Program-made: the position numbers and the translations under genes
Assembly: GCF_041261205.1 (NCBI RefSeq)
Contig: NZ_JBGCCH010000004.1
Location: 62,001-126,000, forward strand
Direction: 5' to 3'
Length of the DNA stretch: 64,000 bases
From: Catenulispora sp. MAP5-51
GTDB lineage: Bacteria > Actinomycetota > Actinomycetes > Streptomycetales > Catenulisporaceae
Part shown: positions 1-64,000 of the stretch, in pieces
How the letters are laid out: the number at the start of each line of letters is the position of its first letter
Numbering within the stretch: position 1 is the first letter of the stretch
Notes under the pieces: generated by a model
The model's input: the letters and a program-made list of their open reading frames with translations, nothing else
What the model was told of the DNA's origin: nothing
The model's database searches: none

Positions 1-468
1 GCTCGGCGTGGAGGGGGCCGACGGCGAGGGCTGCGACTGGCTCGGCTGCGGCTGCGAGGGCCGCGAGGAGGAGGCCGGCGCGGTCGGGGAGTGCGCCGTC
101 ATCGGCGCCGGGCTGGAGCTCGACGCGGCCGGGGCGGCCGCGGTGCTGGTCGGCGTCGCGGGCACGTCCGAGGACGAACTGGCCGGCGCGGTCACGGTCA
201 CGAACCCTGGAGCCGCGTTGCCGCCGAAGCCCTGCGCCATCGGCGTTATGCGGTTCGGCGCACCGTCCAGAACCGTCGAACCGGTCCCCGCCGGGCTGCC
301 GTGCAGGATCCCGGGCGCGACGAAGGCGAACGCGGCGATGGCGGCCGTGGACAGGCTGCCGATGGCGATCGGCGTCGGCCGCAGCGGGCTGAACGGGCTG
401 CGGCCCCGGTGGCGCGCGCTGTAGGAGCCGGCCCTGATGCCGGCCTCCTGCCACGTGCGTAGGTCCAT
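1..468 (-). CDS. Membrane-anchored or secreted protein with Ser/Pro/Ala-rich stalk, C-terminus beyond window
   Basis: Reading leftwards from an ATG at 468, 156 codons stay open to the window edge. An AGGGGG ribosome site lies about 10 bases upstream. The N-terminus (MDLRTWQEAG) is followed by a basic stretch, one hydrophobic segment at about residues 33-55, then a long low-complexity region of Ser, Pro, Ala and Thr (about residues 90-156). This is the layout of an extracellular domain held off the membrane by a flexible stalk. The functional domain is not visible. The neighbour in the same direction has the same layout and ends in a CAP domain, so this could be a second such protein, but that is only a guess from context. 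Confidence 0.7.
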   Translation of the reverse strand, partial: MDLRTWQEAGIRAGSYSARHRGRSPFSPLRPTPIAIGSLSTAAIAAFAFVAPGILHGSPAGTGSTVLDGAPNRITPMAQGFGGNAAPGFVTVTAPASSSSDVPATPTSTAAAPAASSSSPAPMTAHSPTAPASSSRPSQPQPSQSQPSPSAPSTPS

Positions 469-585
469 GCGCTGATTCCCCCTGGTCCTGCGAGCGCCCG
501 AAGTCACCAGATGCTACCGCTGAGGCGCAAGGGGAGTAAGAGTATTCGCGGTCTGCCGGGAAGGGATTCTCCCCACGGATCCGGG

Positions 586-1413
586 TCAGGAATACCCGAA
601 GTCCTGGGTCCACCACGGCCCGTCCGGACCGAACTGCACGCCCACCCCGATGGCCTTGGACGAGCAGTTCAGGATGTTGGCGCGGTGGCCCGCGGAGTTC
701 ATCCAGGCCTCCACGACCGCCTGCGGCGTGGACTGGCCCCGCGCGATGTTCTCGGCGGAGGGATCTGAGTATCCCTGAGCTTCGATGCGGGTCCACGGCG
801 TCACGCCGGCGGGGGTGTTGTGATCGAAGTAGTCCCGGGCCCTCATGTCGACGCTGTGGCCTATCGCCGCGGCGCGCAGCCGGGAGTCGTCGCGCAGGGC
901 CGGGCAGCCGTGCGCGACGCGCTGGTCGTTGGTCAGCGCGACGACTTCGGCCTCGTAGGAGGCGGCCTGGTCCGAGGAGACCTGCACGGTCGGCTCGCCG
1001 TTGCCGGTGGGCTGGGCGGACTCGGTGGGCTCGGTGGGCTCAGTGGGCTCGGTGGGGGTGCCGGAGAAGCCGGAGAAGCCGGGCGTGGCCGAGCGGGTCG
1101 CGTCGCGGGACACCGGCGGGGTGGAGCGGCTGCCGGCCGCCGCCGTCGGGTCCGACGAGGGTGACGGGGTCGGGGACTGCGTCGTGACGTCGGCGGGGGC
1201 GGCGCTGGTCGGTGCCGAGCCGCCGGGCCCGAGCGCGACCACGCCTTCGACCCCGGGGCGCAGCATCAGCGGCGCGGTGATCGCCAGCCCGCCGACGACC
1301 GCGGTGATCGCCGGCCCGCGCAGCCTCCGGCGCCGCTGGGGCGCTCTGCGCCGGTGGCTGGTCGGGCGCCGGGGGCGGTCGGACCGTTCCCCGTCGTCAA
1401 GCACTGAGGCCAT
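586..1413 (-). CDS. CAP-domain (SCP/PR-1-like) extracellular protein
   Basis: 275 aa. An Arg-rich N-terminus is followed by one hydrophobic segment (about residues 33-58) acting as signal anchor or signal peptide, then a Ser/Thr/Pro linker (60-150) containing a TEPTEPTEPTE run. Residues about 155-275 form a CAP domain: VALTNDQR start, HSVDMRARDYFDH, AENIA, AWMNSAGHRANIL and GPWWTQDFG are the usual conserved blocks, with the two His residues typical of the family. Bacterial CAP proteins of this short type are exported and bind small hydrophobic or cell-wall ligands; the exact role here is unknown. Start ATG at 1413; no neighbour forms a clear operon with it. Confidence 0.88.
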   Translation of the reverse strand: MASVLDDGERSDRPRRPTSHRRRAPQRRRRLRGPAITAVVGGLAITAPLMLRPGVEGVVALGPGGSAPTSAAPADVTTQSPTPSPSSDPTAAAGSRSTPPVSRDATRSATPGFSGFSGTPTEPTEPTEPTESAQPTGNGEPTVQVSSDQAASYEAEVVALTNDQRVAHGCPALRDDSRLRAAAIGHSVDMRARDYFDHNTPAGVTPWTRIEAQGYSDPSAENIARGQSTPQAVVEAWMNSAGHRANILNCSSKAIGVGVQFGPDGPWWTQDFGYS

Positions 1414-1861
1414 GCCGCCAAGCTACAAAGGGTCGTTAGCCCGTTCGAGCGACTTGGGCAAAGCTTTGCGTCCCTGGTCGGTCCCGGACCTAGTCGCCGG
1501 GTACCCCCAGGGTGAATTCCCGCTCCGGATAAGGCGGATCCAGGCCGGATAAAGCTTGACGACCCGGTGTCAACAGTGATCGAGTGGCCCCACGGCCTTC
1601 GGGGTCCGCTTTGCGGTGCCCTGCTTCGTGTTGACCCAAGACCCCTTTCGGTGCGACCCTGGTAGTCGCGCACTCCTTTATGTCGGCGCGGTATGCCCTG
1701 TGGTGAAACCGGCTAAACACCGGCCTCATCGCCGATTCATAACGCTTCCGACGCTGCCCCCGCAGCCGGTGCGCGACCACGGCACCACCCTTGTCTGGCA
1801 GGTTGACACCTACAGAGGTTCTGGCGAAGACGCCAGGCACTCATCGTGAAGGACCCTCACT
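1414..1861. other. Non-coding stretch between CAP gene and small coiled-coil gene
   Basis: About 450 bases with no convincing gene on either strand: the open frames present lack ribosome sites and codon bias. It must hold the promoter of the leftward CAP gene near 1414 and of the rightward gene at 1862. A TTGACA at 1803-1808 is the only good -35-like hexamer seen near the latter; the matching -10 region (1826-1831) is poor. No tRNA or riboswitch fold was recognised. Confidence 0.5.
1803..1831 (+). promoter_or_regulatory. Possible promoter of the small coiled-coil gene
   Basis: TTGACA at 1803-1808, then a 17-base spacer and GAAGAC at 1826-1831. The -35 is perfect but the -10 is weak, so this is a tentative call. 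Confidence 0.22.
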
Positions 1862-2071
1862 ATGGCTAAGGCGCTTCTCGGGCATGTCGCTGCGGTGGAC
1901 CACCGCATGGTTTCCGAGATGAGGCGGCTCAAGCAGCGCGTCGTCGACCTCGAGGCGTATGTGTCCCGCCTCGAGGACGAGAACGCGGCGCTGGCCGCTT
2001 CGAAGTACAGCTCGACCGGGCTGGACTCCGAATTCAGCGAGCTGGAGCGGGAGCCCGCTCTGTCCCGCTGA
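1862..2071 (+). CDS. Small conserved coiled-coil protein
   Basis: 69 aa, starting at ATG 1862 with a GAAGGA ribosome site (1848-1853) eight bases upstream. Residues about 15-45 are a heptad-like helix (MRRLKQRVVDLEAYVSRLEDENAAL), followed by a short acidic tail. There are no Cys residues and no membrane segment. Short proteins beginning MAKALLG with one central coiled coil are, as I recall, widespread in Streptomyces and relatives, but I know no assigned function. Probably a dimerising cytoplasmic protein. It lies 213 bases before smc and may be transcribed with it. Confidence 0.8.
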   Translation: MAKALLGHVAAVDHRMVSEMRRLKQRVVDLEAYVSRLEDENAALAASKYSSTGLDSEFSELEREPALSR

Positions 2072-2173
2072 CCGAAGACTGCGGCATCTCCCATTGCAAG
2101 GGACGTTGGAGCGACCTCCGGCGTCCCTTGACCTGGAGGGAGTACGCTCCGAGGTAGCCTCGCCGGGCACAGC

Positions 2174-2202
2174 CATCAGTACGGGCACCATCAGTACGGG
2201 CA
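2174..2202 (+). repeat. Two tandem copies of CATCAGTACGGGCA
   Basis: Exact 14-base direct repeats at 2174-2187 and 2189-2202, in the leader region between the coiled-coil gene and smc. Function unknown. Confidence 0.6.
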
Positions 2203-2284
2203 TCAGCAGCGCCGGGCGAAGCGTCAGAGCTCAGACCCCCACCAGGCCCAGCCGGCCAGGCATCGCAGGAGAGTGTCGCCGCAC

Positions 2285-5200
2285 GTGTACCTGAAGACCC
2301 TGACCCTGCGCGGCTTCAAGTCCTTCGCCTCGGCCACCACCCTGCGCCTGGAACCGGGCATCACCTGCGTGGTCGGCCCCAACGGCTCGGGCAAGTCGAA
2401 CGTGGTGGACGCCCTGGCCTGGGTGATGGGCGAGCAGGGTGCCAAGTCGCTGCGCGGCGGCAAGATGGAGGACGTCATCTTCGCCGGCACCACCGGCCGC
2501 GCGCCGCTGGGCCGCGCCGAGGTGGCGCTCACCATCGACAACGGCGACGGCGCGCTCCCCATCGACTACTCCGAGGTCACCATCTCGCGGATCATGTTCC
2601 GCAACGGCGGCTCGGAGTACGCGATCAACGGCGACCCCTGCCGGCTGCTGGACATCCAGGAACTGCTCTCCGACTCCGGCATCGGCCGCGAGATGCACGT
2701 CATCCTCGGCCAGGGCCGGCTGGACGCGGTGCTGCAGGCCAGCGCCGAGGACCGGCGCACCTTCATCGAGGAGGCGGCCGGCGTCCTGAAGCACCGCAAG
2801 CGCAAGGAGAAGGCGCTTCGCAAGCTGGACGCGATGCAGGCCAACCTGACCCGGCTCACAGACCTGACCGGCGAGCTGCGCCGCCAGCTCAAGCCGCTGG
2901 GCCGGCAGGCCGAGGTGGCCCGCCGCGCGGTGGTCATCCAGGCCGATCTGCGCGACGCCCGGCTGCGGCTGCTCGCCGACGACCTGGTCGGCATGCGCCA
3001 GGCCTTCGAGCAGGAGGCCGCCGACGAAGAGCAGATGAAGGTCCGGCGCAAGCAGCTGGAGCGCCAGTACGCCGAAGGACAGGCCCAGGAGTCCGAGCTC
3101 GAACAGCGCGGCGCGGCCCTGGTGCCCTACCTGGCCGAGAGCCAGGAGACCTGGTACCGCCTCAGCTCCCTGAAGGAGCGCTACCGGGGCTCGGCCCAGC
3201 TGGCCGTCGAGCGGGTCCGCAACGCCTCGCGCACCGCGCCGGAGGAGCGGCACGGCCGCGACCCGGAGGAGATGCAGGCCGAGGCCATGCGGATCCGCGA
3301 GGAAGAGGCCGAACTCGCCGAGGAGATCGCCGAGGCCCAGGAGAGCCTGGCCGGCGCGGTCATGCAGCGGACCGACGCCGAGACCGCGCTGCAGCAGGAG
3401 GAACGGCGCCTGGCCGCCTCCGTGCGCGCCGCCGCCGACCAGCGCGAGAGCCTGGCCAAACTCGACGGCCGGGTCGGCGCCATGCGCTCCAAGGCCGCCG
3501 CCGCCGACGCCGAGATCGGCCGCCTCGGCGCCGCCGCCGAGGAGGCCCGGGGCCGGGCCGCCGGCGTGCAGCGCGAGTACGACGAGCTCAAGGCCGAGGT
3601 CGAGACCCTGGAGACGGACGGCGGCGGGCTCGACGATGAGGTCGAACAGGCCTCGCAGGCGCTGTCCGAGGCCGAGGAGAAGCTCACCGAGCTGCGGGCC
3701 GCCGAGCGCGAGGCCCAGAAGGAGCACGCCGGCTTCGCCGCCCGCAAGGAAGCCCTGGAACTGGGCCTGAACCGCAAGGACGGCGCCGGCGCCCTGCTGG
3801 CCGCCACCGACCGGCTGTCGGGCCTGCTCGGCAGCGTCGCGGCGATACTGACCGTGGAGTCCGGCGCCGAGGCCGCGGTGGCCGCCGCCCTGGGCACCGC
3901 CGCCGACGCGGTCGCGGTGAGCAGCGTGGACAGCGCGGTGAACGCGATCCGGCTGCTGAAGGCCGACGACGCGGGCCAGGCCACGGTCATCGTCGGCGGC
4001 GACGTCTCCTACTCCGACGACGGCGACTGGCCCGAGCTGCCGCAGAACGCCCGCTATGTCATCGACCTGATCCAGGTCCAGGGGGAGCTGCGCCCGGCGT
4101 TCACCCGGCTGCTGAACCGGATGGCGGTCGTCGAGGACCTGTCCGAGGCCTCCGAGCTGATCGGCAAGATCCCGGAGGTGCGGGCCGTGACCCGCGACGG
4201 CGACGTGCTGGGCCGGGACTCGGCGCGCGGCGGCTCGTCCTCGGCGCCGACGCTGCTGGAGGTCCAGGCCGCGGTCGACGAGGCCACCGAGAAGCTCTAC
4301 GAGGCCGGCGCCCGCGCCGAGCGGCTGCGCACCGAGCTGGAGTTCGCCACGACCCAGCGGCAGACCGCGAAGGCCCTGGTGGACACGCTGATGGCGCAGC
4401 GCCGCGAGGCCGACAGCCAGAAGGCCGGCGTCGCCCAGCAGCTGGGCCGGCTCGGCGGTCAGGCCCGGGCGGCGCTCGGCGAGGTGGAGCGCTTCGTCAC
4501 GGCGATCGCCAAGGCCGAGGAGGCCCGCGACCGGGATCTGGGCCAGATCGAGGAGCTGGAGGGCCAGCTTCTGGAGGCGCAGGAGGCCGCGGCCGCCGCC
4601 GAGGAGCTCGACGACGTGCTGTCCACCGGCCGCCGCGACGACTTCGCGCAGCAGGCCACCGCCGCGCGCACCGCGGAGATGGAGGCCCGCCTGGCGGTGC
4701 GCACCGCCGAGGAGCGGGCCCGCGCCCTGGCCGGCCGCGCCGACCAGCTGGACCGCGCCGCGCAGCAGGAGCGCGAGGCCCGCGAGCGGGCCATAGAGCG
4801 CGCCGAGCGCCTGGCCGAGGAGGCCGAGGTGGCCCGGGCCGTGGCCCACGGCTTCGAGCAGGTCATCCGGCACCTGGAGCAGTCCCTGGCGCTGGCCCAG
4901 GCCCGGCGCGAGGAGGCCGAGCGCGCCCGGGTCGAGCACGACGCCCAGATCCAGGTCGTGCGCGCCCGGGTCCGCGAGCTGTCCGGCGAGCTGGAGAAGC
5001 TCACCGACTCGGTGCACCGCGACGAGGTGGCCCGCGCCGAGCGCCGGATGCGCATCGAGCAGATGGAGGAGAAGGCGCTGGCCGAGCACGGCGTCGAGGC
5101 CGACGTGCTGGTCGCCGAGTACGGCCCCGAGGTGCCGATCCCGCCGACCGTCGCCGGCGACATCGCCGTGCCCTACGACCGCGCCGAGCAGCAGCGCCGG

Positions 5201-5932
5201 CTGAAGAAGGCGGAGAAGGACTACGCGGCCCTGGGCAAGGTCAACCCGCTGGCGCTGGAGGAGTTCGCGGCGTTGGAGGAGCGGCACCAGTTCCTGTCCG
5301 AGCAGCTGGAGGACCTGAAGAAGACCCGCAAGGACCTGCTGGACATCATCAAGGAGGTCGACGACCGGGTCGAGCAGGTCTTCACCGAGGCTTACGCCGA
5401 CGTCGCGCGCGAGTTCGAGGGCGTGTTCTCCCGCCTGTTCCCGGGCGGCGACGGCCGGCTGATCCTCACCGACCCCGAGGACATGCTGACCACCGGCATC
5501 GAGGTCGAGGCCCGCCCGCCGGGCAAGAAGGTCAAGCGCCTGTCGCTGCTGTCCGGCGGCGAGCGCTCGCTGACCGCCGTGGCCTTCCTGGTGTCGATCT
5601 TCAAGGCCCGGCCCTCGCCGTTCTACATCATGGACGAGGTCGAGGCGGCGCTGGACGACACCAACCTGGGCCGCCTGATCAACATCATGGAGGAGCTGCG
5701 GGCCACCTCGCAGCTGATCGTGATCACGCACCAGAAGCGCACCATGGAGGTCGCCGACGCGCTGTACGGCGTCACCATGCGCGGGGACGGCGTCACCACG
5801 GTCATCAGCCAGAAGCTGCGCGACAAGGCGACCGGGGCGATGGGCGACGCGCCCAAGGTCGTCCCGGCCCAGACCGCGCAGGACGTCGCCAGGATGGCCT
5901 CCGGCAAGGCCATGGAAGACGAGCCGGTCTGA
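2285..5932 (+). CDS. smc: Chromosome segregation protein SMC
   Basis: 1215 aa from GTG 2285. SMC is the ATPase core of condensin, acting with ScpA and ScpB (not encoded here) to organise and segregate chromosomes. The N-terminal head has Walker A GPNGSGKS (about residues 31-38). Two long Glu/Arg/Ala-rich coiled coils flank a hinge at about residues 500-640. The C-terminal head carries the LSGGERS signature (about 1088) and Walker B FYIMDEVEAALDD (about 1113). Length is normal. A GTG at 2273 would add four residues but lies one base after the AGGAG at 2267-2271; the GTG at 2285 is 13 bases downstream and gives the family N-terminus VYLKTLTLRGFKSF. Confidence 0.97.
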   Translation: MYLKTLTLRGFKSFASATTLRLEPGITCVVGPNGSGKSNVVDALAWVMGEQGAKSLRGGKMEDVIFAGTTGRAPLGRAEVALTIDNGDGALPIDYSEVTISRIMFRNGGSEYAINGDPCRLLDIQELLSDSGIGREMHVILGQGRLDAVLQASAEDRRTFIEEAAGVLKHRKRKEKALRKLDAMQANLTRLTDLTGELRRQLKPLGRQAEVARRAVVIQADLRDARLRLLADDLVGMRQAFEQEAADEEQMKVRRKQLERQYAEGQAQESELEQRGAALVPYLAESQETWYRLSSLKERYRGSAQLAVERVRNASRTAPEERHGRDPEEMQAEAMRIREEEAELAEEIAEAQESLAGAVMQRTDAETALQQEERRLAASVRAAADQRESLAKLDGRVGAMRSKAAAADAEIGRLGAAAEEARGRAAGVQREYDELKAEVETLETDGGGLDDEVEQASQALSEAEEKLTELRAAEREAQKEHAGFAARKEALELGLNRKDGAGALLAATDRLSGLLGSVAAILTVESGAEAAVAAALGTAADAVAVSSVDSAVNAIRLLKADDAGQATVIVGGDVSYSDDGDWPELPQNARYVIDLIQVQGELRPAFTRLLNRMAVVEDLSEASELIGKIPEVRAVTRDGDVLGRDSARGGSSSAPTLLEVQAAVDEATEKLYEAGARAERLRTELEFATTQRQTAKALVDTLMAQRREADSQKAGVAQQLGRLGGQARAALGEVERFVTAIAKAEEARDRDLGQIEELEGQLLEAQEAAAAAEELDDVLSTGRRDDFAQQATAARTAEMEARLAVRTAEERARALAGRADQLDRAAQQEREARERAIERAERLAEEAEVARAVAHGFEQVIRHLEQSLALAQARREEAERARVEHDAQIQVVRARVRELSGELEKLTDSVHRDEVARAERRMRIEQMEEKALAEHGVEADVLVAEYGPEVPIPPTVAGDIAVPYDRAEQQRRLKKAEKDYAALGKVNPLALEEFAALEERHQFLSEQLEDLKKTRKDLLDIIKEVDDRVEQVFTEAYADVAREFEGVFSRLFPGGDGRLILTDPEDMLTTGIEVEARPPGKKVKRLSLLSGGERSLTAVAFLVSIFKARPSPFYIMDEVEAALDDTNLGRLINIMEELRATSQLIVITHQKRTMEVADALYGVTMRGDGVTTVISQKLRDKATGAMGDAPKVVPAQTAQDVARMASGKAMEDEPV

Positions 5933-5948
5933 GCCGTACGCTGCTCCG

Positions 5949-6512
5949 ATGACCAGTGTGGAAATACGGCTGTCGGACGATGTGGTCCTGCGGCCGGTCC
6001 GGGTATCCGACGCGGCGGCCTTCGCGCGCGCCTACAAGAGGAACTTCGCGCACCTGGAGCAGTGGGAGCCGATCCGCCCGGACGAGTTCTACACGGAGGC
6101 GGGCCAGCACCGGCGCCTGAAGAAGTTCGACGAGGAGCGCGCCGCGGGCCGGGTCCAGCGCTGGGCCTTCGACCGCGGCGACGACGAGGTCTACGGCAGC
6201 ATCACGCTGTCGGGCATCGAGCTGGGCATCTTCCTCAACGCCCGGATGGGCTACTGGGTGGACGTCGAGCTCATCGGCCGGGGCCTGGCCACCGCGGCCG
6301 TCAACGGGGTCTGCGACTACGCGCGCCAGACCTGGAACATCCACCGGGTCGAGGCCGGGACGAACGTGGAGAACGCCGCCTCGCAGCGGGTGCTGGCCAA
6401 GTGCGGGTTCGAGGAGATCGGCGTGTCCCGCGCGCACCTGTACGTCAACGGCAAGTGGTCCGACAGCAGGCAGTTCCACCGGATCCTGCACACGGACCCG
6501 GTGGCGCTGTAA
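5949..6512 (+). CDS. GNAT N-acetyltransferase, RimJ/RimL type
   Basis: 187 aa, starting 16 bases after the smc stop, so probably in the same transcript. It has the layout of ribosomal-protein and peptide N-acetyltransferases: an N-terminal LRPVRVSDAAAFARAY, a central strand, the acetyl-CoA-binding turn GYWVDVELIGRGLATAAV (motif A, about residues 99-116) and the closing RVEAGTNVENAASQRVLAKCGF. It would use acetyl-CoA to acetylate an amino group; the substrate cannot be read from the sequence. No membrane or signal segment. Confidence 0.9.
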   Translation: MTSVEIRLSDDVVLRPVRVSDAAAFARAYKRNFAHLEQWEPIRPDEFYTEAGQHRRLKKFDEERAAGRVQRWAFDRGDDEVYGSITLSGIELGIFLNARMGYWVDVELIGRGLATAAVNGVCDYARQTWNIHRVEAGTNVENAASQRVLAKCGFEEIGVSRAHLYVNGKWSDSRQFHRILHTDPVAL

Positions 6513-6519
6513 GGGGGGA

Positions 6520-6924
6520 TCAGACCCCGTCGAGGTCCAGGTTCACCGGCGTGCCCTCGCGCAGCGAGCGGCTGACCGTGCAGTGCCGCTCCTCCACCCG
6601 CTCGGCGACGTCCCGGAACACCTTCTCGGCGTCGGCGTCGCCGGCGGGCAGCTCCACCTCGTAGGCCAGGGTCACCGGCCCGAGCTTGTTCCGCTCGATC
6701 TTCTCCGAGGTCGCCTTGGCCACCAGCTTCGTCATCCGGTGCCCGCGCTGCGCGGTCAGCGGCTCGGTGGTGACGATGTTGCATCCGGCCACCGCGACCA
6801 GCAGCAACTCCACGGGGGAGAAGTTCGGGCCCTGGCCGTCCCCGCTCAGCTCGATGCGGGCGCCGCGCTCGTTGGTGGCGATGTAGCGGCCGTCGTCGGT
6901 GCGCTCGACCTTGATCTCATACAT
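6520..6924 (-). CDS. OsmC/Ohr-family peroxiredoxin-like protein
   Basis: 134 aa. Members reduce organic hydroperoxides with a pair of cysteines on a homodimer. Both family cysteines are present, one in VAGCN (about residue 48) and one in ERHCTVSRSL (about residue 112), together with the FSPVELLLVAVAGC helix. The sequence is closer to the general OsmC/YhfA branch than to Ohr. It converges on the acetyltransferase with a 7-base gap between stops. Whether hydroperoxides are the true substrate is not shown. Confidence 0.88.
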   Translation of the reverse strand: MYEIKVERTDDGRYIATNERGARIELSGDGQGPNFSPVELLLVAVAGCNIVTTEPLTAQRGHRMTKLVAKATSEKIERNKLGPVTLAYEVELPAGDADAEKVFRDVAERVEERHCTVSRSLREGTPVNLDLDGV

Positions 6925-7005
6925 GGGAACCAGTGTTCGCGGGGTGCTGCGAACCTCGCAACCCGGAGTAGGCTCCGCGTCGAATCTACTGATGGGAGGG
7001 GTTCA

Positions 7006-7371
7006 GTGACGACGGACCTGACCGGCCGGATGGACGCGTTCGTGGCCGCGCTCCGGGCCGCGGAGGCGTCGCTGCGCGAAGTACCCGGCATGTTGGAGGG
7101 GGCCCGGGTCCACGACTTCGCGTTCGGGAAGATGTTCGAGGCGACCGAGGTGCGCGACGCGTACCACAAGCGGCTCCCGGAGACCGAGAAGGACATCGTC
7201 GAGGCCTGCGAGGTCCTCGACCACTTCGTCGCCGGCCTGGACGGCGGCCGGGCCATCGGCGCCAACCCCGAAGGCCCGGACCCGGCCCTGTCGCAGGCCG
7301 CTGAGTGGACGCCGGACTCCTTCCCCTGGCGCCGGCGGATCCCGCTGCAGGCCGAAGGCGGCGCGTCGTGA
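7006..7371 (+). CDS. Small helical protein, WXG100/ESX-associated-like
   Basis: 121 aa from GTG 7006, with GGGAGG at about 6995-7000. Predicted mainly helical: MDAFVAALRAAEASLREVPGML and TEKDIVEACEVLDHFVAGL read as two amphipathic helices, with an FAFGKMF stretch between them and a proline-rich tail. There is no signal peptide. It overlaps the next gene by GTGA, so the two are translationally coupled. This looks like the small partners found next to WXG100-type proteins, but there is no clear WXG motif, so the family assignment is inferred from context. Confidence 0.75.
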   Translation: MTTDLTGRMDAFVAALRAAEASLREVPGMLEGARVHDFAFGKMFEATEVRDAYHKRLPETEKDIVEACEVLDHFVAGLDGGRAIGANPEGPDPALSQAAEWTPDSFPWRRRIPLQAEGGAS

Positions 7372-8315
7372 ACGTCATGCTGATCACGGGCCTGAGCTTC
7401 GCGGTGCTGATCTTCGGCATGTGGGGCCTGGGCGTGCTGGTGGTCCGCAACCAGGCCCGCAAGCTGAGGGAAGCGCCCGGCCCGGAGCTGACCGAGCAGA
7501 TCGAGCAGACCGCGGCCGAGATCCACAGCATCGACGAGTTCCTGGCCCGGGCCGAGGCGCTGCCCGAGGGCCGAAAGCCCGAGCCGCGCCCGGAGCACCT
7601 GGCCGAACGCGACCAGGAGAAGCTGGAAGCCCTGGCCCAGCACCACTTCCCGCACCTGGAGGTGCCGCACCCGCACCTCCACCTGGTCGGCATCACCGGC
7701 CTGGAGAAGCGGCTGCTGGCCTGGGTCTCGCACCACACCGGCCTGCCCAGCCCGTTCGTGCTCCTGGACAAGCTCACCGGCGACCCGGACGAGCTGGAAC
7801 GGGCCGCCAAGGCCTGGGACGGCGCGCACGCCCACGTCCAGCAGACCGTCACCGACCTGTGCTCGGCCGCCGCGGCCCTGCACCGCGACTGGGACGACGA
7901 GACCGCCGAGCGCTTCTACCCGCTGCTGGCCGACTTCCTGGCCGAGCTCGACACCCTGGCCGACAACCTGGCCAAGAGCGCCGAGACGCTGCGCGGCCTG
8001 CGCGGCGAGGCGGCCCTGGCCGAGGGCACCATCGCCGGCCTGATCAACCTGCTCATCGGCTCCCTCGGCGGCTTCCTGGTCGAGGAGGTGATGTCGGTGG
8101 GCACGATGACGCCGGCGGTCGCGGCCCAGGCCCAGGTGGAGATCACCTGGGTGCTGAAGCAGATAGCGATGGCGGCCGGGCGGCTGCAGGGGATCTACGC
8201 GAACACCCGGCACGTGCTGGACAGCGTGAGCGGCTTCAAGGGGCTTCAGCACATGCACAGCTGCTTCCAGGCCGACGTGGTCCAGCGCATCGAGCGGCTG
8301 GTGGACAGCGAGTGA
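7368..8315 (+). CDS. Membrane-anchored helical protein with WXG100-like segment
   Basis: 315 aa from GTG 7368, four bases inside the preceding gene. One N-terminal transmembrane segment (about residues 3-24) is followed by a Glu-rich helix, a His/Pro stretch (PHLEVPHPHLHLVG), and a helical region with Trp at about 150 (KAWDGAH) and 174 (RDWDDETAERF). That spacing resembles the WXG100 fold of type VII secretion substrates and polymorphic-toxin N-termini. A glycine-rich hydrophobic stretch (GLINLLIGSLGGF) lies near residue 230. No toxin domain or EccC-like ATPase is present, so secretion by a type VII system is only suggested. Convergent with ftsY. Confidence 0.75.
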   Translation: MNVMLITGLSFAVLIFGMWGLGVLVVRNQARKLREAPGPELTEQIEQTAAEIHSIDEFLARAEALPEGRKPEPRPEHLAERDQEKLEALAQHHFPHLEVPHPHLHLVGITGLEKRLLAWVSHHTGLPSPFVLLDKLTGDPDELERAAKAWDGAHAHVQQTVTDLCSAAAALHRDWDDETAERFYPLLADFLAELDTLADNLAKSAETLRGLRGEAALAEGTIAGLINLLIGSLGGFLVEEVMSVGTMTPAVAAQAQVEITWVLKQIAMAAGRLQGIYANTRHVLDSVSGFKGLQHMHSCFQADVVQRIERLVDSE

Positions 8316-8342
8316 GCTGCTGAGCTACTGAGCTTCTGACAT

Positions 8343-8378
8343 GCAGAAGGGCGACCGGATGCCCGGCCGCCCTTCTGC
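8343..8378. terminator. Bidirectional hairpin terminator
   Basis: A perfect 11-base stem GCAGAAGGGCG (8343-8353) / CGCCCTTCTGC (8368-8378) with a 14-base GC-rich loop, between two convergent genes. There is no U tract, as is usual in high-GC actinobacteria. Confidence 0.75.
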
Positions 8379-8392
8379 TCGCTGTGCGTCGC

Positions 8393-9586
8393 CTACTGGA
8401 GCAGCGCGTCCACGAACGCCTCGGGGTCGAACGGCGCCAGGTCGTCGGGGCCCTCGCCGAGCCCGACGAGCTTGACCGGCACCCCCAGCTCCTTCTGCAC
8501 GGCCACGACGATGCCGCCCTTGGCGGTGCCGTCCAGCTTGGTCAGCACGATGCCGGTGATGTTCACCACCTCGGCGAACACCCGGGCCTGCACCAGGCCG
8601 TTCTGCCCGGTGGTGGCGTCCAGCACCAGCAGCACCTCGTCCACCGTGCCCTGCTTCTCGGCGACCCGCTTGACCTTGCCGAGCTCGTCCATCAGCCCGG
8701 TCTTGGTGTGCAGCCGCCCGGCGGTGTCGATGAGCACGGTGTCCACGCCCATCCCGGTGCCTTCCTTCACAGCCTCGAACGCCACCGAGGCCGGGTCGGC
8801 CCCCTCGGCCCCGCGCACGGTGTAGGCACCGACCCGCTGGCCCCAGGTCTGCAACTGGTCGGCGGCGGCGGCCCGGAACGTGTCGGCCGCGCCCAGCACG
8901 ACGGAGTACCCGTCGGCGACCAGCACCCGCGCGAGCTTGCCGGTGGTGGTGGTCTTCCCGGTCCCGTTGACCCCGACCACCATCGCCACGGCCGGCCGCT
9001 CCGGCGCCCCGTCGGCGGCCGGATGCTTGGCCACCTTCAGCGTCCGGTCCAGCGTCGGATCGATGAGCGCGACCAATTCCTCGCGCAGCAGCGCCCGGGC
9101 CTCGTCCACGGTCCGCGAGCCCTGCACCCGGGTGTTGGTCCGCAACCGCTCGACCAGCTCGGTCGCCGGCCCCACCCCGAGATCGGCGGCGATCAGGGTG
9201 TCCTCGATCTCCTCCCAGGTCGCCTCGTCGAGCTTGTCGCGGCTCAGCAGCTTCAGCAGCCCCTGCCCCAGCGTCCCCTGCGACCGCGAGAGCCGAGACC
9301 GCAACCGCACCAGCCGCCCGGCGGTGGGCTCCGGCACCTCGATCTCCGGCGCCGTCTCGGCCTCGGCCACACTCGGCGCCGGCGCGGCCGCCACCGGCGG
9401 AGCACGCTCCGCGACAGCGGTACTCCCGCCCCCGGACGGCGCCTCCCGTCCCTTCTCCGCCGTCACGGACGGCGCAGCGGGCGGCGCATCGACCGGACGC
9501 GAACGACCTCGGGCACGGTAGAACAGGGCGGCCGCGCCGATGACGGCTATGGCCGCGATGACGATGCCGATGACGAGGAACTCCAT
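8393..9586 (-). CDS. ftsY: Signal recognition particle receptor FtsY
   Basis: 397 aa. GTPase that docks the SRP-ribosome complex at the membrane for co-translational insertion. It begins with a transmembrane segment (MEFLVIGIVIAAIAVIG), then a Pro/Ala linker (about residues 30-90) and the NG domain: N-helices (about 100-190), G1 GVNGTGKTTTTGK, DTFRAAAADQL, G3 DTAGR, G4 TKLDG and a closing GLGEGPDDLAPF. An ATG at 9595 would add three residues, but GAGG sits directly beside it and is well placed for the ATG at 9586. The membrane anchor replaces the acidic A domain of E. coli FtsY. Confidence 0.96.
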   Translation of the reverse strand: MEFLVIGIVIAAIAVIGAAALFYRARGRSRPVDAPPAAPSVTAEKGREAPSGGGSTAVAERAPPVAAAPAPSVAEAETAPEIEVPEPTAGRLVRLRSRLSRSQGTLGQGLLKLLSRDKLDEATWEEIEDTLIAADLGVGPATELVERLRTNTRVQGSRTVDEARALLREELVALIDPTLDRTLKVAKHPAADGAPERPAVAMVVGVNGTGKTTTTGKLARVLVADGYSVVLGAADTFRAAAADQLQTWGQRVGAYTVRGAEGADPASVAFEAVKEGTGMGVDTVLIDTAGRLHTKTGLMDELGKVKRVAEKQGTVDEVLLVLDATTGQNGLVQARVFAEVVNITGIVLTKLDGTAKGGIVVAVQKELGVPVKLVGLGEGPDDLAPFDPEAFVDALLQ

Positions 9587-9690
9587 GGGAGACATCCTCG
9601 CATGTGGAGCGGGGCGGTTCGCCCGGCTCGGCGGTGGCGTGGCCGCTCAGCTGAAGGGGATGCGTGCGCCGCCGCTTCCGGCCCGCCCGC

Positions 9691-10233
9691 CTACCCCACC
9701 CGACTCCCCGCGAACAAGACCCCCCGCGCCTCCGCCCGCCGGCACCCGTGCGCCAGCGCCCCCAACAGCAACCGCGCCGGCGGCAGCATCGCACCCCGCT
9801 CGCCCCGCTCAGCCCGCTCGAACCGCTCGACCCGCTCGACCCGCACCTCAGCCACCGTCTCCGGCGGCCGCACCCACCGTGCGCTCCCCGCCGCCGGCAG
9901 CGGCGTCTCGGCGGCCAGCACCACGCCGACGGTCCGGATGTCCGTGCCATCGGGATCCCAGCCGAGCTCCTTCAGGTCCGCCAGGAACGACGCCGTCGTC
10001 CCGGCCTCCACGAAGAACCGCAGCCGGCTGCCACCCCCCGCCACCTCCCGCCCCTCGTGCCCGGCCGGTACCGTCAGCACCGGCCCCAGCGGCGTCCCCA
10101 GCCGCTCCAGCTGCAGCAGCACCCGGTGCCCGGCGGCGGCCGGCACGTCCAGCAGGTCGTAGGCCGCGGGCAGCCGCAGGGCCGCCGCGGGCCGGGCGTG
10201 GGCGCGGCGGGTGCTCCCCAGGCGTACTCGCAT
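9691..10233 (-). CDS. Primase/polymerase-like protein of the ftsY neighbourhood
   Basis: 180 aa from ATG 10233, with GGAGGA just upstream. No catalytic motif I can name with certainty. The core reads YDLLDVPAAAGHRVLLQLERLG, GPVLTVPAG, LRFFVEAGTTASFLADLKELGWD and SARWVRPP; I recall this pattern from short proteins labelled bifunctional DNA primase/polymerase that sit beside ftsY in Streptomyces. The acidic metal-binding residues of a working prim-pol are not evident, so it may be a degenerate binding protein. A run of VERVERFERAERGERG near residue 130 is low complexity. Transcribed toward ftsY, 104 bases away. Confidence 0.62.
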   Translation of the reverse strand: MRVRLGSTRRAHARPAAALRLPAAYDLLDVPAAAGHRVLLQLERLGTPLGPVLTVPAGHEGREVAGGGSRLRFFVEAGTTASFLADLKELGWDPDGTDIRTVGVVLAAETPLPAAGSARWVRPPETVAEVRVERVERFERAERGERGAMLPPARLLLGALAHGCRRAEARGVLFAGSRVG

Positions 10234-10458
10234 GCTTCCTCCAACGCCGACGGACGCCTCGGGGTCACGCTGCCCGCCGAGCAAGGTCATTAGACCTGTG
10301 ACGTCCGACGACTGTGGTTCGACAAGGTGGCGAACCGTGGCGAATCGCAGTGTTCGAAAACGTTCGGCTGCGGGCATCGTCGCGGTGCGGTTACGTTCTG
10401 CAACACAGGGTTTCGCATTCCGGCCGGACCGGCGTGAATCTCCAGGGGGCAACGAAGA

Positions 10459-11877
10459 ATGACCGGCAAGCCGCCCAACGAACTCCTCAATTCTTGGTTC
10501 CAGCGTTCCGGGTGGTCGAAGGGGGAACTGGCGAGACTGGTCAACAAACGCGCGAGACAGCTGGGGGCGGCTCACGTCTCCACCGACACCTCGCGCGTGC
10601 GCCGCTGGCTCGACGGCGAACATCCCCGCGACCCCGCTCCGCGCATCCTGGTCGAGCTCTTCTCCGAGCGCTTCGGCACCGTCATCACGCACGCCGAGCT
10701 GGGCCTGCGCGAGCCCGCCGCGCCGCCGGCGACCTCCGGGGTGGACCTGCCCTGGGCCGGCCGGCGCTCGATCGAGCTGCTGGGCGACTTCGCCCGCAGC
10801 GACCTGATGCTCAACCGCCGCGGCTTCCTGGGCACCTCGCTGTCGCTGTCCGCCGGCCCGTCGCTGATCGAGCCGATGAAGCGCTGGCTCAGCCCGGTGC
10901 CGGAGCAGCACTCGGTCAACGGCCGGCTGCCCGGCCGGGTCTCGGCCGAGGAGATGGACCGGCTGGAGGAGACCACGCGCCTGTTCCGGAGCTGGGACGC
11001 GCAGTGCGGCGGGGGCTTGCGCCGCATGGCCGTGGTCGGGCAGTTGCACGAAGTGACGGAGCTGTTACGGGACAACTACGCGCCGGCCCTGTCGGAGCGC
11101 CTGTTCCGGACCGCCGCGGAACTGGCGCTCCTCGCCGGTTGGATGGCCTACGACATCGGCATGCAACCCTCGGCGCAGCGCTACTTCGTCCTGGCCCTGC
11201 ACGCCGCCCGCGAGGCCGGCGACACCCCGCTGGGCGCGCACGTGCTGGCCACCATGGCCCGCCAGATGATCCACATCAACCGCGCGCAGGACGCCCTGGA
11301 GCTGGTCCACCTGGCCCAGTACGGCAGCCACGGCACCACCACCGCCCGCATGCAGTCGCTGCTGGCGGCGATGGAGGCCCGCGCCTACGCCAACCTCGGC
11401 GACAGCGACAACTGCCGCCGCGCGGTGGCCGCCGCAGAGGACCTGTTCCCGGGCGAGGAGGGCGGCCGGGCGCGCTCGGCGGACCCGGCCTGGCTGGCCT
11501 TCTTCACCGAGGCCGAGCTGTACGGGGAGAACGGCCACTCCTTCCGCGACCTGGCCTACCGCTATCCTCAGCTGGCCGAGCAGGCCGCGAAGAACATCGA
11601 CCGGGCCGTGGAGCTGCTCTCGGTCGACGAGTCCTACCTGCGCAGCCGGGCGCTGAACGTGGTCGGGATGGCCACGGTCCGGCTCCAGCAGCGCGAGCCC
11701 GAGGCGGCCGTGGCCTACCTGCACGGCGGCGCCGAGCTGGTGCAGCGCCTGCGGTCCAAGCGGGTCGAGGACCGGCTGCGCACCACCGCCGGCAACCTGT
11801 TCGCGCGCTACCCCGACGTCCGCTCGGTCCGCGAGGTGCACGAGCGCACCGTGGCGGTGCTGCCGGCGGCGGCGTGA
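10459..11877 (+). CDS. nsdA: NsdA-type developmental regulator
   Basis: 472 aa. It closely matches what I recall of S. coelicolor NsdA (SCO5582), a repressor of sporulation and antibiotic production: PNELLNSWFQRSGWSKGELARLVNKRARQLG, then STDTSRVRRWLDGEHPRDPAPRILVELFSERFG (helix-turn-helix-like, residues 1-80), the block RRGFLGTSLSLSAGPSLIEPM, and WDAQCGGGLRRMAVVGQLHEVTELL. The rest is a helical TPR-like array (about residues 180-460). There is no membrane segment. It sits just before amtB, as in Streptomyces. DNA binding has not been read directly from the sequence; the N-terminal fold is inferred. Confidence 0.9.
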   Translation: MTGKPPNELLNSWFQRSGWSKGELARLVNKRARQLGAAHVSTDTSRVRRWLDGEHPRDPAPRILVELFSERFGTVITHAELGLREPAAPPATSGVDLPWAGRRSIELLGDFARSDLMLNRRGFLGTSLSLSAGPSLIEPMKRWLSPVPEQHSVNGRLPGRVSAEEMDRLEETTRLFRSWDAQCGGGLRRMAVVGQLHEVTELLRDNYAPALSERLFRTAAELALLAGWMAYDIGMQPSAQRYFVLALHAAREAGDTPLGAHVLATMARQMIHINRAQDALELVHLAQYGSHGTTTARMQSLLAAMEARAYANLGDSDNCRRAVAAAEDLFPGEEGGRARSADPAWLAFFTEAELYGENGHSFRDLAYRYPQLAEQAAKNIDRAVELLSVDESYLRSRALNVVGMATVRLQQREPEAAVAYLHGGAELVQRLRSKRVEDRLRTTAGNLFARYPDVRSVREVHERTVAVLPAAA

Positions 11878-11954
11878 GCCGCTGATCAGGCATTCGTAAC
11901 AGGAGGCTGATACATGTCCGTTTTGTAACCAACCTTCTCATCTGTTGGGACAAG

Positions 11955-12001
11955 TTCACCCCGACGTAACATGCGGGCGGCATCTGTCACGGCTCCGAAA
12001 C
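11955..12001 (+). promoter_or_regulatory. Putative GlnR operator upstream of amtB
   Basis: GTCAC (11986-11990), six bases, GAAAC (11997-12001) exactly fits the gTnAC-n6-GaAAC half-box of the nitrogen regulator GlnR. A second, weaker pair TTCAC (11955-11959), six bases, GTAAC (11966-11970) lies 15 bases upstream. The element ends 76 bases before the amtB start, where nitrogen control is expected in actinobacteria. Confidence 0.6.
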
Positions 12002-12077
12002 ACTCGGCGGCGTCACCGGAAACGGTGCGCCGCCAATCTCCTTCACATCGTCCGTCGAATCAGGTGAGGGAGAAGCG

Positions 12078-13825
<1,748 letters not shown>

Positions 13826-13855
13826 CGGGGCCCGGCCCGGGAAACATGGACCACC

Positions 13856-16366
13856 ATGGACCAGCATCGTGAGGGAGCCGGCGGCCGGCCCGATCAGCAG
13901 ATCGGGCCGGCCGTCCGGCGTGCGCGCTCGGATGCCGCGGACGCGTTCCTGGCCTCGCTCCTGCCGGACGAGCCGGGCATCGCCTTAGTGGCCGTCGGCG
14001 GCTACGGCCGCCAAGAGCTGTCCCCGGGCTCCGACCTGGACGTGGTGCTGCTGCACGCGGCCACGCTGGGCCCGCAGGCCATAGGCGCTATCGCGGAGAA
14101 GATCTGGTACCCGGTCTGGGACTCCGGCTGGAAGCTGGACCACTCGGTCCGCACCGTCCAGGAGGCGCTCGAGCTGGCCCGCACCGACCTGGCCGTGGCC
14201 ACCGGCCTGCTCGACGCCCGCCTGGTCGCCGGCGACGCGGACCTGGTGGCCCCGGTGCGCGCCGGCGTCTTCGCCGACTGGCGCCGCGACGCCCCGCGCC
14301 GCCTGCGCGACCTGCGCGAGGAGTACGCCGCCCGCCTGGCCCGGCACGGCGAGCTGGCCTACCGCCTGGAGGGCGACCTGAAGGAGGCGCGCGGCGGCCT
14401 GCGCGACTCGGCGATGCTGCGCTTCATCTCGGCGACCTGGCTGGTGGACGTGCCGCACGGGGCGCCCGAGCGGGCCCGGGAGTTCCTGCTGGACGTGCGC
14501 GACGCCCTGCACGGAGTGTCGGGACGCGCCCTGGACCGGCTGCTCCTGCAGGAGCAGGACGGGGTCGCGGCACTGCTGCGGGACGCCGGAGTGCTCGGCG
14601 ACCAGGACGACCGCACCCTGACCAGCCCGCTGGAGGCCGACGAACTGTTCGCCGCGGACCTGGGTTCGGCCGGCGGCGCAGCGGTGAGCGCTTCGGCTGG
14701 CGGCGCCCTGACTGGTGGCGAACTGCCTGGCAGCGAACAGCCCGGCGATCCGTCCAGCGGCCTGCGTGATCCCGCGGTCGGCAGCATCAGCATCGCCGAG
14801 CTCTACACCACCGACGCCGACCTCCTCATGCGCCGCGTGGCCGAAGCCGCCACCACCATCGCCTACACCGCCGAAGCCGCCTGGCGCCAGGTCGACGCGG
14901 CGCTGGTCGCCCGCAACCCCGCGCGGCGTCCCGTGCGGCGGCCCCTGGCCGACGGCGTCGTGGAACAGGACGGCGAGGTCTTCCTGGCCCGCGCCGCCGC
15001 GCCCTCGCGCGACCCCGTCCTGGTGCTGCGGGCCGCCGCCGCGGCCGCCGAGTCGGGCCTCTCCTTCGCGCCCAACACCCTGCGCCGGCTCGCCGAGGAG
15101 TCGGCACCGCTGCCGCGCCCGTGGCCGCGGGAGGCGCGCGAAGCCTTCGTGACCCTGCTCGGCGCCGGATCCGGCCTGATCCCGGTGTGGGAGGCGCTCG
15201 ACCGCTCTGGAATCCTGCACGCGCTGCTGCCCGAGTGGCGCCGCATCAGGTCCCTGCCGCAGCGGAACAGCCTGCACGTCCACACCGTCGACCGGCACAC
15301 GCTCCAGACCGTCGTCGCCGCCTCCGACCTGCCGCGCGGCGTCGACCGTCCCGACCTGCTGCTGGTCGCCGCGCTGCTGCACGACATCGGCAAGGGGCTG
15401 CCCGGCGACCACTCCGAGACCGGCGCGGAGCTGACCCGGCAGCTGGCGCCCGCGTTCGGGTTCAACGACGCCGACGTCAGCACCCTGACCGGCCTGGTGC
15501 GCCATCACCTGCTGCTGCCCGACCTGGCCACCGCCCGCGACCCCGACGACCCGGCCACGCTGGAGGCGCTCCTGGGCGCCCTGTCCGAACTGGCCGCCCC
15601 GCGCGTGGAGGCGCTGCGCCTGCTGCGCGCGCTGTCCGAGGCCGACAGCAAGGCGACCGGCCCCGCGGCCTGGAACCCCTGGCGCTCCGGCCTGTACCAC
15701 GGCCTGGCCGTGCGGGCCGAGGCCGCCCTGCTGGGCGTCGACCCGCCGGTCGCCGAGCCGTCCGATCCGGCGCGGGCCGAGGAGCTGGCCGCCCGCAGCC
15801 GGGCGTCGGCCGACGGCATCGTCGTCGAGGTGCAGGGCGCGCAGGCGGTCTCCGTCGCGGCTCCCGACCGGATCGGCATCCTGGCCGCCGTCGCCGGCGT
15901 GCTGGCGCTGCGCCGCCTGACCATCCGCGCCGCCACCAGCGAGACCGTCGACGGCGTCGTCGTCCAGCGCTGGCTGGTCGCCGCCGACTGGAGCACCGCG
16001 CTGCAGGACCGGCTCCGCGAGGACGTGCGCGCCGCCCTGTCCGGCACGCTGGACGTCGCCGGCCGCCTGGCCAGCCGCGACGCCGGCGAACGCCGCAACC
16101 GCCTGGTCGCCGCGCCGAGTGTGGCCGTGCTGCCCGGCGCCTCGGCCTCGGCGACCGTGCTGGAGGTCAAGGCGCGCGACGCGCCGGGCCTGCTGTACCG
16201 CGTCGCCTCGGCGCTGGCCGGGACGGGCGTCTCGGTGCGCTCGGCGCGCGTCTCGACGCTCGGCGCCGAGGCCGTCGACGTGTTCTACATCGTCACGGCC
16301 ACCGGCGCGCAGCTCTCCGACGACGCCGCGCAGCGGGTGGCGGCGGCGGTCGCCGAGGTCCTGTGA
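13856..16366 (+). CDS. glnD: PII nucleotidyltransferase/deadenylylase GlnD
   Basis: 836 aa. Modifies and demodifies PII Tyr51; in actinobacteria it adds AMP. Domains in order: nucleotidyltransferase with GGYGRQELSPGSDLDVVLL (about residues 47-65), a helical region, an HD hydrolase domain (HVHTVDRH and LLHDIGKGLPGDHSE, about 475-525), and two C-terminal ACT domains (about 655-730 and 765-836). A Gly/Ser/Pro insert lies at about residues 270-305. Third gene of the amtB operon, 30 bases after PII. The ribosome site is weak, suggesting low expression. Its stop lies 4 bases from that of the convergent gene. Confidence 0.95.
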   Translation: MDQHREGAGGRPDQQIGPAVRRARSDAADAFLASLLPDEPGIALVAVGGYGRQELSPGSDLDVVLLHAATLGPQAIGAIAEKIWYPVWDSGWKLDHSVRTVQEALELARTDLAVATGLLDARLVAGDADLVAPVRAGVFADWRRDAPRRLRDLREEYAARLARHGELAYRLEGDLKEARGGLRDSAMLRFISATWLVDVPHGAPERAREFLLDVRDALHGVSGRALDRLLLQEQDGVAALLRDAGVLGDQDDRTLTSPLEADELFAADLGSAGGAAVSASAGGALTGGELPGSEQPGDPSSGLRDPAVGSISIAELYTTDADLLMRRVAEAATTIAYTAEAAWRQVDAALVARNPARRPVRRPLADGVVEQDGEVFLARAAAPSRDPVLVLRAAAAAAESGLSFAPNTLRRLAEESAPLPRPWPREAREAFVTLLGAGSGLIPVWEALDRSGILHALLPEWRRIRSLPQRNSLHVHTVDRHTLQTVVAASDLPRGVDRPDLLLVAALLHDIGKGLPGDHSETGAELTRQLAPAFGFNDADVSTLTGLVRHHLLLPDLATARDPDDPATLEALLGALSELAAPRVEALRLLRALSEADSKATGPAAWNPWRSGLYHGLAVRAEAALLGVDPPVAEPSDPARAEELAARSRASADGIVVEVQGAQAVSVAAPDRIGILAAVAGVLALRRLTIRAATSETVDGVVVQRWLVAADWSTALQDRLREDVRAALSGTLDVAGRLASRDAGERRNRLVAAPSVAVLPGASASATVLEVKARDAPGLLYRVASALAGTGVSVRSARVSTLGAEAVDVFYIVTATGAQLSDDAAQRVAAAVAEVL

Positions 16367-16370
16367 AGCC

Positions 16371-17090
16371 TCAGCGGGTGTTGACCACCTGGAAGGCCTC
16401 GGCGATCCGGCCCTCGCCCAGCCCCAGCCGCTGAGCGACGCCCTCGCCCCAGGAGCGCAGCATGCCCTCCAGGTCCGGGTGCCCGTTGGTCTGCGAGGCG
16501 TGCGCCTGCAGCGCGGCGACCTTGCGGTCGAAGACGTCGGTGATGTCCACGGCGTGGCCGGCGTTCTTCATCGACATCACCCAGGTCTCCGGGACGGTCC
16601 AGGGTTCCAGCCCCTCGTCCTCCAGCAGCTCCGTGTGCGCCCACGGGTTGCGCGCGTCGGGGTAGACCGCCGCGATGGCCGCCTCGCCGACCGCGCGGTG
16701 GTCCGGGTGCGAGGCGTAGATGCGCTCCAGGTCCAGCTCGGCGGAGGGGATCAGGACCCGGTCGGGGCGCACCTGGCGGATCACGCGCGAGATGTCGCGG
16801 CGCAGCTCCAGCGAGGGCGTCAGGCGGCCGTCCGGCCAGTGCAGGAAGCGGATGTCGGTCACGCCGACGCACTTGGCCGCGGCGGTCTGCTCCGTCTCGC
16901 GCAGGGCCGCCACCTCCGAGCGCGGCGTGTCCGGGAACGCCTCGCCGGCGTCGCCGCTGGTCACGATCGCGTAGGTGACCTCGATCCCGGCGTCGGTCCA
17001 CGTCGCGACGGTGCCGGCGGCACCGAAGTCGACGTCGTCGGGATGCGCGGTGACGACGAGGACGCGGGAGGGGGCGCTGGCGTCGGGCAT
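16371..17090 (-). CDS. PIG-L/LmbE family deacetylase
   Basis: 239 aa from ATG 17090, with AGGAG about 6 bases upstream. A zinc-dependent N-acetyl-sugar deacetylase fold: the metal motif AHPDD (residues 15-19) opens the first strand and the second His pair lies in SHPDHRAVGEA. The family includes MshB and Mca of mycothiol metabolism, but this protein is shorter than MshB and I cannot assign the substrate. An upstream in-frame extension to 17177 exists but lacks a ribosome site and family similarity. Confidence 0.87.
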   Translation of the reverse strand: MPDASAPSRVLVVTAHPDDVDFGAAGTVATWTDAGIEVTYAIVTSGDAGEAFPDTPRSEVAALRETEQTAAAKCVGVTDIRFLHWPDGRLTPSLELRRDISRVIRQVRPDRVLIPSAELDLERIYASHPDHRAVGEAAIAAVYPDARNPWAHTELLEDEGLEPWTVPETWVMSMKNAGHAVDITDVFDRKVAALQAHASQTNGHPDLEGMLRSWGEGVAQRLGLGEGRIAEAFQVVNTR

Positions 17091-17284
17091 GAGGGCTCCT
17101 GGTTCCGGGGCGGACGGACGGGGGTGGATGCTCTCCACGAGGGGCAACACCGGAGTCACCATCGGTGTTCCGGGCACCGAACCATTATCTCCGGTCCCGC
17201 CGGCCGCACCGGTATCGGCCCAGGTGAAAGCCTCATCTGCGCGACCGCTCCCGTCTTGTCGGTGCGGTCTGCGAAAATCCTGGA

Positions 17285-19774
17285 GTGAGTTCTTCCCTCT
17301 TCGCCCCAGGTGCCCTTCCGTTGTTCCCCATGCTCGACGAGATCCGGGAGCAGCGCGGGTCGGGCGAGGGGCGCCACACCGACCGCACCCTGCCCGAACC
17401 CCCGGCCTGGGCCGAGGAGTCCGACGCCGAGCGCGAGGGCTGGGACGGGTGGGACGAGCCGGAGGACGCCTGGGTCCCGCCGGAGGAGTCGGCCTCGGCG
17501 CGCCAGCTGCTCGACGGCCTGAACGACCCGCAGCGCGAGGCGGTCGTGCACGCCGGCGGACCGCTGCTGATCATCGCCGGCGCCGGCTCGGGCAAGACCC
17601 GGGTGCTGGCGCACCGCATCGCCTACCTGGTCGGCGAGCGGCACGCGCACCCCGGCTCGATCCTGGCCATCACCTTCACCAACAAGGCCGCCGCCGAGAT
17701 GCGCCAGCGCGTGGAGGAACTGGTCGGCCCGCGGGCCCGCCTGATGTGGGTGTCGACCTTCCACTCGGCGTGCGTCCGGATCCTGCGCGCCCAGGCCAAG
17801 ACCGCGGGCCTGCCGAGCAACTTCTCCATCTACGACACCGCCGACTCCCAGCGCCTGATGACCATGGTCCTGCGCGACCTGGAGATCGACCCGAAGAAGA
17901 CCACGCCCCGCTCGATGCTCGGCCAGATCTCCAACCTCAAGAACGAGCTGGTCGACCACGACACCTTCTCCAGCCGCGCGCAGACCGAGGCCGAGCGCCA
18001 GCTCGCGCAGGTCTACCGGATGTACTCCGACCGCCTGGTCGCGGCCAAGGCGATGGACTTCGACGACATCATCATGACCACGGTGCACCTGCTCCAGGCG
18101 TTCCCGATGGTCGCCGAGCACTACCGCCGCCGCTTCCGCCACATCCTGGTGGACGAGTACCAGGACACCAACACCGCGCAGTACCAGTTGGTGAAGGAAC
18201 TGGTCGGGCAGCACAAGAAGCGCACCGCGGACGGCGACCTGGTCGGGGCCGGCCCGGCCGGCGAGGGCGCCGACGGAGGGAACGCCGAGGAGCTGCCGCC
18301 GGGCGAGCTGTGCGTGGTCGGCGACGCGGACCAGTCCATCTACGCCTTCCGCGGCGCGACCATCCGCAACATCATCGAGTTCGAGCGCGACTACCCGGAC
18401 GCCAAGGTCATCAAGCTGGAGCAGAACTACCGCTCCACCCAGACGATCCTGACCGCGGCGAACGCCGTCATCGAGAACAACAAGGGCCGCCGGGCGAAGA
18501 ACCTGTGGACCGACTCCGGCGAGGGCAAGCTGATCACCGGCTACGTCGCCGACGACGAGCACTCCGAGGCGCAGTTCGTGGCCGAGGAGATCGACCGCCT
18601 CTCCGACGCCAAGGAGACGACCTACGGCGGCGTCGCGGTGTTCTACCGCACCAACGCCCAGTCCCGTGTCTTCGAAGAAGTCTTCGTCCGCATCGGCCTG
18701 CCCTACCGCGTGGTCGGCGGCGTCCGCTTCTACGAGCGCAAGGAGGTCCGCGACGCGCTGGCCTACCTGCGCGCGCTGGCCAACGAGGACGACATCGTCT
18801 CGGTCCGCCGCATCCTGAACACCCCCAAGCGCGGCATCGGCGAGAAGGCCGAGGAGTCGCTGGAGCGCCTGGCCGCCCGCGACCGCATCTCCTTCGGCGA
18901 CGCCCTGCGCCGCGCCGACGAGGCGCCGGCCCTGGCCGCGCGCTCGGTGAAGGCCATCCAGGGCTTCACGCAGATGATGGACGAGCTGCGCGAGCTGGCC
19001 GCCGAGTACGGCCCCGCGCACGTCCTGGAGGCGATACTGGAGCGCACGGGCCTGCTGCAGGAACTCCAGGACTCCGACGACCCGCAGGACGAGACCCGCA
19101 TCGAGAACCTCCGCGAACTCCTGGCCGTGGCCCTGGAGTTCGAGCAGGGCCAGCCCGAGGGCCGGCTCCCGGAGTTCCTGGAGCGCGTGGCCCTGGTCGC
19201 CGACTCCGACCAGATCCCCGACGGCGAGGACCACGAGGGCATGGTCACCCTGATGACCCTGCACAGCGCCAAGGGCCTGGAGTTCCCGGTGGTCTTCCTC
19301 ACCGGCATGGAGGACGGCGTCTTCCCGCACATGCGCTCCATGGGCGACAAGAAGGAGATGGAGGAGGAACGCCGCCTGGCCTACGTGGGCATCACCCGCG
19401 CCCGCGAGCAGCTCTACGTCTCCCGCTCCGTCTACCGCTCCGCCTGGGGCGCACCGCAGTACAACCCGCCGTCGAAGTTCCTCGCCGAGATCCCCGAAAC
19501 CCTCGTCGAGTGGGAGCGCACCGCCCCGGAGCCGAAGACCGCCGAACGCTCCCCCTTCGGCGACCGCCGCGGCATCTCGCGCGGCTACCAGCAGCGCAAG
19601 GGCCCGGTGAAGGTGATCTCCCTGGACCCCGGCGACCGCGTCATCCACGACTCCTTCGGCATGGGCACCGTCGTCGCGGTCAGCGGCCGCGAGCGCGACG
19701 AGGCCACGATCGACTTCGGGTCCTCGGGCGTGCGGACGCTGCTGCTGACGATGGCACCGGTGCAGAAGCTTTAG
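17285..19774 (+). CDS. pcrA: ATP-dependent DNA helicase PcrA/UvrD
   Basis: 829 aa from GTG 17285. Superfamily 1A 3'-5' helicase for DNA repair and removal of replication obstacles. It has an acidic N-terminal extension (about residues 1-75), then LNDPQREAV (Q motif), Walker A GAGSGKT, TFTNKAAAEM, VDEYQDTN, QNYRST, VTLMTLHSAKGLEFPVVFL and YVGITRAREQLY. A Gly-rich insert near residue 320 (GAGPAGEGADGGN) is typical of actinobacterial homologues. The C-terminal tail with GDRVIHDSFGMGTVV matches the RNA-polymerase-binding module of PcrA. Confidence 0.96.
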   Translation: MSSSLFAPGALPLFPMLDEIREQRGSGEGRHTDRTLPEPPAWAEESDAEREGWDGWDEPEDAWVPPEESASARQLLDGLNDPQREAVVHAGGPLLIIAGAGSGKTRVLAHRIAYLVGERHAHPGSILAITFTNKAAAEMRQRVEELVGPRARLMWVSTFHSACVRILRAQAKTAGLPSNFSIYDTADSQRLMTMVLRDLEIDPKKTTPRSMLGQISNLKNELVDHDTFSSRAQTEAERQLAQVYRMYSDRLVAAKAMDFDDIIMTTVHLLQAFPMVAEHYRRRFRHILVDEYQDTNTAQYQLVKELVGQHKKRTADGDLVGAGPAGEGADGGNAEELPPGELCVVGDADQSIYAFRGATIRNIIEFERDYPDAKVIKLEQNYRSTQTILTAANAVIENNKGRRAKNLWTDSGEGKLITGYVADDEHSEAQFVAEEIDRLSDAKETTYGGVAVFYRTNAQSRVFEEVFVRIGLPYRVVGGVRFYERKEVRDALAYLRALANEDDIVSVRRILNTPKRGIGEKAEESLERLAARDRISFGDALRRADEAPALAARSVKAIQGFTQMMDELRELAAEYGPAHVLEAILERTGLLQELQDSDDPQDETRIENLRELLAVALEFEQGQPEGRLPEFLERVALVADSDQIPDGEDHEGMVTLMTLHSAKGLEFPVVFLTGMEDGVFPHMRSMGDKKEMEEERRLAYVGITRAREQLYVSRSVYRSAWGAPQYNPPSKFLAEIPETLVEWERTAPEPKTAERSPFGDRRGISRGYQQRKGPVKVISLDPGDRVIHDSFGMGTVVAVSGRERDEATIDFGSSGVRTLLLTMAPVQKL

Positions 19775-19841
19775 GGGCTGTGCGCTCCGCGTCGGTGCCG
19801 ATACCCTCGGTGAGGCTTATCGGATGAATCGGGGGTGAGCG

Positions 19842-20210
19842 ATGAGCTCTGCGACAGGGGACTACCTCGCGCGGCGTCCGGCGTCACGGCCTGTCAGGCT
19901 GATCGCCGGCATCGCGGCACTGGAAGCGCTGCCGTTCGCGATCGTCGACTACTCGGCGGTCGGCGGCTGGGGCGCTGCCTTGCCGTGGATGCTGCTGAGC
20001 GTCTACCTGCTCCGCGGGCTCTGGAACGGGAGTTCCGCCGCCTGGTACGCGCTCGTGGCGCTGAACATCGTCGTCATCGCGCTGTGCACGTTGACGCTTT
20101 TCGCGCACGACGTGCATGTCAGCGGAGGTCCGCTGCTCCTCGCGCGGGTCGGGCTCGAACTGGCGCTGCTGGCCGCCCCCGGTGTGCGTCGCTGGGTCGC
20201 GCAGGACTGA
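19842..20210 (+). CDS. Small membrane protein, function unknown
   Basis: 122 aa with GGGGGTGA just before ATG 19842. Three or four hydrophobic segments: about residues 18-37, 43-58, 65-86 and 96-112. A short basic N-terminus suggests a cytoplasmic start. No catalytic motif is seen. It follows pcrA by 67 bases and converges on the M23 peptidase gene. I do not recognise the family. Confidence 0.75.
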   Translation: MSSATGDYLARRPASRPVRLIAGIAALEALPFAIVDYSAVGGWGAALPWMLLSVYLLRGLWNGSSAAWYALVALNIVVIALCTLTLFAHDVHVSGGPLLLARVGLELALLAAPGVRRWVAQD

Positions 20211-20228
20211 GCCCCCGCCGGCCGCCGC

Positions 20229-21839
20229 CTACGGAACCAGCCCGTGCGCCCGCAGGAACGGCATCGGGTTCACCGCGGTCGACGCCCCCGGCACGCCGGT
20301 CATCGGGTCGGCCGGGCCGGGCGGGTGGTATTCGAGGTGCAGGTGCGGGCCGGTGGTGTTCCCGGTGTCGCCGGACAGGGCGATGATCTGGCCGGCCGCG
20401 ACCTTGCCGCTGCGGACCTTCATCACGCTCAGGTGGCAGTACCAGGTCTGGCTGCCGTCAGGGTGCTGTATCACTATCCGGTAGCCGTACGGGCCGGCCC
20501 AGCCGGACTCTATGACCGTTCCGTCGGTGATCGCGACCACCTTGGTGCCGGTCGGCACCGCGAAGTCCTGGCCGGTGTGCAGGTTGACCCAGCGGTCGCC
20601 GGACTGGCCGAAGCCGGCGGTCAGCACGTAGTCCTGGACCGGCAGGAAGAACTTCTGCGACATCTCGGCGAGCCGCTGCTTCTCCAGTGCCTGCTGCTGC
20701 ACCAGTTCGCTGCGCTGCTCGCTGCGGGTCGCGCGGTCGGCGAGGTTGGCGCTGGCGGCGCGCATCTGGAGCAGGTTCTGCTCCAGGCCGTTGGTCGGCG
20801 TGGCCGGGCTGGCCGCGTCGGCGGCGGTCTCGGTGTGGGTCGCCGGCAGGCGCAGGCCGCCGACGGCGGCGACCGCCACGGCCGCCACGCCGACCACCGC
20901 GGCCGGGGTCGAGGTGAACGCGTGCAGCGTGCGGCGCCCGGACAGCGGCACAGAGGGCCGCGCGGGCTTGCTGCCGAAGGGGCGGGCCGGGGGAGTGCCG
21001 CCGGAGCGGCTGCGGCTGCGCAGGGGGGCTTCGTCCTCGCCGCCGTCTTCGTAGCCCTCGGGGTTGTCGTAGCCCTCGGGGTCGCCGTAGCCGTAGCCGG
21101 CGTAGTCCTCGGCGTCGTCGTAGTCCGACCCGTCGTAGGCGGCGTTCTCGTACTCGTCGTACTCGCCGTCCGCGTAGCCCTCGCCGTCGTAGGCGTCGTA
21201 CGTGCCCTCGCCGTCCGGCAGGAGGTCGTACGCGGCTTCGGTGGACCCCGGGGCGTCGTAGATGGCCTCGAAGGTCCCGGTGTCGAAGTCCGGGTGGTGG
21301 AAGTTGTGGTCCTCGTACTGCGGCTGCGCACCGTACTGCTGGGCGTCGTAGGCCTGGTGGCCGTACTGCTGCGCGGGCGGCGCGGGCTGCTGCTGGTGCG
21401 GCGGCTGCGGCGGCTGGTGGGGCTGCTCGTACTGCGGCTGCGCCTGCTGCGGCTGCTGGGTGGGCTGCGCGTACTGCGCGTACGGATCCTGCCACCCCGG
21501 TCCGTCCCACATGGGGCTGGACTCCGGCGCCTGCGGCTGAGCGGGGATCCTCGGCTCGGCCGGGGCCTGCTGCTGTGGCGGCGAATAGGCCGCGTACACC
21601 GACTCGTAGTAGCTCTGGTCCATCACGGGCTGCCGGGTCGTGGCGTCCTCGTAGTCGTAGACGGCTCCCTGTTCGTAGAAGCCGGTCTGCGAGGGGGTCT
21701 CGTACACCCCGGACCAGTCGTTGACCGCCTGGTACCCGTCGTTTGAACCGTACAGGCTGTCCTCGCCGTTAGGCGTTATGGCCGCCTCCCAGTCGGTATC
21801 CCAATGGGACGGACTATGGGACGCACCATGTTTTCCCAT
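20229..21839 (-). CDS. M23-family peptidoglycan endopeptidase, membrane anchored
   Basis: 536 aa from ATG 21839, with AGGAGG 11 bases upstream; a TTG at 21848 is too close to that site. Residues 1-310 are low complexity: Tyr/Glu/Asp-rich, then Gln/Pro-rich (QPQYEQPHQPPQPPHQQQP), then a Tyr/Gly/Asp block. One transmembrane segment (about 312-335) and a coiled-coil stretch (ANLADRATRSEQRSELVQQQ) precede the LytM/M23 domain: HTGQDFAVPTGTKV with the first zinc His and Asp, YCHLS, and the HLHLEYHP pair. The enzyme would cut peptidoglycan cross-links outside the membrane. The cytoplasmic tail is unusually long. Confidence 0.92.
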   Translation of the reverse strand: MGKHGASHSPSHWDTDWEAAITPNGEDSLYGSNDGYQAVNDWSGVYETPSQTGFYEQGAVYDYEDATTRQPVMDQSYYESVYAAYSPPQQQAPAEPRIPAQPQAPESSPMWDGPGWQDPYAQYAQPTQQPQQAQPQYEQPHQPPQPPHQQQPAPPAQQYGHQAYDAQQYGAQPQYEDHNFHHPDFDTGTFEAIYDAPGSTEAAYDLLPDGEGTYDAYDGEGYADGEYDEYENAAYDGSDYDDAEDYAGYGYGDPEGYDNPEGYEDGGEDEAPLRSRSRSGGTPPARPFGSKPARPSVPLSGRRTLHAFTSTPAAVVGVAAVAVAAVGGLRLPATHTETAADAASPATPTNGLEQNLLQMRAASANLADRATRSEQRSELVQQQALEKQRLAEMSQKFFLPVQDYVLTAGFGQSGDRWVNLHTGQDFAVPTGTKVVAITDGTVIESGWAGPYGYRIVIQHPDGSQTWYCHLSVMKVRSGKVAAGQIIALSGDTGNTTGPHLHLEYHPPGPADPMTGVPGASTAVNPMPFLRAHGLVP

Positions 21840-22143
21840 GACGGCCAATACCTCCTGGGAACGCGGGACAGCCGATCACAAACGGCGCGGGGACAGCGCC
21901 GTTATCGAGTCGCGACTTTAGCGTCTCCAAGGCTCGACGGACAACGGTTCGGCAGACTTTGCGCGCCCTTTGCAAGAGGTTCACTGGCGTTGTCGCAGGA
22001 AGTCCGATGATCCTCACGCAGATTGTGCGGACCGTCACAGTGCGGGACTGGAGGGCACCTAGGCCCAGGTCGGTTAGTGTGTGAACCGGTCATGGCGGAT
22101 CAAGGAAGATCTTCCAGGTGGACATCCCATGGAGGCAGTCGCA

Positions 22144-22548
22144 ATGAGCCAGTCAGCTCCGGTCCGCGTCGTCATCGCGAAGCCCGGCCTGGACGGCCAC
22201 GACCGCGGCGCGAAGGTCGTGGCGCGGGCGCTGCGCGACGCGGGCGTCGAGGTCATCTACACCGGCCTGCACCAGATGCCCGACCAGATCGTGGCCACCG
22301 CGATCCAGGAGGACGCCGACGCCATCGGCCTGTCGATCCTGTCCGGCGCGCACATGACCCAGTGCGCGAAGGTGCTGGAGGTCCTCAAGGAGAAGGACGC
22401 CACGGACATCAAGGTGTTCGCCGGCGGCATCATCCCCGAGGCCGACTTCGAGCCGCTCAAGGAGATGGGCGTCGTGGCGATCTTCACGCCCGGCACGCCG
22501 ACCCAGGCCATCATCGACTGGGTGAACGCGAACCTCGCGCACGCCTGA
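22144..22548 (+). CDS. B12-binding small subunit of an acyl-CoA mutase (IcmB-like)
   Basis: 134 aa from ATG 22144, with GGAGG (22131-22135) eight bases upstream. It is a single cobalamin-binding domain: [21 protein letters not shown] contains the DxHxxG motif whose His coordinates cobalt, followed by GLSILSGAH and [10 protein letters not shown]. The size equals the small subunit of isobutyryl-CoA mutase (IcmB) or the C-terminal part of methylmalonyl-CoA mutase. No large subunit is encoded nearby, so the partner must be elsewhere. The reaction would be a carbon-skeleton rearrangement of acyl-CoA. Confidence 0.88.
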
Positions 22549-22625
22549 GCCGAACCCCTGAGCCCGAACCCCTGACGTCACAAAGCCCCACCCCGTTGTC
22601 GGTGCCCTGAAATAGTGTTCGGGGC

Positions 22626-23957
22626 ATGGCTGAACGTTGGACCGCCGCCCAGGTCAACTCCCTGGCCCCGGACGCCCCGTCGCAGAAGGCGGGCGCGAAA
22701 CTCGGAGTGCCGGGTCCGTGGTCGGACACGGGATACCTGGACGCCGAGCGGCTGTTGTGGGGGGACTGCAAAGGCAGCGGGAGCAAGCCGTACCAGGTCA
22801 CGGTCTCCGTGGCGGACTCGGACACGGCGTATCAGTGCACCTGCCCCAGCAGGAAGTTCCCATGCAAGCACGCGCTGGGCCTGCTGCTGTTGTGGGCGGC
22901 GGGCACGATCGCGGACACCGAGACGCTCCCGGACCGGGTCGAGGCCTGGGCCGAGTCCCGGCGGGACCGCGCGGAGAAGTCCGCGGCCCGCAGCGTCGCC
23001 AAGGCCGAGAAGGCCGCCGCCGATCCCGAGGGCGCGGCCAAGCGCGCCGCCCAGCGCGCCGAGCGGATCGGCACGGGCCTGGCCGACCTGGACCGCTGGC
23101 TCACCGACCAGATCGCGGCCGGCATCAGCGACTCCGCCACGCTCTCCTACAGCGCCGTGGACCCGGTCGCCAAGCGGCTGGTGGACGCGCAGGCGCCGGG
23201 GGTGGCGGGCCGGGTCCGGATGCTGGCCTCCGCCCGGTCGGCCTCCGGCGACGCCTGGCCGGACGCGGTCCTGGCCGAGTTCGCCCGGCTGCACCTGCTG
23301 TGCCAGGCCTGGACCCGCCTGCCCGAGCTGCCGCCGGCGATGCAGGACACCGTGCGGCGGCGGATCGGGATCTCGGTCGACGCCGACACCGTGCGCCGCG
23401 ACGGCGAGCGGGTCGCCGACCGCTGGCATGTCCTGGGCTCCCGCGACCGCGCCGCCGACAAGCTCACCGAGCGCCGGATCTGGCTGCGCGGCGCCGAGAG
23501 CGGCCGGACCGCGATGCTGCTGGCCTTCGGCGCCATGCAGCAGGCGCCGACCCTGGCGCTGCCGGTCGGCGCGGTCTACCGGGCCGAGATGGTGTTCCAC
23601 TCCGAGGTGCTGCCGCTGCGTGCGCAGATGGAGGCCGGCGAGCTCGACTCGGCGACCACGGCGGCCGCACCCGCCGGCGGGACCCTGCGGGCCGCGGCCG
23701 ACGAGTTCGCCGCCGCCCTGGCCGCCGACCCGTGGCAGGAGGGCTGGCCGGTGGTGATCGCCGGCGCGGTCCCGGACCGGGACGGCGAGCTCACCGACGG
23801 CGAGGGCCGCCGCGTCCCGCTGCTGTGCGAGGACTCCGCCCTGTGGCGGCTGCTGGCGGTCTCCGGCGGCCATCCGGTGACGGTGTTCGGCGAGTACACC
23901 GACGCGGGTCTGGAACCGCTCACCGTGTGGGCCGAGGAGTCGGCGGTCGCGCTGTGA
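22626..23957 (+). CDS. SWIM zinc-finger protein
   Basis: 443 aa. A SWIM motif CxC-x6-CxH is formed by Cys71, Cys73, Cys80 and His82 in YQCTCPSRKFPCKHALGL, a zinc site used for DNA or protein binding. The rest is helical and Ala/Arg-rich, including a charged EKSAARSVAKAEKAAADPEG linker (about residues 120-140) and a mixed alpha/beta C-terminal part. No enzymatic motif is recognised. First gene of a five-gene run with DUF5691, MoxR, DUF5682 and VWA proteins. It starts 77 bases after the B12 subunit gene. Its role is probably to recognise a target for the ATPase module; that is inference. Confidence 0.85.
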   Translation: MAERWTAAQVNSLAPDAPSQKAGAKLGVPGPWSDTGYLDAERLLWGDCKGSGSKPYQVTVSVADSDTAYQCTCPSRKFPCKHALGLLLLWAAGTIADTETLPDRVEAWAESRRDRAEKSAARSVAKAEKAAADPEGAAKRAAQRAERIGTGLADLDRWLTDQIAAGISDSATLSYSAVDPVAKRLVDAQAPGVAGRVRMLASARSASGDAWPDAVLAEFARLHLLCQAWTRLPELPPAMQDTVRRRIGISVDADTVRRDGERVADRWHVLGSRDRAADKLTERRIWLRGAESGRTAMLLAFGAMQQAPTLALPVGAVYRAEMVFHSEVLPLRAQMEAGELDSATTAAAPAGGTLRAAADEFAAALAADPWQEGWPVVIAGAVPDRDGELTDGEGRRVPLLCEDSALWRLLAVSGGHPVTVFGEYTDAGLEPLTVWAEESAVAL

Positions 23958-24114
23958 GGACGCCGGCGGGCCCGCCCGGGAGCCCCGGGAGAGGGCCGGT
24001 GATTAGGGAATTTCAGGGTATTGCCACGGACCCCGTAAGTTGTCAGTGGCGTGGTGCACAATCTGTGGACATCAGTGCGAAGGCTGTGGGGATCTCCTAC
24101 TCGGCGGAAGCGCG

Positions 24115-25737
24115 GTGAGCACCATGAACGAAGCCTCCAATCAGACCGGCTCCGAGGTCTGGCAGGACCTTGTCTCGACGGCCCTGGTCGGCACCGACCG
24201 TCGCACCCCGCCGGCCGCCGGAGAGTTCGCCGCGCCCGGTGACAGCCCCGCGGCGGCCCTGCTGAGCTCGGCCGCGCTCATGAGCGCGTGGCGGCGGGCC
24301 GGCAACGCCGGTTCGGCGTACTCGGCCGAGCTCGTCGGCGATCAGGCCGAGCAGGCCGGGCATGGCGGCCAGGCCGCCGGAGTGCCCGAGGGCGTGCCCG
24401 CGGCGAAGTCGGCGGCGGTCGACGCCCGCCCGCTGCTCTCGACCGCGACCTCGGCCCGGCTCACGGCGTTGGTGGCTTCCCGGTCCGAGGCGCTCCCGGA
24501 GTACCTGGGCGCCGCCGCCAAGACCGGCTGCCGCGCCCCGGCCGAGCTGCTGCCCCCGCTGTTCGACTACGCCCGCGGCAGCATCGCGGTCCGCGCCGAC
24601 CTGATGAGACTGGCCGGCCCGCGCGGCACCTGGCTGGCCAAGCAGAACCAGCAGTGGTCGACCTTCACCCGCTTCGCCGCCGCACCGGACCCCGAGGCGT
24701 GGCTGTCCGACAAGCCGCACGAGCGCATCGGCTACCTGACCTGGTTCCGCGCCAAGGACCCGGCCTCGGCCCGGGCACTGGTCGAGGAGGCGTGGACGCA
24801 GTCCGGCCCGAGCGCGGGGGGTCTGTCGGCGGAGACCCGTGCCGCGTACGTCGAGGCGCTGGCCGTGGGCCTGGGCCCGGAGGACGAGCCGTTCCTGGAA
24901 GCCGCCCTGGACGACAAGTCCCGCCAGGTCCGCGCCGAGGCGGTCCGGCTGCTGGCCACGCTGCCCTCCTCGCGGTTCGCCGAACGCATGACCGCGCGCC
25001 TGCACGCGCGCGTCCAGGTGTCCGTCGAGGGCACCGCGGTCCTGGTCACGCTCACCGAGGATCCTTCCGCGGCCACCGAGGACGAGGCCCGCGACGGCAT
25101 CGGCGAGGGCTGGGTGCAGACCGAGGAGGAGCGCCGGCTGGCCCGGATGCAGCCCTCGTACTGGCTGGAGGACCTCATAGCCTCGACGCCGCTGACGGCG
25201 TGGCAGCGCTATGGCCTGTCGCCCGCCGAGCTGCTGCGCGCCACTGCCGCGAACCGCTGGGAGGCCAACTCCTGCCACCGCGGCTGGCGCTCGGCCACCC
25301 TGCGGCAGAAGAACTCGGAGTGGGCAGAGGCGTTCTGCGCCGTCAACGCCGCCACCGACATGCTGGAGCTGCTCTCCGACGAGGCCGCCGAGCGCTGGTG
25401 TCTGAGCGTGGTGGCCAGCCACCGGTCGCAGTACTCGATCCACAGCGCCCCGATCATCCTGAGCCGGCTGGGCCGGCCCTGGCCGGACCCGGTCTGCCAG
25501 GCCCTGCTCGACTCGATCCCGGCCTACCTGCCGAACGCCACCCGCAACGACGTGGCCCGCTTCTTCGGCATGGACAACCTGGCCGGCCGCTGGATGCCGC
25601 CGTCGTTCGCCGACGCGGTCGCGGCCAAGGCCGAGCGGATCCGCCCCGACCTCCCGCTGTGGGCCGAGGACCTGGACGACCTGGCGGCGATGCTGCGGGA
25701 CCGGGCCCTGATGCTCGCCGAGCTGGACTCGGTCTGA
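24115..25737 (+). CDS. DUF5691-type helical-repeat protein
   Basis: 540 aa from GTG 24115 (GGAAG four bases upstream); an ATG at 24124 is the alternative. Almost entirely helical, with blocks resembling HEAT repeats (about residues 250-330, FLEAALDDKSRQVRAEAVRLLATLP). The opening WQDLVSTALVGTDRRTPP and the later YWLEDLIASTPLTAWQ look like family signatures. I believe this family is called DUF5691; function unknown. It lies between the SWIM and MoxR genes in the same direction, so a scaffold or client-binding role in that module is plausible but inferred. Confidence 0.82.
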   Translation: MSTMNEASNQTGSEVWQDLVSTALVGTDRRTPPAAGEFAAPGDSPAAALLSSAALMSAWRRAGNAGSAYSAELVGDQAEQAGHGGQAAGVPEGVPAAKSAAVDARPLLSTATSARLTALVASRSEALPEYLGAAAKTGCRAPAELLPPLFDYARGSIAVRADLMRLAGPRGTWLAKQNQQWSTFTRFAAAPDPEAWLSDKPHERIGYLTWFRAKDPASARALVEEAWTQSGPSAGGLSAETRAAYVEALAVGLGPEDEPFLEAALDDKSRQVRAEAVRLLATLPSSRFAERMTARLHARVQVSVEGTAVLVTLTEDPSAATEDEARDGIGEGWVQTEEERRLARMQPSYWLEDLIASTPLTAWQRYGLSPAELLRATAANRWEANSCHRGWRSATLRQKNSEWAEAFCAVNAATDMLELLSDEAAERWCLSVVASHRSQYSIHSAPIILSRLGRPWPDPVCQALLDSIPAYLPNATRNDVARFFGMDNLAGRWMPPSFADAVAAKAERIRPDLPLWAEDLDDLAAMLRDRALMLAELDSV

Positions 25738-25842
25738 CGACGCCGGACCCTGTCTAACGATCTGGACTGTGTCCGAACCCTTCCCCCAAGGTGGACCCTT
25801 GAGTGGGTGCCACCTTGCCGAAAACCGAAAGTTGCCTTCGCC

Positions 25843-26946
25843 ATGACTGCCACTGAAGCCACTGTCCTTCGCCAGCACGCCGAGCACGCCTTCGCCGGGG
25901 AACTGGAAGCCCTGCGCAAAGCCGACGCCGACTCCGGCCGTCCCAAGCCGCCGCGCTGGAAGCTCTCGCCATGGGCGGTCGCGACCTATCTGCTGGGCGG
26001 CACGCTGCAGGACGGCACCGTCATCACGGCGAAGTACATCGGCCCGCGGCGCATCGTCGAGATCGCCATCGCCACCCTGGCCACCGACCGCGCGCTGCTG
26101 CTGGTCGGCGTCCCGGGCACCGCGAAGACCTGGGTCTCCGAGCACCTGGCCGCGGCCATCTCCGGCGACTCCACGCTGCTGGTGCAGGGCACGGCCGGCA
26201 CGCCGGAGGAGGCGATGCGCTACGGCTGGAACTACGCGCAGCTGCTGGCCCACGGCCCCTCGCGCGACGCGCTGGTCCCCAGCCCCCTGATGCGCGCCAT
26301 GTCCACCGGCGCGATCGCCCGCATCGAGGAGCTCACCCGCATACCGGCCGACGTGCAGGACACGCTGATCACGATCCTGTCGGAGAAGACGCTGCCGATC
26401 CCGGAGCTAGGCCAGGAGACGCAGGCGGAGAAGGGCTTCAGCGTCATCGCCACCGCGAACGACCGCGACAAGGGCGTCAACGACCTGTCCTCGGCGCTGC
26501 GCCGCCGGTTCAACACCGTGGTCCTGCCGCTGCCGGCCACCGCCGAGGAGGAGATCGAGATCGTCTCCCAGCGGGTGAAGTCCCTCGGCAAGGCGCTGGA
26601 GCTGCCCGAGGTCCCGGCCGCGCACGAGGAGATCCGCCGCGTGGTCACGGTCTTCCGCGAGCTGCGCGCCGGCCTGACCGAGGACGGCAAGACCAAGCTG
26701 AAGACCCCCTCGGGCACCCTGTCCCCGGCCGAGGCGATCTCGGTGGTGGCCGGCGGCATCGCGCTGGCCGCGCACTTCGGCGACGGCACGCTGCGCCCGG
26801 CCGACGTGGCCGCCGGCATCCTCGGCGCGGTGGTGAAGGACTCCTCCACCGACAAGCTGGTGTGGCAGGAGTACCTGGAGACCGTCGCCCGTGGGCGCGA
26901 GGGCTGGACCGACTTCTACCGCAGCTGCCGCGAGGTCAGCGCCTGA
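25843..26946 (+). CDS. MoxR-family AAA+ ATPase
   Basis: 367 aa from ATG 25843. AAA+ chaperone-type ATPase of the MoxR group: Walker A GVPGTAKT (about residues 89-96), an acidic Walker B equivalent in IARIEELTRIPADVQ (about 158-170, Glu in place of the first Asp), sensor 1 in FSVIATANDRDKG, and an arginine finger region SSALRRRFN. MoxR ATPases work with VWA proteins to insert metals or remodel protein complexes. The next gene starts on its stop codon (TGATG). No good ribosome site is visible; an earlier start at 25807 is possible. Confidence 0.9.
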   Translation: MTATEATVLRQHAEHAFAGELEALRKADADSGRPKPPRWKLSPWAVATYLLGGTLQDGTVITAKYIGPRRIVEIAIATLATDRALLLVGVPGTAKTWVSEHLAAAISGDSTLLVQGTAGTPEEAMRYGWNYAQLLAHGPSRDALVPSPLMRAMSTGAIARIEELTRIPADVQDTLITILSEKTLPIPELGQETQAEKGFSVIATANDRDKGVNDLSSALRRRFNTVVLPLPATAEEEIEIVSQRVKSLGKALELPEVPAAHEEIRRVVTVFRELRAGLTEDGKTKLKTPSGTLSPAEAISVVAGGIALAAHFGDGTLRPADVAAGILGAVVKDSSTDKLVWQEYLETVARGREGWTDFYRSCREVSA

Positions 26947-29264
26947 TGACCGTCACCCTGCTGGGGATCCGCCACCACGGACCCGGCTCGGCGCGGGCGG
27001 TCGCGGCGGCGCTGGCGGAGCTGAAGCCGGACGCGATCCTCATCGAGGGACCGCCGGAGGCCGACGCGCTGATCCCGCTGGCCGCGCATCCCGCGATGCG
27101 CCCGCCGGTCGCGCTGCTGGTCTACGCCGACGCCGATCCCTCACGCGCCGGGTTCTGGCCCTTCGCCGAGTTCAGCCCGGAGTGGGTCGCCATCAAGTGC
27201 GGCGCCGAGGCCGGCGTTCCGGTGCGCTTCATCGACCTTCCTTCGGGCCACCGATTCGCGGAGCTCCCGAAGGACGAAGACAGCGAAGATCGCGGCGAAG
27301 ACCAAGCCGAACAGGAGGAAGACGAACAGGACCATCAACACGCCGAGGCCGGGCACGCCTTAGAGAGTATCCAGCGCACCGACCCCATCGCCGCCCTGGC
27401 CACCGCCGCCGGCTACGACGACCCCGAGCGCTGGTGGGAGGACGTCGTCGAGCAGCGCGCCGACGGCACCTTCTCGGCCCTGGACTCCTTCGCCGCCATC
27501 GCCGACGCGATGACCGTCGTGCGCGACCGGGCGCGTCCGGAGGACGAGCAGCGCGAGGCGTACATGCGCCAGTGCATCCGCGAGGAGGTCAAGGCCGGCC
27601 GTGAGCGCATCGCCGTGGTCTGCGGCGCCTTCCACGTCCCGGCGCTGGCCGAGATCGGCCCGGCCGCCCCGGACGCCAAGATCCTCAAGGAGCTGCCGAA
27701 GAAGGCGAAGACCACGGCGACCTGGGTCCCGTGGACGCACGGCCGCCTGTCCTTCCGCTCCGGCTACGGCGCCGGCATCGAGTCGCCGGGCTGGTACCAC
27801 CATCTGTTCACCGCGCCGGACCAGGTCGTGGAACGCTGGCTCGTCCGCGTGGCCGAACTCTTCCGTGCCGAGGACCTGCCGGTCTCCTCAGCGCACCTGA
27901 TCGAGGCCACGCGCCTGGCCGAGACCCTGGCCACCCTGCGCGGCCGCACCCTGGCCGGGCTGACCGAGGTCTCCGAGGCCGTGCAGTCAGTGCTCTGCGG
28001 CGGCTACGACGCGCAGATGGCGCTGGTCCGGGACAAGCTGGTGATCGGGGAGGACCTCGGCGAGGTGCCGCCGGACGTGCCGGTCGTGCCGCTGGCCGCG
28101 GACCTGGCCCGGGAGCAGAAGCGGCTGCGCTTCCAGCCCAAGCCCGGCCAGACCGAGGCCAAGCTGGACCTGCGCAAGCCCCACGACGGCGAGAAGTCCC
28201 GGCTGCTGCACCGCCTGAACCTCCTGGGCATCGACTGGGGCACCCTGGGCCGCTCCCAGGGCAGCGGCACCTTCTGGGAGACCTGGTCGCTGGACTGGCA
28301 GCCGGAGTTCGCGGTCAAGCTGGTCGAGGCCGCGATCTGGGGCACCACCGTGGCCACCGCGGCCGCGGCGAAGGCCGCGGACCTGGCGACGAACGCCGAG
28401 CAGCTGGCCGGGATCACCGACGTCGTCGAGGCCTGCCTGCTCGCCGACCTGCCGGCCGCGCTGGACCCGATCATGACCCTGCTGGCCGACCGCGCGGCCG
28501 TGGACACCGACGTCGCGCACCTGGCCGACGCCCTGCCCGCGCTGGCCAGGACCCTGCGGTACACCGACGTGCGCGGCACCGACGCCGCGGCGCTGCGCAA
28601 GGTCGCCGACACCCTGGTGGTCCGTATCGCGCTGGGCTTCCCGCAGGCCTGCTCCGGGCTGGACGAGGACGGCGCGCGGCGGATGCGGGCCCGGATGGAC
28701 AACACGCACCAGGCCGTCGGGCTGCTCGACGACCCCGCCGCGAGCGACGAGTGGTACCGGGCCATGGCCCTGGTCGCCGACCGCGAGGGCATGACCGGGC
28801 TGCTCGCCGGGCGCGCCGTGCGGCTGCTCTACGACGCCTCCCGCATCGACGGCGACGAGCTGGGCCGCCGCATGGGCCTGGCCCTGACCCCGGGCGTGCC
28901 GCCGGCCGAGGCCGCGGCCTGGCTGGACGGCGTGCTCTCCGGCGGGGCGATGCTGCTGATCCACGACCCGGTGCTGCTGGGCCTGCTGGACCGGTGGATC
29001 GCCGGGATCCCCGCGGACACCTTCACCGACGTGCTGCCACTGCTGCGCCGCACGTTCGCCAACTTCGAAGGCCCCGAACGCCGCAAGATCGGCGAGCTGG
29101 CCCGGACCGTCGGCGCCGCGCCGCTGGCCGGGGTCGCGGCCGGGGCCGAACCGCCGGGCTTCGACCGGGACCGCGCCGGGCGCGCGCTGCCCGTGGTGCG
29201 GATGCTGCTCGGGATCAAGGAAGAGAGCCAGACAGGTGGCGGGAAGGGGAGCGCAGATGGCTGA
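26946..29264 (+). CDS. DUF5682-type protein with TraB/EreA-like N-terminal fold
   Basis: 772 aa, starting on the MoxR stop codon. The N-terminal 260 residues read like the TraB/ChaN/erythromycin-esterase superfamily: LLGIRHHGPGSARAV, ILIEGPPEAD, and GAFHVPAL place His, Glu and His where that fold keeps its active site. A strongly acidic linker (DEDSEDRGEDQAEQEEDEQ, about residues 109-127) interrupts it. The remaining 500 residues are mostly helical. I believe the family is DUF5682; no function is established. The hydrolase idea is inference. It overlaps the VWA gene by eight bases, so MoxR, DUF5682 and VWA are made together. Confidence 0.85.
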   Translation: MTVTLLGIRHHGPGSARAVAAALAELKPDAILIEGPPEADALIPLAAHPAMRPPVALLVYADADPSRAGFWPFAEFSPEWVAIKCGAEAGVPVRFIDLPSGHRFAELPKDEDSEDRGEDQAEQEEDEQDHQHAEAGHALESIQRTDPIAALATAAGYDDPERWWEDVVEQRADGTFSALDSFAAIADAMTVVRDRARPEDEQREAYMRQCIREEVKAGRERIAVVCGAFHVPALAEIGPAAPDAKILKELPKKAKTTATWVPWTHGRLSFRSGYGAGIESPGWYHHLFTAPDQVVERWLVRVAELFRAEDLPVSSAHLIEATRLAETLATLRGRTLAGLTEVSEAVQSVLCGGYDAQMALVRDKLVIGEDLGEVPPDVPVVPLAADLAREQKRLRFQPKPGQTEAKLDLRKPHDGEKSRLLHRLNLLGIDWGTLGRSQGSGTFWETWSLDWQPEFAVKLVEAAIWGTTVATAAAAKAADLATNAEQLAGITDVVEACLLADLPAALDPIMTLLADRAAVDTDVAHLADALPALARTLRYTDVRGTDAAALRKVADTLVVRIALGFPQACSGLDEDGARRMRARMDNTHQAVGLLDDPAASDEWYRAMALVADREGMTGLLAGRAVRLLYDASRIDGDELGRRMGLALTPGVPPAEAAAWLDGVLSGGAMLLIHDPVLLGLLDRWIAGIPADTFTDVLPLLRRTFANFEGPERRKIGELARTVGAAPLAGVAAGAEPPGFDRDRAGRALPVVRMLLGIKEESQTGGGKGSADG

Positions 29265-30465
29265 CACACTGGCCGCCGCCGACGAGGAGCGCATGCGCCG
29301 CTGGCGCCTGGTCCTGGGCGGAGACGACGACGGCACCGGCTGCAAGCTGACCGGCGTGGACCTGGAGATGGACAAGGCGCTGGCGGCCCTCTACAACAAG
29401 GGCGGCTACGAGACCGGCACCGGCACCGGCGCGGTCGGCGTCCGCAGCCGGGGCCGCGGCGGACAGCAGACGCCGCGCAGCGCCGGCCTCGGGGCGTCCT
29501 CGCCGCAGGTCGCGCGCTGGCTCGGCGACATCCGCGCCTACTTCCCGCAGACCGTCGTCCAGGTCATGCAGCGCGACGCCATCGACCGCCTGAACCTGCG
29601 CCAGCTGCTGCTGGAGCCGGAGATGATGGAGTCGGTCGAGCCGGACGTGCACCTGGTCGGCACCCTGCTGTCGCTGAACCACCTGATGCCCGCCGAGACC
29701 AAGGAGACCGCGCGCCAGGTGGTGCGCCGGCTGGTCGAGGATCTGGAGCGGCGGCTCGGCGCCAAACTGCGCGCCACGGTCAGCGGCGCGCTGGACAAGA
29801 GCACGCGCACCAGCCGGCCCCGGCACAGCGACATCGACTGGGGCCGCACCATCCAGGTGAACCTGAAGAACTACCTGCCGGAGTACAAGACGGTGGTGCC
29901 CGAGCGGCTGGTCGGCTACGCGCGCAAGGAACGCGCGGTGAAGCGCGACGTGGTGCTGGCCATCGACCAGTCGGGCTCGATGGCCGCCTCGGTGGTGTAC
30001 GCCTCGGTGTTCGGCGCGGTGCTGGCGTCCCTGAAGTCGCTGAAGACCTCGCTGGTGGTCTTCGACACCGCGGTGGTGGACCTGACGCCGCAGCTGTCGG
30101 ACCCGGTGGACGTGCTGTTCGGCACGCAGCTCGGCGGCGGGACCGACATCAACCGCGCCATCGCCTACAGCCAGTCGCTGATCAGCCGCCCGACGGAGTC
30201 CATCTTCATCCTGATCTCCGACCTCTACGAAGGCGGGGTCCGCCGCGAGATGCTGCGCCGGATCGCGGAGATGACGGCGGCCGGCACGCAGGTCATCGTG
30301 CTGCTGGCGCTGTCCGACGAGGGCGCGCCGTCCTACGACCGGGAGAACGCCTCGGCGCTGGCGGCGCTGGGGGTGCCGGCCTTCGCCTGCACGCCGGACA
30401 AGTTCGGGGACCTGATGGCCGCGGCGATCCAGCGGCAGGATCTGGGCAAGTTCATGGAGCAGTAG
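29257..30465 (+). CDS. VWA-domain protein, partner of MoxR ATPase
   Basis: 402 aa from ATG 29257, eight bases inside the previous gene. The N-terminal half is helical with a Gly/Arg-rich stretch. The C-terminal half is a von Willebrand A domain with a complete metal-ion adhesion site: Asp237-x-Ser239-x-Ser241 (DQSGSM), Thr296 (GGGTD) and Asp322 (ISDLYEGG). This is the pattern of VWA proteins that act with MoxR ATPases, such as ViaA with RavA. It likely presents clients to, or is remodelled by, the ATPase two genes upstream. No signal peptide or membrane segment. Confidence 0.92.
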   Translation: MADTLAAADEERMRRWRLVLGGDDDGTGCKLTGVDLEMDKALAALYNKGGYETGTGTGAVGVRSRGRGGQQTPRSAGLGASSPQVARWLGDIRAYFPQTVVQVMQRDAIDRLNLRQLLLEPEMMESVEPDVHLVGTLLSLNHLMPAETKETARQVVRRLVEDLERRLGAKLRATVSGALDKSTRTSRPRHSDIDWGRTIQVNLKNYLPEYKTVVPERLVGYARKERAVKRDVVLAIDQSGSMAASVVYASVFGAVLASLKSLKTSLVVFDTAVVDLTPQLSDPVDVLFGTQLGGGTDINRAIAYSQSLISRPTESIFILISDLYEGGVRREMLRRIAEMTAAGTQVIVLLALSDEGAPSYDRENASALAALGVPAFACTPDKFGDLMAAAIQRQDLGKFMEQ

Positions 30466-30588
30466 ACCAGCAGAGCTTTCCCTGGTGACGCTGACGCAGG
30501 CTGCTTATACGGTGTGCGCTATGCGGGGGAACAGAGAAGCAAAGCCCGGCCATCGCCGCCGCCAACGATCACGTCAACGGCAACGACT

Positions 30589-32244
30589 ATGGGGCGGCGG
30601 CCGGCCGTGAGCGTGAAGCGTCTGCGCGCGGGCGATCCGCGCGGCGTGGGCCCGTACCGCTTCCTGGGCCGCCTCGGCGCGGGCGGCATGGGCCTGGTGT
30701 GCCTCGCCCGCGATCCGGACGGCCGCCTGGTCGCGGTGAAGCTGATCCACACCGCGATCGCCGCCGACCCGGACTACCGCCGCCGGTTCGCCCGCGAGGT
30801 GCGCGCGGCGGCCGCGATCCGGGGCCGCTTCACGGCCGCGGTGCTCGCCGCGGACCCCGACGCCCCACAGCCCTGGTACGCGGCCGAGTTCGTCGACGGC
30901 CCGACCCTCGGCGAGGTGGTCCGCCGCTCCGGTCCGCTGCCCGCCCCGGCCCTGCGCGCCCTGGCCGCCGGACTCGCCGAAGCCCTGGCGGCGCTGGAAG
31001 CCGCCGGCCTGGTCCACCGCGACGTGAAGCCGGACAACATCCTGCTGGCGCCCGACGGCCCCAAGCTCATCGACTTCGGCCTGGCCCACCGCGCCACCGA
31101 CAGCGTCCTGACCCGCGCCGGCACGGTCCTCGGCTCGCCCGGCTACATGGCGCCGGAACAGATCGGCGGCCAGGGCGCCACGACCGCCTCGGACGTCTTC
31201 GCCCTCGGCGCGGTCCTGGCCTACGCCGCGCAGGGGCACGGCCCCTTCGGCACCGGCCCCGCCGAGGTGGTCGCCTACCGCACCAGGTTCGGCGATCCGC
31301 GGGTGGACGGCGTTCCCGAGGAGTTCCGCGGGCCGCTGCTGACCTGTCTGGCCAGGGAACCCGCCGAGCGGCCGACGCCCCGCGACCTGACAGCGCGCTG
31401 GTCGGTGCGGTCCGACGAGCTGGACACGCTGAACCAGGCCGGGCGCGGCCACCACGAGGTCCAGCCCCTGCGCGATCTGCTCTTCGGCAAGGTCGCGGGG
31501 GTCATGCCGGCCCTGGACCCCTGGCTTCCGGCGCCCGCCCCCTACCCCGGCGAGCCGCAGCCGGGCGCCGCGCGGTCCTGGCCTCCACAGTCCGCCGGCG
31601 ATCCCGACATGCCGACCCTGGCTACCGCGCCTCCGATCTCGCTACCGCCGGGCTGGACGGCTGACCCGTTCCCGCGCAGCACCCCTTGGTGGCACCAGCC
31701 GGTCGGCGCGGACCGGCTGCCCCGCAATCCGGTCCGCGACCTCGTGCTCGCCGGCCCGGTCGCGGGCACGGTCCTGGGGTTCGCCGGCATCCCCGCCACG
31801 AGTACCGTGACCACGATCCTGCTGGGCTCGACCGCGATGGCGCTCGGCTTCGTCCTCGGTGTCCGGCGCAGCTTCATCACCCTCGCGTTCTTCGCCATGC
31901 AAGCGACTTCGGTACCGCATTTCCTCGAAGTTGTGATCCCCGTCCTGTCCGCCGCCGTCATCGCCCGAGTCGGCGGCCTCAAGCGGCAACCGGTCCTGTG
32001 CCTCGCGGTCGGCGTCGCCGCATATATCGCCGCGCAGGTGGCAGCCCTGGTCTGGGTCGCCCGCGGGACCGGCGCCGACTTCGCCGCCGTCTGGCGCGCC
32101 GGCAGCGGCGGAGTGCTGATCTACCGGGACGCCGCCATCGCCGCGGGGTGCGGCGCTGCCGTCGGCTTCCTGGCGCTCATAGGATCGTCGAAGGCGGCCG
32201 TCAAGGTGGACGGTCCTTACCGCGCGACAGGAGTGAACCGATGA
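30589..32244 (+). CDS. Membrane Ser/Thr protein kinase
   Basis: 551 aa from ATG 30589; GTG at 30607 or 30613 is equally possible, as none has a strong ribosome site. All Hanks motifs are present: glycine loop GRLGAGGMG, Lys50 in VAVK, HRDVKPDN with catalytic Asp145, Asp162-Phe-Gly, and GSPGYMAPEQ. After the kinase comes a Pro-rich linker (about residues 300-370), then four or five hydrophobic segments to the C-terminus. There is no PASTA or other extracellular sensor domain; the membrane part itself would be the sensor. It overlaps pepN by ATGA. Confidence 0.93.
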   Translation: MGRRPAVSVKRLRAGDPRGVGPYRFLGRLGAGGMGLVCLARDPDGRLVAVKLIHTAIAADPDYRRRFAREVRAAAAIRGRFTAAVLAADPDAPQPWYAAEFVDGPTLGEVVRRSGPLPAPALRALAAGLAEALAALEAAGLVHRDVKPDNILLAPDGPKLIDFGLAHRATDSVLTRAGTVLGSPGYMAPEQIGGQGATTASDVFALGAVLAYAAQGHGPFGTGPAEVVAYRTRFGDPRVDGVPEEFRGPLLTCLAREPAERPTPRDLTARWSVRSDELDTLNQAGRGHHEVQPLRDLLFGKVAGVMPALDPWLPAPAPYPGEPQPGAARSWPPQSAGDPDMPTLATAPPISLPPGWTADPFPRSTPWWHQPVGADRLPRNPVRDLVLAGPVAGTVLGFAGIPATSTVTTILLGSTAMALGFVLGVRRSFITLAFFAMQATSVPHFLEVVIPVLSAAVIARVGGLKRQPVLCLAVGVAAYIAAQVAALVWVARGTGADFAAVWRAGSGGVLIYRDAAIAAGCGAAVGFLALIGSSKAAVKVDGPYRATGVNR

Positions 32245-34817
32245 CTGGCGGCAATCTGACCCGCGACGAGGCGGCGGAGCGTGCCCGGCTTTTGACGGCC
32301 GAGCACTACGCCGTCGAGCTGGATCTGACGCGCGGGGACACCACGTTCGGCTCGAAGAGCACCATCACCTTCGGGTGCTCCGAGCCCGGGGCCGCCACCT
32401 TCGTCGACCTGCTCGCCCCGGCGGTGCGCAGCGTGACGCTGAACGGCGAGGCGCTGGACCCGGCCGAGGTGTTCGACGGCGCGCGCGTGCACCTGAGCGG
32501 CCTGCGGGCCGAGAACGTCGTCGTCATCGACGCCGAGGCCGCCTACAGCCGTACCGGCGAGGGGCTGCACCGCTTCGTCGACCCGGTGGACGGCGAGGTG
32601 TACCTCTACACCCAGTTCGAGCCCGCCGACTCCCGGCGCCTGTTCGCGAACTTCGAGCAGCCCGACCTCAAGGCCCGCTTCCAGTTCACCGTCACCGCGC
32701 CGGCGCAGTGGCGGGTGTGGTCCAACGAGACCCTGGAGGAGCTGACGCAGGGCCCGGACGGCGCGAACACCTGGCGCTTCAACGCCACCGAGCCGATCTC
32801 CACCTACATCACCGCGGTCGTGGCCGGCGACTACCACGTCGTCGAGGACGAGCACACGGTGCGCCTGGCCGACGGCTCGGACCTGCTGATCCCGGTCAGC
32901 GCGATGGTCCGCAAGTCCCTGGCGCCCTACTTCGACGCCGAGGCGATCCTCGAGGTCACCAAGGCCGGCCTGGACTTCTACCACCGGATCTTCGACTACC
33001 CGTACCCCTTCGGGAAGTACGACTCCGCCTTCGTGCCCGAATACAACCTCGGCGCCATGGAGAACCCGGGCCTGGTCACCTTCAACGAGCGCATGGTCTT
33101 CCGCTCCAAGACCACCGACGCCTCCTACCAGGGCCGCGCCAACACGATCATGCACGAGATGGCGCACATGTGGTTCGGCGACCTGGTCACCATGAAGTGG
33201 TGGGACGACCTGTGGCTCAAGGAGTCCTTCGCGGACTTCATGGGCGCCTACGCCCTGACCCACGCCACCCGCTGGGAGGACGCCTGGGTCTCCTTCGCCA
33301 ACGGCCGCAAGGCCTGGGCCTACCGCCAGGACCAGCTGCCGACCACGCACCCGATCGTGGCCGACATCCGGGACCTGGAGGACGCCCGCCTCAACTTCGA
33401 CGGCATCACCTACGCCAAGGGCGCCTCGGTGCTCAAGCAGCTGGCCGCCTACGTCGGGGAGGAGGCGTTCCTGGAAGGAGCGCGCCGCTACTTCAAGCGC
33501 CACGCCTTCGGCAACACCACCCTGGACGACCTGCTGGCGGTGCTGGAGGAGACCTCGGGCCGCGATATGAAGGCCTGGTCGAAGGCCTGGCTGGAGACCG
33601 CCGGCGTCAATACCCTGACAGTCGAGGTGGAAACCGACGCCAACGGCGTGGTCACCGCCGCGGGCATCGCGCAGAGCGCGGTCCCGGAGTTCCCGACCCT
33701 GCGCCCGCACCGCGTCGCCGTGGGCTGCTACTCCCCGAACGCCGCCACCGGCGAGGTGGAGCTGGTGGAGCGGATCGAGCTGGACGTCGACGGGCCGCGC
33801 ACCGAACTGCCGCAGCTGGTCGGCAAGCCGCGGCCGGGGCTGGTGCTGCTCAACGACCAGGACCTGACCTACGCCAAGATCCGCTTCACCCCGGCCGAGC
33901 TGGACGCCTTCGAGCGCGGAAGCCTGGCCGCCCTGCCGGACTCCATGGCCCGCGCGCTGGCCTGGTCCGGCGTGTGGCACATGACCCGGGACGCGGTACT
34001 GCCCGGCCGCCGCTTCATCGCCGTGGTGCTGCGCAACATCGAGGCCGAGACCGACATCAGCGTGGTGCAGAACCTGCTGCGCCAGCTGCGGCTGGTGCGC
34101 GGGGAGTACCTGGACCCGGCGTACCGCGCGGCCGCCGACACCGTGATCTCCGCGCGCCTGTGGGAACTGCTGGCGGCCGCGCCGGCCGGCAGCGACCACC
34201 AGGTGGCCTTCGGCTACGCCGCGGTGCGGTCGGCGAGTCAGGACTCGGACTTCGCCAAGATCAGGGACCTGCTGTCCGGCGAGCTGTCCTTCGACGGACT
34301 GACCGTGGACCAGGACCTGCGCTGGGCGATCATCGAGACGCTGGCCGCCGCGGGTCTGGACGACGACGGGACGCTGGCCGACCGCGAGGCCGCCGCCGAC
34401 GACACCGCCGACGGCCGCCGGCACCGGGCCGCCGCCCGCGCGGCGCGGCCGCTGGCCCAGGCCAAGGCCGAGGCCTGGCGGCTGGTCGTGGAGACACCCG
34501 ATCAGCCGAACGACCTGATCGGCGCCGTCCTCGGCGAGTTCTACCAGGTCGGCGCGGACAAGCTGGCCGAGCCGTACGTCGAGCCGTACTTCCAGGCCCT
34601 GGCCGCGGTCTGGGCCGAGCGCAGCATCCAGAACGCCGAGCGCATCGTCAGCGGCGGCTACCCCTGGCCGCTGACCTCGGCGGCGCTGCTCGCCCGCACC
34701 GACGCCTGGCTGGCCACCGACGCCGCGAAGGCGCCGGCGCTGCGGCGGCTGGTGCTGGAGGCGCGCGACGACGGGGCGCGCGCGTTGCGGGCGCAGGAAT
34801 GCGACCGGAACGCCTAG
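32241..34817 (+). CDS. pepN: Aminopeptidase N (M1 family)
   Basis: 858 aa from ATG 32241, AGGAG seven bases upstream. Zinc aminopeptidase removing N-terminal residues from peptides in the cytoplasm. The exopeptidase motif GAMEN is at residues 271-275. The zinc site is HEMAH (His305, Glu306, His309) with Glu328 in LKESFADF. The N-terminal beta domain and the long helical C-terminal (ERAP1-like) domain are complete, and the length matches actinobacterial PepN. It is translationally coupled to the membrane kinase just before it. Confidence 0.96.
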   Translation: MTGGNLTRDEAAERARLLTAEHYAVELDLTRGDTTFGSKSTITFGCSEPGAATFVDLLAPAVRSVTLNGEALDPAEVFDGARVHLSGLRAENVVVIDAEAAYSRTGEGLHRFVDPVDGEVYLYTQFEPADSRRLFANFEQPDLKARFQFTVTAPAQWRVWSNETLEELTQGPDGANTWRFNATEPISTYITAVVAGDYHVVEDEHTVRLADGSDLLIPVSAMVRKSLAPYFDAEAILEVTKAGLDFYHRIFDYPYPFGKYDSAFVPEYNLGAMENPGLVTFNERMVFRSKTTDASYQGRANTIMHEMAHMWFGDLVTMKWWDDLWLKESFADFMGAYALTHATRWEDAWVSFANGRKAWAYRQDQLPTTHPIVADIRDLEDARLNFDGITYAKGASVLKQLAAYVGEEAFLEGARRYFKRHAFGNTTLDDLLAVLEETSGRDMKAWSKAWLETAGVNTLTVEVETDANGVVTAAGIAQSAVPEFPTLRPHRVAVGCYSPNAATGEVELVERIELDVDGPRTELPQLVGKPRPGLVLLNDQDLTYAKIRFTPAELDAFERGSLAALPDSMARALAWSGVWHMTRDAVLPGRRFIAVVLRNIEAETDISVVQNLLRQLRLVRGEYLDPAYRAAADTVISARLWELLAAAPAGSDHQVAFGYAAVRSASQDSDFAKIRDLLSGELSFDGLTVDQDLRWAIIETLAAAGLDDDGTLADREAAADDTADGRRHRAAARAARPLAQAKAEAWRLVVETPDQPNDLIGAVLGEFYQVGADKLAEPYVEPYFQALAAVWAERSIQNAERIVSGGYPWPLTSAALLARTDAWLATDAAKAPALRRLVLEARDDGARALRAQECDRNA

Positions 34818-34831
34818 CGAACCGCACGTAT

Positions 34832-34894
34832 CCGGCGCAACCGCATCGGTCCCGTCTCGCATGGCGGGACCGGTCGCGGGCCGGTTGCGCGCCG
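34832..34894 (+). terminator. Nested hairpin terminator after pepN
   Basis: Outer stem GCGCAACCG (34835-34843) / CGGTTGCGC (34882-34890), extendable with CCGG/CCGG and one bulge. Inner stem CGGTCCCG (34847-34854) / CGGGACCG (34865-34872). Starts 18 bases after the pepN stop. Confidence 0.72.
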
Positions 34895-35051
34895 GGGGCG
34901 GGTCCCTCATGTGCCCGAATTCACACCCCTGCTCTTCGCCTCCCGGTTCGTGATCTGGCTGCGCACCGGACTACCCTGCGATGAGGTGGACGGCATCCGC
35001 GCATCTGTAGCGGTAGCCGTACCGGAATCTTCCTTTGAGGGACGGACGCGC

Positions 35052-36230
35052 GTGGATCTTTTCGAGTACCAGGCGAGGGACATTTTCGCTAAGCACGGTG
35101 TGCCCGTGCTGGGCGGCGAAGTGGCCGAGACCCCGGAGCAGGCGGAAGCCGCTGCCGAGAAGCTGGGCGGCCGGGTGGTCGTCAAGGCCCAGGTGAAGGT
35201 CGGAGGCCGCGGCAAGGCCGGCGGCGTGAAGCTGGCCGAGGGTCCGGCGGATGCCAAGGAGAAGGCCGCCGCGATCCTGGGCATGGACATCAAGGGCCAC
35301 ACGGTCCACAAGGTCATGCTGGCCCAGACCGCCCAGATCGAGGCGGAGTACTACGTCTCGTTCCTGCTGGACCGGTCCAACCGCACCTTCCTGGCGATGG
35401 CCAGCGTCGAGGGCGGCATGGAGATCGAGGAGATCGCGGTCTCCAAGCCCGAGGCCCTGGCCAAGATCCCGGTGGACGCCGCCGCGTATCACGAGGGCCT
35501 GTCGCAGGAGAAGGCCGACGAGATCGTCAAGGCCGCCAACTTTCCGCACCACGTGGCCGACCAGGTCGCCGCCACGCTGGTGACGCTGTGGGACGTCTTC
35601 GTCAAGGAGGACGCCACCCTGGTCGAGGTCAACCCGCTGGTGAAGACCACCGAGGGCAAGATCGTGGCCCTGGACGGCAAGGTGTCGCTGGACGAGAACG
35701 CCGCCTTCCGCCACGAGGACCACGCCGCCCTGGAGGACGCGGCCTCGGCCGACCCGCTGGAGGCCAAGGCCAAGGCCAAGCACCTGAACTACGTCAAGCT
35801 CGACGGCGAGGTCGGCATCATCGGCAACGGCGCGGGCCTGGTCATGTCCACCCTGGACGTGGTCGCCTACGCCGGCGAGAAGCACGGCAACGTCAAGCCG
35901 GCCAACTTCCTGGACATCGGCGGCGGCGCCTCGGCCGAGGTCATGGCCAACGGCCTGGACATCATCCTGAACGACCCGGCTGTGAAGTCGGTGTTCGTCA
36001 ACGTCTTCGGCGGCATCACGGCGTGCGACGCGGTCGCCAACGGCATCGTGCAGGCCTTCGAACTGCTGGGCGCGGCCGCGGGCACCAAGCCGCTGGTCGT
36101 CCGCCTGGACGGCAACAACGCCGAGCTGGGCCGCCAGATCCTGGTGGACGCCAAGCTGCCGGGCGTGGAGCAGGTCGACACCATGGACGGCGCCGCGGAC
36201 CGCGCGGCCGAGCTGGCGAACGCGCGCTAA
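35052..36230 (+). CDS. sucC: Succinyl-CoA synthetase beta subunit
   Basis: 392 aa from GTG 35052, with GAGGGA (35037-35042) nine bases upstream. ATP-grasp subunit of the TCA enzyme converting succinyl-CoA, ADP/GDP and phosphate to succinate, ATP/GTP and CoA. It starts with the family sequence [19 protein letters not shown], contains [18 protein letters not shown] (nucleotide binding) and the ligase domain with [14 protein letters not shown] and [10 protein letters not shown]. An in-frame extension back to 34911 has no ribosome site. Pairs with sucD, 18 bases downstream. Confidence 0.97.
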
Positions 36231-36248
36231 GGGGTTTGAGAAACAGAC

Positions 36249-37136
36249 ATGGCTATCTTCCTCACTGAGAACTCCAAGGTCATCGTCCAGGGCATGACCG
36301 GCTCCGAGGGCATGAAGCACACCAAGCGCATGCTGGCCTCGGGCACCAAGATCGTCGGCGGCGTGAACCCGCGCAAGGCCGGCACCACCGTGGACGTGGA
36401 CGGCGTGGACGTGCCGGTCTTCGGCACCGTCGCCGAGGCCATGGAGAAGACCGGCGCGGACGTGTCCGTGGTCTTCGTCCCGCCGGCGTTCACCAAGGCC
36501 GCGATGATCGAGGCGATCGACGCCGAGATCCCGCTGCTGGTGGTCATCACCGAGGGCGTGCCGGTCCACGACACCGCCGAGGCCTGGGCCTACAACCTGG
36601 CCAAGGGCGCCAAGAGCCGCATCATCGGCCCGAACTGCCCCGGCCTGATCACCCCCGGCGCCTCCAACGCCGGCATCATCCCGGCCACCATCACCAAGGC
36701 CGGCAAGATCGGTCTGGTGTCCAAGTCGGGCACCCTGACCTACCAGATGATGTACGAGCTGCGCGACTTCGGCTTCTCCACCGCCGTCGGCATCGGCGGC
36801 GACCCGGTCATCGGCACCACGCACATCGACTGCCTGCAGGCCTTCCAGGACGACCCGGACACCGCGGCGATCGTCATGATCGGCGAGATCGGCGGCGACG
36901 CCGAGGAGCGCGCGGCGGCCTACATCAAGGAGCACATCACCAAGCCGGTGGTGGGCTACGTCGCGGGCTTCACCGCCCCCGAGGGCAAGACCATGGGCCA
37001 CGCCGGCGCCATCGTCTCCGGCTCCGCCGGCACCGCCGCGGCCAAGCAGGAGGCCCTGGAAGCGGTCGGCGTGAAGGTCGGCAAGACGCCGTCGGCCACC
37101 GCCCAGCTGATGCGCGAGATCATGCAGGGTCTGTAA
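36249..37136 (+). CDS. sucD: Succinyl-CoA synthetase alpha subunit
   Basis: 295 aa. Carries the CoA-binding Rossmann domain ([19 protein letters not shown] near the N-terminus) and the phosphorylated active-site histidine, His251 in [22 protein letters not shown] and [10 protein letters not shown] are the other family blocks. Standard length. Works as a heterodimer or tetramer with SucC, encoded just upstream, so the two form a sucCD operon ended by a strong hairpin. Confidence 0.97.
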
Positions 37137-37158
37137 GAGATCAGGGCTTTGCGGTAGG

Positions 37159-37189
37159 GCCCCGGCTGCGCTTCGTGCGCGGCCGGGGC
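37159..37189 (+). terminator. Terminator of sucCD
   Basis: Stem GCCCCGGC (37159-37166) / GCCGGGGC (37182-37189) with a second inner stem GCGC/GCGC, followed by TTTCG; 22 bases after the sucD stop. Confidence 0.8.
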
Positions 37190-37407
37190 TTTCGCGGTCC
37201 CGGTCGCGAAGTTCGCGCGCGGCAGCCTCCCGGGGCGTAAGCACCAGCGCTGATCGGGCCGCCTCGCATGACGGCGACCTTGCCCTACGGCCCACGACCA
37301 CGTCGAGCAGCGCCGCATTACGCCACCGGGGTGAAACCCCGCCGCGCCCCCGGCCAGGCGTGCCTCGCCGCCCCGGCACCGGCGGATCCGCTGACCAGAG
37401 TGGGGGC

Positions 37408-39225
37408 ATGCGCGATGAGACCGATCCCCGCAGCGCCGTCGACGCCGGGCCGGACCGCAGCTGGGTGGCCGAGCAGCTCGCCGCGGCGCGGGCACGGCAG
37501 GAGCCCGAGGGGGAGCCGGAAGCGCCGGCGCTGGCCGAGGCGTTGCGCGAGCTCGCCGCCGACTGGGGCCAGAGCCTGGCCGTCGCGTGGGACGGGCCCC
37601 ACGGCCGTGACCTGCGCCTGGCGGTGCGGGCCGGGGCGCACGCGGTCCTGGCCGCCGTCGCCACCTGGCTGGCCGCGGTCACCCTGTGCGTGACCGTCTG
37701 GCTGGTCTCCGCCCCGGACACCTCGGGGATCATCGGCCCGCTGCGGGTCGGCGGACAGCTCTGGCTGCTCGGCCACCACGCCGCGCTCGACGTGCCGGCC
37801 GGCCGGATCGCGATGGCGCCGCTGGGGTTCACCGGGCTGGTCCTGTTCGCGCTGTGGCAGACGACCGTCGCGCCGATCGCGCGGCCCGCGCAGATCGCCT
37901 ACACCGCGTTCGGCGCCGCGACCGGTTACTGCCTGATCGCCGCGCTCGTCGCCGCCGGCGCCGTGACCAGCGACGTGCGGCCCGACACCGCGCAGGCCGT
38001 GCTGGTCGGGGTGCTGTTCGGCGCGCTGGTGCCGACGGCCGCGCGGTGGCGCCGCATCGCCGGGTTCTGCGACGTGCCGGCCTGGATCGGCACCGCGGCG
38101 CGCGCGGCGGCGGCCGCCGGCGCGGTGCTTGTCGCAGGGGGAGCGGCGACGCTGGTCGGGACGCTGATCGCGCACCTCCCGGAAAGCGGCTGGCCGCGCG
38201 GGATCGCCGACGCCGGGGGCATGTTCCTGCTCAGCCTCGCCGTGCTGCCGAACGCGGTCGCGTGGTCCGCGGCGTTCGTGCTGGGCCCCGGGTTCGCGGT
38301 CGGGACCGGCACCGGGGTCGGTGTCCTGAGTGCGAAGGTCGGCGCGCTGCCGGTGTTCCCGATGCTCAATGCCCTGCCGCGCAACCGCGGCCACCTCTAT
38401 CCCTACAGCCTGGCGTTCCTCGCGCTGCCGGTGGCGGCCGGAGTGGTGCTGGCGCTGGTCGTGGTGCGCGGCGGGCACCTGGCGCTCGCCGACCGGGTGC
38501 GGGCGCTGGGCGCGGCCGCGGTGGCCGTGGCGCTGATGGCCGGCCTGGTGGCGACGCTGTCCGGCGGACCGCTGGCCGGCGGGCGCATGGCAACGATGGG
38601 CCCCTCGGGATGGCGGACGGCGGCGGCCACCCTCCTCCTCCTGGGGGTGACCGCCGCCGTCGTGGTGCTCGCGCCGCCGCTAGCCCTGGCCGTACGGGGG
38701 CTGCCCCTGGCCGTAAGGGGGCTGACCCTGGCCGTAAGGGGGCTGACCCTGGCCGTAAGGCGGCTGCCCCTGCGGCGGGTTCTGGACTCCGTAGCCGTAC
38801 TCCGGCCCCGGCGCCGGGCGGAAGTAGGGCCCGGATTCACCCCGCCAGACGAATATGATCGCCAGCAGGCCGACCAGCAGGGTGGCGACCGAGCCGATCT
38901 TGTCGACGGCCGGGATCCAGCCGCTGGCCAGGTTGCTGATGCTGCCCAGGACGCCGATGCCGAAGAAGACGCTGGAGACGATGCGGGCGTAGTTGTGGCC
39001 GCCGCGGGTGGCCAGGGCCATCCAGAGCCACAGGCCGGCCCCGATGAGCCCGCCGATGACGGCGCTGGCGACGAAGACGCCCTTGTCACTGTTGATGGTG
39101 GTCTCGGAGTACCCGAGGGACTCCAGGTGGCTCTTGACGGCGCCGATCTGGGTGAGTCCGATGATCATGTTGAGCAGGCCGATGGCCAGGCCGGCGAACA
39201 TCAGGTTGACGGCGATCCGGACTGA
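37408..39225 (+). CDS. DUF6350-like multi-pass membrane protein with antisense-overlapping tail
   Basis: 605 aa from ATG 37408. Residues about 70-430 contain eight or more hydrophobic segments and look like the actinobacterial membrane family I recall as DUF6350, sited between sucD and purN. The final 180 residues, from about LALAVRGLPLAVRG onward, are not membrane-like; they are the antisense reading of the convergent gene (38680-39363) and turn into Asp/Gln/Gly-rich low complexity. The conserved protein probably ended near 38680, so the original stop may be lost through repeat expansion or a frameshift. The C-terminal coordinate is uncertain. Confidence 0.65.
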   Translation: MRDETDPRSAVDAGPDRSWVAEQLAAARARQEPEGEPEAPALAEALRELAADWGQSLAVAWDGPHGRDLRLAVRAGAHAVLAAVATWLAAVTLCVTVWLVSAPDTSGIIGPLRVGGQLWLLGHHAALDVPAGRIAMAPLGFTGLVLFALWQTTVAPIARPAQIAYTAFGAATGYCLIAALVAAGAVTSDVRPDTAQAVLVGVLFGALVPTAARWRRIAGFCDVPAWIGTAARAAAAAGAVLVAGGAATLVGTLIAHLPESGWPRGIADAGGMFLLSLAVLPNAVAWSAAFVLGPGFAVGTGTGVGVLSAKVGALPVFPMLNALPRNRGHLYPYSLAFLALPVAAGVVLALVVVRGGHLALADRVRALGAAAVAVALMAGLVATLSGGPLAGGRMATMGPSGWRTAAATLLLLGVTAAVVVLAPPLALAVRGLPLAVRGLTLAVRGLTLAVRRLPLRRVLDSVAVLRPRRRAEVGPGFTPPDEYDRQQADQQGGDRADLVDGRDPAAGQVADAAQDADAEEDAGDDAGVVVAAAGGQGHPEPQAGPDEPADDGAGDEDALVTVDGGLGVPEGLQVALDGADLGESDDHVEQADGQAGEHQVDGDPD

Positions 39226-39363
39226 GTTCGGCATCGGCGGCCGGACCGGGGCCGGCGCGTTGTAGCCGTACGCCCCGCCGGGATACGACGGGTAGGCCGG
39301 GGGCGGCGTCGGATAGCCGCCCTGCTGTTGGTCGTTCGGGTTCTGCCAGGAATCCTGGGACAC
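38680..39363 (-). CDS. Four-TM membrane protein with PPYGQGQ repeat tail
   Basis: 227 aa. A Gln/Pro/Tyr/Gly-rich N-terminus (about residues 1-45) precedes four hydrophobic segments (about 48-72, 95-118, 128-148, 156-172), then a C-terminal tail of PPYGQGQ repeats. Such proline/tyrosine/glycine tails on small membrane proteins are common in Streptomyces; the function is unknown. Codon bias supports this strand over the opposite frame. Overlaps the 3' end of the convergent gene by 546 bases. Confidence 0.83.
   Translation of the reverse strand: MSQDSWQNPNDQQQGGYPTPPPAYPSYPGGAYGYNAPAPVRPPMPNSVRIAVNLMFAGLAIGLLNMIIGLTQIGAVKSHLESLGYSETTINSDKGVFVASAVIGGLIGAGLWLWMALATRGGHNYARIVSSVFFGIGVLGSISNLASGWIPAVDKIGSVATLLVGLLAIIFVWRGESGPYFRPAPGPEYGYGVQNPPQGQPPYGQGQPPYGQGQPPYGQGQPPYGQG
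38688..38771. repeat. 21-base tandem repeat, four copies
   Basis: Unit CCCTGGCCGTAAGGGGGCTGA with small variants, four times in a row. On the minus strand it encodes the seven-residue PPYGQGQ unit. Its length is a multiple of three, so copy-number change keeps both frames open. Confidence 0.85.
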
Positions 39364-39465
39364 GTCGCGAAGCCTTTGCTGTCATGTGGATGTGTGTCGG
39401 TCCATCCACACAGTAGGACGCGGCTCCAAGCCCGGAAAGGCCTTATAAACCCCGTGCGACCGGCC

Positions 39466-40392
39466 TCAGCGCTGCGTCGACATCCCCGTGGTGTTCTCCA
39501 GCTGGGTCAGGCACGCCTTCTCGGCGACCTGCGTGTTCGCGCCCTGCATGCACTTGGCGTAGTCCTTGAACGGCGTCCACCAGACGATCGAGGCCACCAG
39601 CAGCAGCCCGGCCAGCACGCCGGAGACCGAGGCGGAGACCATGCTCGCGGTCGCCTCGGAGGCGCGCTGGTGCTTGAGCGCCGCGGTGCGCTGCGCCGAG
39701 ATCGACAGCACGAACGCCGCCACCGCGAACGCCAGTCCCGCCGCCGAGCCGACCATCCACGCCGGGAACGTCGCCAGCCCCTGGTAGATCGCCAGCATCG
39801 TGCACGCGGTCGAGCCCAGCGAGAGGCCCAGGGCCCAGCGGGTCTTCAGATCGCGCTGCGGACGCTGCGGCTGCGGCTGCTCGCGCTGGTCGCGGTAGCG
39901 GCGGTCCGGGTCCTGGCGCGGATCGGGGCGCCGGTCGACCGGCCCGTACCGGTTCGGGTCGCCCCACGGGGTGCGCTGCTGCTCCGGCTCGCGCGGACGC
40001 TCCGCGCCCCACGGCTGCACCGGACCCGGACGGACCTGGCCGTACGGCTGGCGCGGCGGCGCGCCCCACGGCGAGGGCGGGACCGGACGCTGCGGATCGT
40101 GGGCGTCCTCCGGCGGCGGGGCGAAGGGGTTGTTCTCGCGGTTGGCCTCGCGATTGTCCCTGGGGCTGCCCCCGGGGCCGTCCTCGATCGGCGCGGACGC
40201 GGCCGCCGTGGCTGATTCCGGCGCCGGCCCGGAGGCGGCAGCCGGCCCCGTCCCGGCGTCCGGACCCGGAGCGGCCGGAGCCTGCGACGCGGTCGCAGCC
40301 GCCCCACCCCGCCCATCCGGCTCAGCGGCACCGACGCCACCTGCGCCGAGCCCGCTCTCCGTCGGCGTGGGCCGTTGCTCGGCGTCGGTCAC
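39466..40392 (-). CDS. Membrane protein with long Pro-rich N-terminus, DUF4190-like
   Basis: 308 aa from GTG 40392, chosen because GGAGG (minus strand, 40403-40399) lies six bases upstream; an ATG at 40419 lacks such a site. Residues 1-180 are disordered: Ala/Pro/Gly-rich, then Arg/Gln/Pro-rich. Three hydrophobic segments follow (about 185-205, 210-232, 255-278), with a conserved ACLTQ tail region containing two Cys residues (CMQGANTQVAEKAC). I cannot name a function. Divergent from purN, sharing a 164-base promoter region. Confidence 0.78.
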   Translation of the reverse strand: MTDAEQRPTPTESGLGAGGVGAAEPDGRGGAAATASQAPAAPGPDAGTGPAAASGPAPESATAAASAPIEDGPGGSPRDNREANRENNPFAPPPEDAHDPQRPVPPSPWGAPPRQPYGQVRPGPVQPWGAERPREPEQQRTPWGDPNRYGPVDRRPDPRQDPDRRYRDQREQPQPQRPQRDLKTRWALGLSLGSTACTMLAIYQGLATFPAWMVGSAAGLAFAVAAFVLSISAQRTAALKHQRASEATASMVSASVSGVLAGLLLVASIVWWTPFKDYAKCMQGANTQVAEKACLTQLENTTGMSTQR

Positions 40393-40556
40393 GGAAGTCC
40401 TCCGGGTTATCGTGGACATGATCGGTTCATCGTTGGCCGGCTGGCGGGCAACACACCGTCCGCCCACTATCGTTGCCTATGGCGACCCCGCCCGTCCAAG
40501 TGGGTCGGGTCCGGCCGAAAGACAACAGCAAACACCCCTATGAGGAGGCCGCGGTC

Positions 40557-41222
40557 GTGGTCCATCCCGAAGGAACGAAGAGCCCTCCGGGGCTCGCGCA
40601 CCACCGCCCGGGCGCGCCGGCGAGGATCGTGGTCCTCGTCTCCGGCTCGGGCACGAATCTGCAGGCGTTGATCGACGCCCAGCAAGCCGACCCCGCGTTC
40701 GGCGCCACCATCGTGGCCGTCGGCGCGGACCGCACCGGTATCCAGGGCCTGGAACGGGCGGAGCAGGCAGGCATCCCCACTTTCGCGCTCCGCGTGAAGG
40801 ACTTCGCCAGCCGCGAGGAGTGGGACCGCGCGCTGCGCGACCAGGTCGCCGAGTACGCGCCGGACCTCGTGGTCTCGGCCGGCTTCATGAAGCTGCTCGG
40901 CCCGGACTTCCTGGCCGCTCATCACGGCCGCGTCATCAACACCCATCCCGCGCTCTCGCCGAGCTTCCCCGGCATGAACGGCCCCGCCGACGCGCTGGCC
41001 TACGGCGTGAAGATCACCGGCTGCACGGTGTTCTTCGTCGCCGGCGGCGTGGACGACGGCCCGGTGGTGGCGCAGGCCGCCGTCCCGGTCGAGGCCGGCG
41101 ACGACGTGGCGAGCCTGCACGAGCGCATCAAGACGGCGGAGCGGGCGCTGCTCGTGGACGTCGTGGGCCGGCTGGCCCGCAACGGCTGGACCATCGACAA
41201 CCGAAAGGTCACCTTCCAGTGA
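40557..41222 (+). CDS. purN: Phosphoribosylglycinamide formyltransferase
   Basis: 221 aa from GTG 40557, placed by an excellent GAGGAGG (40542-40548) eight bases upstream. Transfers a formyl group from 10-formyl-THF to GAR in purine synthesis. [18 protein letters not shown] is the phosphate-binding N-terminus. The catalytic Asn and His sit in [15 protein letters not shown], and the Asp in [12 protein letters not shown]. About 20 extra residues precede the core. Overlaps purH by GTGA, so the two are co-translated. Confidence 0.96.
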
Positions 41223-42790
41223 GTACGACTGAGGACATCCGCCCGATCAAGCGCGCGCTGGTCAGCGTGTACGACAAGACCGGTCTGGAAGACCTGGCCC
41301 GCGGCCTGCACGCGGCCGGGGTCGCCCTGGTCTCCACTGGCGGCTCGGCCAAGCTGATCCGCGACCTGGGCCTGCCGGTCACCGAAGTCCAGGAGCTCAC
41401 CGGCTTCCCGGAGTGCCTGGACGGCCGGGTCAAGACCCTGCACCCGAAGGTGCACGCCGGCATCCTGGCCGACCTGCGCCTGGAGGACCACCGCAAGCAG
41501 CTCGCCGAGCTCGGCGTCGAGCCCTTCGACCTGGTCGTGGTGAACCTCTACCCGTTCACCCAGACTGTGTCCTCCGGCGCCACCCCCGACGAGTGCGTCG
41601 AGCAGATCGACATCGGCGGCCCATCGATGGTCCGCGCCGCCGCCAAGAACCACCCGAGCGTCGCGGTCGTGGTGAACCCGGCCAACTACGGCGCCGTGCT
41701 GACCGCGGTGACCGGCGGCGGCTTCACCTTCGCCCAGCGCAAGCGCCTGGCCGCCGAGGCCTTCGCACACACCGCTGAGTACGACGCCGCCGTGGCCGGC
41801 TGGTTCGCCGCGGCCTACGCCCCCGACGGCGAGTCCCGCTTCCCCGACTTCGTCGCGAACACCTACGAGCGCAAGGCCGTGCTCCGCTACGGCGAGAACC
41901 CGCACCAGGGCGCCGCGCTCTACATCAACGACGGCGAGCAGGACACGCTGGCCACCGCCGAGCAGCTGCACGGCAAGGAGATGTCCTACAACAACTACGT
42001 GGACACCGACGCGGCGATCCGCTCGGCCCACGACTTCGACGAGGCCTGCGTCGCGATCATCAAGCACGCCAACCCCTGCGGCATCGCGATTGATAGTGCC
42101 GGCGATATCGCCTCGGCCCACCGGCTGGCCAACGAGTGCGACCCGGTCTCGGCCTTCGGCGGCATCATCGCCGCCAACCGCACCGTCACCCACGCGATGG
42201 CGCTCCAGGTCAACGAGGTCTTCACCGAGGTCATCTGCGCGCCGGACTACGAGCCGGAAGCGCTGGAGGCGCTGAAGACCAAGAAGAACATCCGGATCCT
42301 GAAGACCGCCTCCCGCAACCGCCGCAAGCTGGAGTTCCGCCAGATCTGCGGCGGCCTGCTGCTGCAGGACGGCGACCTGTACCAGGCCGAGGGCGACGAC
42401 CCCGCGACCTGGACCCTGGCCAGCGGCGAGCCGGCCGACGAGCAGACCTTCGCCGACCTGGTCTTCGCCTGGCGGGCCATCCGCTCGGTGAAGTCCAACG
42501 CGATCCTGCTGGCCTCCGGCGGCGCCTCGGTCGGCGTCGGCATGGGCCAGGTCAACCGGGTCGACTCGGCCAAGCTGGCGGTCCAGCGGGCCGGCGACAA
42601 GGCGCACGGCTCGGTCGCCGCCTCCGACGCCTACTTCCCGTTCCCCGACGGCTTCGAGGTCCTGGCCGAGGCCGGGGTCAAGGCCGTGGTGCAGCCCGGC
42701 GGCTCGGTCCGCGACGAGCTGGTCGTCGAGGCGGCGCGCAAGGCCGGCGTCACCATGTACATGACCGGCACCCGGCACTTCACCCACTAA
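41219..42790 (+). CDS. purH: Bifunctional AICAR formyltransferase/IMP cyclohydrolase
   Basis: 523 aa from GTG 41219, four bases inside purN. Catalyses the last two steps of IMP synthesis. The N-terminal cyclohydrolase (MGS-like) domain has [32 protein letters not shown] and [16 protein letters not shown]. The C-terminal transformylase domain contains the active-site block [11 protein letters not shown] and [11 protein letters not shown]. It ends in GTRHFTH as in family members. Followed 15 bases later by folD, which supplies the folate cofactor. Confidence 0.97.
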
Positions 42791-42805
42791 GGAGGCGAGA
42801 ACCTC

Positions 42806-43666
42806 ATGACTGCTTCTCATACGGCCCAGATCCTGGACGGCAAGGCGACCGCCAACACCATCAAGGGCGAGCTGTCGGCGCGCGTCGGGACGCTCAAGGC
42901 GCGCGGCATCGTGCCGGGCCTGGCCACTCTGCTGGTCGGCGACGACCCGGCGTCGGCCTCCTACGTGCGCAGCAAGCACCGCGACTGCGCGCAGGTGGGC
43001 ATCGCCTCCATCCAGCGCCAGCTGCCGGCCACGGCGTCCCAGGCGCAGGTCGCCGAGGCGGTGGCCGAGCTCAACGAGGACCCGGCCTGCACCGGCTACA
43101 TCGTGCAGCTGCCGCTGCCCAAGGGCATCGACGAGAACGCGATCCTGGAGCTCGTCGACCCCGACAAGGACGCCGACGGCCTGCACCCGACCAACCTCGG
43201 GCGGCTCGTGCTCGGCGCCCCGGCGCCGCTGCCGTGCACCCCGCTGGGCATCGTCGAGCTGCTGCGCCGGCACGACGTGGCCATCGCCGGGGCCGAGGTG
43301 GTCATCGTCGGCCGCGGCATCACCGTGGGCCGCCCGCTGGGCCTGCTGCTGACCCGCCGCAGCGAGAACGCGACCGTGACCCTGTGCCACACCGGCACCC
43401 GCGACCTGGCCTTCCACACCCTGAAGGCGGACATCGTGGTGGCCGCGGCCGGCGTGCCGAACCTGATCACCGCCGAGCTGGTGAAGCCGGGCGCGGCGGT
43501 GCTGGACGTCGGCGTCTCGCGCGGCGAGGGCGGCCTGGCCGGCGACGTCGCGGACGACGTGCGCGACGTGGCGGGCTGGGTGTCGCCGAACCCCGGCGGG
43601 GTCGGGCCGATGACCCGGGCCATGCTGCTGAACAACGTGGTGGAGATCGCGGAGCGGCAGCTCTGA
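42806..43666 (+). CDS. folD: Methylenetetrahydrofolate dehydrogenase/cyclohydrolase
   Basis: 286 aa, with GGAGG shortly before ATG 42806. Bifunctional NADP-dependent enzyme making 10-formyl-THF, the donor for PurN and PurH. Landmarks: [23 protein letters not shown] with the catalytic Lys, [20 protein letters not shown] and the cofactor-binding [14 protein letters not shown]. Third gene of purN-purH-folD. The last part reads [14 protein letters not shown] as expected. Confidence 0.97.
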
Positions 43667-43702
43667 CGCGTCGCTATTGACGCTTCATCAGATCGCCCTT
43701 AC

Positions 43703-43739
43703 AAGGGGGGACATGTCTGTTAGGGACCTGTCCCCCCTT
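43703..43739 (+). promoter_or_regulatory. Hairpin covering the ribosome site and start of the next gene
   Basis: Perfect 11-base inverted repeat AAGGGGGGACA (43703-43713) / TGTCCCCCCTT (43729-43739). The left arm contains the purine-rich ribosome site and the first base of the ATG at 43713. It may act as the folD terminator, as a translational brake on the following gene, or both. Confidence 0.6.
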
Positions 43740-44837
43740 GATGATTTCCCGTTCCATCAGACCTCGGAGTCGATGGCGCACGTCGCCACCTCCGACCGGA
43801 ACTTCTACGACCGCTACTACTTCAACCTGCACCACGGCACGGACGACCTGTTCATGGCGCTGGGCGTGGGGCAGTACCCGAATCTCGGCGTGACTGACGC
43901 CTTCGCCGCCATCGTCCACCAGGGCGTCCACCGCGTGGTCCGGGCTTCGCGCGAGCTGGGGAACGACCGGGGCGACACCTCCGTGGGCCCGTTCCGCGTC
44001 GAGGTGCTGAAGCCGCTGAACCGGCTGCGCGTGGTGCTGGAGCCGGGGGAGTACGAGCTCTCCTTCGATCTCACCTGGACCGGCGCGATCTCCGCCACCC
44101 GGGAGCCGCGGCAGTTCGTGCGGCGCAACGGCCGGGTGTGGATGGACTCGGTGCGCCTGGCCCAGACCGGTTTCTGGGAGGGGACGCTGCGCATCGGCGA
44201 GCACGAACTCGCCGTCACTCCAGACACTTGGTGGGGCTCGCGGGACCGCTCGTGGGGCATCCGGCCGGTCGGCGAGGCCGAGCCCGCCGGGATCCAGGGC
44301 AACGGCGGGGTGCCGCCGACGTTCCACTGGGTCTACGCGCCGATGCAGTTCGACGACTTCTCGATCCTGGTGATCGCGCAGGAGGACGAGGGCGGCGGCC
44401 GGGTCCTCCAGGAGGCGGTGAAGGTCTTCGGCGACGGCCGCCCCGCCGAGGAGTTGGGCCGTCCGGAACTGGAACTGCACTACCTCTCCGGGACTCGCGA
44501 CGTGGAGTCCGCGGAGGTGCACTTTTCCGGCCGGGCCGAGCGCATCCGCGTCACCCAGCTGATCCCGCTGCACATGGCCGTCGGCAGCGGCTACGGCCTG
44601 GACGCCGACTGGCGGCACGGCATGTACCAGGGCCCGGAGCTGGTCGTACAGCAGGTGGTGATGCCCGCGGCGGAAGCGGCGGCGAAGTCGGGGATGTTCG
44701 GCATCACCGAGCGGCTCTCGCGCTTCGAGTACGACGGGCCCGAGGGCGTCCGCACCGGATATGGCTTGTTCGAGACGCTGTTCATCGGCGCGCACAAGCC
44801 GAGCGGGTTCGGCGACTGGCTTGCCGTGGCTCCTTAG
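43713..44837 (+). CDS. AttH/CrtC-like double-lipocalin protein
   Basis: 374 aa from ATG 43713. All-beta sequence without signal peptide. Blocks such as LDDFPFHQTSESMAHVATSDRNFYDRYYFN, GPFRVEVLKPLNRLRVVLEP and WWGSRDRSWGIRPVG resemble what I recall of large lipocalin-like proteins related to hydroxyneurosporene synthase (CrtC) and AttH. Members bind or modify hydrophobic molecules; the substrate here is unknown. It sits between folD and DUF3017, which usually adjoin each other in Streptomyces, so it may be an insertion. Its ribosome site is buried in a perfect hairpin. Confidence 0.78.
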   Translation: MSVRDLSPLDDFPFHQTSESMAHVATSDRNFYDRYYFNLHHGTDDLFMALGVGQYPNLGVTDAFAAIVHQGVHRVVRASRELGNDRGDTSVGPFRVEVLKPLNRLRVVLEPGEYELSFDLTWTGAISATREPRQFVRRNGRVWMDSVRLAQTGFWEGTLRIGEHELAVTPDTWWGSRDRSWGIRPVGEAEPAGIQGNGGVPPTFHWVYAPMQFDDFSILVIAQEDEGGGRVLQEAVKVFGDGRPAEELGRPELELHYLSGTRDVESAEVHFSGRAERIRVTQLIPLHMAVGSGYGLDADWRHGMYQGPELVVQQVVMPAAEAAAKSGMFGITERLSRFEYDGPEGVRTGYGLFETLFIGAHKPSGFGDWLAVAP

Positions 44838-44852
44838 CGCGCTCGTCACAGG

Positions 44853-44884
44853 TTCTCGATAGATACAGTTTCTCGATAGATACA
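44853..44884 (+). repeat. Direct repeat TTCTCGATAGATACA, 17-base period
   Basis: Two exact 15-base copies at 44853-44867 and 44870-44884, just after a stop codon and 43 bases before the DUF3017 start. The position suggests an operator for a regulator bound as a tandem dimer. Confidence 0.8.
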
Positions 44885-44927
44885 AACGTCGGTCGTGGCG
44901 GCCATGAGGCGCGGATAGAGTTTGCGC

Positions 44928-45236
44928 ATGGCAGTGAACAACCGTCCTCCGGGCGCCTCCTTCGGCCGATCGGTCGCGGCGGAGTGGCCGATCCTGGCGG
45001 TGCTGGCCGGCTTCGGCTTCGGCATGACGGTGATACTGCACGACGAGGTCTTCCAGGGCGCCGCGATGATGGGCCTGTCCCTGCTGCTGGCAGCCGGGCT
45101 GCGGCTGTTCCTGCCCACCCGGGTGGCCGGGACGCTGGCCGTCCGGCGCCGCGGGATCGACGTGGGCATGTACACCGTCGTCGGCACCACGCTGGTGGTG
45201 CTGGGGCTGCTGGTGCAGGGGATCTTCTCGAACTGA
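44928..45236 (+). CDS. DUF3017 small membrane protein
   Basis: 102 aa. Three hydrophobic segments (about residues 20-38, 42-60 and 78-98) with a basic VRRRGIDVGMYT between the second and third. This matches the DUF3017 family, which I recall as lying next to folD in Streptomyces; its function is unknown. ATG at 44928 without a strong ribosome site. A 17-base-period direct repeat precedes it. Confidence 0.82.
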   Translation: MAVNNRPPGASFGRSVAAEWPILAVLAGFGFGMTVILHDEVFQGAAMMGLSLLLAAGLRLFLPTRVAGTLAVRRRGIDVGMYTVVGTTLVVLGLLVQGIFSN

Positions 45237-45300
45237 GGTCCGGTGTCTTCTTGGTCACCGCGGGTCCGGCACCGCTTGGCGATATGCCTGCGCCGCCATG

Positions 45301-45318
45301 TATCTTGAGGTCGAGATA
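45301..45318 (+). promoter_or_regulatory. Palindromic operator-like site before icd
   Basis: TATCTTGAGGTCGAGATA: 8-base arms with one mismatch around GG, ending 27 bases before the icd start. It resembles the operators of MarR-type regulators; TamR of Streptomyces, which responds to aconitate and citrate, is a candidate from memory. Confidence 0.5.
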
Positions 45319-45345
45319 ATTCCCGATCCGTAAGGACGATCCGCC

Positions 45346-46578
45346 ATGGCCTACTCCGGTCCCAAGATCAAGGTCGCGAACCCCGTCGTCGAACTCGACG
45401 GCGACGAGATGACCCGGATCATCTGGCAGTTCATCAAGGACTCGCTGATCCTGCCCTACCTGGACGTCGACCTGAAGTACTTCGACCTGGGCATCGAGCA
45501 CCGCGACGCCACGGACGACCAGGTCACCGTGGACGCCGCGAACGCGATCGCGCAGTACGGCGTGGGCGTCAAGTGCGCCACCATCACCCCGGACGAGGCG
45601 CGGGTCGAGGAGTTCGGCCTGAAGAAGATGTGGAAGTCGCCCAACGGCACCATCCGCAACATCCTGGGCGGCGTGATCTTCCGCGAGCCTATCGTCATCA
45701 GCAACATCCCGCGCCTGGTCCCGGGCTGGACCAAGCCGATCGTCGTCGGCCGCCACGCCTTCGGCGACCAGTACCGCGCCACCGACCTCGTGGTCCCCGG
45801 CGAGGGCACGCTGACGCTGACCTTCACCCCGAAGGACGGCACCGAGCCGATCGAGCTCAACGTCTTCGACTTCCCCGGCGGCGGCGTGGCCATGGCCATG
45901 TACAACCTGGACGAGTCGATCCGCGACTTCGCGCGCGCCAGCATGCGCTACGGCCTGCTGCGCAACTACCCGGTGTACCTGTCCACCAAGAACACGATCA
46001 TGAAGGCCTACGACGGCCGCTTCAAGGACCTGTTCCAGGAGGTCTTCGACGCCGAGTTCAAGGCCGACTTCGACAAGGCCGGCCTGACCTACGAGCACCG
46101 CCTGATCGACGACATGGTCGCCTCCGCGATGAAGTGGGAGGGCGGCTACGTCTGGGCGTGCAAGAACTACGACGGCGACGTCCAGTCCGACACCGTCGCG
46201 CAGGGCTTCGGCTCGCTGGGCCTGATGACCTCGGTCCTGATGGCCCCCGACGGCAAGACCGTCGAGGCCGAGGCCGCGCACGGCACCGTGACCCGCCACT
46301 ACCGCCAGCACCAGCAGGGCAAGCCCACCTCCACCAACCCGATCGCCTCGATCTACGCGTGGACCCAGGGCCTGGCCTACCGGGGCAAGTTCGACAACAC
46401 CCCCGAGGTCGTGAAGTTCGCCGAGACCCTGGAGCGCGTCTGCGTCCAGACCGTCGAGGAGGGCAAGATGACCAAGGACCTGGCGCTGCTGATTTCGCCG
46501 GACCAGCCGTACCTGACCACGCAGGAGTTCCTCGCCGCGATCGACGAGAACCTGCAGAAGGCGATGGCCTCCGCCTGA
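45346..46578 (+). CDS. icd: NADP-dependent isocitrate dehydrogenase, dimeric type
   Basis: 410 aa, AAGGA upstream of ATG 45346. Converts isocitrate to 2-oxoglutarate and CO2, giving the 2-oxoglutarate that PII senses. It is the eukaryote-like homodimeric class: [39 protein letters not shown] (substrate-binding Ser/Asn/Arg), and the metal- and cofactor-binding stretches LIDDMVA and [11 protein letters not shown]. Length matches this class and not the monomeric 740-aa enzyme of some actinobacteria. A palindrome lies just upstream and a strong terminator follows. Confidence 0.96.
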
Positions 46579-46602
46579 GGCCGGGTCCTCACCGCACGAA
46601 AC

Positions 46603-46634
46603 AGGTGCGCGGCCTTTTCGGCCGCGCACCTTTG
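46603..46634 (+). terminator. Strong intrinsic terminator of icd
   Basis: Perfect 12-base stem AGGTGCGCGGCC (46603-46614) / GGCCGCGCACCT (46620-46631), loop TTTTC, followed by TTTG. Three TGTGTTCTC-like repeats follow it. Confidence 0.9.
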
Positions 46635-46678
46635 TGTTCTCTGTGTTCTCTGTGTTCTTCGCGTTGGTGTTTCCTGCC

Positions 46679-47902
46679 TCAGCCGCGCGCGAGCCGCCGG
46701 TCGGCGAGCTCGGCCAGCAGCGCGGCGCCGTCGCCGAGCACCGCGTCGTCGAAGTCGGCCAGCGGGCTGTGGTTGGACGGCGCGCTCGCGTAGTCCTCCA
46801 CGGTGCTCGCGCCGAGGAATGCGTACGTTCCCGGCACCTGCTCCAGCACCCGCGAGAAGTCCTCGGCGCCGGGGTTCGGGTTGGGGATGCGGGCGAAGCG
46901 CTCTTCGCCGTACACCTCGTTCACGACCTCTTCCAGGAAGTCGACGTCGGCCGCGTGGTTGACGGTCGGCGGGTACTGCTCCTTGTAGGTGATCTCCGCC
47001 GTGCAGCCGTAGGCCGAGGCCAGGCCGTTGAACAGGTCCACCACCGCGTCCAGGAGCCGGGCCCGGGACTCGCGGGAGAACGACCGCATCGTGACGTGGA
47101 AGGTGGCGTCGTCCGGGATGATGTTCGCCGCGGTGCCGGCGTGGAACTCGCCGACGGTGATCACCACCGGGTCGAAGATGTCGAACTTGCGGGTCACCAG
47201 GGTCTGCAGCGCCACCACCATCTCGCAGGCCACCGGGACCGGGTCCTTGCCGGTGTGCGGCCGCGAGCCGTGCGCCCCGGCGCCGCGCACCGTCACCGCG
47301 ATCTCGTCGGCGCCGGCCATGAAGGTGCCGGCGCGCGAGACGAAGTTCCCGCGCGGGAGCTTGTCGGACATCACGTGCAGGCCGTAGGCGCCGATCACGC
47401 GCGGACCGGCGGCGTCCAGCACGCCCTCGCGGATCATGTGCCCGGCGCCGTCGTCGCCCTCCTCGCCGGGCTGGAACATGAACACCACGTCCCCGGCCAG
47501 CCGGTCGCGCCGCGCCGACAGCAGCCGCGCCGCGCCGACCAGCATGGCCGTGTGCAGGTCGTGGCCGCAGGCGTGCATGTTCGGGCCGGCGGCGGCGAAC
47601 TCCCGGCCGGTCTTCTCCACCACCGGCAGCGCGTCCATGTCGCCGCGCAGCAGCACGGCCTGCTTGGCGCCGTCGCTGTTGCCGCCACTGTTGCCGGCCG
47701 CCGGCCCGGTCCCGCGCAGCACGGCCGTCACCGAGTTCAGCCCGGAGCCCAGGGTGATCTCCAGCGGCAGCCCGTCCAGCGCGGCCAGGACCCGCTCCTG
47801 GGTGCGCGGCAGATTCAGGCCGATCTCAGGTATGCGGTGCAGGTCGCGGCGCAGCAGGACCAGGTCTTCCTGCAAACCCTTGGCGTCATCGGTGTAGGTC
47901 AT
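46679..47902 (-). CDS. M20-family amidohydrolase
   Basis: 407 aa from ATG 47902; an in-frame extension to 47944 is less likely. Zinc-dependent amidohydrolase of the aminoacylase/hippuricase type, cleaving an N-acyl amide. Metal-site blocks: LLRGDMDALPV, ACGHDLHTAML, FQPGEEGDDGAGHMI (catalytic Glu-Glu) and the closing APSNHSPLADFDD. The dimerisation domain contains GAGAHGSRPHTGKDP and ANIIPDDATF. The substrate is not determined. A Gly/Asn/Ser insert (PAAGNSGGNSDGAK) lies in the N-terminal domain. Confidence 0.93.
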   Translation of the reverse strand: MTYTDDAKGLQEDLVLLRRDLHRIPEIGLNLPRTQERVLAALDGLPLEITLGSGLNSVTAVLRGTGPAAGNSGGNSDGAKQAVLLRGDMDALPVVEKTGREFAAAGPNMHACGHDLHTAMLVGAARLLSARRDRLAGDVVFMFQPGEEGDDGAGHMIREGVLDAAGPRVIGAYGLHVMSDKLPRGNFVSRAGTFMAGADEIAVTVRGAGAHGSRPHTGKDPVPVACEMVVALQTLVTRKFDIFDPVVITVGEFHAGTAANIIPDDATFHVTMRSFSRESRARLLDAVVDLFNGLASAYGCTAEITYKEQYPPTVNHAADVDFLEEVVNEVYGEERFARIPNPNPGAEDFSRVLEQVPGTYAFLGASTVEDYASAPSNHSPLADFDDAVLGDGAALLAELADRRLARG

Positions 47903-48003
47903 GCTGCCATCGTGCACCGCCTGTCCAGAACTGTGCTCAATCACTCCAGACCAATCACTCCAGACCCGTGTTCAATCGCTGGAGCGAGAGCTGCGCCGAA
48001 CCG

Positions 48004-48804
48004 CTAGCCGGCCATCGGCGCCGGCTGCAGGATGTTGAACCGCGCCCCGAACTGGTCGGCCAGCGCCGCCAGCCGCCCGGGCGGGGCGTCGGCGGCCGGG
48101 ATCAGGACGGTGCCGCCGGCGGCGGCCACGCGCTCCACGGTCGCGTCGGCGTCGGCCACCATGAAGTAGGGGATCCACTTCTCGTCCTGGATCGGCACCT
48201 GGTCGGTGATCGTCATGATCCCGCCGAAGGCGGACGGCGGGTCGCCGGGCTGTGTCGTCCACATGTCGTAGCCCCCGCCCTCCGGCGCGCCCTCCATGTA
48301 TGGCTCGACGCTCCACCCGAACAGCGCCGGATAGAACGCCTTCGCCGCGGCCGGGTCCCGGGTCCACAACTCGGCCCACAGCATCGTGTCCTCCACGCAG
48401 CAGGTCTGGAACCCGGTGACCGCCCCGGACTGCCAGAGCGCGAACTCGGCGCCGCTGGGGTCGGTGAGCTGCGCGAAGGTGCCCGCCTCGGGGACTTCCA
48501 TGACCGGCACGCGCACCTTGGCGCCGGCCTTCTCGGCGGCGGCCGTGCTCGCGGCGGCGTCGGCGACGCGGACATAGGTGGTCCAGTCGGGTCTGGCGGC
48601 CGGGTCCATCAGCCCGCCCAGGCCCGCCGCCGACTTCCCGTCCTTGAGCAGGAACCAGTAGCCGGGGCCTTCCGAGGAGTCCGGCATCATCTGCTCCGCG
48701 GTCCAGCCGAAGACCCGGCCGTAGAACGCCGCCGAAGCCCCGGGGTCGGGGGAGCCCAGGTCGATCCAGCCGGGAAGGTTCGGGGTGTCGTCCGAGGTGA
48801 TCAT
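48004..48804 (-). CDS. Two-domain glyoxalase/VOC-superfamily protein
   Basis: 266 aa from ATG 48804, with GGAAGG seven bases upstream. Two tandem vicinal-oxygen-chelate domains (about residues 10-125 and 135-262): PGWIDLGSPDPGASAAFYGRVFGW and LWAELWTRDPAAAKAFYPALFGW are the paired starts, each ending in a DPSGA- or DQFGA-type strand. Such proteins are often called glyoxalases or bleomycin-resistance-like, but many are binding proteins; no substrate can be assigned. Confidence 0.9.
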   Translation of the reverse strand: MITSDDTPNLPGWIDLGSPDPGASAAFYGRVFGWTAEQMMPDSSEGPGYWFLLKDGKSAAGLGGLMDPAARPDWTTYVRVADAAASTAAAEKAGAKVRVPVMEVPEAGTFAQLTDPSGAEFALWQSGAVTGFQTCCVEDTMLWAELWTRDPAAAKAFYPALFGWSVEPYMEGAPEGGGYDMWTTQPGDPPSAFGGIMTITDQVPIQDEKWIPYFMVADADATVERVAAAGGTVLIPAADAPPGRLAALADQFGARFNILQPAPMAG

Positions 48805-49002
48805 GGGAGGGCCTTCCGTTGTGAGGTGCATCACGCCGATATGCCCGAGTCTTCCACTTGGTACCGACAGTCACGAGCCGGGCGCGGAACGACCTCGGCC
48901 GCTTCGGCGGCATGTCTCGTTTCTCACAGACGCCGCTCCCGCCAGACGACAAACCCCGCAGGTACTCCAGGAGTAGCCTGTGGGCTGGCAACACATCCAT
49001 AA

Positions 49003-50025
<1,023 letters not shown>

Positions 50026-50043
50026 ACCCGCTGACAGAGCACG

Positions 50044-50080
50044 ACGGCCCGGTGCCCCATGGGGGGACGCCGGGCCGTTT
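50044..50080 (+). terminator. Terminator of mdh
   Basis: Stem ACGGCCCGG (50044-50052) / CCGGGCCGT (50070-50078) with an inner CCCC/GGGG stem and TTT after it. Confidence 0.85.
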
Positions 50081-50082
50081 CG

Positions 50083-50145
50083 CTTCTCACCGCACTCGGA
50101 TCTCACCGCATCGCTTCTCACCGCACCGGATCTCACAGCATCGGA
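50083..50145. repeat. Imperfect tandem repeat after mdh
   Basis: Four degenerate copies of a 14-17 base unit containing TCTCACCGCA, between the mdh terminator and the 3' end of the convergent Lrp gene. Function unknown. Confidence 0.6.
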
Positions 50146-50573
50146 TCGCGCGCCAACAACCGCGTCAGCACCAGCGCCGACCGCGTCCGCTGGATCTCCG
50201 GCTCCCGCCGGATCCGCTCCAGCGCCTCTTCCAGATGCCGCATGTTCTCGGCCACCAGGTGCAGCAGCGCGTCGGCGTCCCCGGTGATCGTGTACGCCGC
50301 GACCACCTCCGGATGCCGCGACACGCACTCCCGGATCACGTCCGGCGACGTCCGGTCCCCGCAGTAGACCTCGACGAAGGCCTCGGTGGTCCACCCGAGC
50401 GCGGTCTGGTCGACGATCACGGAGAACCCCCGGATCGCCCCGTCGGCCCGCAACCGGTCCACCCGCCGCTTCACCGCCGACGCCGACAGGCCCACCTCCG
50501 TCCCGACATCGGCGAACGAGGCGCGCGCGTCCTTCCGCAGCACGTCGATGATCGCGCGGTCGAGGCTGTCCAT
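50133..50573 (-). CDS. Lrp/AsnC-family transcriptional regulator
   Basis: 146 aa. N-terminal winged helix-turn-helix (LDRAIIDVLRKDARASFADVGTEVGLSASAVKRRVDRLRADGAI), then the RAM/ligand-binding ferredoxin-like domain (EAFVEVYCG through AYTITGDADALLHLVAENMRHLEEAL). It lies next to rocD and ddaH in the same direction but 334 bases downstream, so it probably has its own promoter and controls those arginine/ornithine genes, as is usual for Lrp proteins beside their targets. Confidence 0.93.
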   Translation of the reverse strand: MDSLDRAIIDVLRKDARASFADVGTEVGLSASAVKRRVDRLRADGAIRGFSVIVDQTALGWTTEAFVEVYCGDRTSPDVIRECVSRHPEVVAAYTITGDADALLHLVAENMRHLEEALERIRREPEIQRTRSALVLTRLLARDPML

Positions 50574-50691
50574 GCCCTGAGATTAGCGGTCGGCGGCCTG
50601 CAGGCCCCGCACCGCCGGGCCCGGCCGGCGCCCCAGCGACCCGGCCAGCTGGTCCGCGCACAACACCAGGAACGAGCGATTGCGGCGAAGG

Positions 50692-50703
50692 GATGACGTC
50701 ATC
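50692..50703. promoter_or_regulatory. Perfect 12-base palindrome GATGACGTCATC
   Basis: Lies 119 bases before the Lrp start. A candidate autoregulatory site for that regulator, though a perfect 12-base palindrome can occur by chance. Confidence 0.35.
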
Positions 50704-50860
50704 AGTTCATTGAAGACGACCGCCGCCGTCTATGAGCAGATCGCTCCGAACGAAAAAACCTGCCCGCGGACGACACCAAAACAGGGTCACGCACGTCTTA
50801 AGAAGAAGCCGCGCCCGCAGCGGGCCGTACCCCCGCCGCGAGCGCGGCCGCTCGCGCCGC

Positions 50861-50889
50861 ACGGACCCGGCCGCCGAGGCCGGGTCCGT
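50861..50889 (-). terminator. Terminator of ddaH-rocD
   Basis: ACGGACCCGGCC / GGCCGGGTCCGT with a five-base loop, 19 bases after the rocD stop. Confidence 0.7.
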
Positions 50890-50907
50890 CGCGACCGACA
50901 GACAGTA

Positions 50908-52188
50908 TCAACCCAGAGCGCTCTGTAGTTGCAGCACCGCCCAGTCCAGCTCCTCCGCGGTCACCACGAGCGGGGGCGCCATACGGATGGTCGAGCCGTG
51001 CGTGTCCTTGGCGAGCACCCCGCGCGCCATCAGCCGCTCGGAGATCTCGCGGCCGGTGCCGAACTTCGGGTCGATGTCCACGCCGGCCCACAGACCGCGC
51101 CCGCGGACCTCGCGCACCGTCTCCGCCGGCAACTTGGCCAACGCCTCGTGCAGGTGCGCGCCCAGCGTTCGTGCGCGGGACTGGTACTCGCCGGTGGCCA
51201 GCAGGCCCACCACCGCCCGCCCGACCGCGCACGCCAGCGGGTTCCCGCCGAAGGTCGAGCCGTGCTCGCCGGGGGCGAACACGCCGAGCACGTCGCGGTC
51301 GGCGACCACCGCCGACACCGGCAGGATGCCGCCGCCCAGCGCCTTGCCCAGGATGTAGACGTCGGGGACCACGTCCTCGTAGTCGCACGCGAACGTGTAG
51401 CCGGTCCGCCCCAGCCCGGACTGGATCTCGTCGGCCATCATCAGGATGCCGCGACGGGTGCAGATCTCCCGCACCGCCGCCAAGTACCCCTCCGGCGGTA
51501 CCAGGACCCCGGCCTCGCCCTGGATCGGCTCCATCAGGATCGCCACGGTGTCGTCGGTGATCGCCGCCTCGAACGCCGCGGCGTCGCCGTAGGGCACCGA
51601 GACGAACCCCGGGGTGAACGGCCCGAACTCGTTGCGCGCGTCCGGATCGGTGGAGAACGACACGATGGACAGCGTCCGGCCGTGGAAGTTGCCCTCGCAG
51701 GTGATGATCTGCGCGCGGTCCTCCGGGACGCCCTTGACCTGGTACCCCCACTTGCGGGCGGTCTTCAGCGCGGTCTCCACGGCCTCGGCCCCGGAGTTCA
51801 TCGGCAGCGCCGCCTGCTTCCCGCACAGCTCGGCCAGCTCCTCGACGAACGGCCCGAACTGGTCGTGGTGGAACGCCCGCGAGGTCAGCGTCACCCGGTT
51901 CAGCTGCTCGCGCGTCGCGGCCAGCAGCACCGGGTTGCGGTGCCCGAAGTTCAGCGCCGAGTACCCGGCCAGCATGTCCAGATAGCGGTTGCCGTCGACG
52001 TCGGTCACCCAGGCGCCGTCGGCCTCGGCGATCACCACCGGCAGCGGGTGGTAGTTGTGCGCGGTGTGCGCGTCGGACTGCGCGATCAGCGCTTCGGCCC
52101 GGGCCGACGGCGGATTGCGCGGTCCTGCGCCGCGTTCCGTGGCGGTGTTCGAGACGGTGTTCGAGGCGGTGTCGGAGATCGTGGTCAC
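50908..52188 (-). CDS. rocD: Ornithine aminotransferase
   Basis: 426 aa from GTG 52188, with AGGGG eight bases upstream. PLP-dependent class III transaminase converting ornithine and 2-oxoglutarate to glutamate semialdehyde and glutamate. Landmarks: MNSGAEAVETALKTARKWGY (PLP phosphate), CEGNFHGRTLS, MADEIQSGLGRTG, and the Schiff-base Lys in YILGKALGGGILPVSA. The first 30 residues are a Ser/Thr/Asn-rich extension. It starts 14 bases after ddaH, so the two form an operon for arginine-derived nitrogen. Confidence 0.95.
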   Translation of the reverse strand: MTTISDTASNTVSNTATERGAGPRNPPSARAEALIAQSDAHTAHNYHPLPVVIAEADGAWVTDVDGNRYLDMLAGYSALNFGHRNPVLLAATREQLNRVTLTSRAFHHDQFGPFVEELAELCGKQAALPMNSGAEAVETALKTARKWGYQVKGVPEDRAQIITCEGNFHGRTLSIVSFSTDPDARNEFGPFTPGFVSVPYGDAAAFEAAITDDTVAILMEPIQGEAGVLVPPEGYLAAVREICTRRGILMMADEIQSGLGRTGYTFACDYEDVVPDVYILGKALGGGILPVSAVVADRDVLGVFAPGEHGSTFGGNPLACAVGRAVVGLLATGEYQSRARTLGAHLHEALAKLPAETVREVRGRGLWAGVDIDPKFGTGREISERLMARGVLAKDTHGSTIRMAPPLVVTAEELDWAVLQLQSALG

Positions 52189-52202
52189 GGGTCAGGCCCC
52201 TT

Positions 52203-53045
52203 TCAGCCTCGGAGCTCCAGCGTGCAGCACTTCACAGAGCCACCCGCCTTCAGCAGTTCGGACAGGTCGACGCCGATCGGCTGGTAGCCGCGCTCGGCCA
52301 GCCGGGCCGCCAGGCCCGTGGCGGCCTGCGGCAGCAGCACGTGCAGGCCGTCGGAGACCGCGTTCAGCCCGAAGACCGCGGCGTCCTCGGCGGTGGCGAT
52401 GACCGCGTCCGGGTACAGCGTGCGCAGCACCGCCTGCGACCCCGGCGAGAACGCCTCGGGGTAGTAGGCGACCGTGTGGTCGTCGAGGACCGCCAGCGCC
52501 GTGTCCAGGTGGTAGTAGCGCGGGTCGACCAGCCGCAGCCCGATCACCGGCATCCCGAAGAGCTCCTGCGCCTCCAGGTGCGCGTTCGGATCGGACCGGA
52601 AGCCGTGGCCGGCCAGGATCCAGTCCCCGGCGTACAGGAAGTCGCCCTCGCCCTCGTTGATGAACCGCGGGTCGTGGACCTCGGCGAAGCCGTTCTTGCG
52701 GAACCACTCCATGTACGCCGGGCCCTCGGCCTTGCGCTCGTCGTTCCGGAACGAGGCACCCAGCACCTTGCCGCCCACCACCGTGGCGCCGTTGGCCGCG
52801 AACACCATGTCCGGCAGGCCCTCGATCGGTTTGATGGTCTCCACCTGGTGGCCGAGATCCATGTACAGGTCACGCAGGGCCTCCCACTGGCGCGCGGCCA
52901 GCGAGGCGTCGACCGGTTCGTCCGGGTCCATCCACGGGTTGATCGAGTAGGTGACCGCGAAGTGGTCGGGCGGGCACATCAGGTACCGGCGCGGGATCGC
53001 CACGCGCTGTGCCGCCGAGGGCACGGGGGATGTCTCGGTCGTCAT
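52203..53045 (-). CDS. ddaH: Dimethylarginine dimethylaminohydrolase / amidinotransferase-family protein
   Basis: 280 aa. Guanidino-modifying enzyme superfamily. It starts with RYLMCPPDHFAVTYSINPWM; MVFAANGATVVGGKVL and EGEGDFLYAGDWILAG are the substrate-binding strands. The catalytic His lies in RYYHLDTALAVLDD and the nucleophile Cys near the end (GGSVKCCTLEL, about Cys273). DDAH releases citrulline and dimethylamine from methylated arginine, and neighbouring rocD fits an arginine-degradation role. A plain arginine deiminase is longer, about 400 aa, so DDAH is preferred. Confidence 0.88.
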   Translation of the reverse strand: MTTETSPVPSAAQRVAIPRRYLMCPPDHFAVTYSINPWMDPDEPVDASLAARQWEALRDLYMDLGHQVETIKPIEGLPDMVFAANGATVVGGKVLGASFRNDERKAEGPAYMEWFRKNGFAEVHDPRFINEGEGDFLYAGDWILAGHGFRSDPNAHLEAQELFGMPVIGLRLVDPRYYHLDTALAVLDDHTVAYYPEAFSPGSQAVLRTLYPDAVIATAEDAAVFGLNAVSDGLHVLLPQAATGLAARLAERGYQPIGVDLSELLKAGGSVKCCTLELRG

Positions 53046-53198
53046 GCAACCTGAGCTTAAATACGGTGTTTTCCCTGCTCAAGCAGGCTTCGTTGCGTGT
53101 CGGCGCACGATCCTTGCGAAGATCGGGCCGTCACAGGCGTTTCATTGCGTCCCTGCCGTCCCAGCCCGCCGCGCCGGGCCCTGCCTACAATCAGCGGG

Positions 53199-55845
<2,647 letters not shown>

Positions 55846-55847
55846 CC

Positions 55848-56438
55848 GTGGGCGGCGTATCCGATCCGCTCGCCGCGACCTTCGCCGGGGCGAACCCCTT
55901 CGCGGCCGGGGGCCGGGGCGCGGACACCGTGACCATCGGCGTCGCGGTGCCCATCCCGGAGCCGTACGGCACCGAGCTGCAGAAGTGGCGCGAGTCCTTC
56001 CACGACCCGATGGCCCTGGCCATCCCGACCCACGTGACGCTGCTCCCGCCCAGCGAGGTCGAGCGCGAGGACCTGCCCGGCATCGAGGACCACCTGGCCA
56101 AGGCGGCCGCCTCCGGCCGGCCGTTCTCGATGCTGCTCCAGGGCACCGGCACCTTCCGCCCGATCTCGCCGGTGACCTTCGTCCGCCTGGCTCAGGGCGC
56201 CGAGGAGTGCGCGGCCACCGAGGCCCTGGTCCGCTCCGGCATACTCGCCGGCGAGGCCCGCTTCCCCTACCACCCGCACGTCACCGTCGCCCACGAGCTG
56301 CCCGAAGCGGCGCTCGACCGCGCCGAGCACGCGCTCGCGGGCTACGAGGCCCGCTTCCCGGTGACCGGGTTCGCGCTGTACCTGCACGGCGACGACGGCG
56401 TGTGGCGGGTGCGGCGGGTCTTCCCCTACGGCCGCTAG
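55848..56438 (+). CDS. 2H phosphoesterase (2'-5' RNA ligase/LigT-like)
   Basis: 196 aa from GTG 55848, two bases after trpS. Carries both signature His motifs of the 2H superfamily, THVTLLPP (about residue 62) and HPHVTVAH (about residue 144). Members cut or join cyclic phosphate RNA ends. Tight coupling to trpS suggests a role in tRNA end processing, but this is inference from position; the family also has members acting on small nucleotides. No membrane segment. Confidence 0.9.
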   Translation: MGGVSDPLAATFAGANPFAAGGRGADTVTIGVAVPIPEPYGTELQKWRESFHDPMALAIPTHVTLLPPSEVEREDLPGIEDHLAKAAASGRPFSMLLQGTGTFRPISPVTFVRLAQGAEECAATEALVRSGILAGEARFPYHPHVTVAHELPEAALDRAEHALAGYEARFPVTGFALYLHGDDGVWRVRRVFPYGR

Positions 56439-56540
56439 ATCCGCCGGATCTGCTGGATCCGCGTCCGGCGAACGCGACAGCGGCCCCCAGCAACAAGAAC
56501 TGGAAGCCGCCGCCAAAGAACTGTCCGAACTGTCCGGGCT

Positions 56541-58007
56541 CTACTCCAGAACTGGTGCGGGCCCCGAACTCGCCCCCGCCGCGGGCTTCGGCTTCAGCGT
56601 CAGCGAGATCAGGCACACCGCCAGTGCGATCCCCGACCCCACCGTCAGACCGGTCCCCAGCCCGTGCGTGAAGTTCACCGCCGGGTTCGGGTTGTGGCTG
56701 CCCTTCATCGACGAGGTGAAGATGGTCACCAGCACCGCGATCCCCAGCGCGCCGCCGATCTGCTGACAGGCCTGCATCAGGCCGGACCCGGCCCCGGAGT
56801 CCCGCGGCGCCAGGCCGTTCATGATGTTCAGCGCGATCGGGCTGAACGCGATACCGCCGCCGAGCCCGAACATCAGGAACGGCACCAGCAGCCCGGTGAC
56901 GAAGCCGGTGTGCACCGAGATCTGCGAGAGCCAGAACAGCGCCCCGGCGATCAGCGCGGTCCCGACCGCGATCAGCGGCCGCGGCCCGAACCGGGGCAGC
57001 AGCTTGGGGATGAAGCGCGAGACCGTGAACAGCGTCGCGGTCAGCGGCAGGAACGCCAGACCCGCCCGCATCGGCGAGTACTGCAGCACCTCCTGCATGA
57101 ACTGCGGCATGAAGAAGAACATGGAGAACATCGCCCCGACCAGCAGCACGTAGGAGCCGTAGCTACGGGCCCTGGTGCTGTCCCTCAGCAGCCGCAGCGG
57201 GAACACCGGGAAGTCCACCCGCGACTCGATGAACACGAACGAGGTCAGCAACACCACCGCCGCGACGAAGACGCCGATGGTCACCCCGTTGCTCCACCCG
57301 TGCTCCGAGGCGTTGATGAAGCCGTAGACCAGGCTGCCCATGCCGGTGACCGAGGTGATCGCCCCGGGGATGTCGAACCGGCCCTGCACCCGCGGCGACT
57401 CGTTCAGCAGCCGCGCCGCGGCGATCGCCGCCACCGCGCCGATCGGCACGTTGATGTACATGACCAGCCGCCACGAGCCCCACGTGGTCAGCATCCCGCC
57501 CAGCAGCAGACCGACCGATCCGCCGGCACTGGACACCGCGGTGAACAGGCTCATGGCCTTCACCCGGGGCGCACCCTCCGGGAAGGTGGTGATGATCAGA
57601 GCCAGCATGCTGGGCCCGGCCATCGCCGCACCCACACCCTGCAACGCCCGCGAGGCGAGCAGCATGGTGGAGTCGACCGCGAGCCCGCCGATGAAGGACG
57701 CGACAGTGAAAAGGATGACCCCGGAGACGAACATCCGCCGCCGTCCCAGGATGTCGCCCGCACGCCCGCCGAGCAGCAGCAGACCGCCGAAAGCCAGCGT
57801 GTAGGCGTTCAAGACCCACGAAAGGTTCGCGTCCGTGAACTTCAGCGACGTCTGGATCTTCGGCAGGGCTATGTTGACGATGGTGGCGTCAAGGACCAGC
57901 ATCAGCTGGCAGGTCACGATGGTCGCAAGAATGAGCCCCGGCTTGGGCTCGCGCTTCGGAACAACTTTCCCAGTGGAAGGCGTTGTGGATATGGACGCAG
58001 TAGACAT
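56541..58007 (-). CDS. MFS drug-efflux transporter, DHA2/EmrB-QacA type
   Basis: 488 aa from ATG 58007, with AAGGA six bases upstream. Fourteen hydrophobic segments are expected, and thirteen or fourteen can be counted. Family motifs: LDATIVNIALPKIQ at TM1 (motif D1), GGRAGDILGRRRMF (motif A) and GPSMLALIITTFPEG. Proton-driven export of drugs or other amphipathic compounds. Divergent from a TetR regulator, with a palindromic operator between them, the usual arrangement for substrate-induced efflux. Confidence 0.94.
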   Translation of the reverse strand: MSTASISTTPSTGKVVPKREPKPGLILATIVTCQLMLVLDATIVNIALPKIQTSLKFTDANLSWVLNAYTLAFGGLLLLGGRAGDILGRRRMFVSGVILFTVASFIGGLAVDSTMLLASRALQGVGAAMAGPSMLALIITTFPEGAPRVKAMSLFTAVSSAGGSVGLLLGGMLTTWGSWRLVMYINVPIGAVAAIAAARLLNESPRVQGRFDIPGAITSVTGMGSLVYGFINASEHGWSNGVTIGVFVAAVVLLTSFVFIESRVDFPVFPLRLLRDSTRARSYGSYVLLVGAMFSMFFFMPQFMQEVLQYSPMRAGLAFLPLTATLFTVSRFIPKLLPRFGPRPLIAVGTALIAGALFWLSQISVHTGFVTGLLVPFLMFGLGGGIAFSPIALNIMNGLAPRDSGAGSGLMQACQQIGGALGIAVLVTIFTSSMKGSHNPNPAVNFTHGLGTGLTVGSGIALAVCLISLTLKPKPAAGASSGPAPVLE

Positions 58008-58034
58008 GGTGTCCTTCACCTGACGGCGAGCATG

Positions 58035-58057
58035 TAAGCGGAGGCTAGCTCCGTTTA
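58035..58057. promoter_or_regulatory. TetR operator candidate
   Basis: TAAGCGGAG (58035-58043), GCTAG, CTCCGTTTA (58049-58057): 9-base arms with one mismatch, in the divergent MFS/TetR promoter region, ending 28 bases from the pump start. Confidence 0.65.
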
Positions 58058-58145
58058 GCGTAGAGCGCCGGTCCACGCGGCGGCAACTCAAATTCGCAGG
58101 GCCCGGGGAAGCCCTGCTCACACAGGTGAAGGGACAGATGACACC

Positions 58146-58724
58146 GTGAGGGCAGACGCGCTCCGCAACCGCGAGCGCCTCGTCGAGGTCGCCCAGTCGG
58201 CGTTCGCGAACAACGGGATCGAGACATCCCTGGAGGACATCGCCCGCCAGGCCGGCGTCGGAATCGGGACACTCTACCGCCGGTTCCCCCGGCGCGAGGA
58301 CCTCATCGCCGCCGTCCTGGCCGAGCGCTACCTGAAACTCGCCGAGTGCGCCCTGGTCCTGTCCGAACGCCGCGAGGACGCCGACGCCGCACTCACCGAA
58401 TGGCTGACCCTCCTGATCGAGCACATGGCCATCTACCGAGGCCTGTCCATGGCGGTGAAAGAGGCCATCCACGACCAGAGCACCGCCCTGGGCCGCACCT
58501 GCAAAGAAATGATGGACGCCGGCACCGAACTCCTGAAGCGAGGCCAACGCGCCGGCGCCTTCCGCCCCGACGTCACCTTCTACGACGTGATGGCCCTGTG
58601 CTCCGGCATCGTCACGGCCGTCGAACGCCGCGCCGAGAAGCCCGTCGACTCCGACATCCCCCCGGTGAACCCCTACCTCCTCCTCGACGTGGTCCTCCGA
58701 GGCCTCCGCACACCGGACGCCTGA
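58146..58724 (+). CDS. TetR-family transcriptional regulator
   Basis: 192 aa from GTG 58146. N-terminal helix-turn-helix: NRERLVEVAQSAFANNGIETSLEDIARQAGVGIGTLYRRFPRREDLIAAVLAERY. The C-terminal ligand domain is all helical. Faces away from the MFS pump gene across a 138-base gap containing a palindrome, so it most likely represses the pump and possibly itself until a ligand binds. Confidence 0.94.
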   Translation: MRADALRNRERLVEVAQSAFANNGIETSLEDIARQAGVGIGTLYRRFPRREDLIAAVLAERYLKLAECALVLSERREDADAALTEWLTLLIEHMAIYRGLSMAVKEAIHDQSTALGRTCKEMMDAGTELLKRGQRAGAFRPDVTFYDVMALCSGIVTAVERRAEKPVDSDIPPVNPYLLLDVVLRGLRTPDA

Positions 58725-58811
58725 TCCACCCGCACCTGATCCCCCCGCCCACCGCAGATGAATGAGCGGTGAACATCAGACGAACATCAGGCGAACAAGT
58801 TACTGTGAGGC

Positions 58812-59516
58812 ATGCTCACCGAACCCCGGCATGCCGTCGCCCACCACCGCGCCCCCGTCTTCGACGACCGCGCCCGAGCATCGGCACTCCGACTGTGGGG
58901 AGCGGTCTCCTTCGGCCTCTTCGTCCTGCTGGCACTCATCGTCGCCACCAAGGCATCCCGGGGCGCCGACCAGTCGGTGGACAACTCACTGAACAAGTTC
59001 GCCCTGCACAACACCGGGGTGACCGACATCTTCAAGGCGGTCACCAACACCGGCGCCCCAACCGTGACCCTGGCCCTCGGCCTCCTGGCCGCGGCCGCCT
59101 TCTACGCCCTGCGCATGCGCCCCTCGGCATATTTCGCCGCAGCCTCGGTCATCGGCGCCTACGCCATCGCCTACATCGCCAAGAAAGCCGTGAACCGCCA
59201 CCGCCCGCTCTGGGACGCCGCGCACACGATCTCCACAGAATCCGGCGCCTCCTTCCCCTCCGGCCACGCCACAGGCACCTCCACCTTGGCCGCAGTGCTG
59301 ATCCTGGCAGGAATTCCCCTACTAGCCGGCCTGACCGCCCGCCGCACCGCAACAACCCTGCTGGTGCTGTACGTGATCGTCATCGCGGCGTCCCGCCCAC
59401 TCCTCGGCGTCCACTTCCCCACAGACGTCCTCGCAGGCGCCGCACTGGGCACCGGATGGACACTCTTGTGCGCCTCAGTCCTGCGCCCTTGGCAGGACCA
59501 GCCGTCCGCAGGCTGA
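58812..59516 (+). CDS. PAP2-family membrane phosphatase
   Basis: 234 aa. Five or six hydrophobic segments. The three catalytic motifs are complete: KKAVNRHRP (KxxxxxxRP), PSGHAT, and SRPLLGVHFPTD (SRxxxxxHxxxD). It would dephosphorylate a lipid phosphate such as phosphatidic acid or undecaprenyl pyrophosphate at the outer face of the membrane. The exact substrate is unknown. A short direct repeat GAACATCAG(A/G)C precedes it at about 58768-58791. Confidence 0.93.
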   Translation: MLTEPRHAVAHHRAPVFDDRARASALRLWGAVSFGLFVLLALIVATKASRGADQSVDNSLNKFALHNTGVTDIFKAVTNTGAPTVTLALGLLAAAAFYALRMRPSAYFAAASVIGAYAIAYIAKKAVNRHRPLWDAAHTISTESGASFPSGHATGTSTLAAVLILAGIPLLAGLTARRTATTLLVLYVIVIAASRPLLGVHFPTDVLAGAALGTGWTLLCASVLRPWQDQPSAG

Positions 59517-59627
59517 CCCGCTTAGGAGAACCAGCCGCTCACGCGTGATACTAAGGGCGGACGAGCTTAGGGTTTTGCAGCCCGCACCGCTGCGTCGCCC
59601 ACCGCATCAACAGGAGGACCGGAGAAA

Positions 59628-59960
59628 GTGACTTACGTCATCGCCCTGCCCTGCGTGGACGTGAAGGACAAGGCCTGCATCGAGGAGTGCCCTGTCGACT
59701 GCATCTACGAGGGCGAGCGCATGCTCTACATCCACCCGGACGAGTGCGTCGACTGCGGCGCCTGCGAGCCGGTGTGCCCCGTGGAGGCGATCTTCTATGA
59801 GGACGACACGCCGGAGCAGTGGAAGGACTACTACAAGGCCAACGTGGAGTTCTTCGACGACCTCGGCTCCCCCGGCGGCGCCTCCAAGATGGGCCTGATC
59901 GAGAAGGACCACCCCCTGGTCTCCGCCCTGCCGCCGCAGGCCGAGGGAGAAAGCCACTAG
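59628..59960 (+). CDS. fdxA: Seven-iron ferredoxin
   Basis: 110 aa from GTG 59628. Contains one [3Fe-4S] and one [4Fe-4S] cluster: cysteines at 9, 17, 21, 25, 40, 43, 46 and 50 in the FdxA pattern (IEECPVDCIYEG and CVDCGACEPVCPVEAI). The long C-terminal tail KDYYKANVEFFDDLG is typical of actinobacterial FdxA. Small soluble electron carrier, often serving cytochrome P450s. Followed 51 bases later by dapC, a pairing that I recall in Streptomyces. Confidence 0.96.
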   Translation: MTYVIALPCVDVKDKACIEECPVDCIYEGERMLYIHPDECVDCGACEPVCPVEAIFYEDDTPEQWKDYYKANVEFFDDLGSPGGASKMGLIEKDHPLVSALPPQAEGESH

Positions 59961-60011
59961 GGGCTTCCCCCAAACGGCGACATCCCGCTCCACCAGAGGA
60001 AACCCTTCACG

Positions 60012-61109
60012 ATGCGGAAGCTCCCTGACTTCCCGTGGGACCGGCTCGCGCCCGCCAAGGCGCGAGCCGGCCATCACCCGGACGGCATCGTCGACCTGTC
60101 AGTCGGCACCCCCGTCGACCCGGTGCCCACCGTCATCCAAGACGCCCTGCGCACCGGCTCCGACGCCCCCGGCTACCCACTCACCCACGGCACACCCGCC
60201 CTCCGCGAGGCAGCCGTCGGCTGGATGGCCCGCCGCCTCGCCGTGCCCACCGTCGCCCCGACCGCGGTCCTGCCAGTCCTGGGCACCAAGGAACTGGTGG
60301 CCTGGCTCCCGATGCTCCTCGGCCTCGGCCCCGGCGACCACGTGGCCATCCCGGCGGTGGCCTACCCGACCTACGACGTCGGCGCCCGAATCGCCGGCGC
60401 CGACACCCTGGTGGCGGCTCCCGAAGCCGCCGCCGACCTGATCACCACGCACCGCCCCAAGCTCATCTGGCTCAACTCCCCGGCGAACCCCAACGGCCGG
60501 GTCGCGCCCGCCGCCGAGCTGCGCGCCGTGGTCGCCGCGGCCCGCGAGGCCGGGACCGTCGTGGTCTCCGACGAGTGCTACATCGAGCTGGCCTGGGAGG
60601 CCGAGCCGGTCTCGCTGCTGCACCCCGACGTCTGCGGCGACAGCCACGAAGGGCTGCTGGCCGTGCACTCCCTGTCCAAGCGCTCGAACCTGGCCGGCTA
60701 CCGCGCGGGCTTCGTCACCGGCGACCCGGCCCTCGTGGCCGACCTGCTCGAGGTGCGCAAGCACGCCGGCATGATCATGCCGCAGCCGGTGCAGGACGCC
60801 ATGACGGCCGCCCTGAGCGACGACGCCCACGCCGCGGAGCAGAAGGAGCGCTACCGCAGGCGGCGCCAGGTGCTGCGCGAGGCGCTGGAGCGGGCGGACT
60901 TCCGCATCGACCACTCCGAGGCCGGGCTGTATCTGTGGTCCACGCGGGACGAGGACTGCTGGACCACCGTCGACTGGCTCTCCGAGCGCGGCATCCTGGT
61001 GGCCCCTGGCGACTTCTACGGCGAGGCCGGGGCGCGGCACGTGCGGGTCGCGCTGACGGCGAGTGATGAGCGTGTCGCCGCTGCGGCTGCGCGGCTAGCC
61101 GGGTCTTGA
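60012..61109 (+). CDS. dapC: Succinyldiaminopimelate aminotransferase
   Basis: 365 aa. PLP-dependent class I/II transaminase of lysine and diaminopimelate synthesis. VDLSVGTPVDPVP, the PLP-stacking region YPTYDVGARIAGAD, WLNSPANPNGRV, VVSDECYIELAW and the Schiff-base Lys in SLSKRSNLAGYRAGF are visible. Shorter than most class I aminotransferases, as is usual for actinobacterial DapC. Closed by a long hairpin terminator. Confidence 0.92.
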   Translation: MRKLPDFPWDRLAPAKARAGHHPDGIVDLSVGTPVDPVPTVIQDALRTGSDAPGYPLTHGTPALREAAVGWMARRLAVPTVAPTAVLPVLGTKELVAWLPMLLGLGPGDHVAIPAVAYPTYDVGARIAGADTLVAAPEAAADLITTHRPKLIWLNSPANPNGRVAPAAELRAVVAAAREAGTVVVSDECYIELAWEAEPVSLLHPDVCGDSHEGLLAVHSLSKRSNLAGYRAGFVTGDPALVADLLEVRKHAGMIMPQPVQDAMTAALSDDAHAAEQKERYRRRRQVLREALERADFRIDHSEAGLYLWSTRDEDCWTTVDWLSERGILVAPGDFYGEAGARHVRVALTASDERVAAAAARLAGS

Positions 61110-61168
61110 TCGGGGCTTGGTCTTCACTGCTTCTCCTGTCTCCTGCCGGATTCGGGGCATGTGCTTAG

Positions 61169-61206
61169 GCCGGACCCTGGCGCCTGGGGGCGGCGCCAGG
61201 GCCGGC
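61169..61206 (+). terminator. Terminator of dapC
   Basis: CCCTGGCGCC (61175-61184) / GGCGCCAGGG (61192-61201), extended by GCCGG (61169-61173) / CCGGC (61202-61206) with one bulged A; loop TGGGGGC. Confidence 0.82.
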
Positions 61207-61240
61207 TGGTTGTTTGCCGTGCCCGCCCCCGGAGGGGCCT

Positions 61241-61314
61241 GCTCGATGCGGGGCGATCCCCCATTTGCCTCCGACTTGGCCGAAGTCGGGGGCCCTTATC
61301 GCCTCGCTTCGAGC
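61241..61314. repeat. 74-base imperfect inverted repeat
   Basis: 17-base outer arms (61241-61257 and 61298-61314) with two mismatches enclose an inner stem CCGACTT/AAGTCGG (61271-61277, 61283-61289) and flanking C5/G5 runs. Could be an additional terminator or a repetitive extragenic element. Confidence 0.75.
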
Positions 61315-61528
61315 AGTCGACGACGCTAGGTCATCGAGGGTGTGGCGGCGGTTCCCTGGCCGGGGGCGGTGAGCTCTGTCCGCGTCCTGGTTTGGGGGCC
61401 GTCGGCCCGGGAGTCGCTCATGTGCCTGGCTGTGGCGAGGGGCTTCCGGGATGCCTCAATGGTGCTCGAAGGCGGCATATCGGACATCGGGTGATTGGCG
61501 TAGGTTCTGGTGCGCTTATTGGCTGAGG

Positions 61529-62260
61529 CTAAATGGGTGGTTCGGGGGCTGGTTCCTTCTGCAGGTAGCGCATCGCGCGCTTGAAGTACCCGCGGGGGTT
61601 CGTGTCCAGGAAGTGGGCCCAGGCGGGGTCGTGTTCGCCACGCAGCCGTGCGACGCGGGCGAGTGCGTAGCCGAACATCGGCTGGTTGATGTACCCGAGC
61701 TGCTGCCGGCGCCAGCCGCCGGTGCCCTGCGAGAAGGTGAAGGCGGCGTTGGCGGTGAAGATGCCGAGGCCGAAGAACACCGTCGCCAGGTCGGTGAGTG
61801 GCTCGTGGTCGCGCTCGTGGGTGCTGGCCGCGCCGCGGTAGAGCAGCTTGTGGTGGCAGAGCTCGTGGGCCGCGACGGCGACCACTCGGCGGGGGTCCGG
61901 GGCGTTGTCCATGCCGACCGCTATGACGCCGACTCCGTTGCGGACGCTGTAGTGCCCGGCGACGCTCTGGTAGGCGCTGACGCCTGCGCCTGGGGTGGGG
62001 CGGGCTGGGGGGCGTCCGTCGTATAGGGCGACCGTGATCTCTGCCGGGTCGATGCGGAGGTGGGCTCGGACGAGGTCGACTACTTCGAGTACATCGTCCG
62101 GGGTGCCCCTATAGGTCCCGGGGAAGAACGTGGGTGTCGGCGTGAGGATCTCCGCCTGGAGTGCCTCGCGTCCGAACTGCTCGACGCACCAGGCCAGCAT
62201 CTTCTCGATCCACTGGCGCTCCCGGTCGTCGACCGGCGGGTGCGCCCCGAACAGCGGCAT
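61529..62260 (-). CDS. HExxH metalloprotease-like protein, unknown family
   Basis: 243 aa. HELCHH (His132, Glu133, His136) in a helix AVAAHELCHHKLLY is a zinc-protease signature, followed about 16 residues later by ERDHEPLTDLATVFFGLGIF, which could supply the third ligand. There is no signal peptide, so it would act in the cytoplasm. I do not recognise the family. The Trp/Arg-rich stretch GGWRRQQLGYINQPMFGYALA follows the zinc region. Faces away from the hydrolase gene across a 97-base gap. Confidence 0.82.
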   Translation of the reverse strand: MPLFGAHPPVDDRERQWIEKMLAWCVEQFGREALQAEILTPTPTFFPGTYRGTPDDVLEVVDLVRAHLRIDPAEITVALYDGRPPARPTPGAGVSAYQSVAGHYSVRNGVGVIAVGMDNAPDPRRVVAVAAHELCHHKLLYRGAASTHERDHEPLTDLATVFFGLGIFTANAAFTFSQGTGGWRRQQLGYINQPMFGYALARVARLRGEHDPAWAHFLDTNPRGYFKRAMRYLQKEPAPEPPI

Positions 62261-62357
62261 GACCCGACACTATCCCGCCTCCGCCCGCGCCCTTGCGCGC
62301 CGGAGGCGTTCGTTTCCGGCATGGCGGTGCGGGGTAGCCGCCCAACGGAGGAGAGCC

Positions 62358-63326
62358 ATGATCCGCACAGTCCGGACCCCGGACGGCCGCCGCCTGGCCG
62401 TCTGTCAGCGCGGCGACCCCGACGGTGCACCGGTGATGCTGTTCCACGGCACGCCCGGCAGCCGGTTGGGGCCGGTGCCGCGTCCTATGACGCTGCACGC
62501 CTGTGGCATCCGCCTCCTGACGTTCGACCGGCCCGGGTTCGGCGAGTCGGACCGGCAGGTAGGGCGGAGAGTCGCCTCGGTTGCGGCGGATGCGTGCACT
62601 GTCGCGGATGCATTGGGCATCGATCGCTTCGCCGTTCTTGGGCGCTCGGGTGGCGGTCCGCATGCGCTGGCGTGTGCGGCGCTGTTGCCGGAGCGCGTGA
62701 CGAGGGCGGCGGCGATGGTGGCCTTGGCGCCTCGCGATGGCATGGGCGATGCCTGGTTCGCCGGTATGACGCCCGGCAACATCGAGGCCTACACCCAGGC
62801 CTTCACGAACCCCGAGGCGCTGCGTCAGGTGCTGGACGACCGCGCGGCGCGGATCCGTGCCGACCCGGCGAGTCTGCTGGCGAACATCGACGAGGGGCTG
62901 GAGCCGACCGACCGTGCGGTGATCCGGCAGGCGAATATCCGCAAGGAGCTCGTCGCCGCTTATGCGGCGGCGGTTTCGCGTTCGGCGGATGGTTGGTATG
63001 ACGATGCGATCGCGTTGGCGGCGCCTTGGGGGTTCGATCCCGCTGATATCCGGGTGCCGGTGTACCTGTGGCACGGGGCGGAGGATCGGTTCTCGCCGGC
63101 GAGCCATACGACATGGCTGGGTGAGCGGATTCCGCGCGCGACGGTCGACCTGGAGCCGCGTGCGTCGCATTTCAGCGCCCTGTTGCGGATGCCCCAAGTG
63201 ATCGTGTGGTCGGGTGCACGGGTGTCGTGGGATGCGGCGGTCGGGCTTGGGGTACGGGGGAGAGCGGCTTCGGGGCAGCGTCGGGCGGGGCAGCCGGGTC
63301 GGTTCGTGGATTACCGGAGCTCTTAG
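62358..63326 (+). CDS. Alpha/beta-fold hydrolase
   Basis: 322 aa from ATG 62358, GGAGGAG just upstream. Catalytic triad visible: Ser97 in LGRSGGGPHAL, Asp243 in WHGAEDRFSP and His271 in RASHFSALL; oxyanion block FHGTPGSRLG. The last 45 residues after MPQVIVW (SGARVSWDAAVGLGVRGRAASGQ) do not look like the normal end of the fold; a frameshift near 63210 replacing the natural C-terminus is possible. Substrate unknown. Codon use is less GC-biased than in the rest of the window. Confidence 0.88.
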   Translation: MIRTVRTPDGRRLAVCQRGDPDGAPVMLFHGTPGSRLGPVPRPMTLHACGIRLLTFDRPGFGESDRQVGRRVASVAADACTVADALGIDRFAVLGRSGGGPHALACAALLPERVTRAAAMVALAPRDGMGDAWFAGMTPGNIEAYTQAFTNPEALRQVLDDRAARIRADPASLLANIDEGLEPTDRAVIRQANIRKELVAAYAAAVSRSADGWYDDAIALAAPWGFDPADIRVPVYLWHGAEDRFSPASHTTWLGERIPRATVDLEPRASHFSALLRMPQVIVWSGARVSWDAAVGLGVRGRAASGQRRAGQPGRFVDYRSS

Positions 63327-64000
63327 TACGCCGTCGCCTCCAGGTCCCTACCGATCCGGGCGCCTGCGCGTACACGGGAGCACACTGGATGGCCTTCGCC
63401 TAGTTGTGCGGTGAGGCGGTCGAGGCAGCGTGCTGTGGTCACCTCTGCCTCCGCTCCGTGTCCCGACGCGCGCAGTGTGGATGCGTGGTTCGCCTCGGTG
63501 ATGAGTGTGTAGACGTGGCCGTCGCCGAGGCGGTCCCGTGAGCCCGCTAGTACGCGTTCCTCTAGAGAGAACGCTGCTGCGAGTTCGCCGTCGTCCGCTA
63601 AGCAGTTCGCGAGGTTGCCCGCTGCCGCCAGGGTGAAGGGGTGGGCGGCGCCGAGTGCGGCCTCGAAGCCGGTCAGGGTTCGCTCGGCGTGGGCTCGGGC
63701 GCGGGGGACGTTGCCGGATGCCCGCTCGTAGACCGCCAGGTTGTTCACTGCTACGAGCGTGTAGGGATGGTGTTCCCCTAGCTGCTCCTCATACGTCGCC
63801 AGACAGGTGGCGCTGATTGTGACGGCCTCCGCGTCCCGGTCTTGTGCGGCCAGGTCTGCGGCGCGGTTCAGGGCGCAGGCGCGCGTGTCGGGGTGAAGGG
63901 GGCCGAAGCGCTGGAGGTAGCGCTCGTAGGTGGCCTCGGTCAGGTCCTGTGCCTCGCTGAGGCGTCCGCATTTGCGGAGCGCTACCGCCAAGCTCTTGGC
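63323..64000 (-). CDS. TPR-repeat protein (kinesin-light-chain-like), N-terminus beyond window
   Basis: 226 codons from the right edge to the stop at 63323, in frame throughout. Repeating 42-residue blocks such as GEHHPYTLVAVNNLAVYERASGNVPRARAHAERTL and GAAHPFTLAAAGNLANCLADDGELAAAFSLEERVL are TPR_10/TPR_12 repeats. Such arrays in actinobacteria usually form the C-terminal part of STAND-type NTPases or FxSxx-COOH-associated proteins. That cannot be checked as the N-terminal part is missing. Overlaps the end of the convergent hydrolase gene by four bases. Confidence 0.85.
   Translation of the reverse strand, partial: AKSLAVALRKCGRLSEAQDLTEATYERYLQRFGPLHPDTRACALNRAADLAAQDRDAEAVTISATCLATYEEQLGEHHPYTLVAVNNLAVYERASGNVPRARAHAERTLTGFEAALGAAHPFTLAAAGNLANCLADDGELAAAFSLEERVLAGSRDRLGDGHVYTLITEANHASTLRASGHGAEAEVTTARCLDRLTAQLGEGHPVCSRVRAGARIGRDLEATAY

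Follow-up and report, generated by a model that had tools for sequence, protein, structure and literature searches.

The question raised by this locus is what a set of five genes that joins a MoxR-type AAA+ ATPase and a von Willebrand factor A (VWA) protein to SWIM, DUF5691 and DUF5682 proteins does in the cell. The set lies in a 64,000-nucleotide stretch (hereafter the window) of the 10.9-Mb genome of Catenulispora sp. MAP5-51. As the original prediction had it, Pfam matches identified five genes in this order on one strand (Table 1). The last three are coupled, also as predicted: the MoxR and DUF5682 genes have one base in common (26946) and the DUF5682 and VWA genes overlap by 8 nt, and gaps of 157 and 105 nt follow the SWIM and DUF5691 genes, respectively. 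The two closest DUF5682 genes, with 88 and 89% identity, are both from Catenulispora.

Table 1. Features of the cassette and its upstream elements (window coordinates)
Feature	Position	Strand	Product	Match or sequence
SWIM gene	22626..23957	+	443 aa	PF04434, E 5.7e-7
DUF5691 gene	24115..25737	+	540 aa	PF18944, E 9.8e-112
MoxR AAA+ ATPase gene, YehL kind	25843..26946	+	367 aa	AAA_5, E 3.5e-39
DUF5682 gene	26946..29264	+	772 aa	PF18934, E 1.5e-277
CoxE-type VWA gene	29257..30465	+	402 aa	VWA_CoxE PF05762, E 2e-51
RecA-NDp/PafBC-type promoter of SWIM gene	22596..22618	+		TTGTCGGTG-N8-TAGTGT, exact TTGTCRGTG-N8-TANNNT
Second element ahead of DUF5691	24040..24062	+		TTGTCAGTGGCGTGGTGCACAAT; core as in the SWIM promoter, CA in place of TA at -10

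The SWIM protein carries its motif (CTCPSRKFPCKH) at residue 71, followed by a helical middle, and its C-terminal half (residues 261-345 and 349-438, approximately) is predicted to form tandem OB folds, with middling scores in a comparison with RPA/SSB-like folds. DUF5691 is a HEAT-like helical repeat (HEAT_2, E 2.5e-4, under its cut-off). The MoxR protein has a Walker A motif (GVPGTAKT), RIEEL at the Walker-B place, a sensor (ATAND) and an arginine finger (ALRRRF); midasin is its top match among solved structures, NorQ the next, and it scores below the cut-off of the bpMoxR profile (24.3 bits against 27). The full metal site foreseen for the VWA protein is there, with MIDAS residues in DQSGS at 237, GGGTDI at 293 and ISDLYEGG at 320.

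According to an AlphaFold2 model (pLDDT 85.9), the DUF5682 protein consists of an alpha/beta N-domain (about 1-265) followed by helical repeats, and these repeats filled the matches of a whole-protein fold search. Invariant residues of the N-domain are R9, H10, E34, E79, D97 and H230, and R9, H10, E34, D97 and H230 are kept in 16/16 proteins. The Tiki/TraB/ChaN superfamily conserves a His/Glu/Asp/His pattern, which the N-domain fits; as modelled, this domain is perhaps Tiki-like. PF04187 and PF01963 each gave weak matches in 3 of the 16 DUF5682 relatives (best E 0.0058 and 0.022, respectively), the window protein not being among them, and single unrelated families scored alike on these relatives (CBM46, 0.004; Ferrochelatase, 0.013).

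The set had been thought undescribed, which we could not uphold because E. coli K-12 has a counterpart, yehL-yehM-yehP-yehQ, coding for MoxR, DUF5682, VWA and SWIM proteins. The first three genes stand in the order of the window, with DUF5682 and the CoxE-type VWA gene immediately downstream of MoxR in both. The window MoxR is 42% identical to YehL over 352 columns (E 8e-77), while the DUF5682 and VWA proteins are 26% and 33% identical to YehM and YehP, respectively. In contrast, yehQ lies downstream in the E. coli cassette whereas the SWIM gene comes first in the window, and E. coli is without DUF5691 and has DUF4132 (yehI) and WGR (yehF) genes upstream of yehL, a region that we take to be molR. 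The window SWIM protein and YehQ have the finger in common, with neither BLAST nor HHalign support beyond it. Two hidden relationships were rejected, as HHalign supported neither the SWIM protein as a YehQ nor DUF5691 as a DUF4132, the latter two having no detectable relation. PMC3893208 names YehL as a MoxR subfamily. Consistent with the prediction that no function is established, the literature searched, outside whose scope most subscription papers lay, yielded no function for the set, no mention of DUF5682 or DUF5691 by name, and no function for yehLMPQ under the Yeh names or among the matches listed for PafBC, SWIM, MoxR and VWA proteins.

We then considered how firmly the five genes belong together, surveying 246 actinobacterial genomes by profile matches for DUF5682 (PF18934) and DUF5691. 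DUF5682 was present in 19 of them, a single genome holding as many as three copies, and DUF5691 above its cut-off in 17, three further genomes falling below it. By coordinates, the above-cut-off DUF5691 lay within 3.5 kb of DUF5682 in 17/17 genomes, and MoxR and VWA genes were found at 18/18 DUF5682 loci from the surveyed genomes. Scatter of the two families independent of the MoxR/VWA pair, which the original prediction had named as the observation that would speak against a single system, was therefore not seen; DUF5682 does occur without DUF5691, however, in E. coli and in 2 of the 19 actinobacterial genomes.

A set of 80 related loci, made of the best DUF5682 matches and over-representing Streptomyces and the window type of cassette, held the complete five genes in 69 cases (named contigs, fetched via DUF5682 only). 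Thirty-five of these are collinear as in the window; the other 34 have SWIM-DUF5691 inverted and facing MoxR-DUF5682-VWA. In actinobacteria, and in some other phyla too, the predicted co-occurrence was thus borne out, and so was the conservation of order, with two alternative arrangements. Ten of the 11 incomplete loci reach a contig end, one of them (L093) being also without a VWA match despite 9 kb of downstream sequence, and the eleventh (L088) has SWIM at the locus edge. Outside actinobacteria, complete sets were found in Leptolyngbya, Chloroflexi and Thiofilum and on Deinococcus and Rhizobium plasmids. Hymenobacter and Methylosinus plasmids keep the order with DUF5682 or VWA broken, and a small additional annotated gene separates MoxR from DUF5682 in Deinococcus and Hymenobacter.

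SWIM and DUF5691 form a single open frame in 4 of the 80 loci and in 2 of 18 others. DUF5682 and VWA form a single frame in 3 of those 18 loci and also in an annotated plasmid gene of Streptomyces; this second fusion belongs to a paralogous class of the cassette. By gene content we defined four classes: A, the window type (SWIM, DUF5691, MoxR, DUF5682, VWA); B, the E. coli type (DUF4132, MoxR, DUF5682, VWA, YehQ); C, as in L048 and L078, with DUF4132, a giant protein, MoxR and a fused DUF5682-VWA; and D, with VWA ahead of MoxR and a long DUF5682-like protein. The genome of the window itself has a class B copy (L032), whose MoxR is 64.5% identical to YehL. Beyond the five genes, a crude six-frame comparison of 30 loci that represent each genus once, and Streptomyces twice, gave no conserved neighbour family in more than 7; those in 6 or 7 were confined to Streptomycetales and included sucC, which, like a B12-binding mutase gene, was identified by eye.

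The consensus TTGTCRGTG-N8-TANNNT (RecA-NDp) was reportedly defined by Gamulin in 2004. New here is an exact promoter of this RecA-NDp/PafBC type at the SWIM gene. Its core is centred at -26 if the SWIM ATG is the transcription start. The exact motif has this single match in the window (0/100 shuffles) and 5 matches in the whole genome, one of them starting 69 nt upstream of recA; the reversed-pattern control gave one. The bare core occurs four times in the window against 0.44 expected: in the SWIM promoter, in the second element ahead of DUF5691, at 17256, which falls within a long open frame, and at 26847, antisense within the MoxR gene. The earlier description of the locus did not include the promoter. 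No exact LexA-type boxes were found near the cassette in the window. The same genome encodes a protein with HTH_PafC, WYL and WCX domains; the WYL/WCX gene adjoining it we took for PafB. PafA is about 4 kb away, and Dop lies past it. PMC6789036 and PMC8223512 state that PafBC works via the RecA-NDp motif and that this extends to other actinobacteria, and PMC11804915 describes a -26 motif specific to PafBC, which single-stranded DNA activates. The cassette thus resembles the PafBC (RecA-NDp) regulon of mycobacteria in promoter motif, -26 geometry, presence of PafC and motif at recA; it is, however, named nowhere in the PafBC regulon literature that we found, within the scope given above. PMC5656591 reports that an M. 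smegmatis pafBC mutant has lower levels of MoxR1 and MoxR2 as well as of a von Willebrand factor protein, a likeness in name.

The promoter is shared by related cassettes. We used 70 actinobacterial loci with sufficient sequence upstream of SWIM, six non-actinobacterial loci having been excluded beforehand, and searched the 150 nt next to SWIM for the exact motif and for a relaxed one (TGTCRG-N10-TANNNT), shuffling each region 30 times. The exact motif was found in 30/70 and the relaxed one in 51/70 regions, and in none of the shuffles. Divergent, Streptomyces-like loci account for 29 exact and 38 relaxed matches (of 41), collinear loci for 1 and 13 (of 29), and in collinear loci it is mostly just TGTCRG and TANNNT that are kept. 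Before the other genes the relaxed motif was absent (0/73 MoxR, 0/67 DUF5691, 0/73 DUF5682 and 0/70 VWA regions), and no motif preceded SWIM in the three excluded loci for which a SWIM upstream region was available (L091, L151 and L152). Divergent loci have another core, its -10 reading CA in place of TA, that faces MoxR, and the bare core lies within 250 nt of MoxR in 39/78 loci.

Genome-wide, between 5 and 40 exact motifs were counted per genome in 10 of the 19 DUF5682-bearing genomes, against 0 or 1 for the reversed pattern, and recA carries one in 10/10 of these; the other 9 genomes lack the motif altogether. In the 7 of these 10 genomes counted from complete lists (G128, G171 and G193 left out), the exact motif lies within 8 kb upstream of 11/15 cassettes, against 0.29 expected by a calculation that ignores promoter clustering. 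By class these are 5/7 for A, 3/4 for C, 3/3 for D and 0/1 for B. Exact motifs head one class B locus (L035), three of class C (L048, L191 and L078) and two of class D (L036 and L040), and relaxed ones head L034, L077 and the class B copy of the window's genome; L037 and L038, both from G204, gave no motif, nor did the head of L039.

A rare promoter of the recA type at the SWIM gene suggests that the cassette is switched on by DNA damage. That it is under DNA-damage control we infer with good support from its sequence, and induction by damage is likely. We propose, with a probability of about 60%, that it is a MoxR-VWA remodelling machine induced by DNA damage. PafBC, activated by the single-stranded DNA that damage leaves, would switch the cassette on through the -26 motif, just as it turns on recA; promoter and activator genes are both present in the sequence. 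Because of their predicted folds, the SWIM/OB-fold protein and the HEAT-like DUF5691 would read damaged DNA or its nucleoprotein, and a nucleoprotein is a plausible client. The motor would be the MoxR hexamer, dismantling or reshaping a protein complex at damaged DNA; VWA and DUF5682 would serve it as adaptor and effector, and a putative hydrolase activity of the perhaps Tiki-like alpha/beta domain in DUF5682 may act on part of that complex. Family mechanism and conserved residues are the grounds for this step. In the E. coli-like class, the DUF4132 and WGR genes could provide an alternative recognition module.

The foremost alternative is a damage-triggered defence, in which PafBC would sense phage or plasmid single-stranded DNA and the MoxR-VWA-DUF5682 complex would disable the invader or the cell. 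The patchy spread of PF18934 and its occurrence in several copies in one genome fit it, as do the YehL-like MoxR in 40 plasmid-collection records (11 of which exceed 2 Mb and are therefore probably chromosomes) and one cassette copy that adjoins type I restriction genes. vWA-MoxR ternary conflict systems have moreover been published (PMC7159879), and in these, too, a single operon encodes MoxR and vWA proteins with a third core component; the third protein of the cassette, however, is DUF5682, and Pfam and PADLOC scans found no VMAP, iSTAND, beta-propeller or effector domain in the five proteins. We tried this phage-conflict reading first, as the original prediction leaned towards conflict systems, and it gained no support: PADLOC returned weak AAA matches only, and one scan of viral contigs with the MoxR protein, reaching close relatives only, matched 17 stretches, no relative being among them. 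Furthermore, the flanking housekeeping genes such as sucC that 7 of the 30 loci, all Streptomycetales, have in common are unlike a defence island. We regard a defence role as unlikely. A phage record, MT835988, does contain MoxR-DUF5682-VWA; it is a 14-kb unverified faecal scaffold and may be bacterial rather than phage.

Next in order, and likewise doubtful, comes a chaperone that, in the manner of CoxD-CoxE or NorQ-NorD, would insert a metal or cofactor into one client enzyme, with stress control secondary. Like these pairs and RavA-ViaA, the cassette combines an AAA+ MoxR with a VWA protein bearing MIDAS residues, its VWA is CoxE-type, and the ranking of midasin and NorQ among structures agrees. 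The E. coli client would perhaps be a molybdenum enzyme, because the molR region, with yehF and yehI, adjoins yehL upstream, and PMC4245954 describes molR as a molybdenum-utilisation regulator. The cassette differs from those pairs, however, in having three further conserved partners, a recA-like promoter class and, in the crude comparison of the 30 loci, no neighbour conserved beyond Streptomycetales that might be a client. Also against it, molybdate genes are unchanged on DdrO depletion in D. radiodurans (PMC8533742). Less probable still, the promoter likeness would stem from an atypical -10/-26 promoter that exerts general control, and the cassette would be a general protein chaperone. The scant motif kept at collinear loci and the up to 40 exact motifs in single genomes would suit such control, whereas the constant presence of the motif at recA, and its recurrence at the heads of classes A, B, C and D despite their differing genes and places, argue against it.

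If the cassette is indeed a damage-inducible remodelling machine, several classes of one machine would be DNA-damage genes, a single genome may carry up to three such machines, and the role of YehL could be tested with mitomycin C, formaldehyde and gyrase poisons. Our data also supply evidence, from sequence, of a PafBC-type regulon both in Catenulispora and among genomes taken for Streptomyces, a question left open in 2022 (PMC9380542).

Further links to damage responses come from outside actinobacteria. E. coli molR is listed as LexA-regulated in PMC11039860. D. radiodurans DUF4132 and WGR genes rise upon DdrO depletion, and in irradiated irrE cells they did not differ from the expectation stated there (PMC8533742). 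Both sets of data concern neighbour-type genes, not induction of yehLMPQ itself. A 17-mer at the Deinococcus copy has 2 mismatches to the radiation-response motif, and a cyanobacterial LexA-like site at the Leptolyngbya copy has 1; these two were left uncounted because ten patterns had been tried at 25 places. Finally, a CTGTN8ACAG site with 1 mismatch, one of 13 such in that 25-kb stretch of E. coli, lies 25 nt before yehF.

A gene for PafC and a WYL/WCX gene lie close to PafA and Dop in the genome of Catenulispora sp. MAP5-51, and exact RecA-NDp motifs (TTGTCRGTG-N8-TANNNT) occur 10-40 times per genome in seven family-f2 genomes (taken for Streptomyces), one at recA included. Together, the genes and the motif counts argue for a PafBC regulon in these genomes, a question which PMC9380542 leaves open.

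Analysis of the same Catenulispora genome also showed a second, E. coli-like cassette, in which three DUF4132 stretches are followed by MoxR, DUF5682, VWA and a YehQ-like SWIM gene. The relaxed promoter motif (TGTCRG-N10-TANNNT) was observed close to its head.

Features with their coordinates
Feature	Location	Strand	Position
PafC gene and WYL/WCX gene	G000:C12:110001-126000 (L228)		close to PafA and Dop
Second cassette	G000:C3:34001-65000 (L189, L032)
Ser/Thr protein kinase open frame	window 30514-32244	+	48 nt beyond VWA gene, same direction
Long open frame, class C operons	L034 1605-7460; L048 2474-7525		ahead of MoxR

The kinase frame which follows the window's cassette was not found among the conserved neighbours of the cassette. 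In class C operons, the long frame (1,683-1,951 aa) is without a clear Pfam family; at locus L078, the gene in the equivalent position is annotated as 'DNA-binding protein'.

MoxR, DUF5682 and VWA are also encoded on a faecal 14-kb unverified 'bacteriophage' scaffold (MT835988.1, L079), the phage origin of which is doubtful. Two plasmid copies are disrupted: DUF5682 is split into three annotated pieces in Hymenobacter (L071 11736-14028), and VWA is spread over several frames in Methylosinus OB3b (L073 13313-14424).
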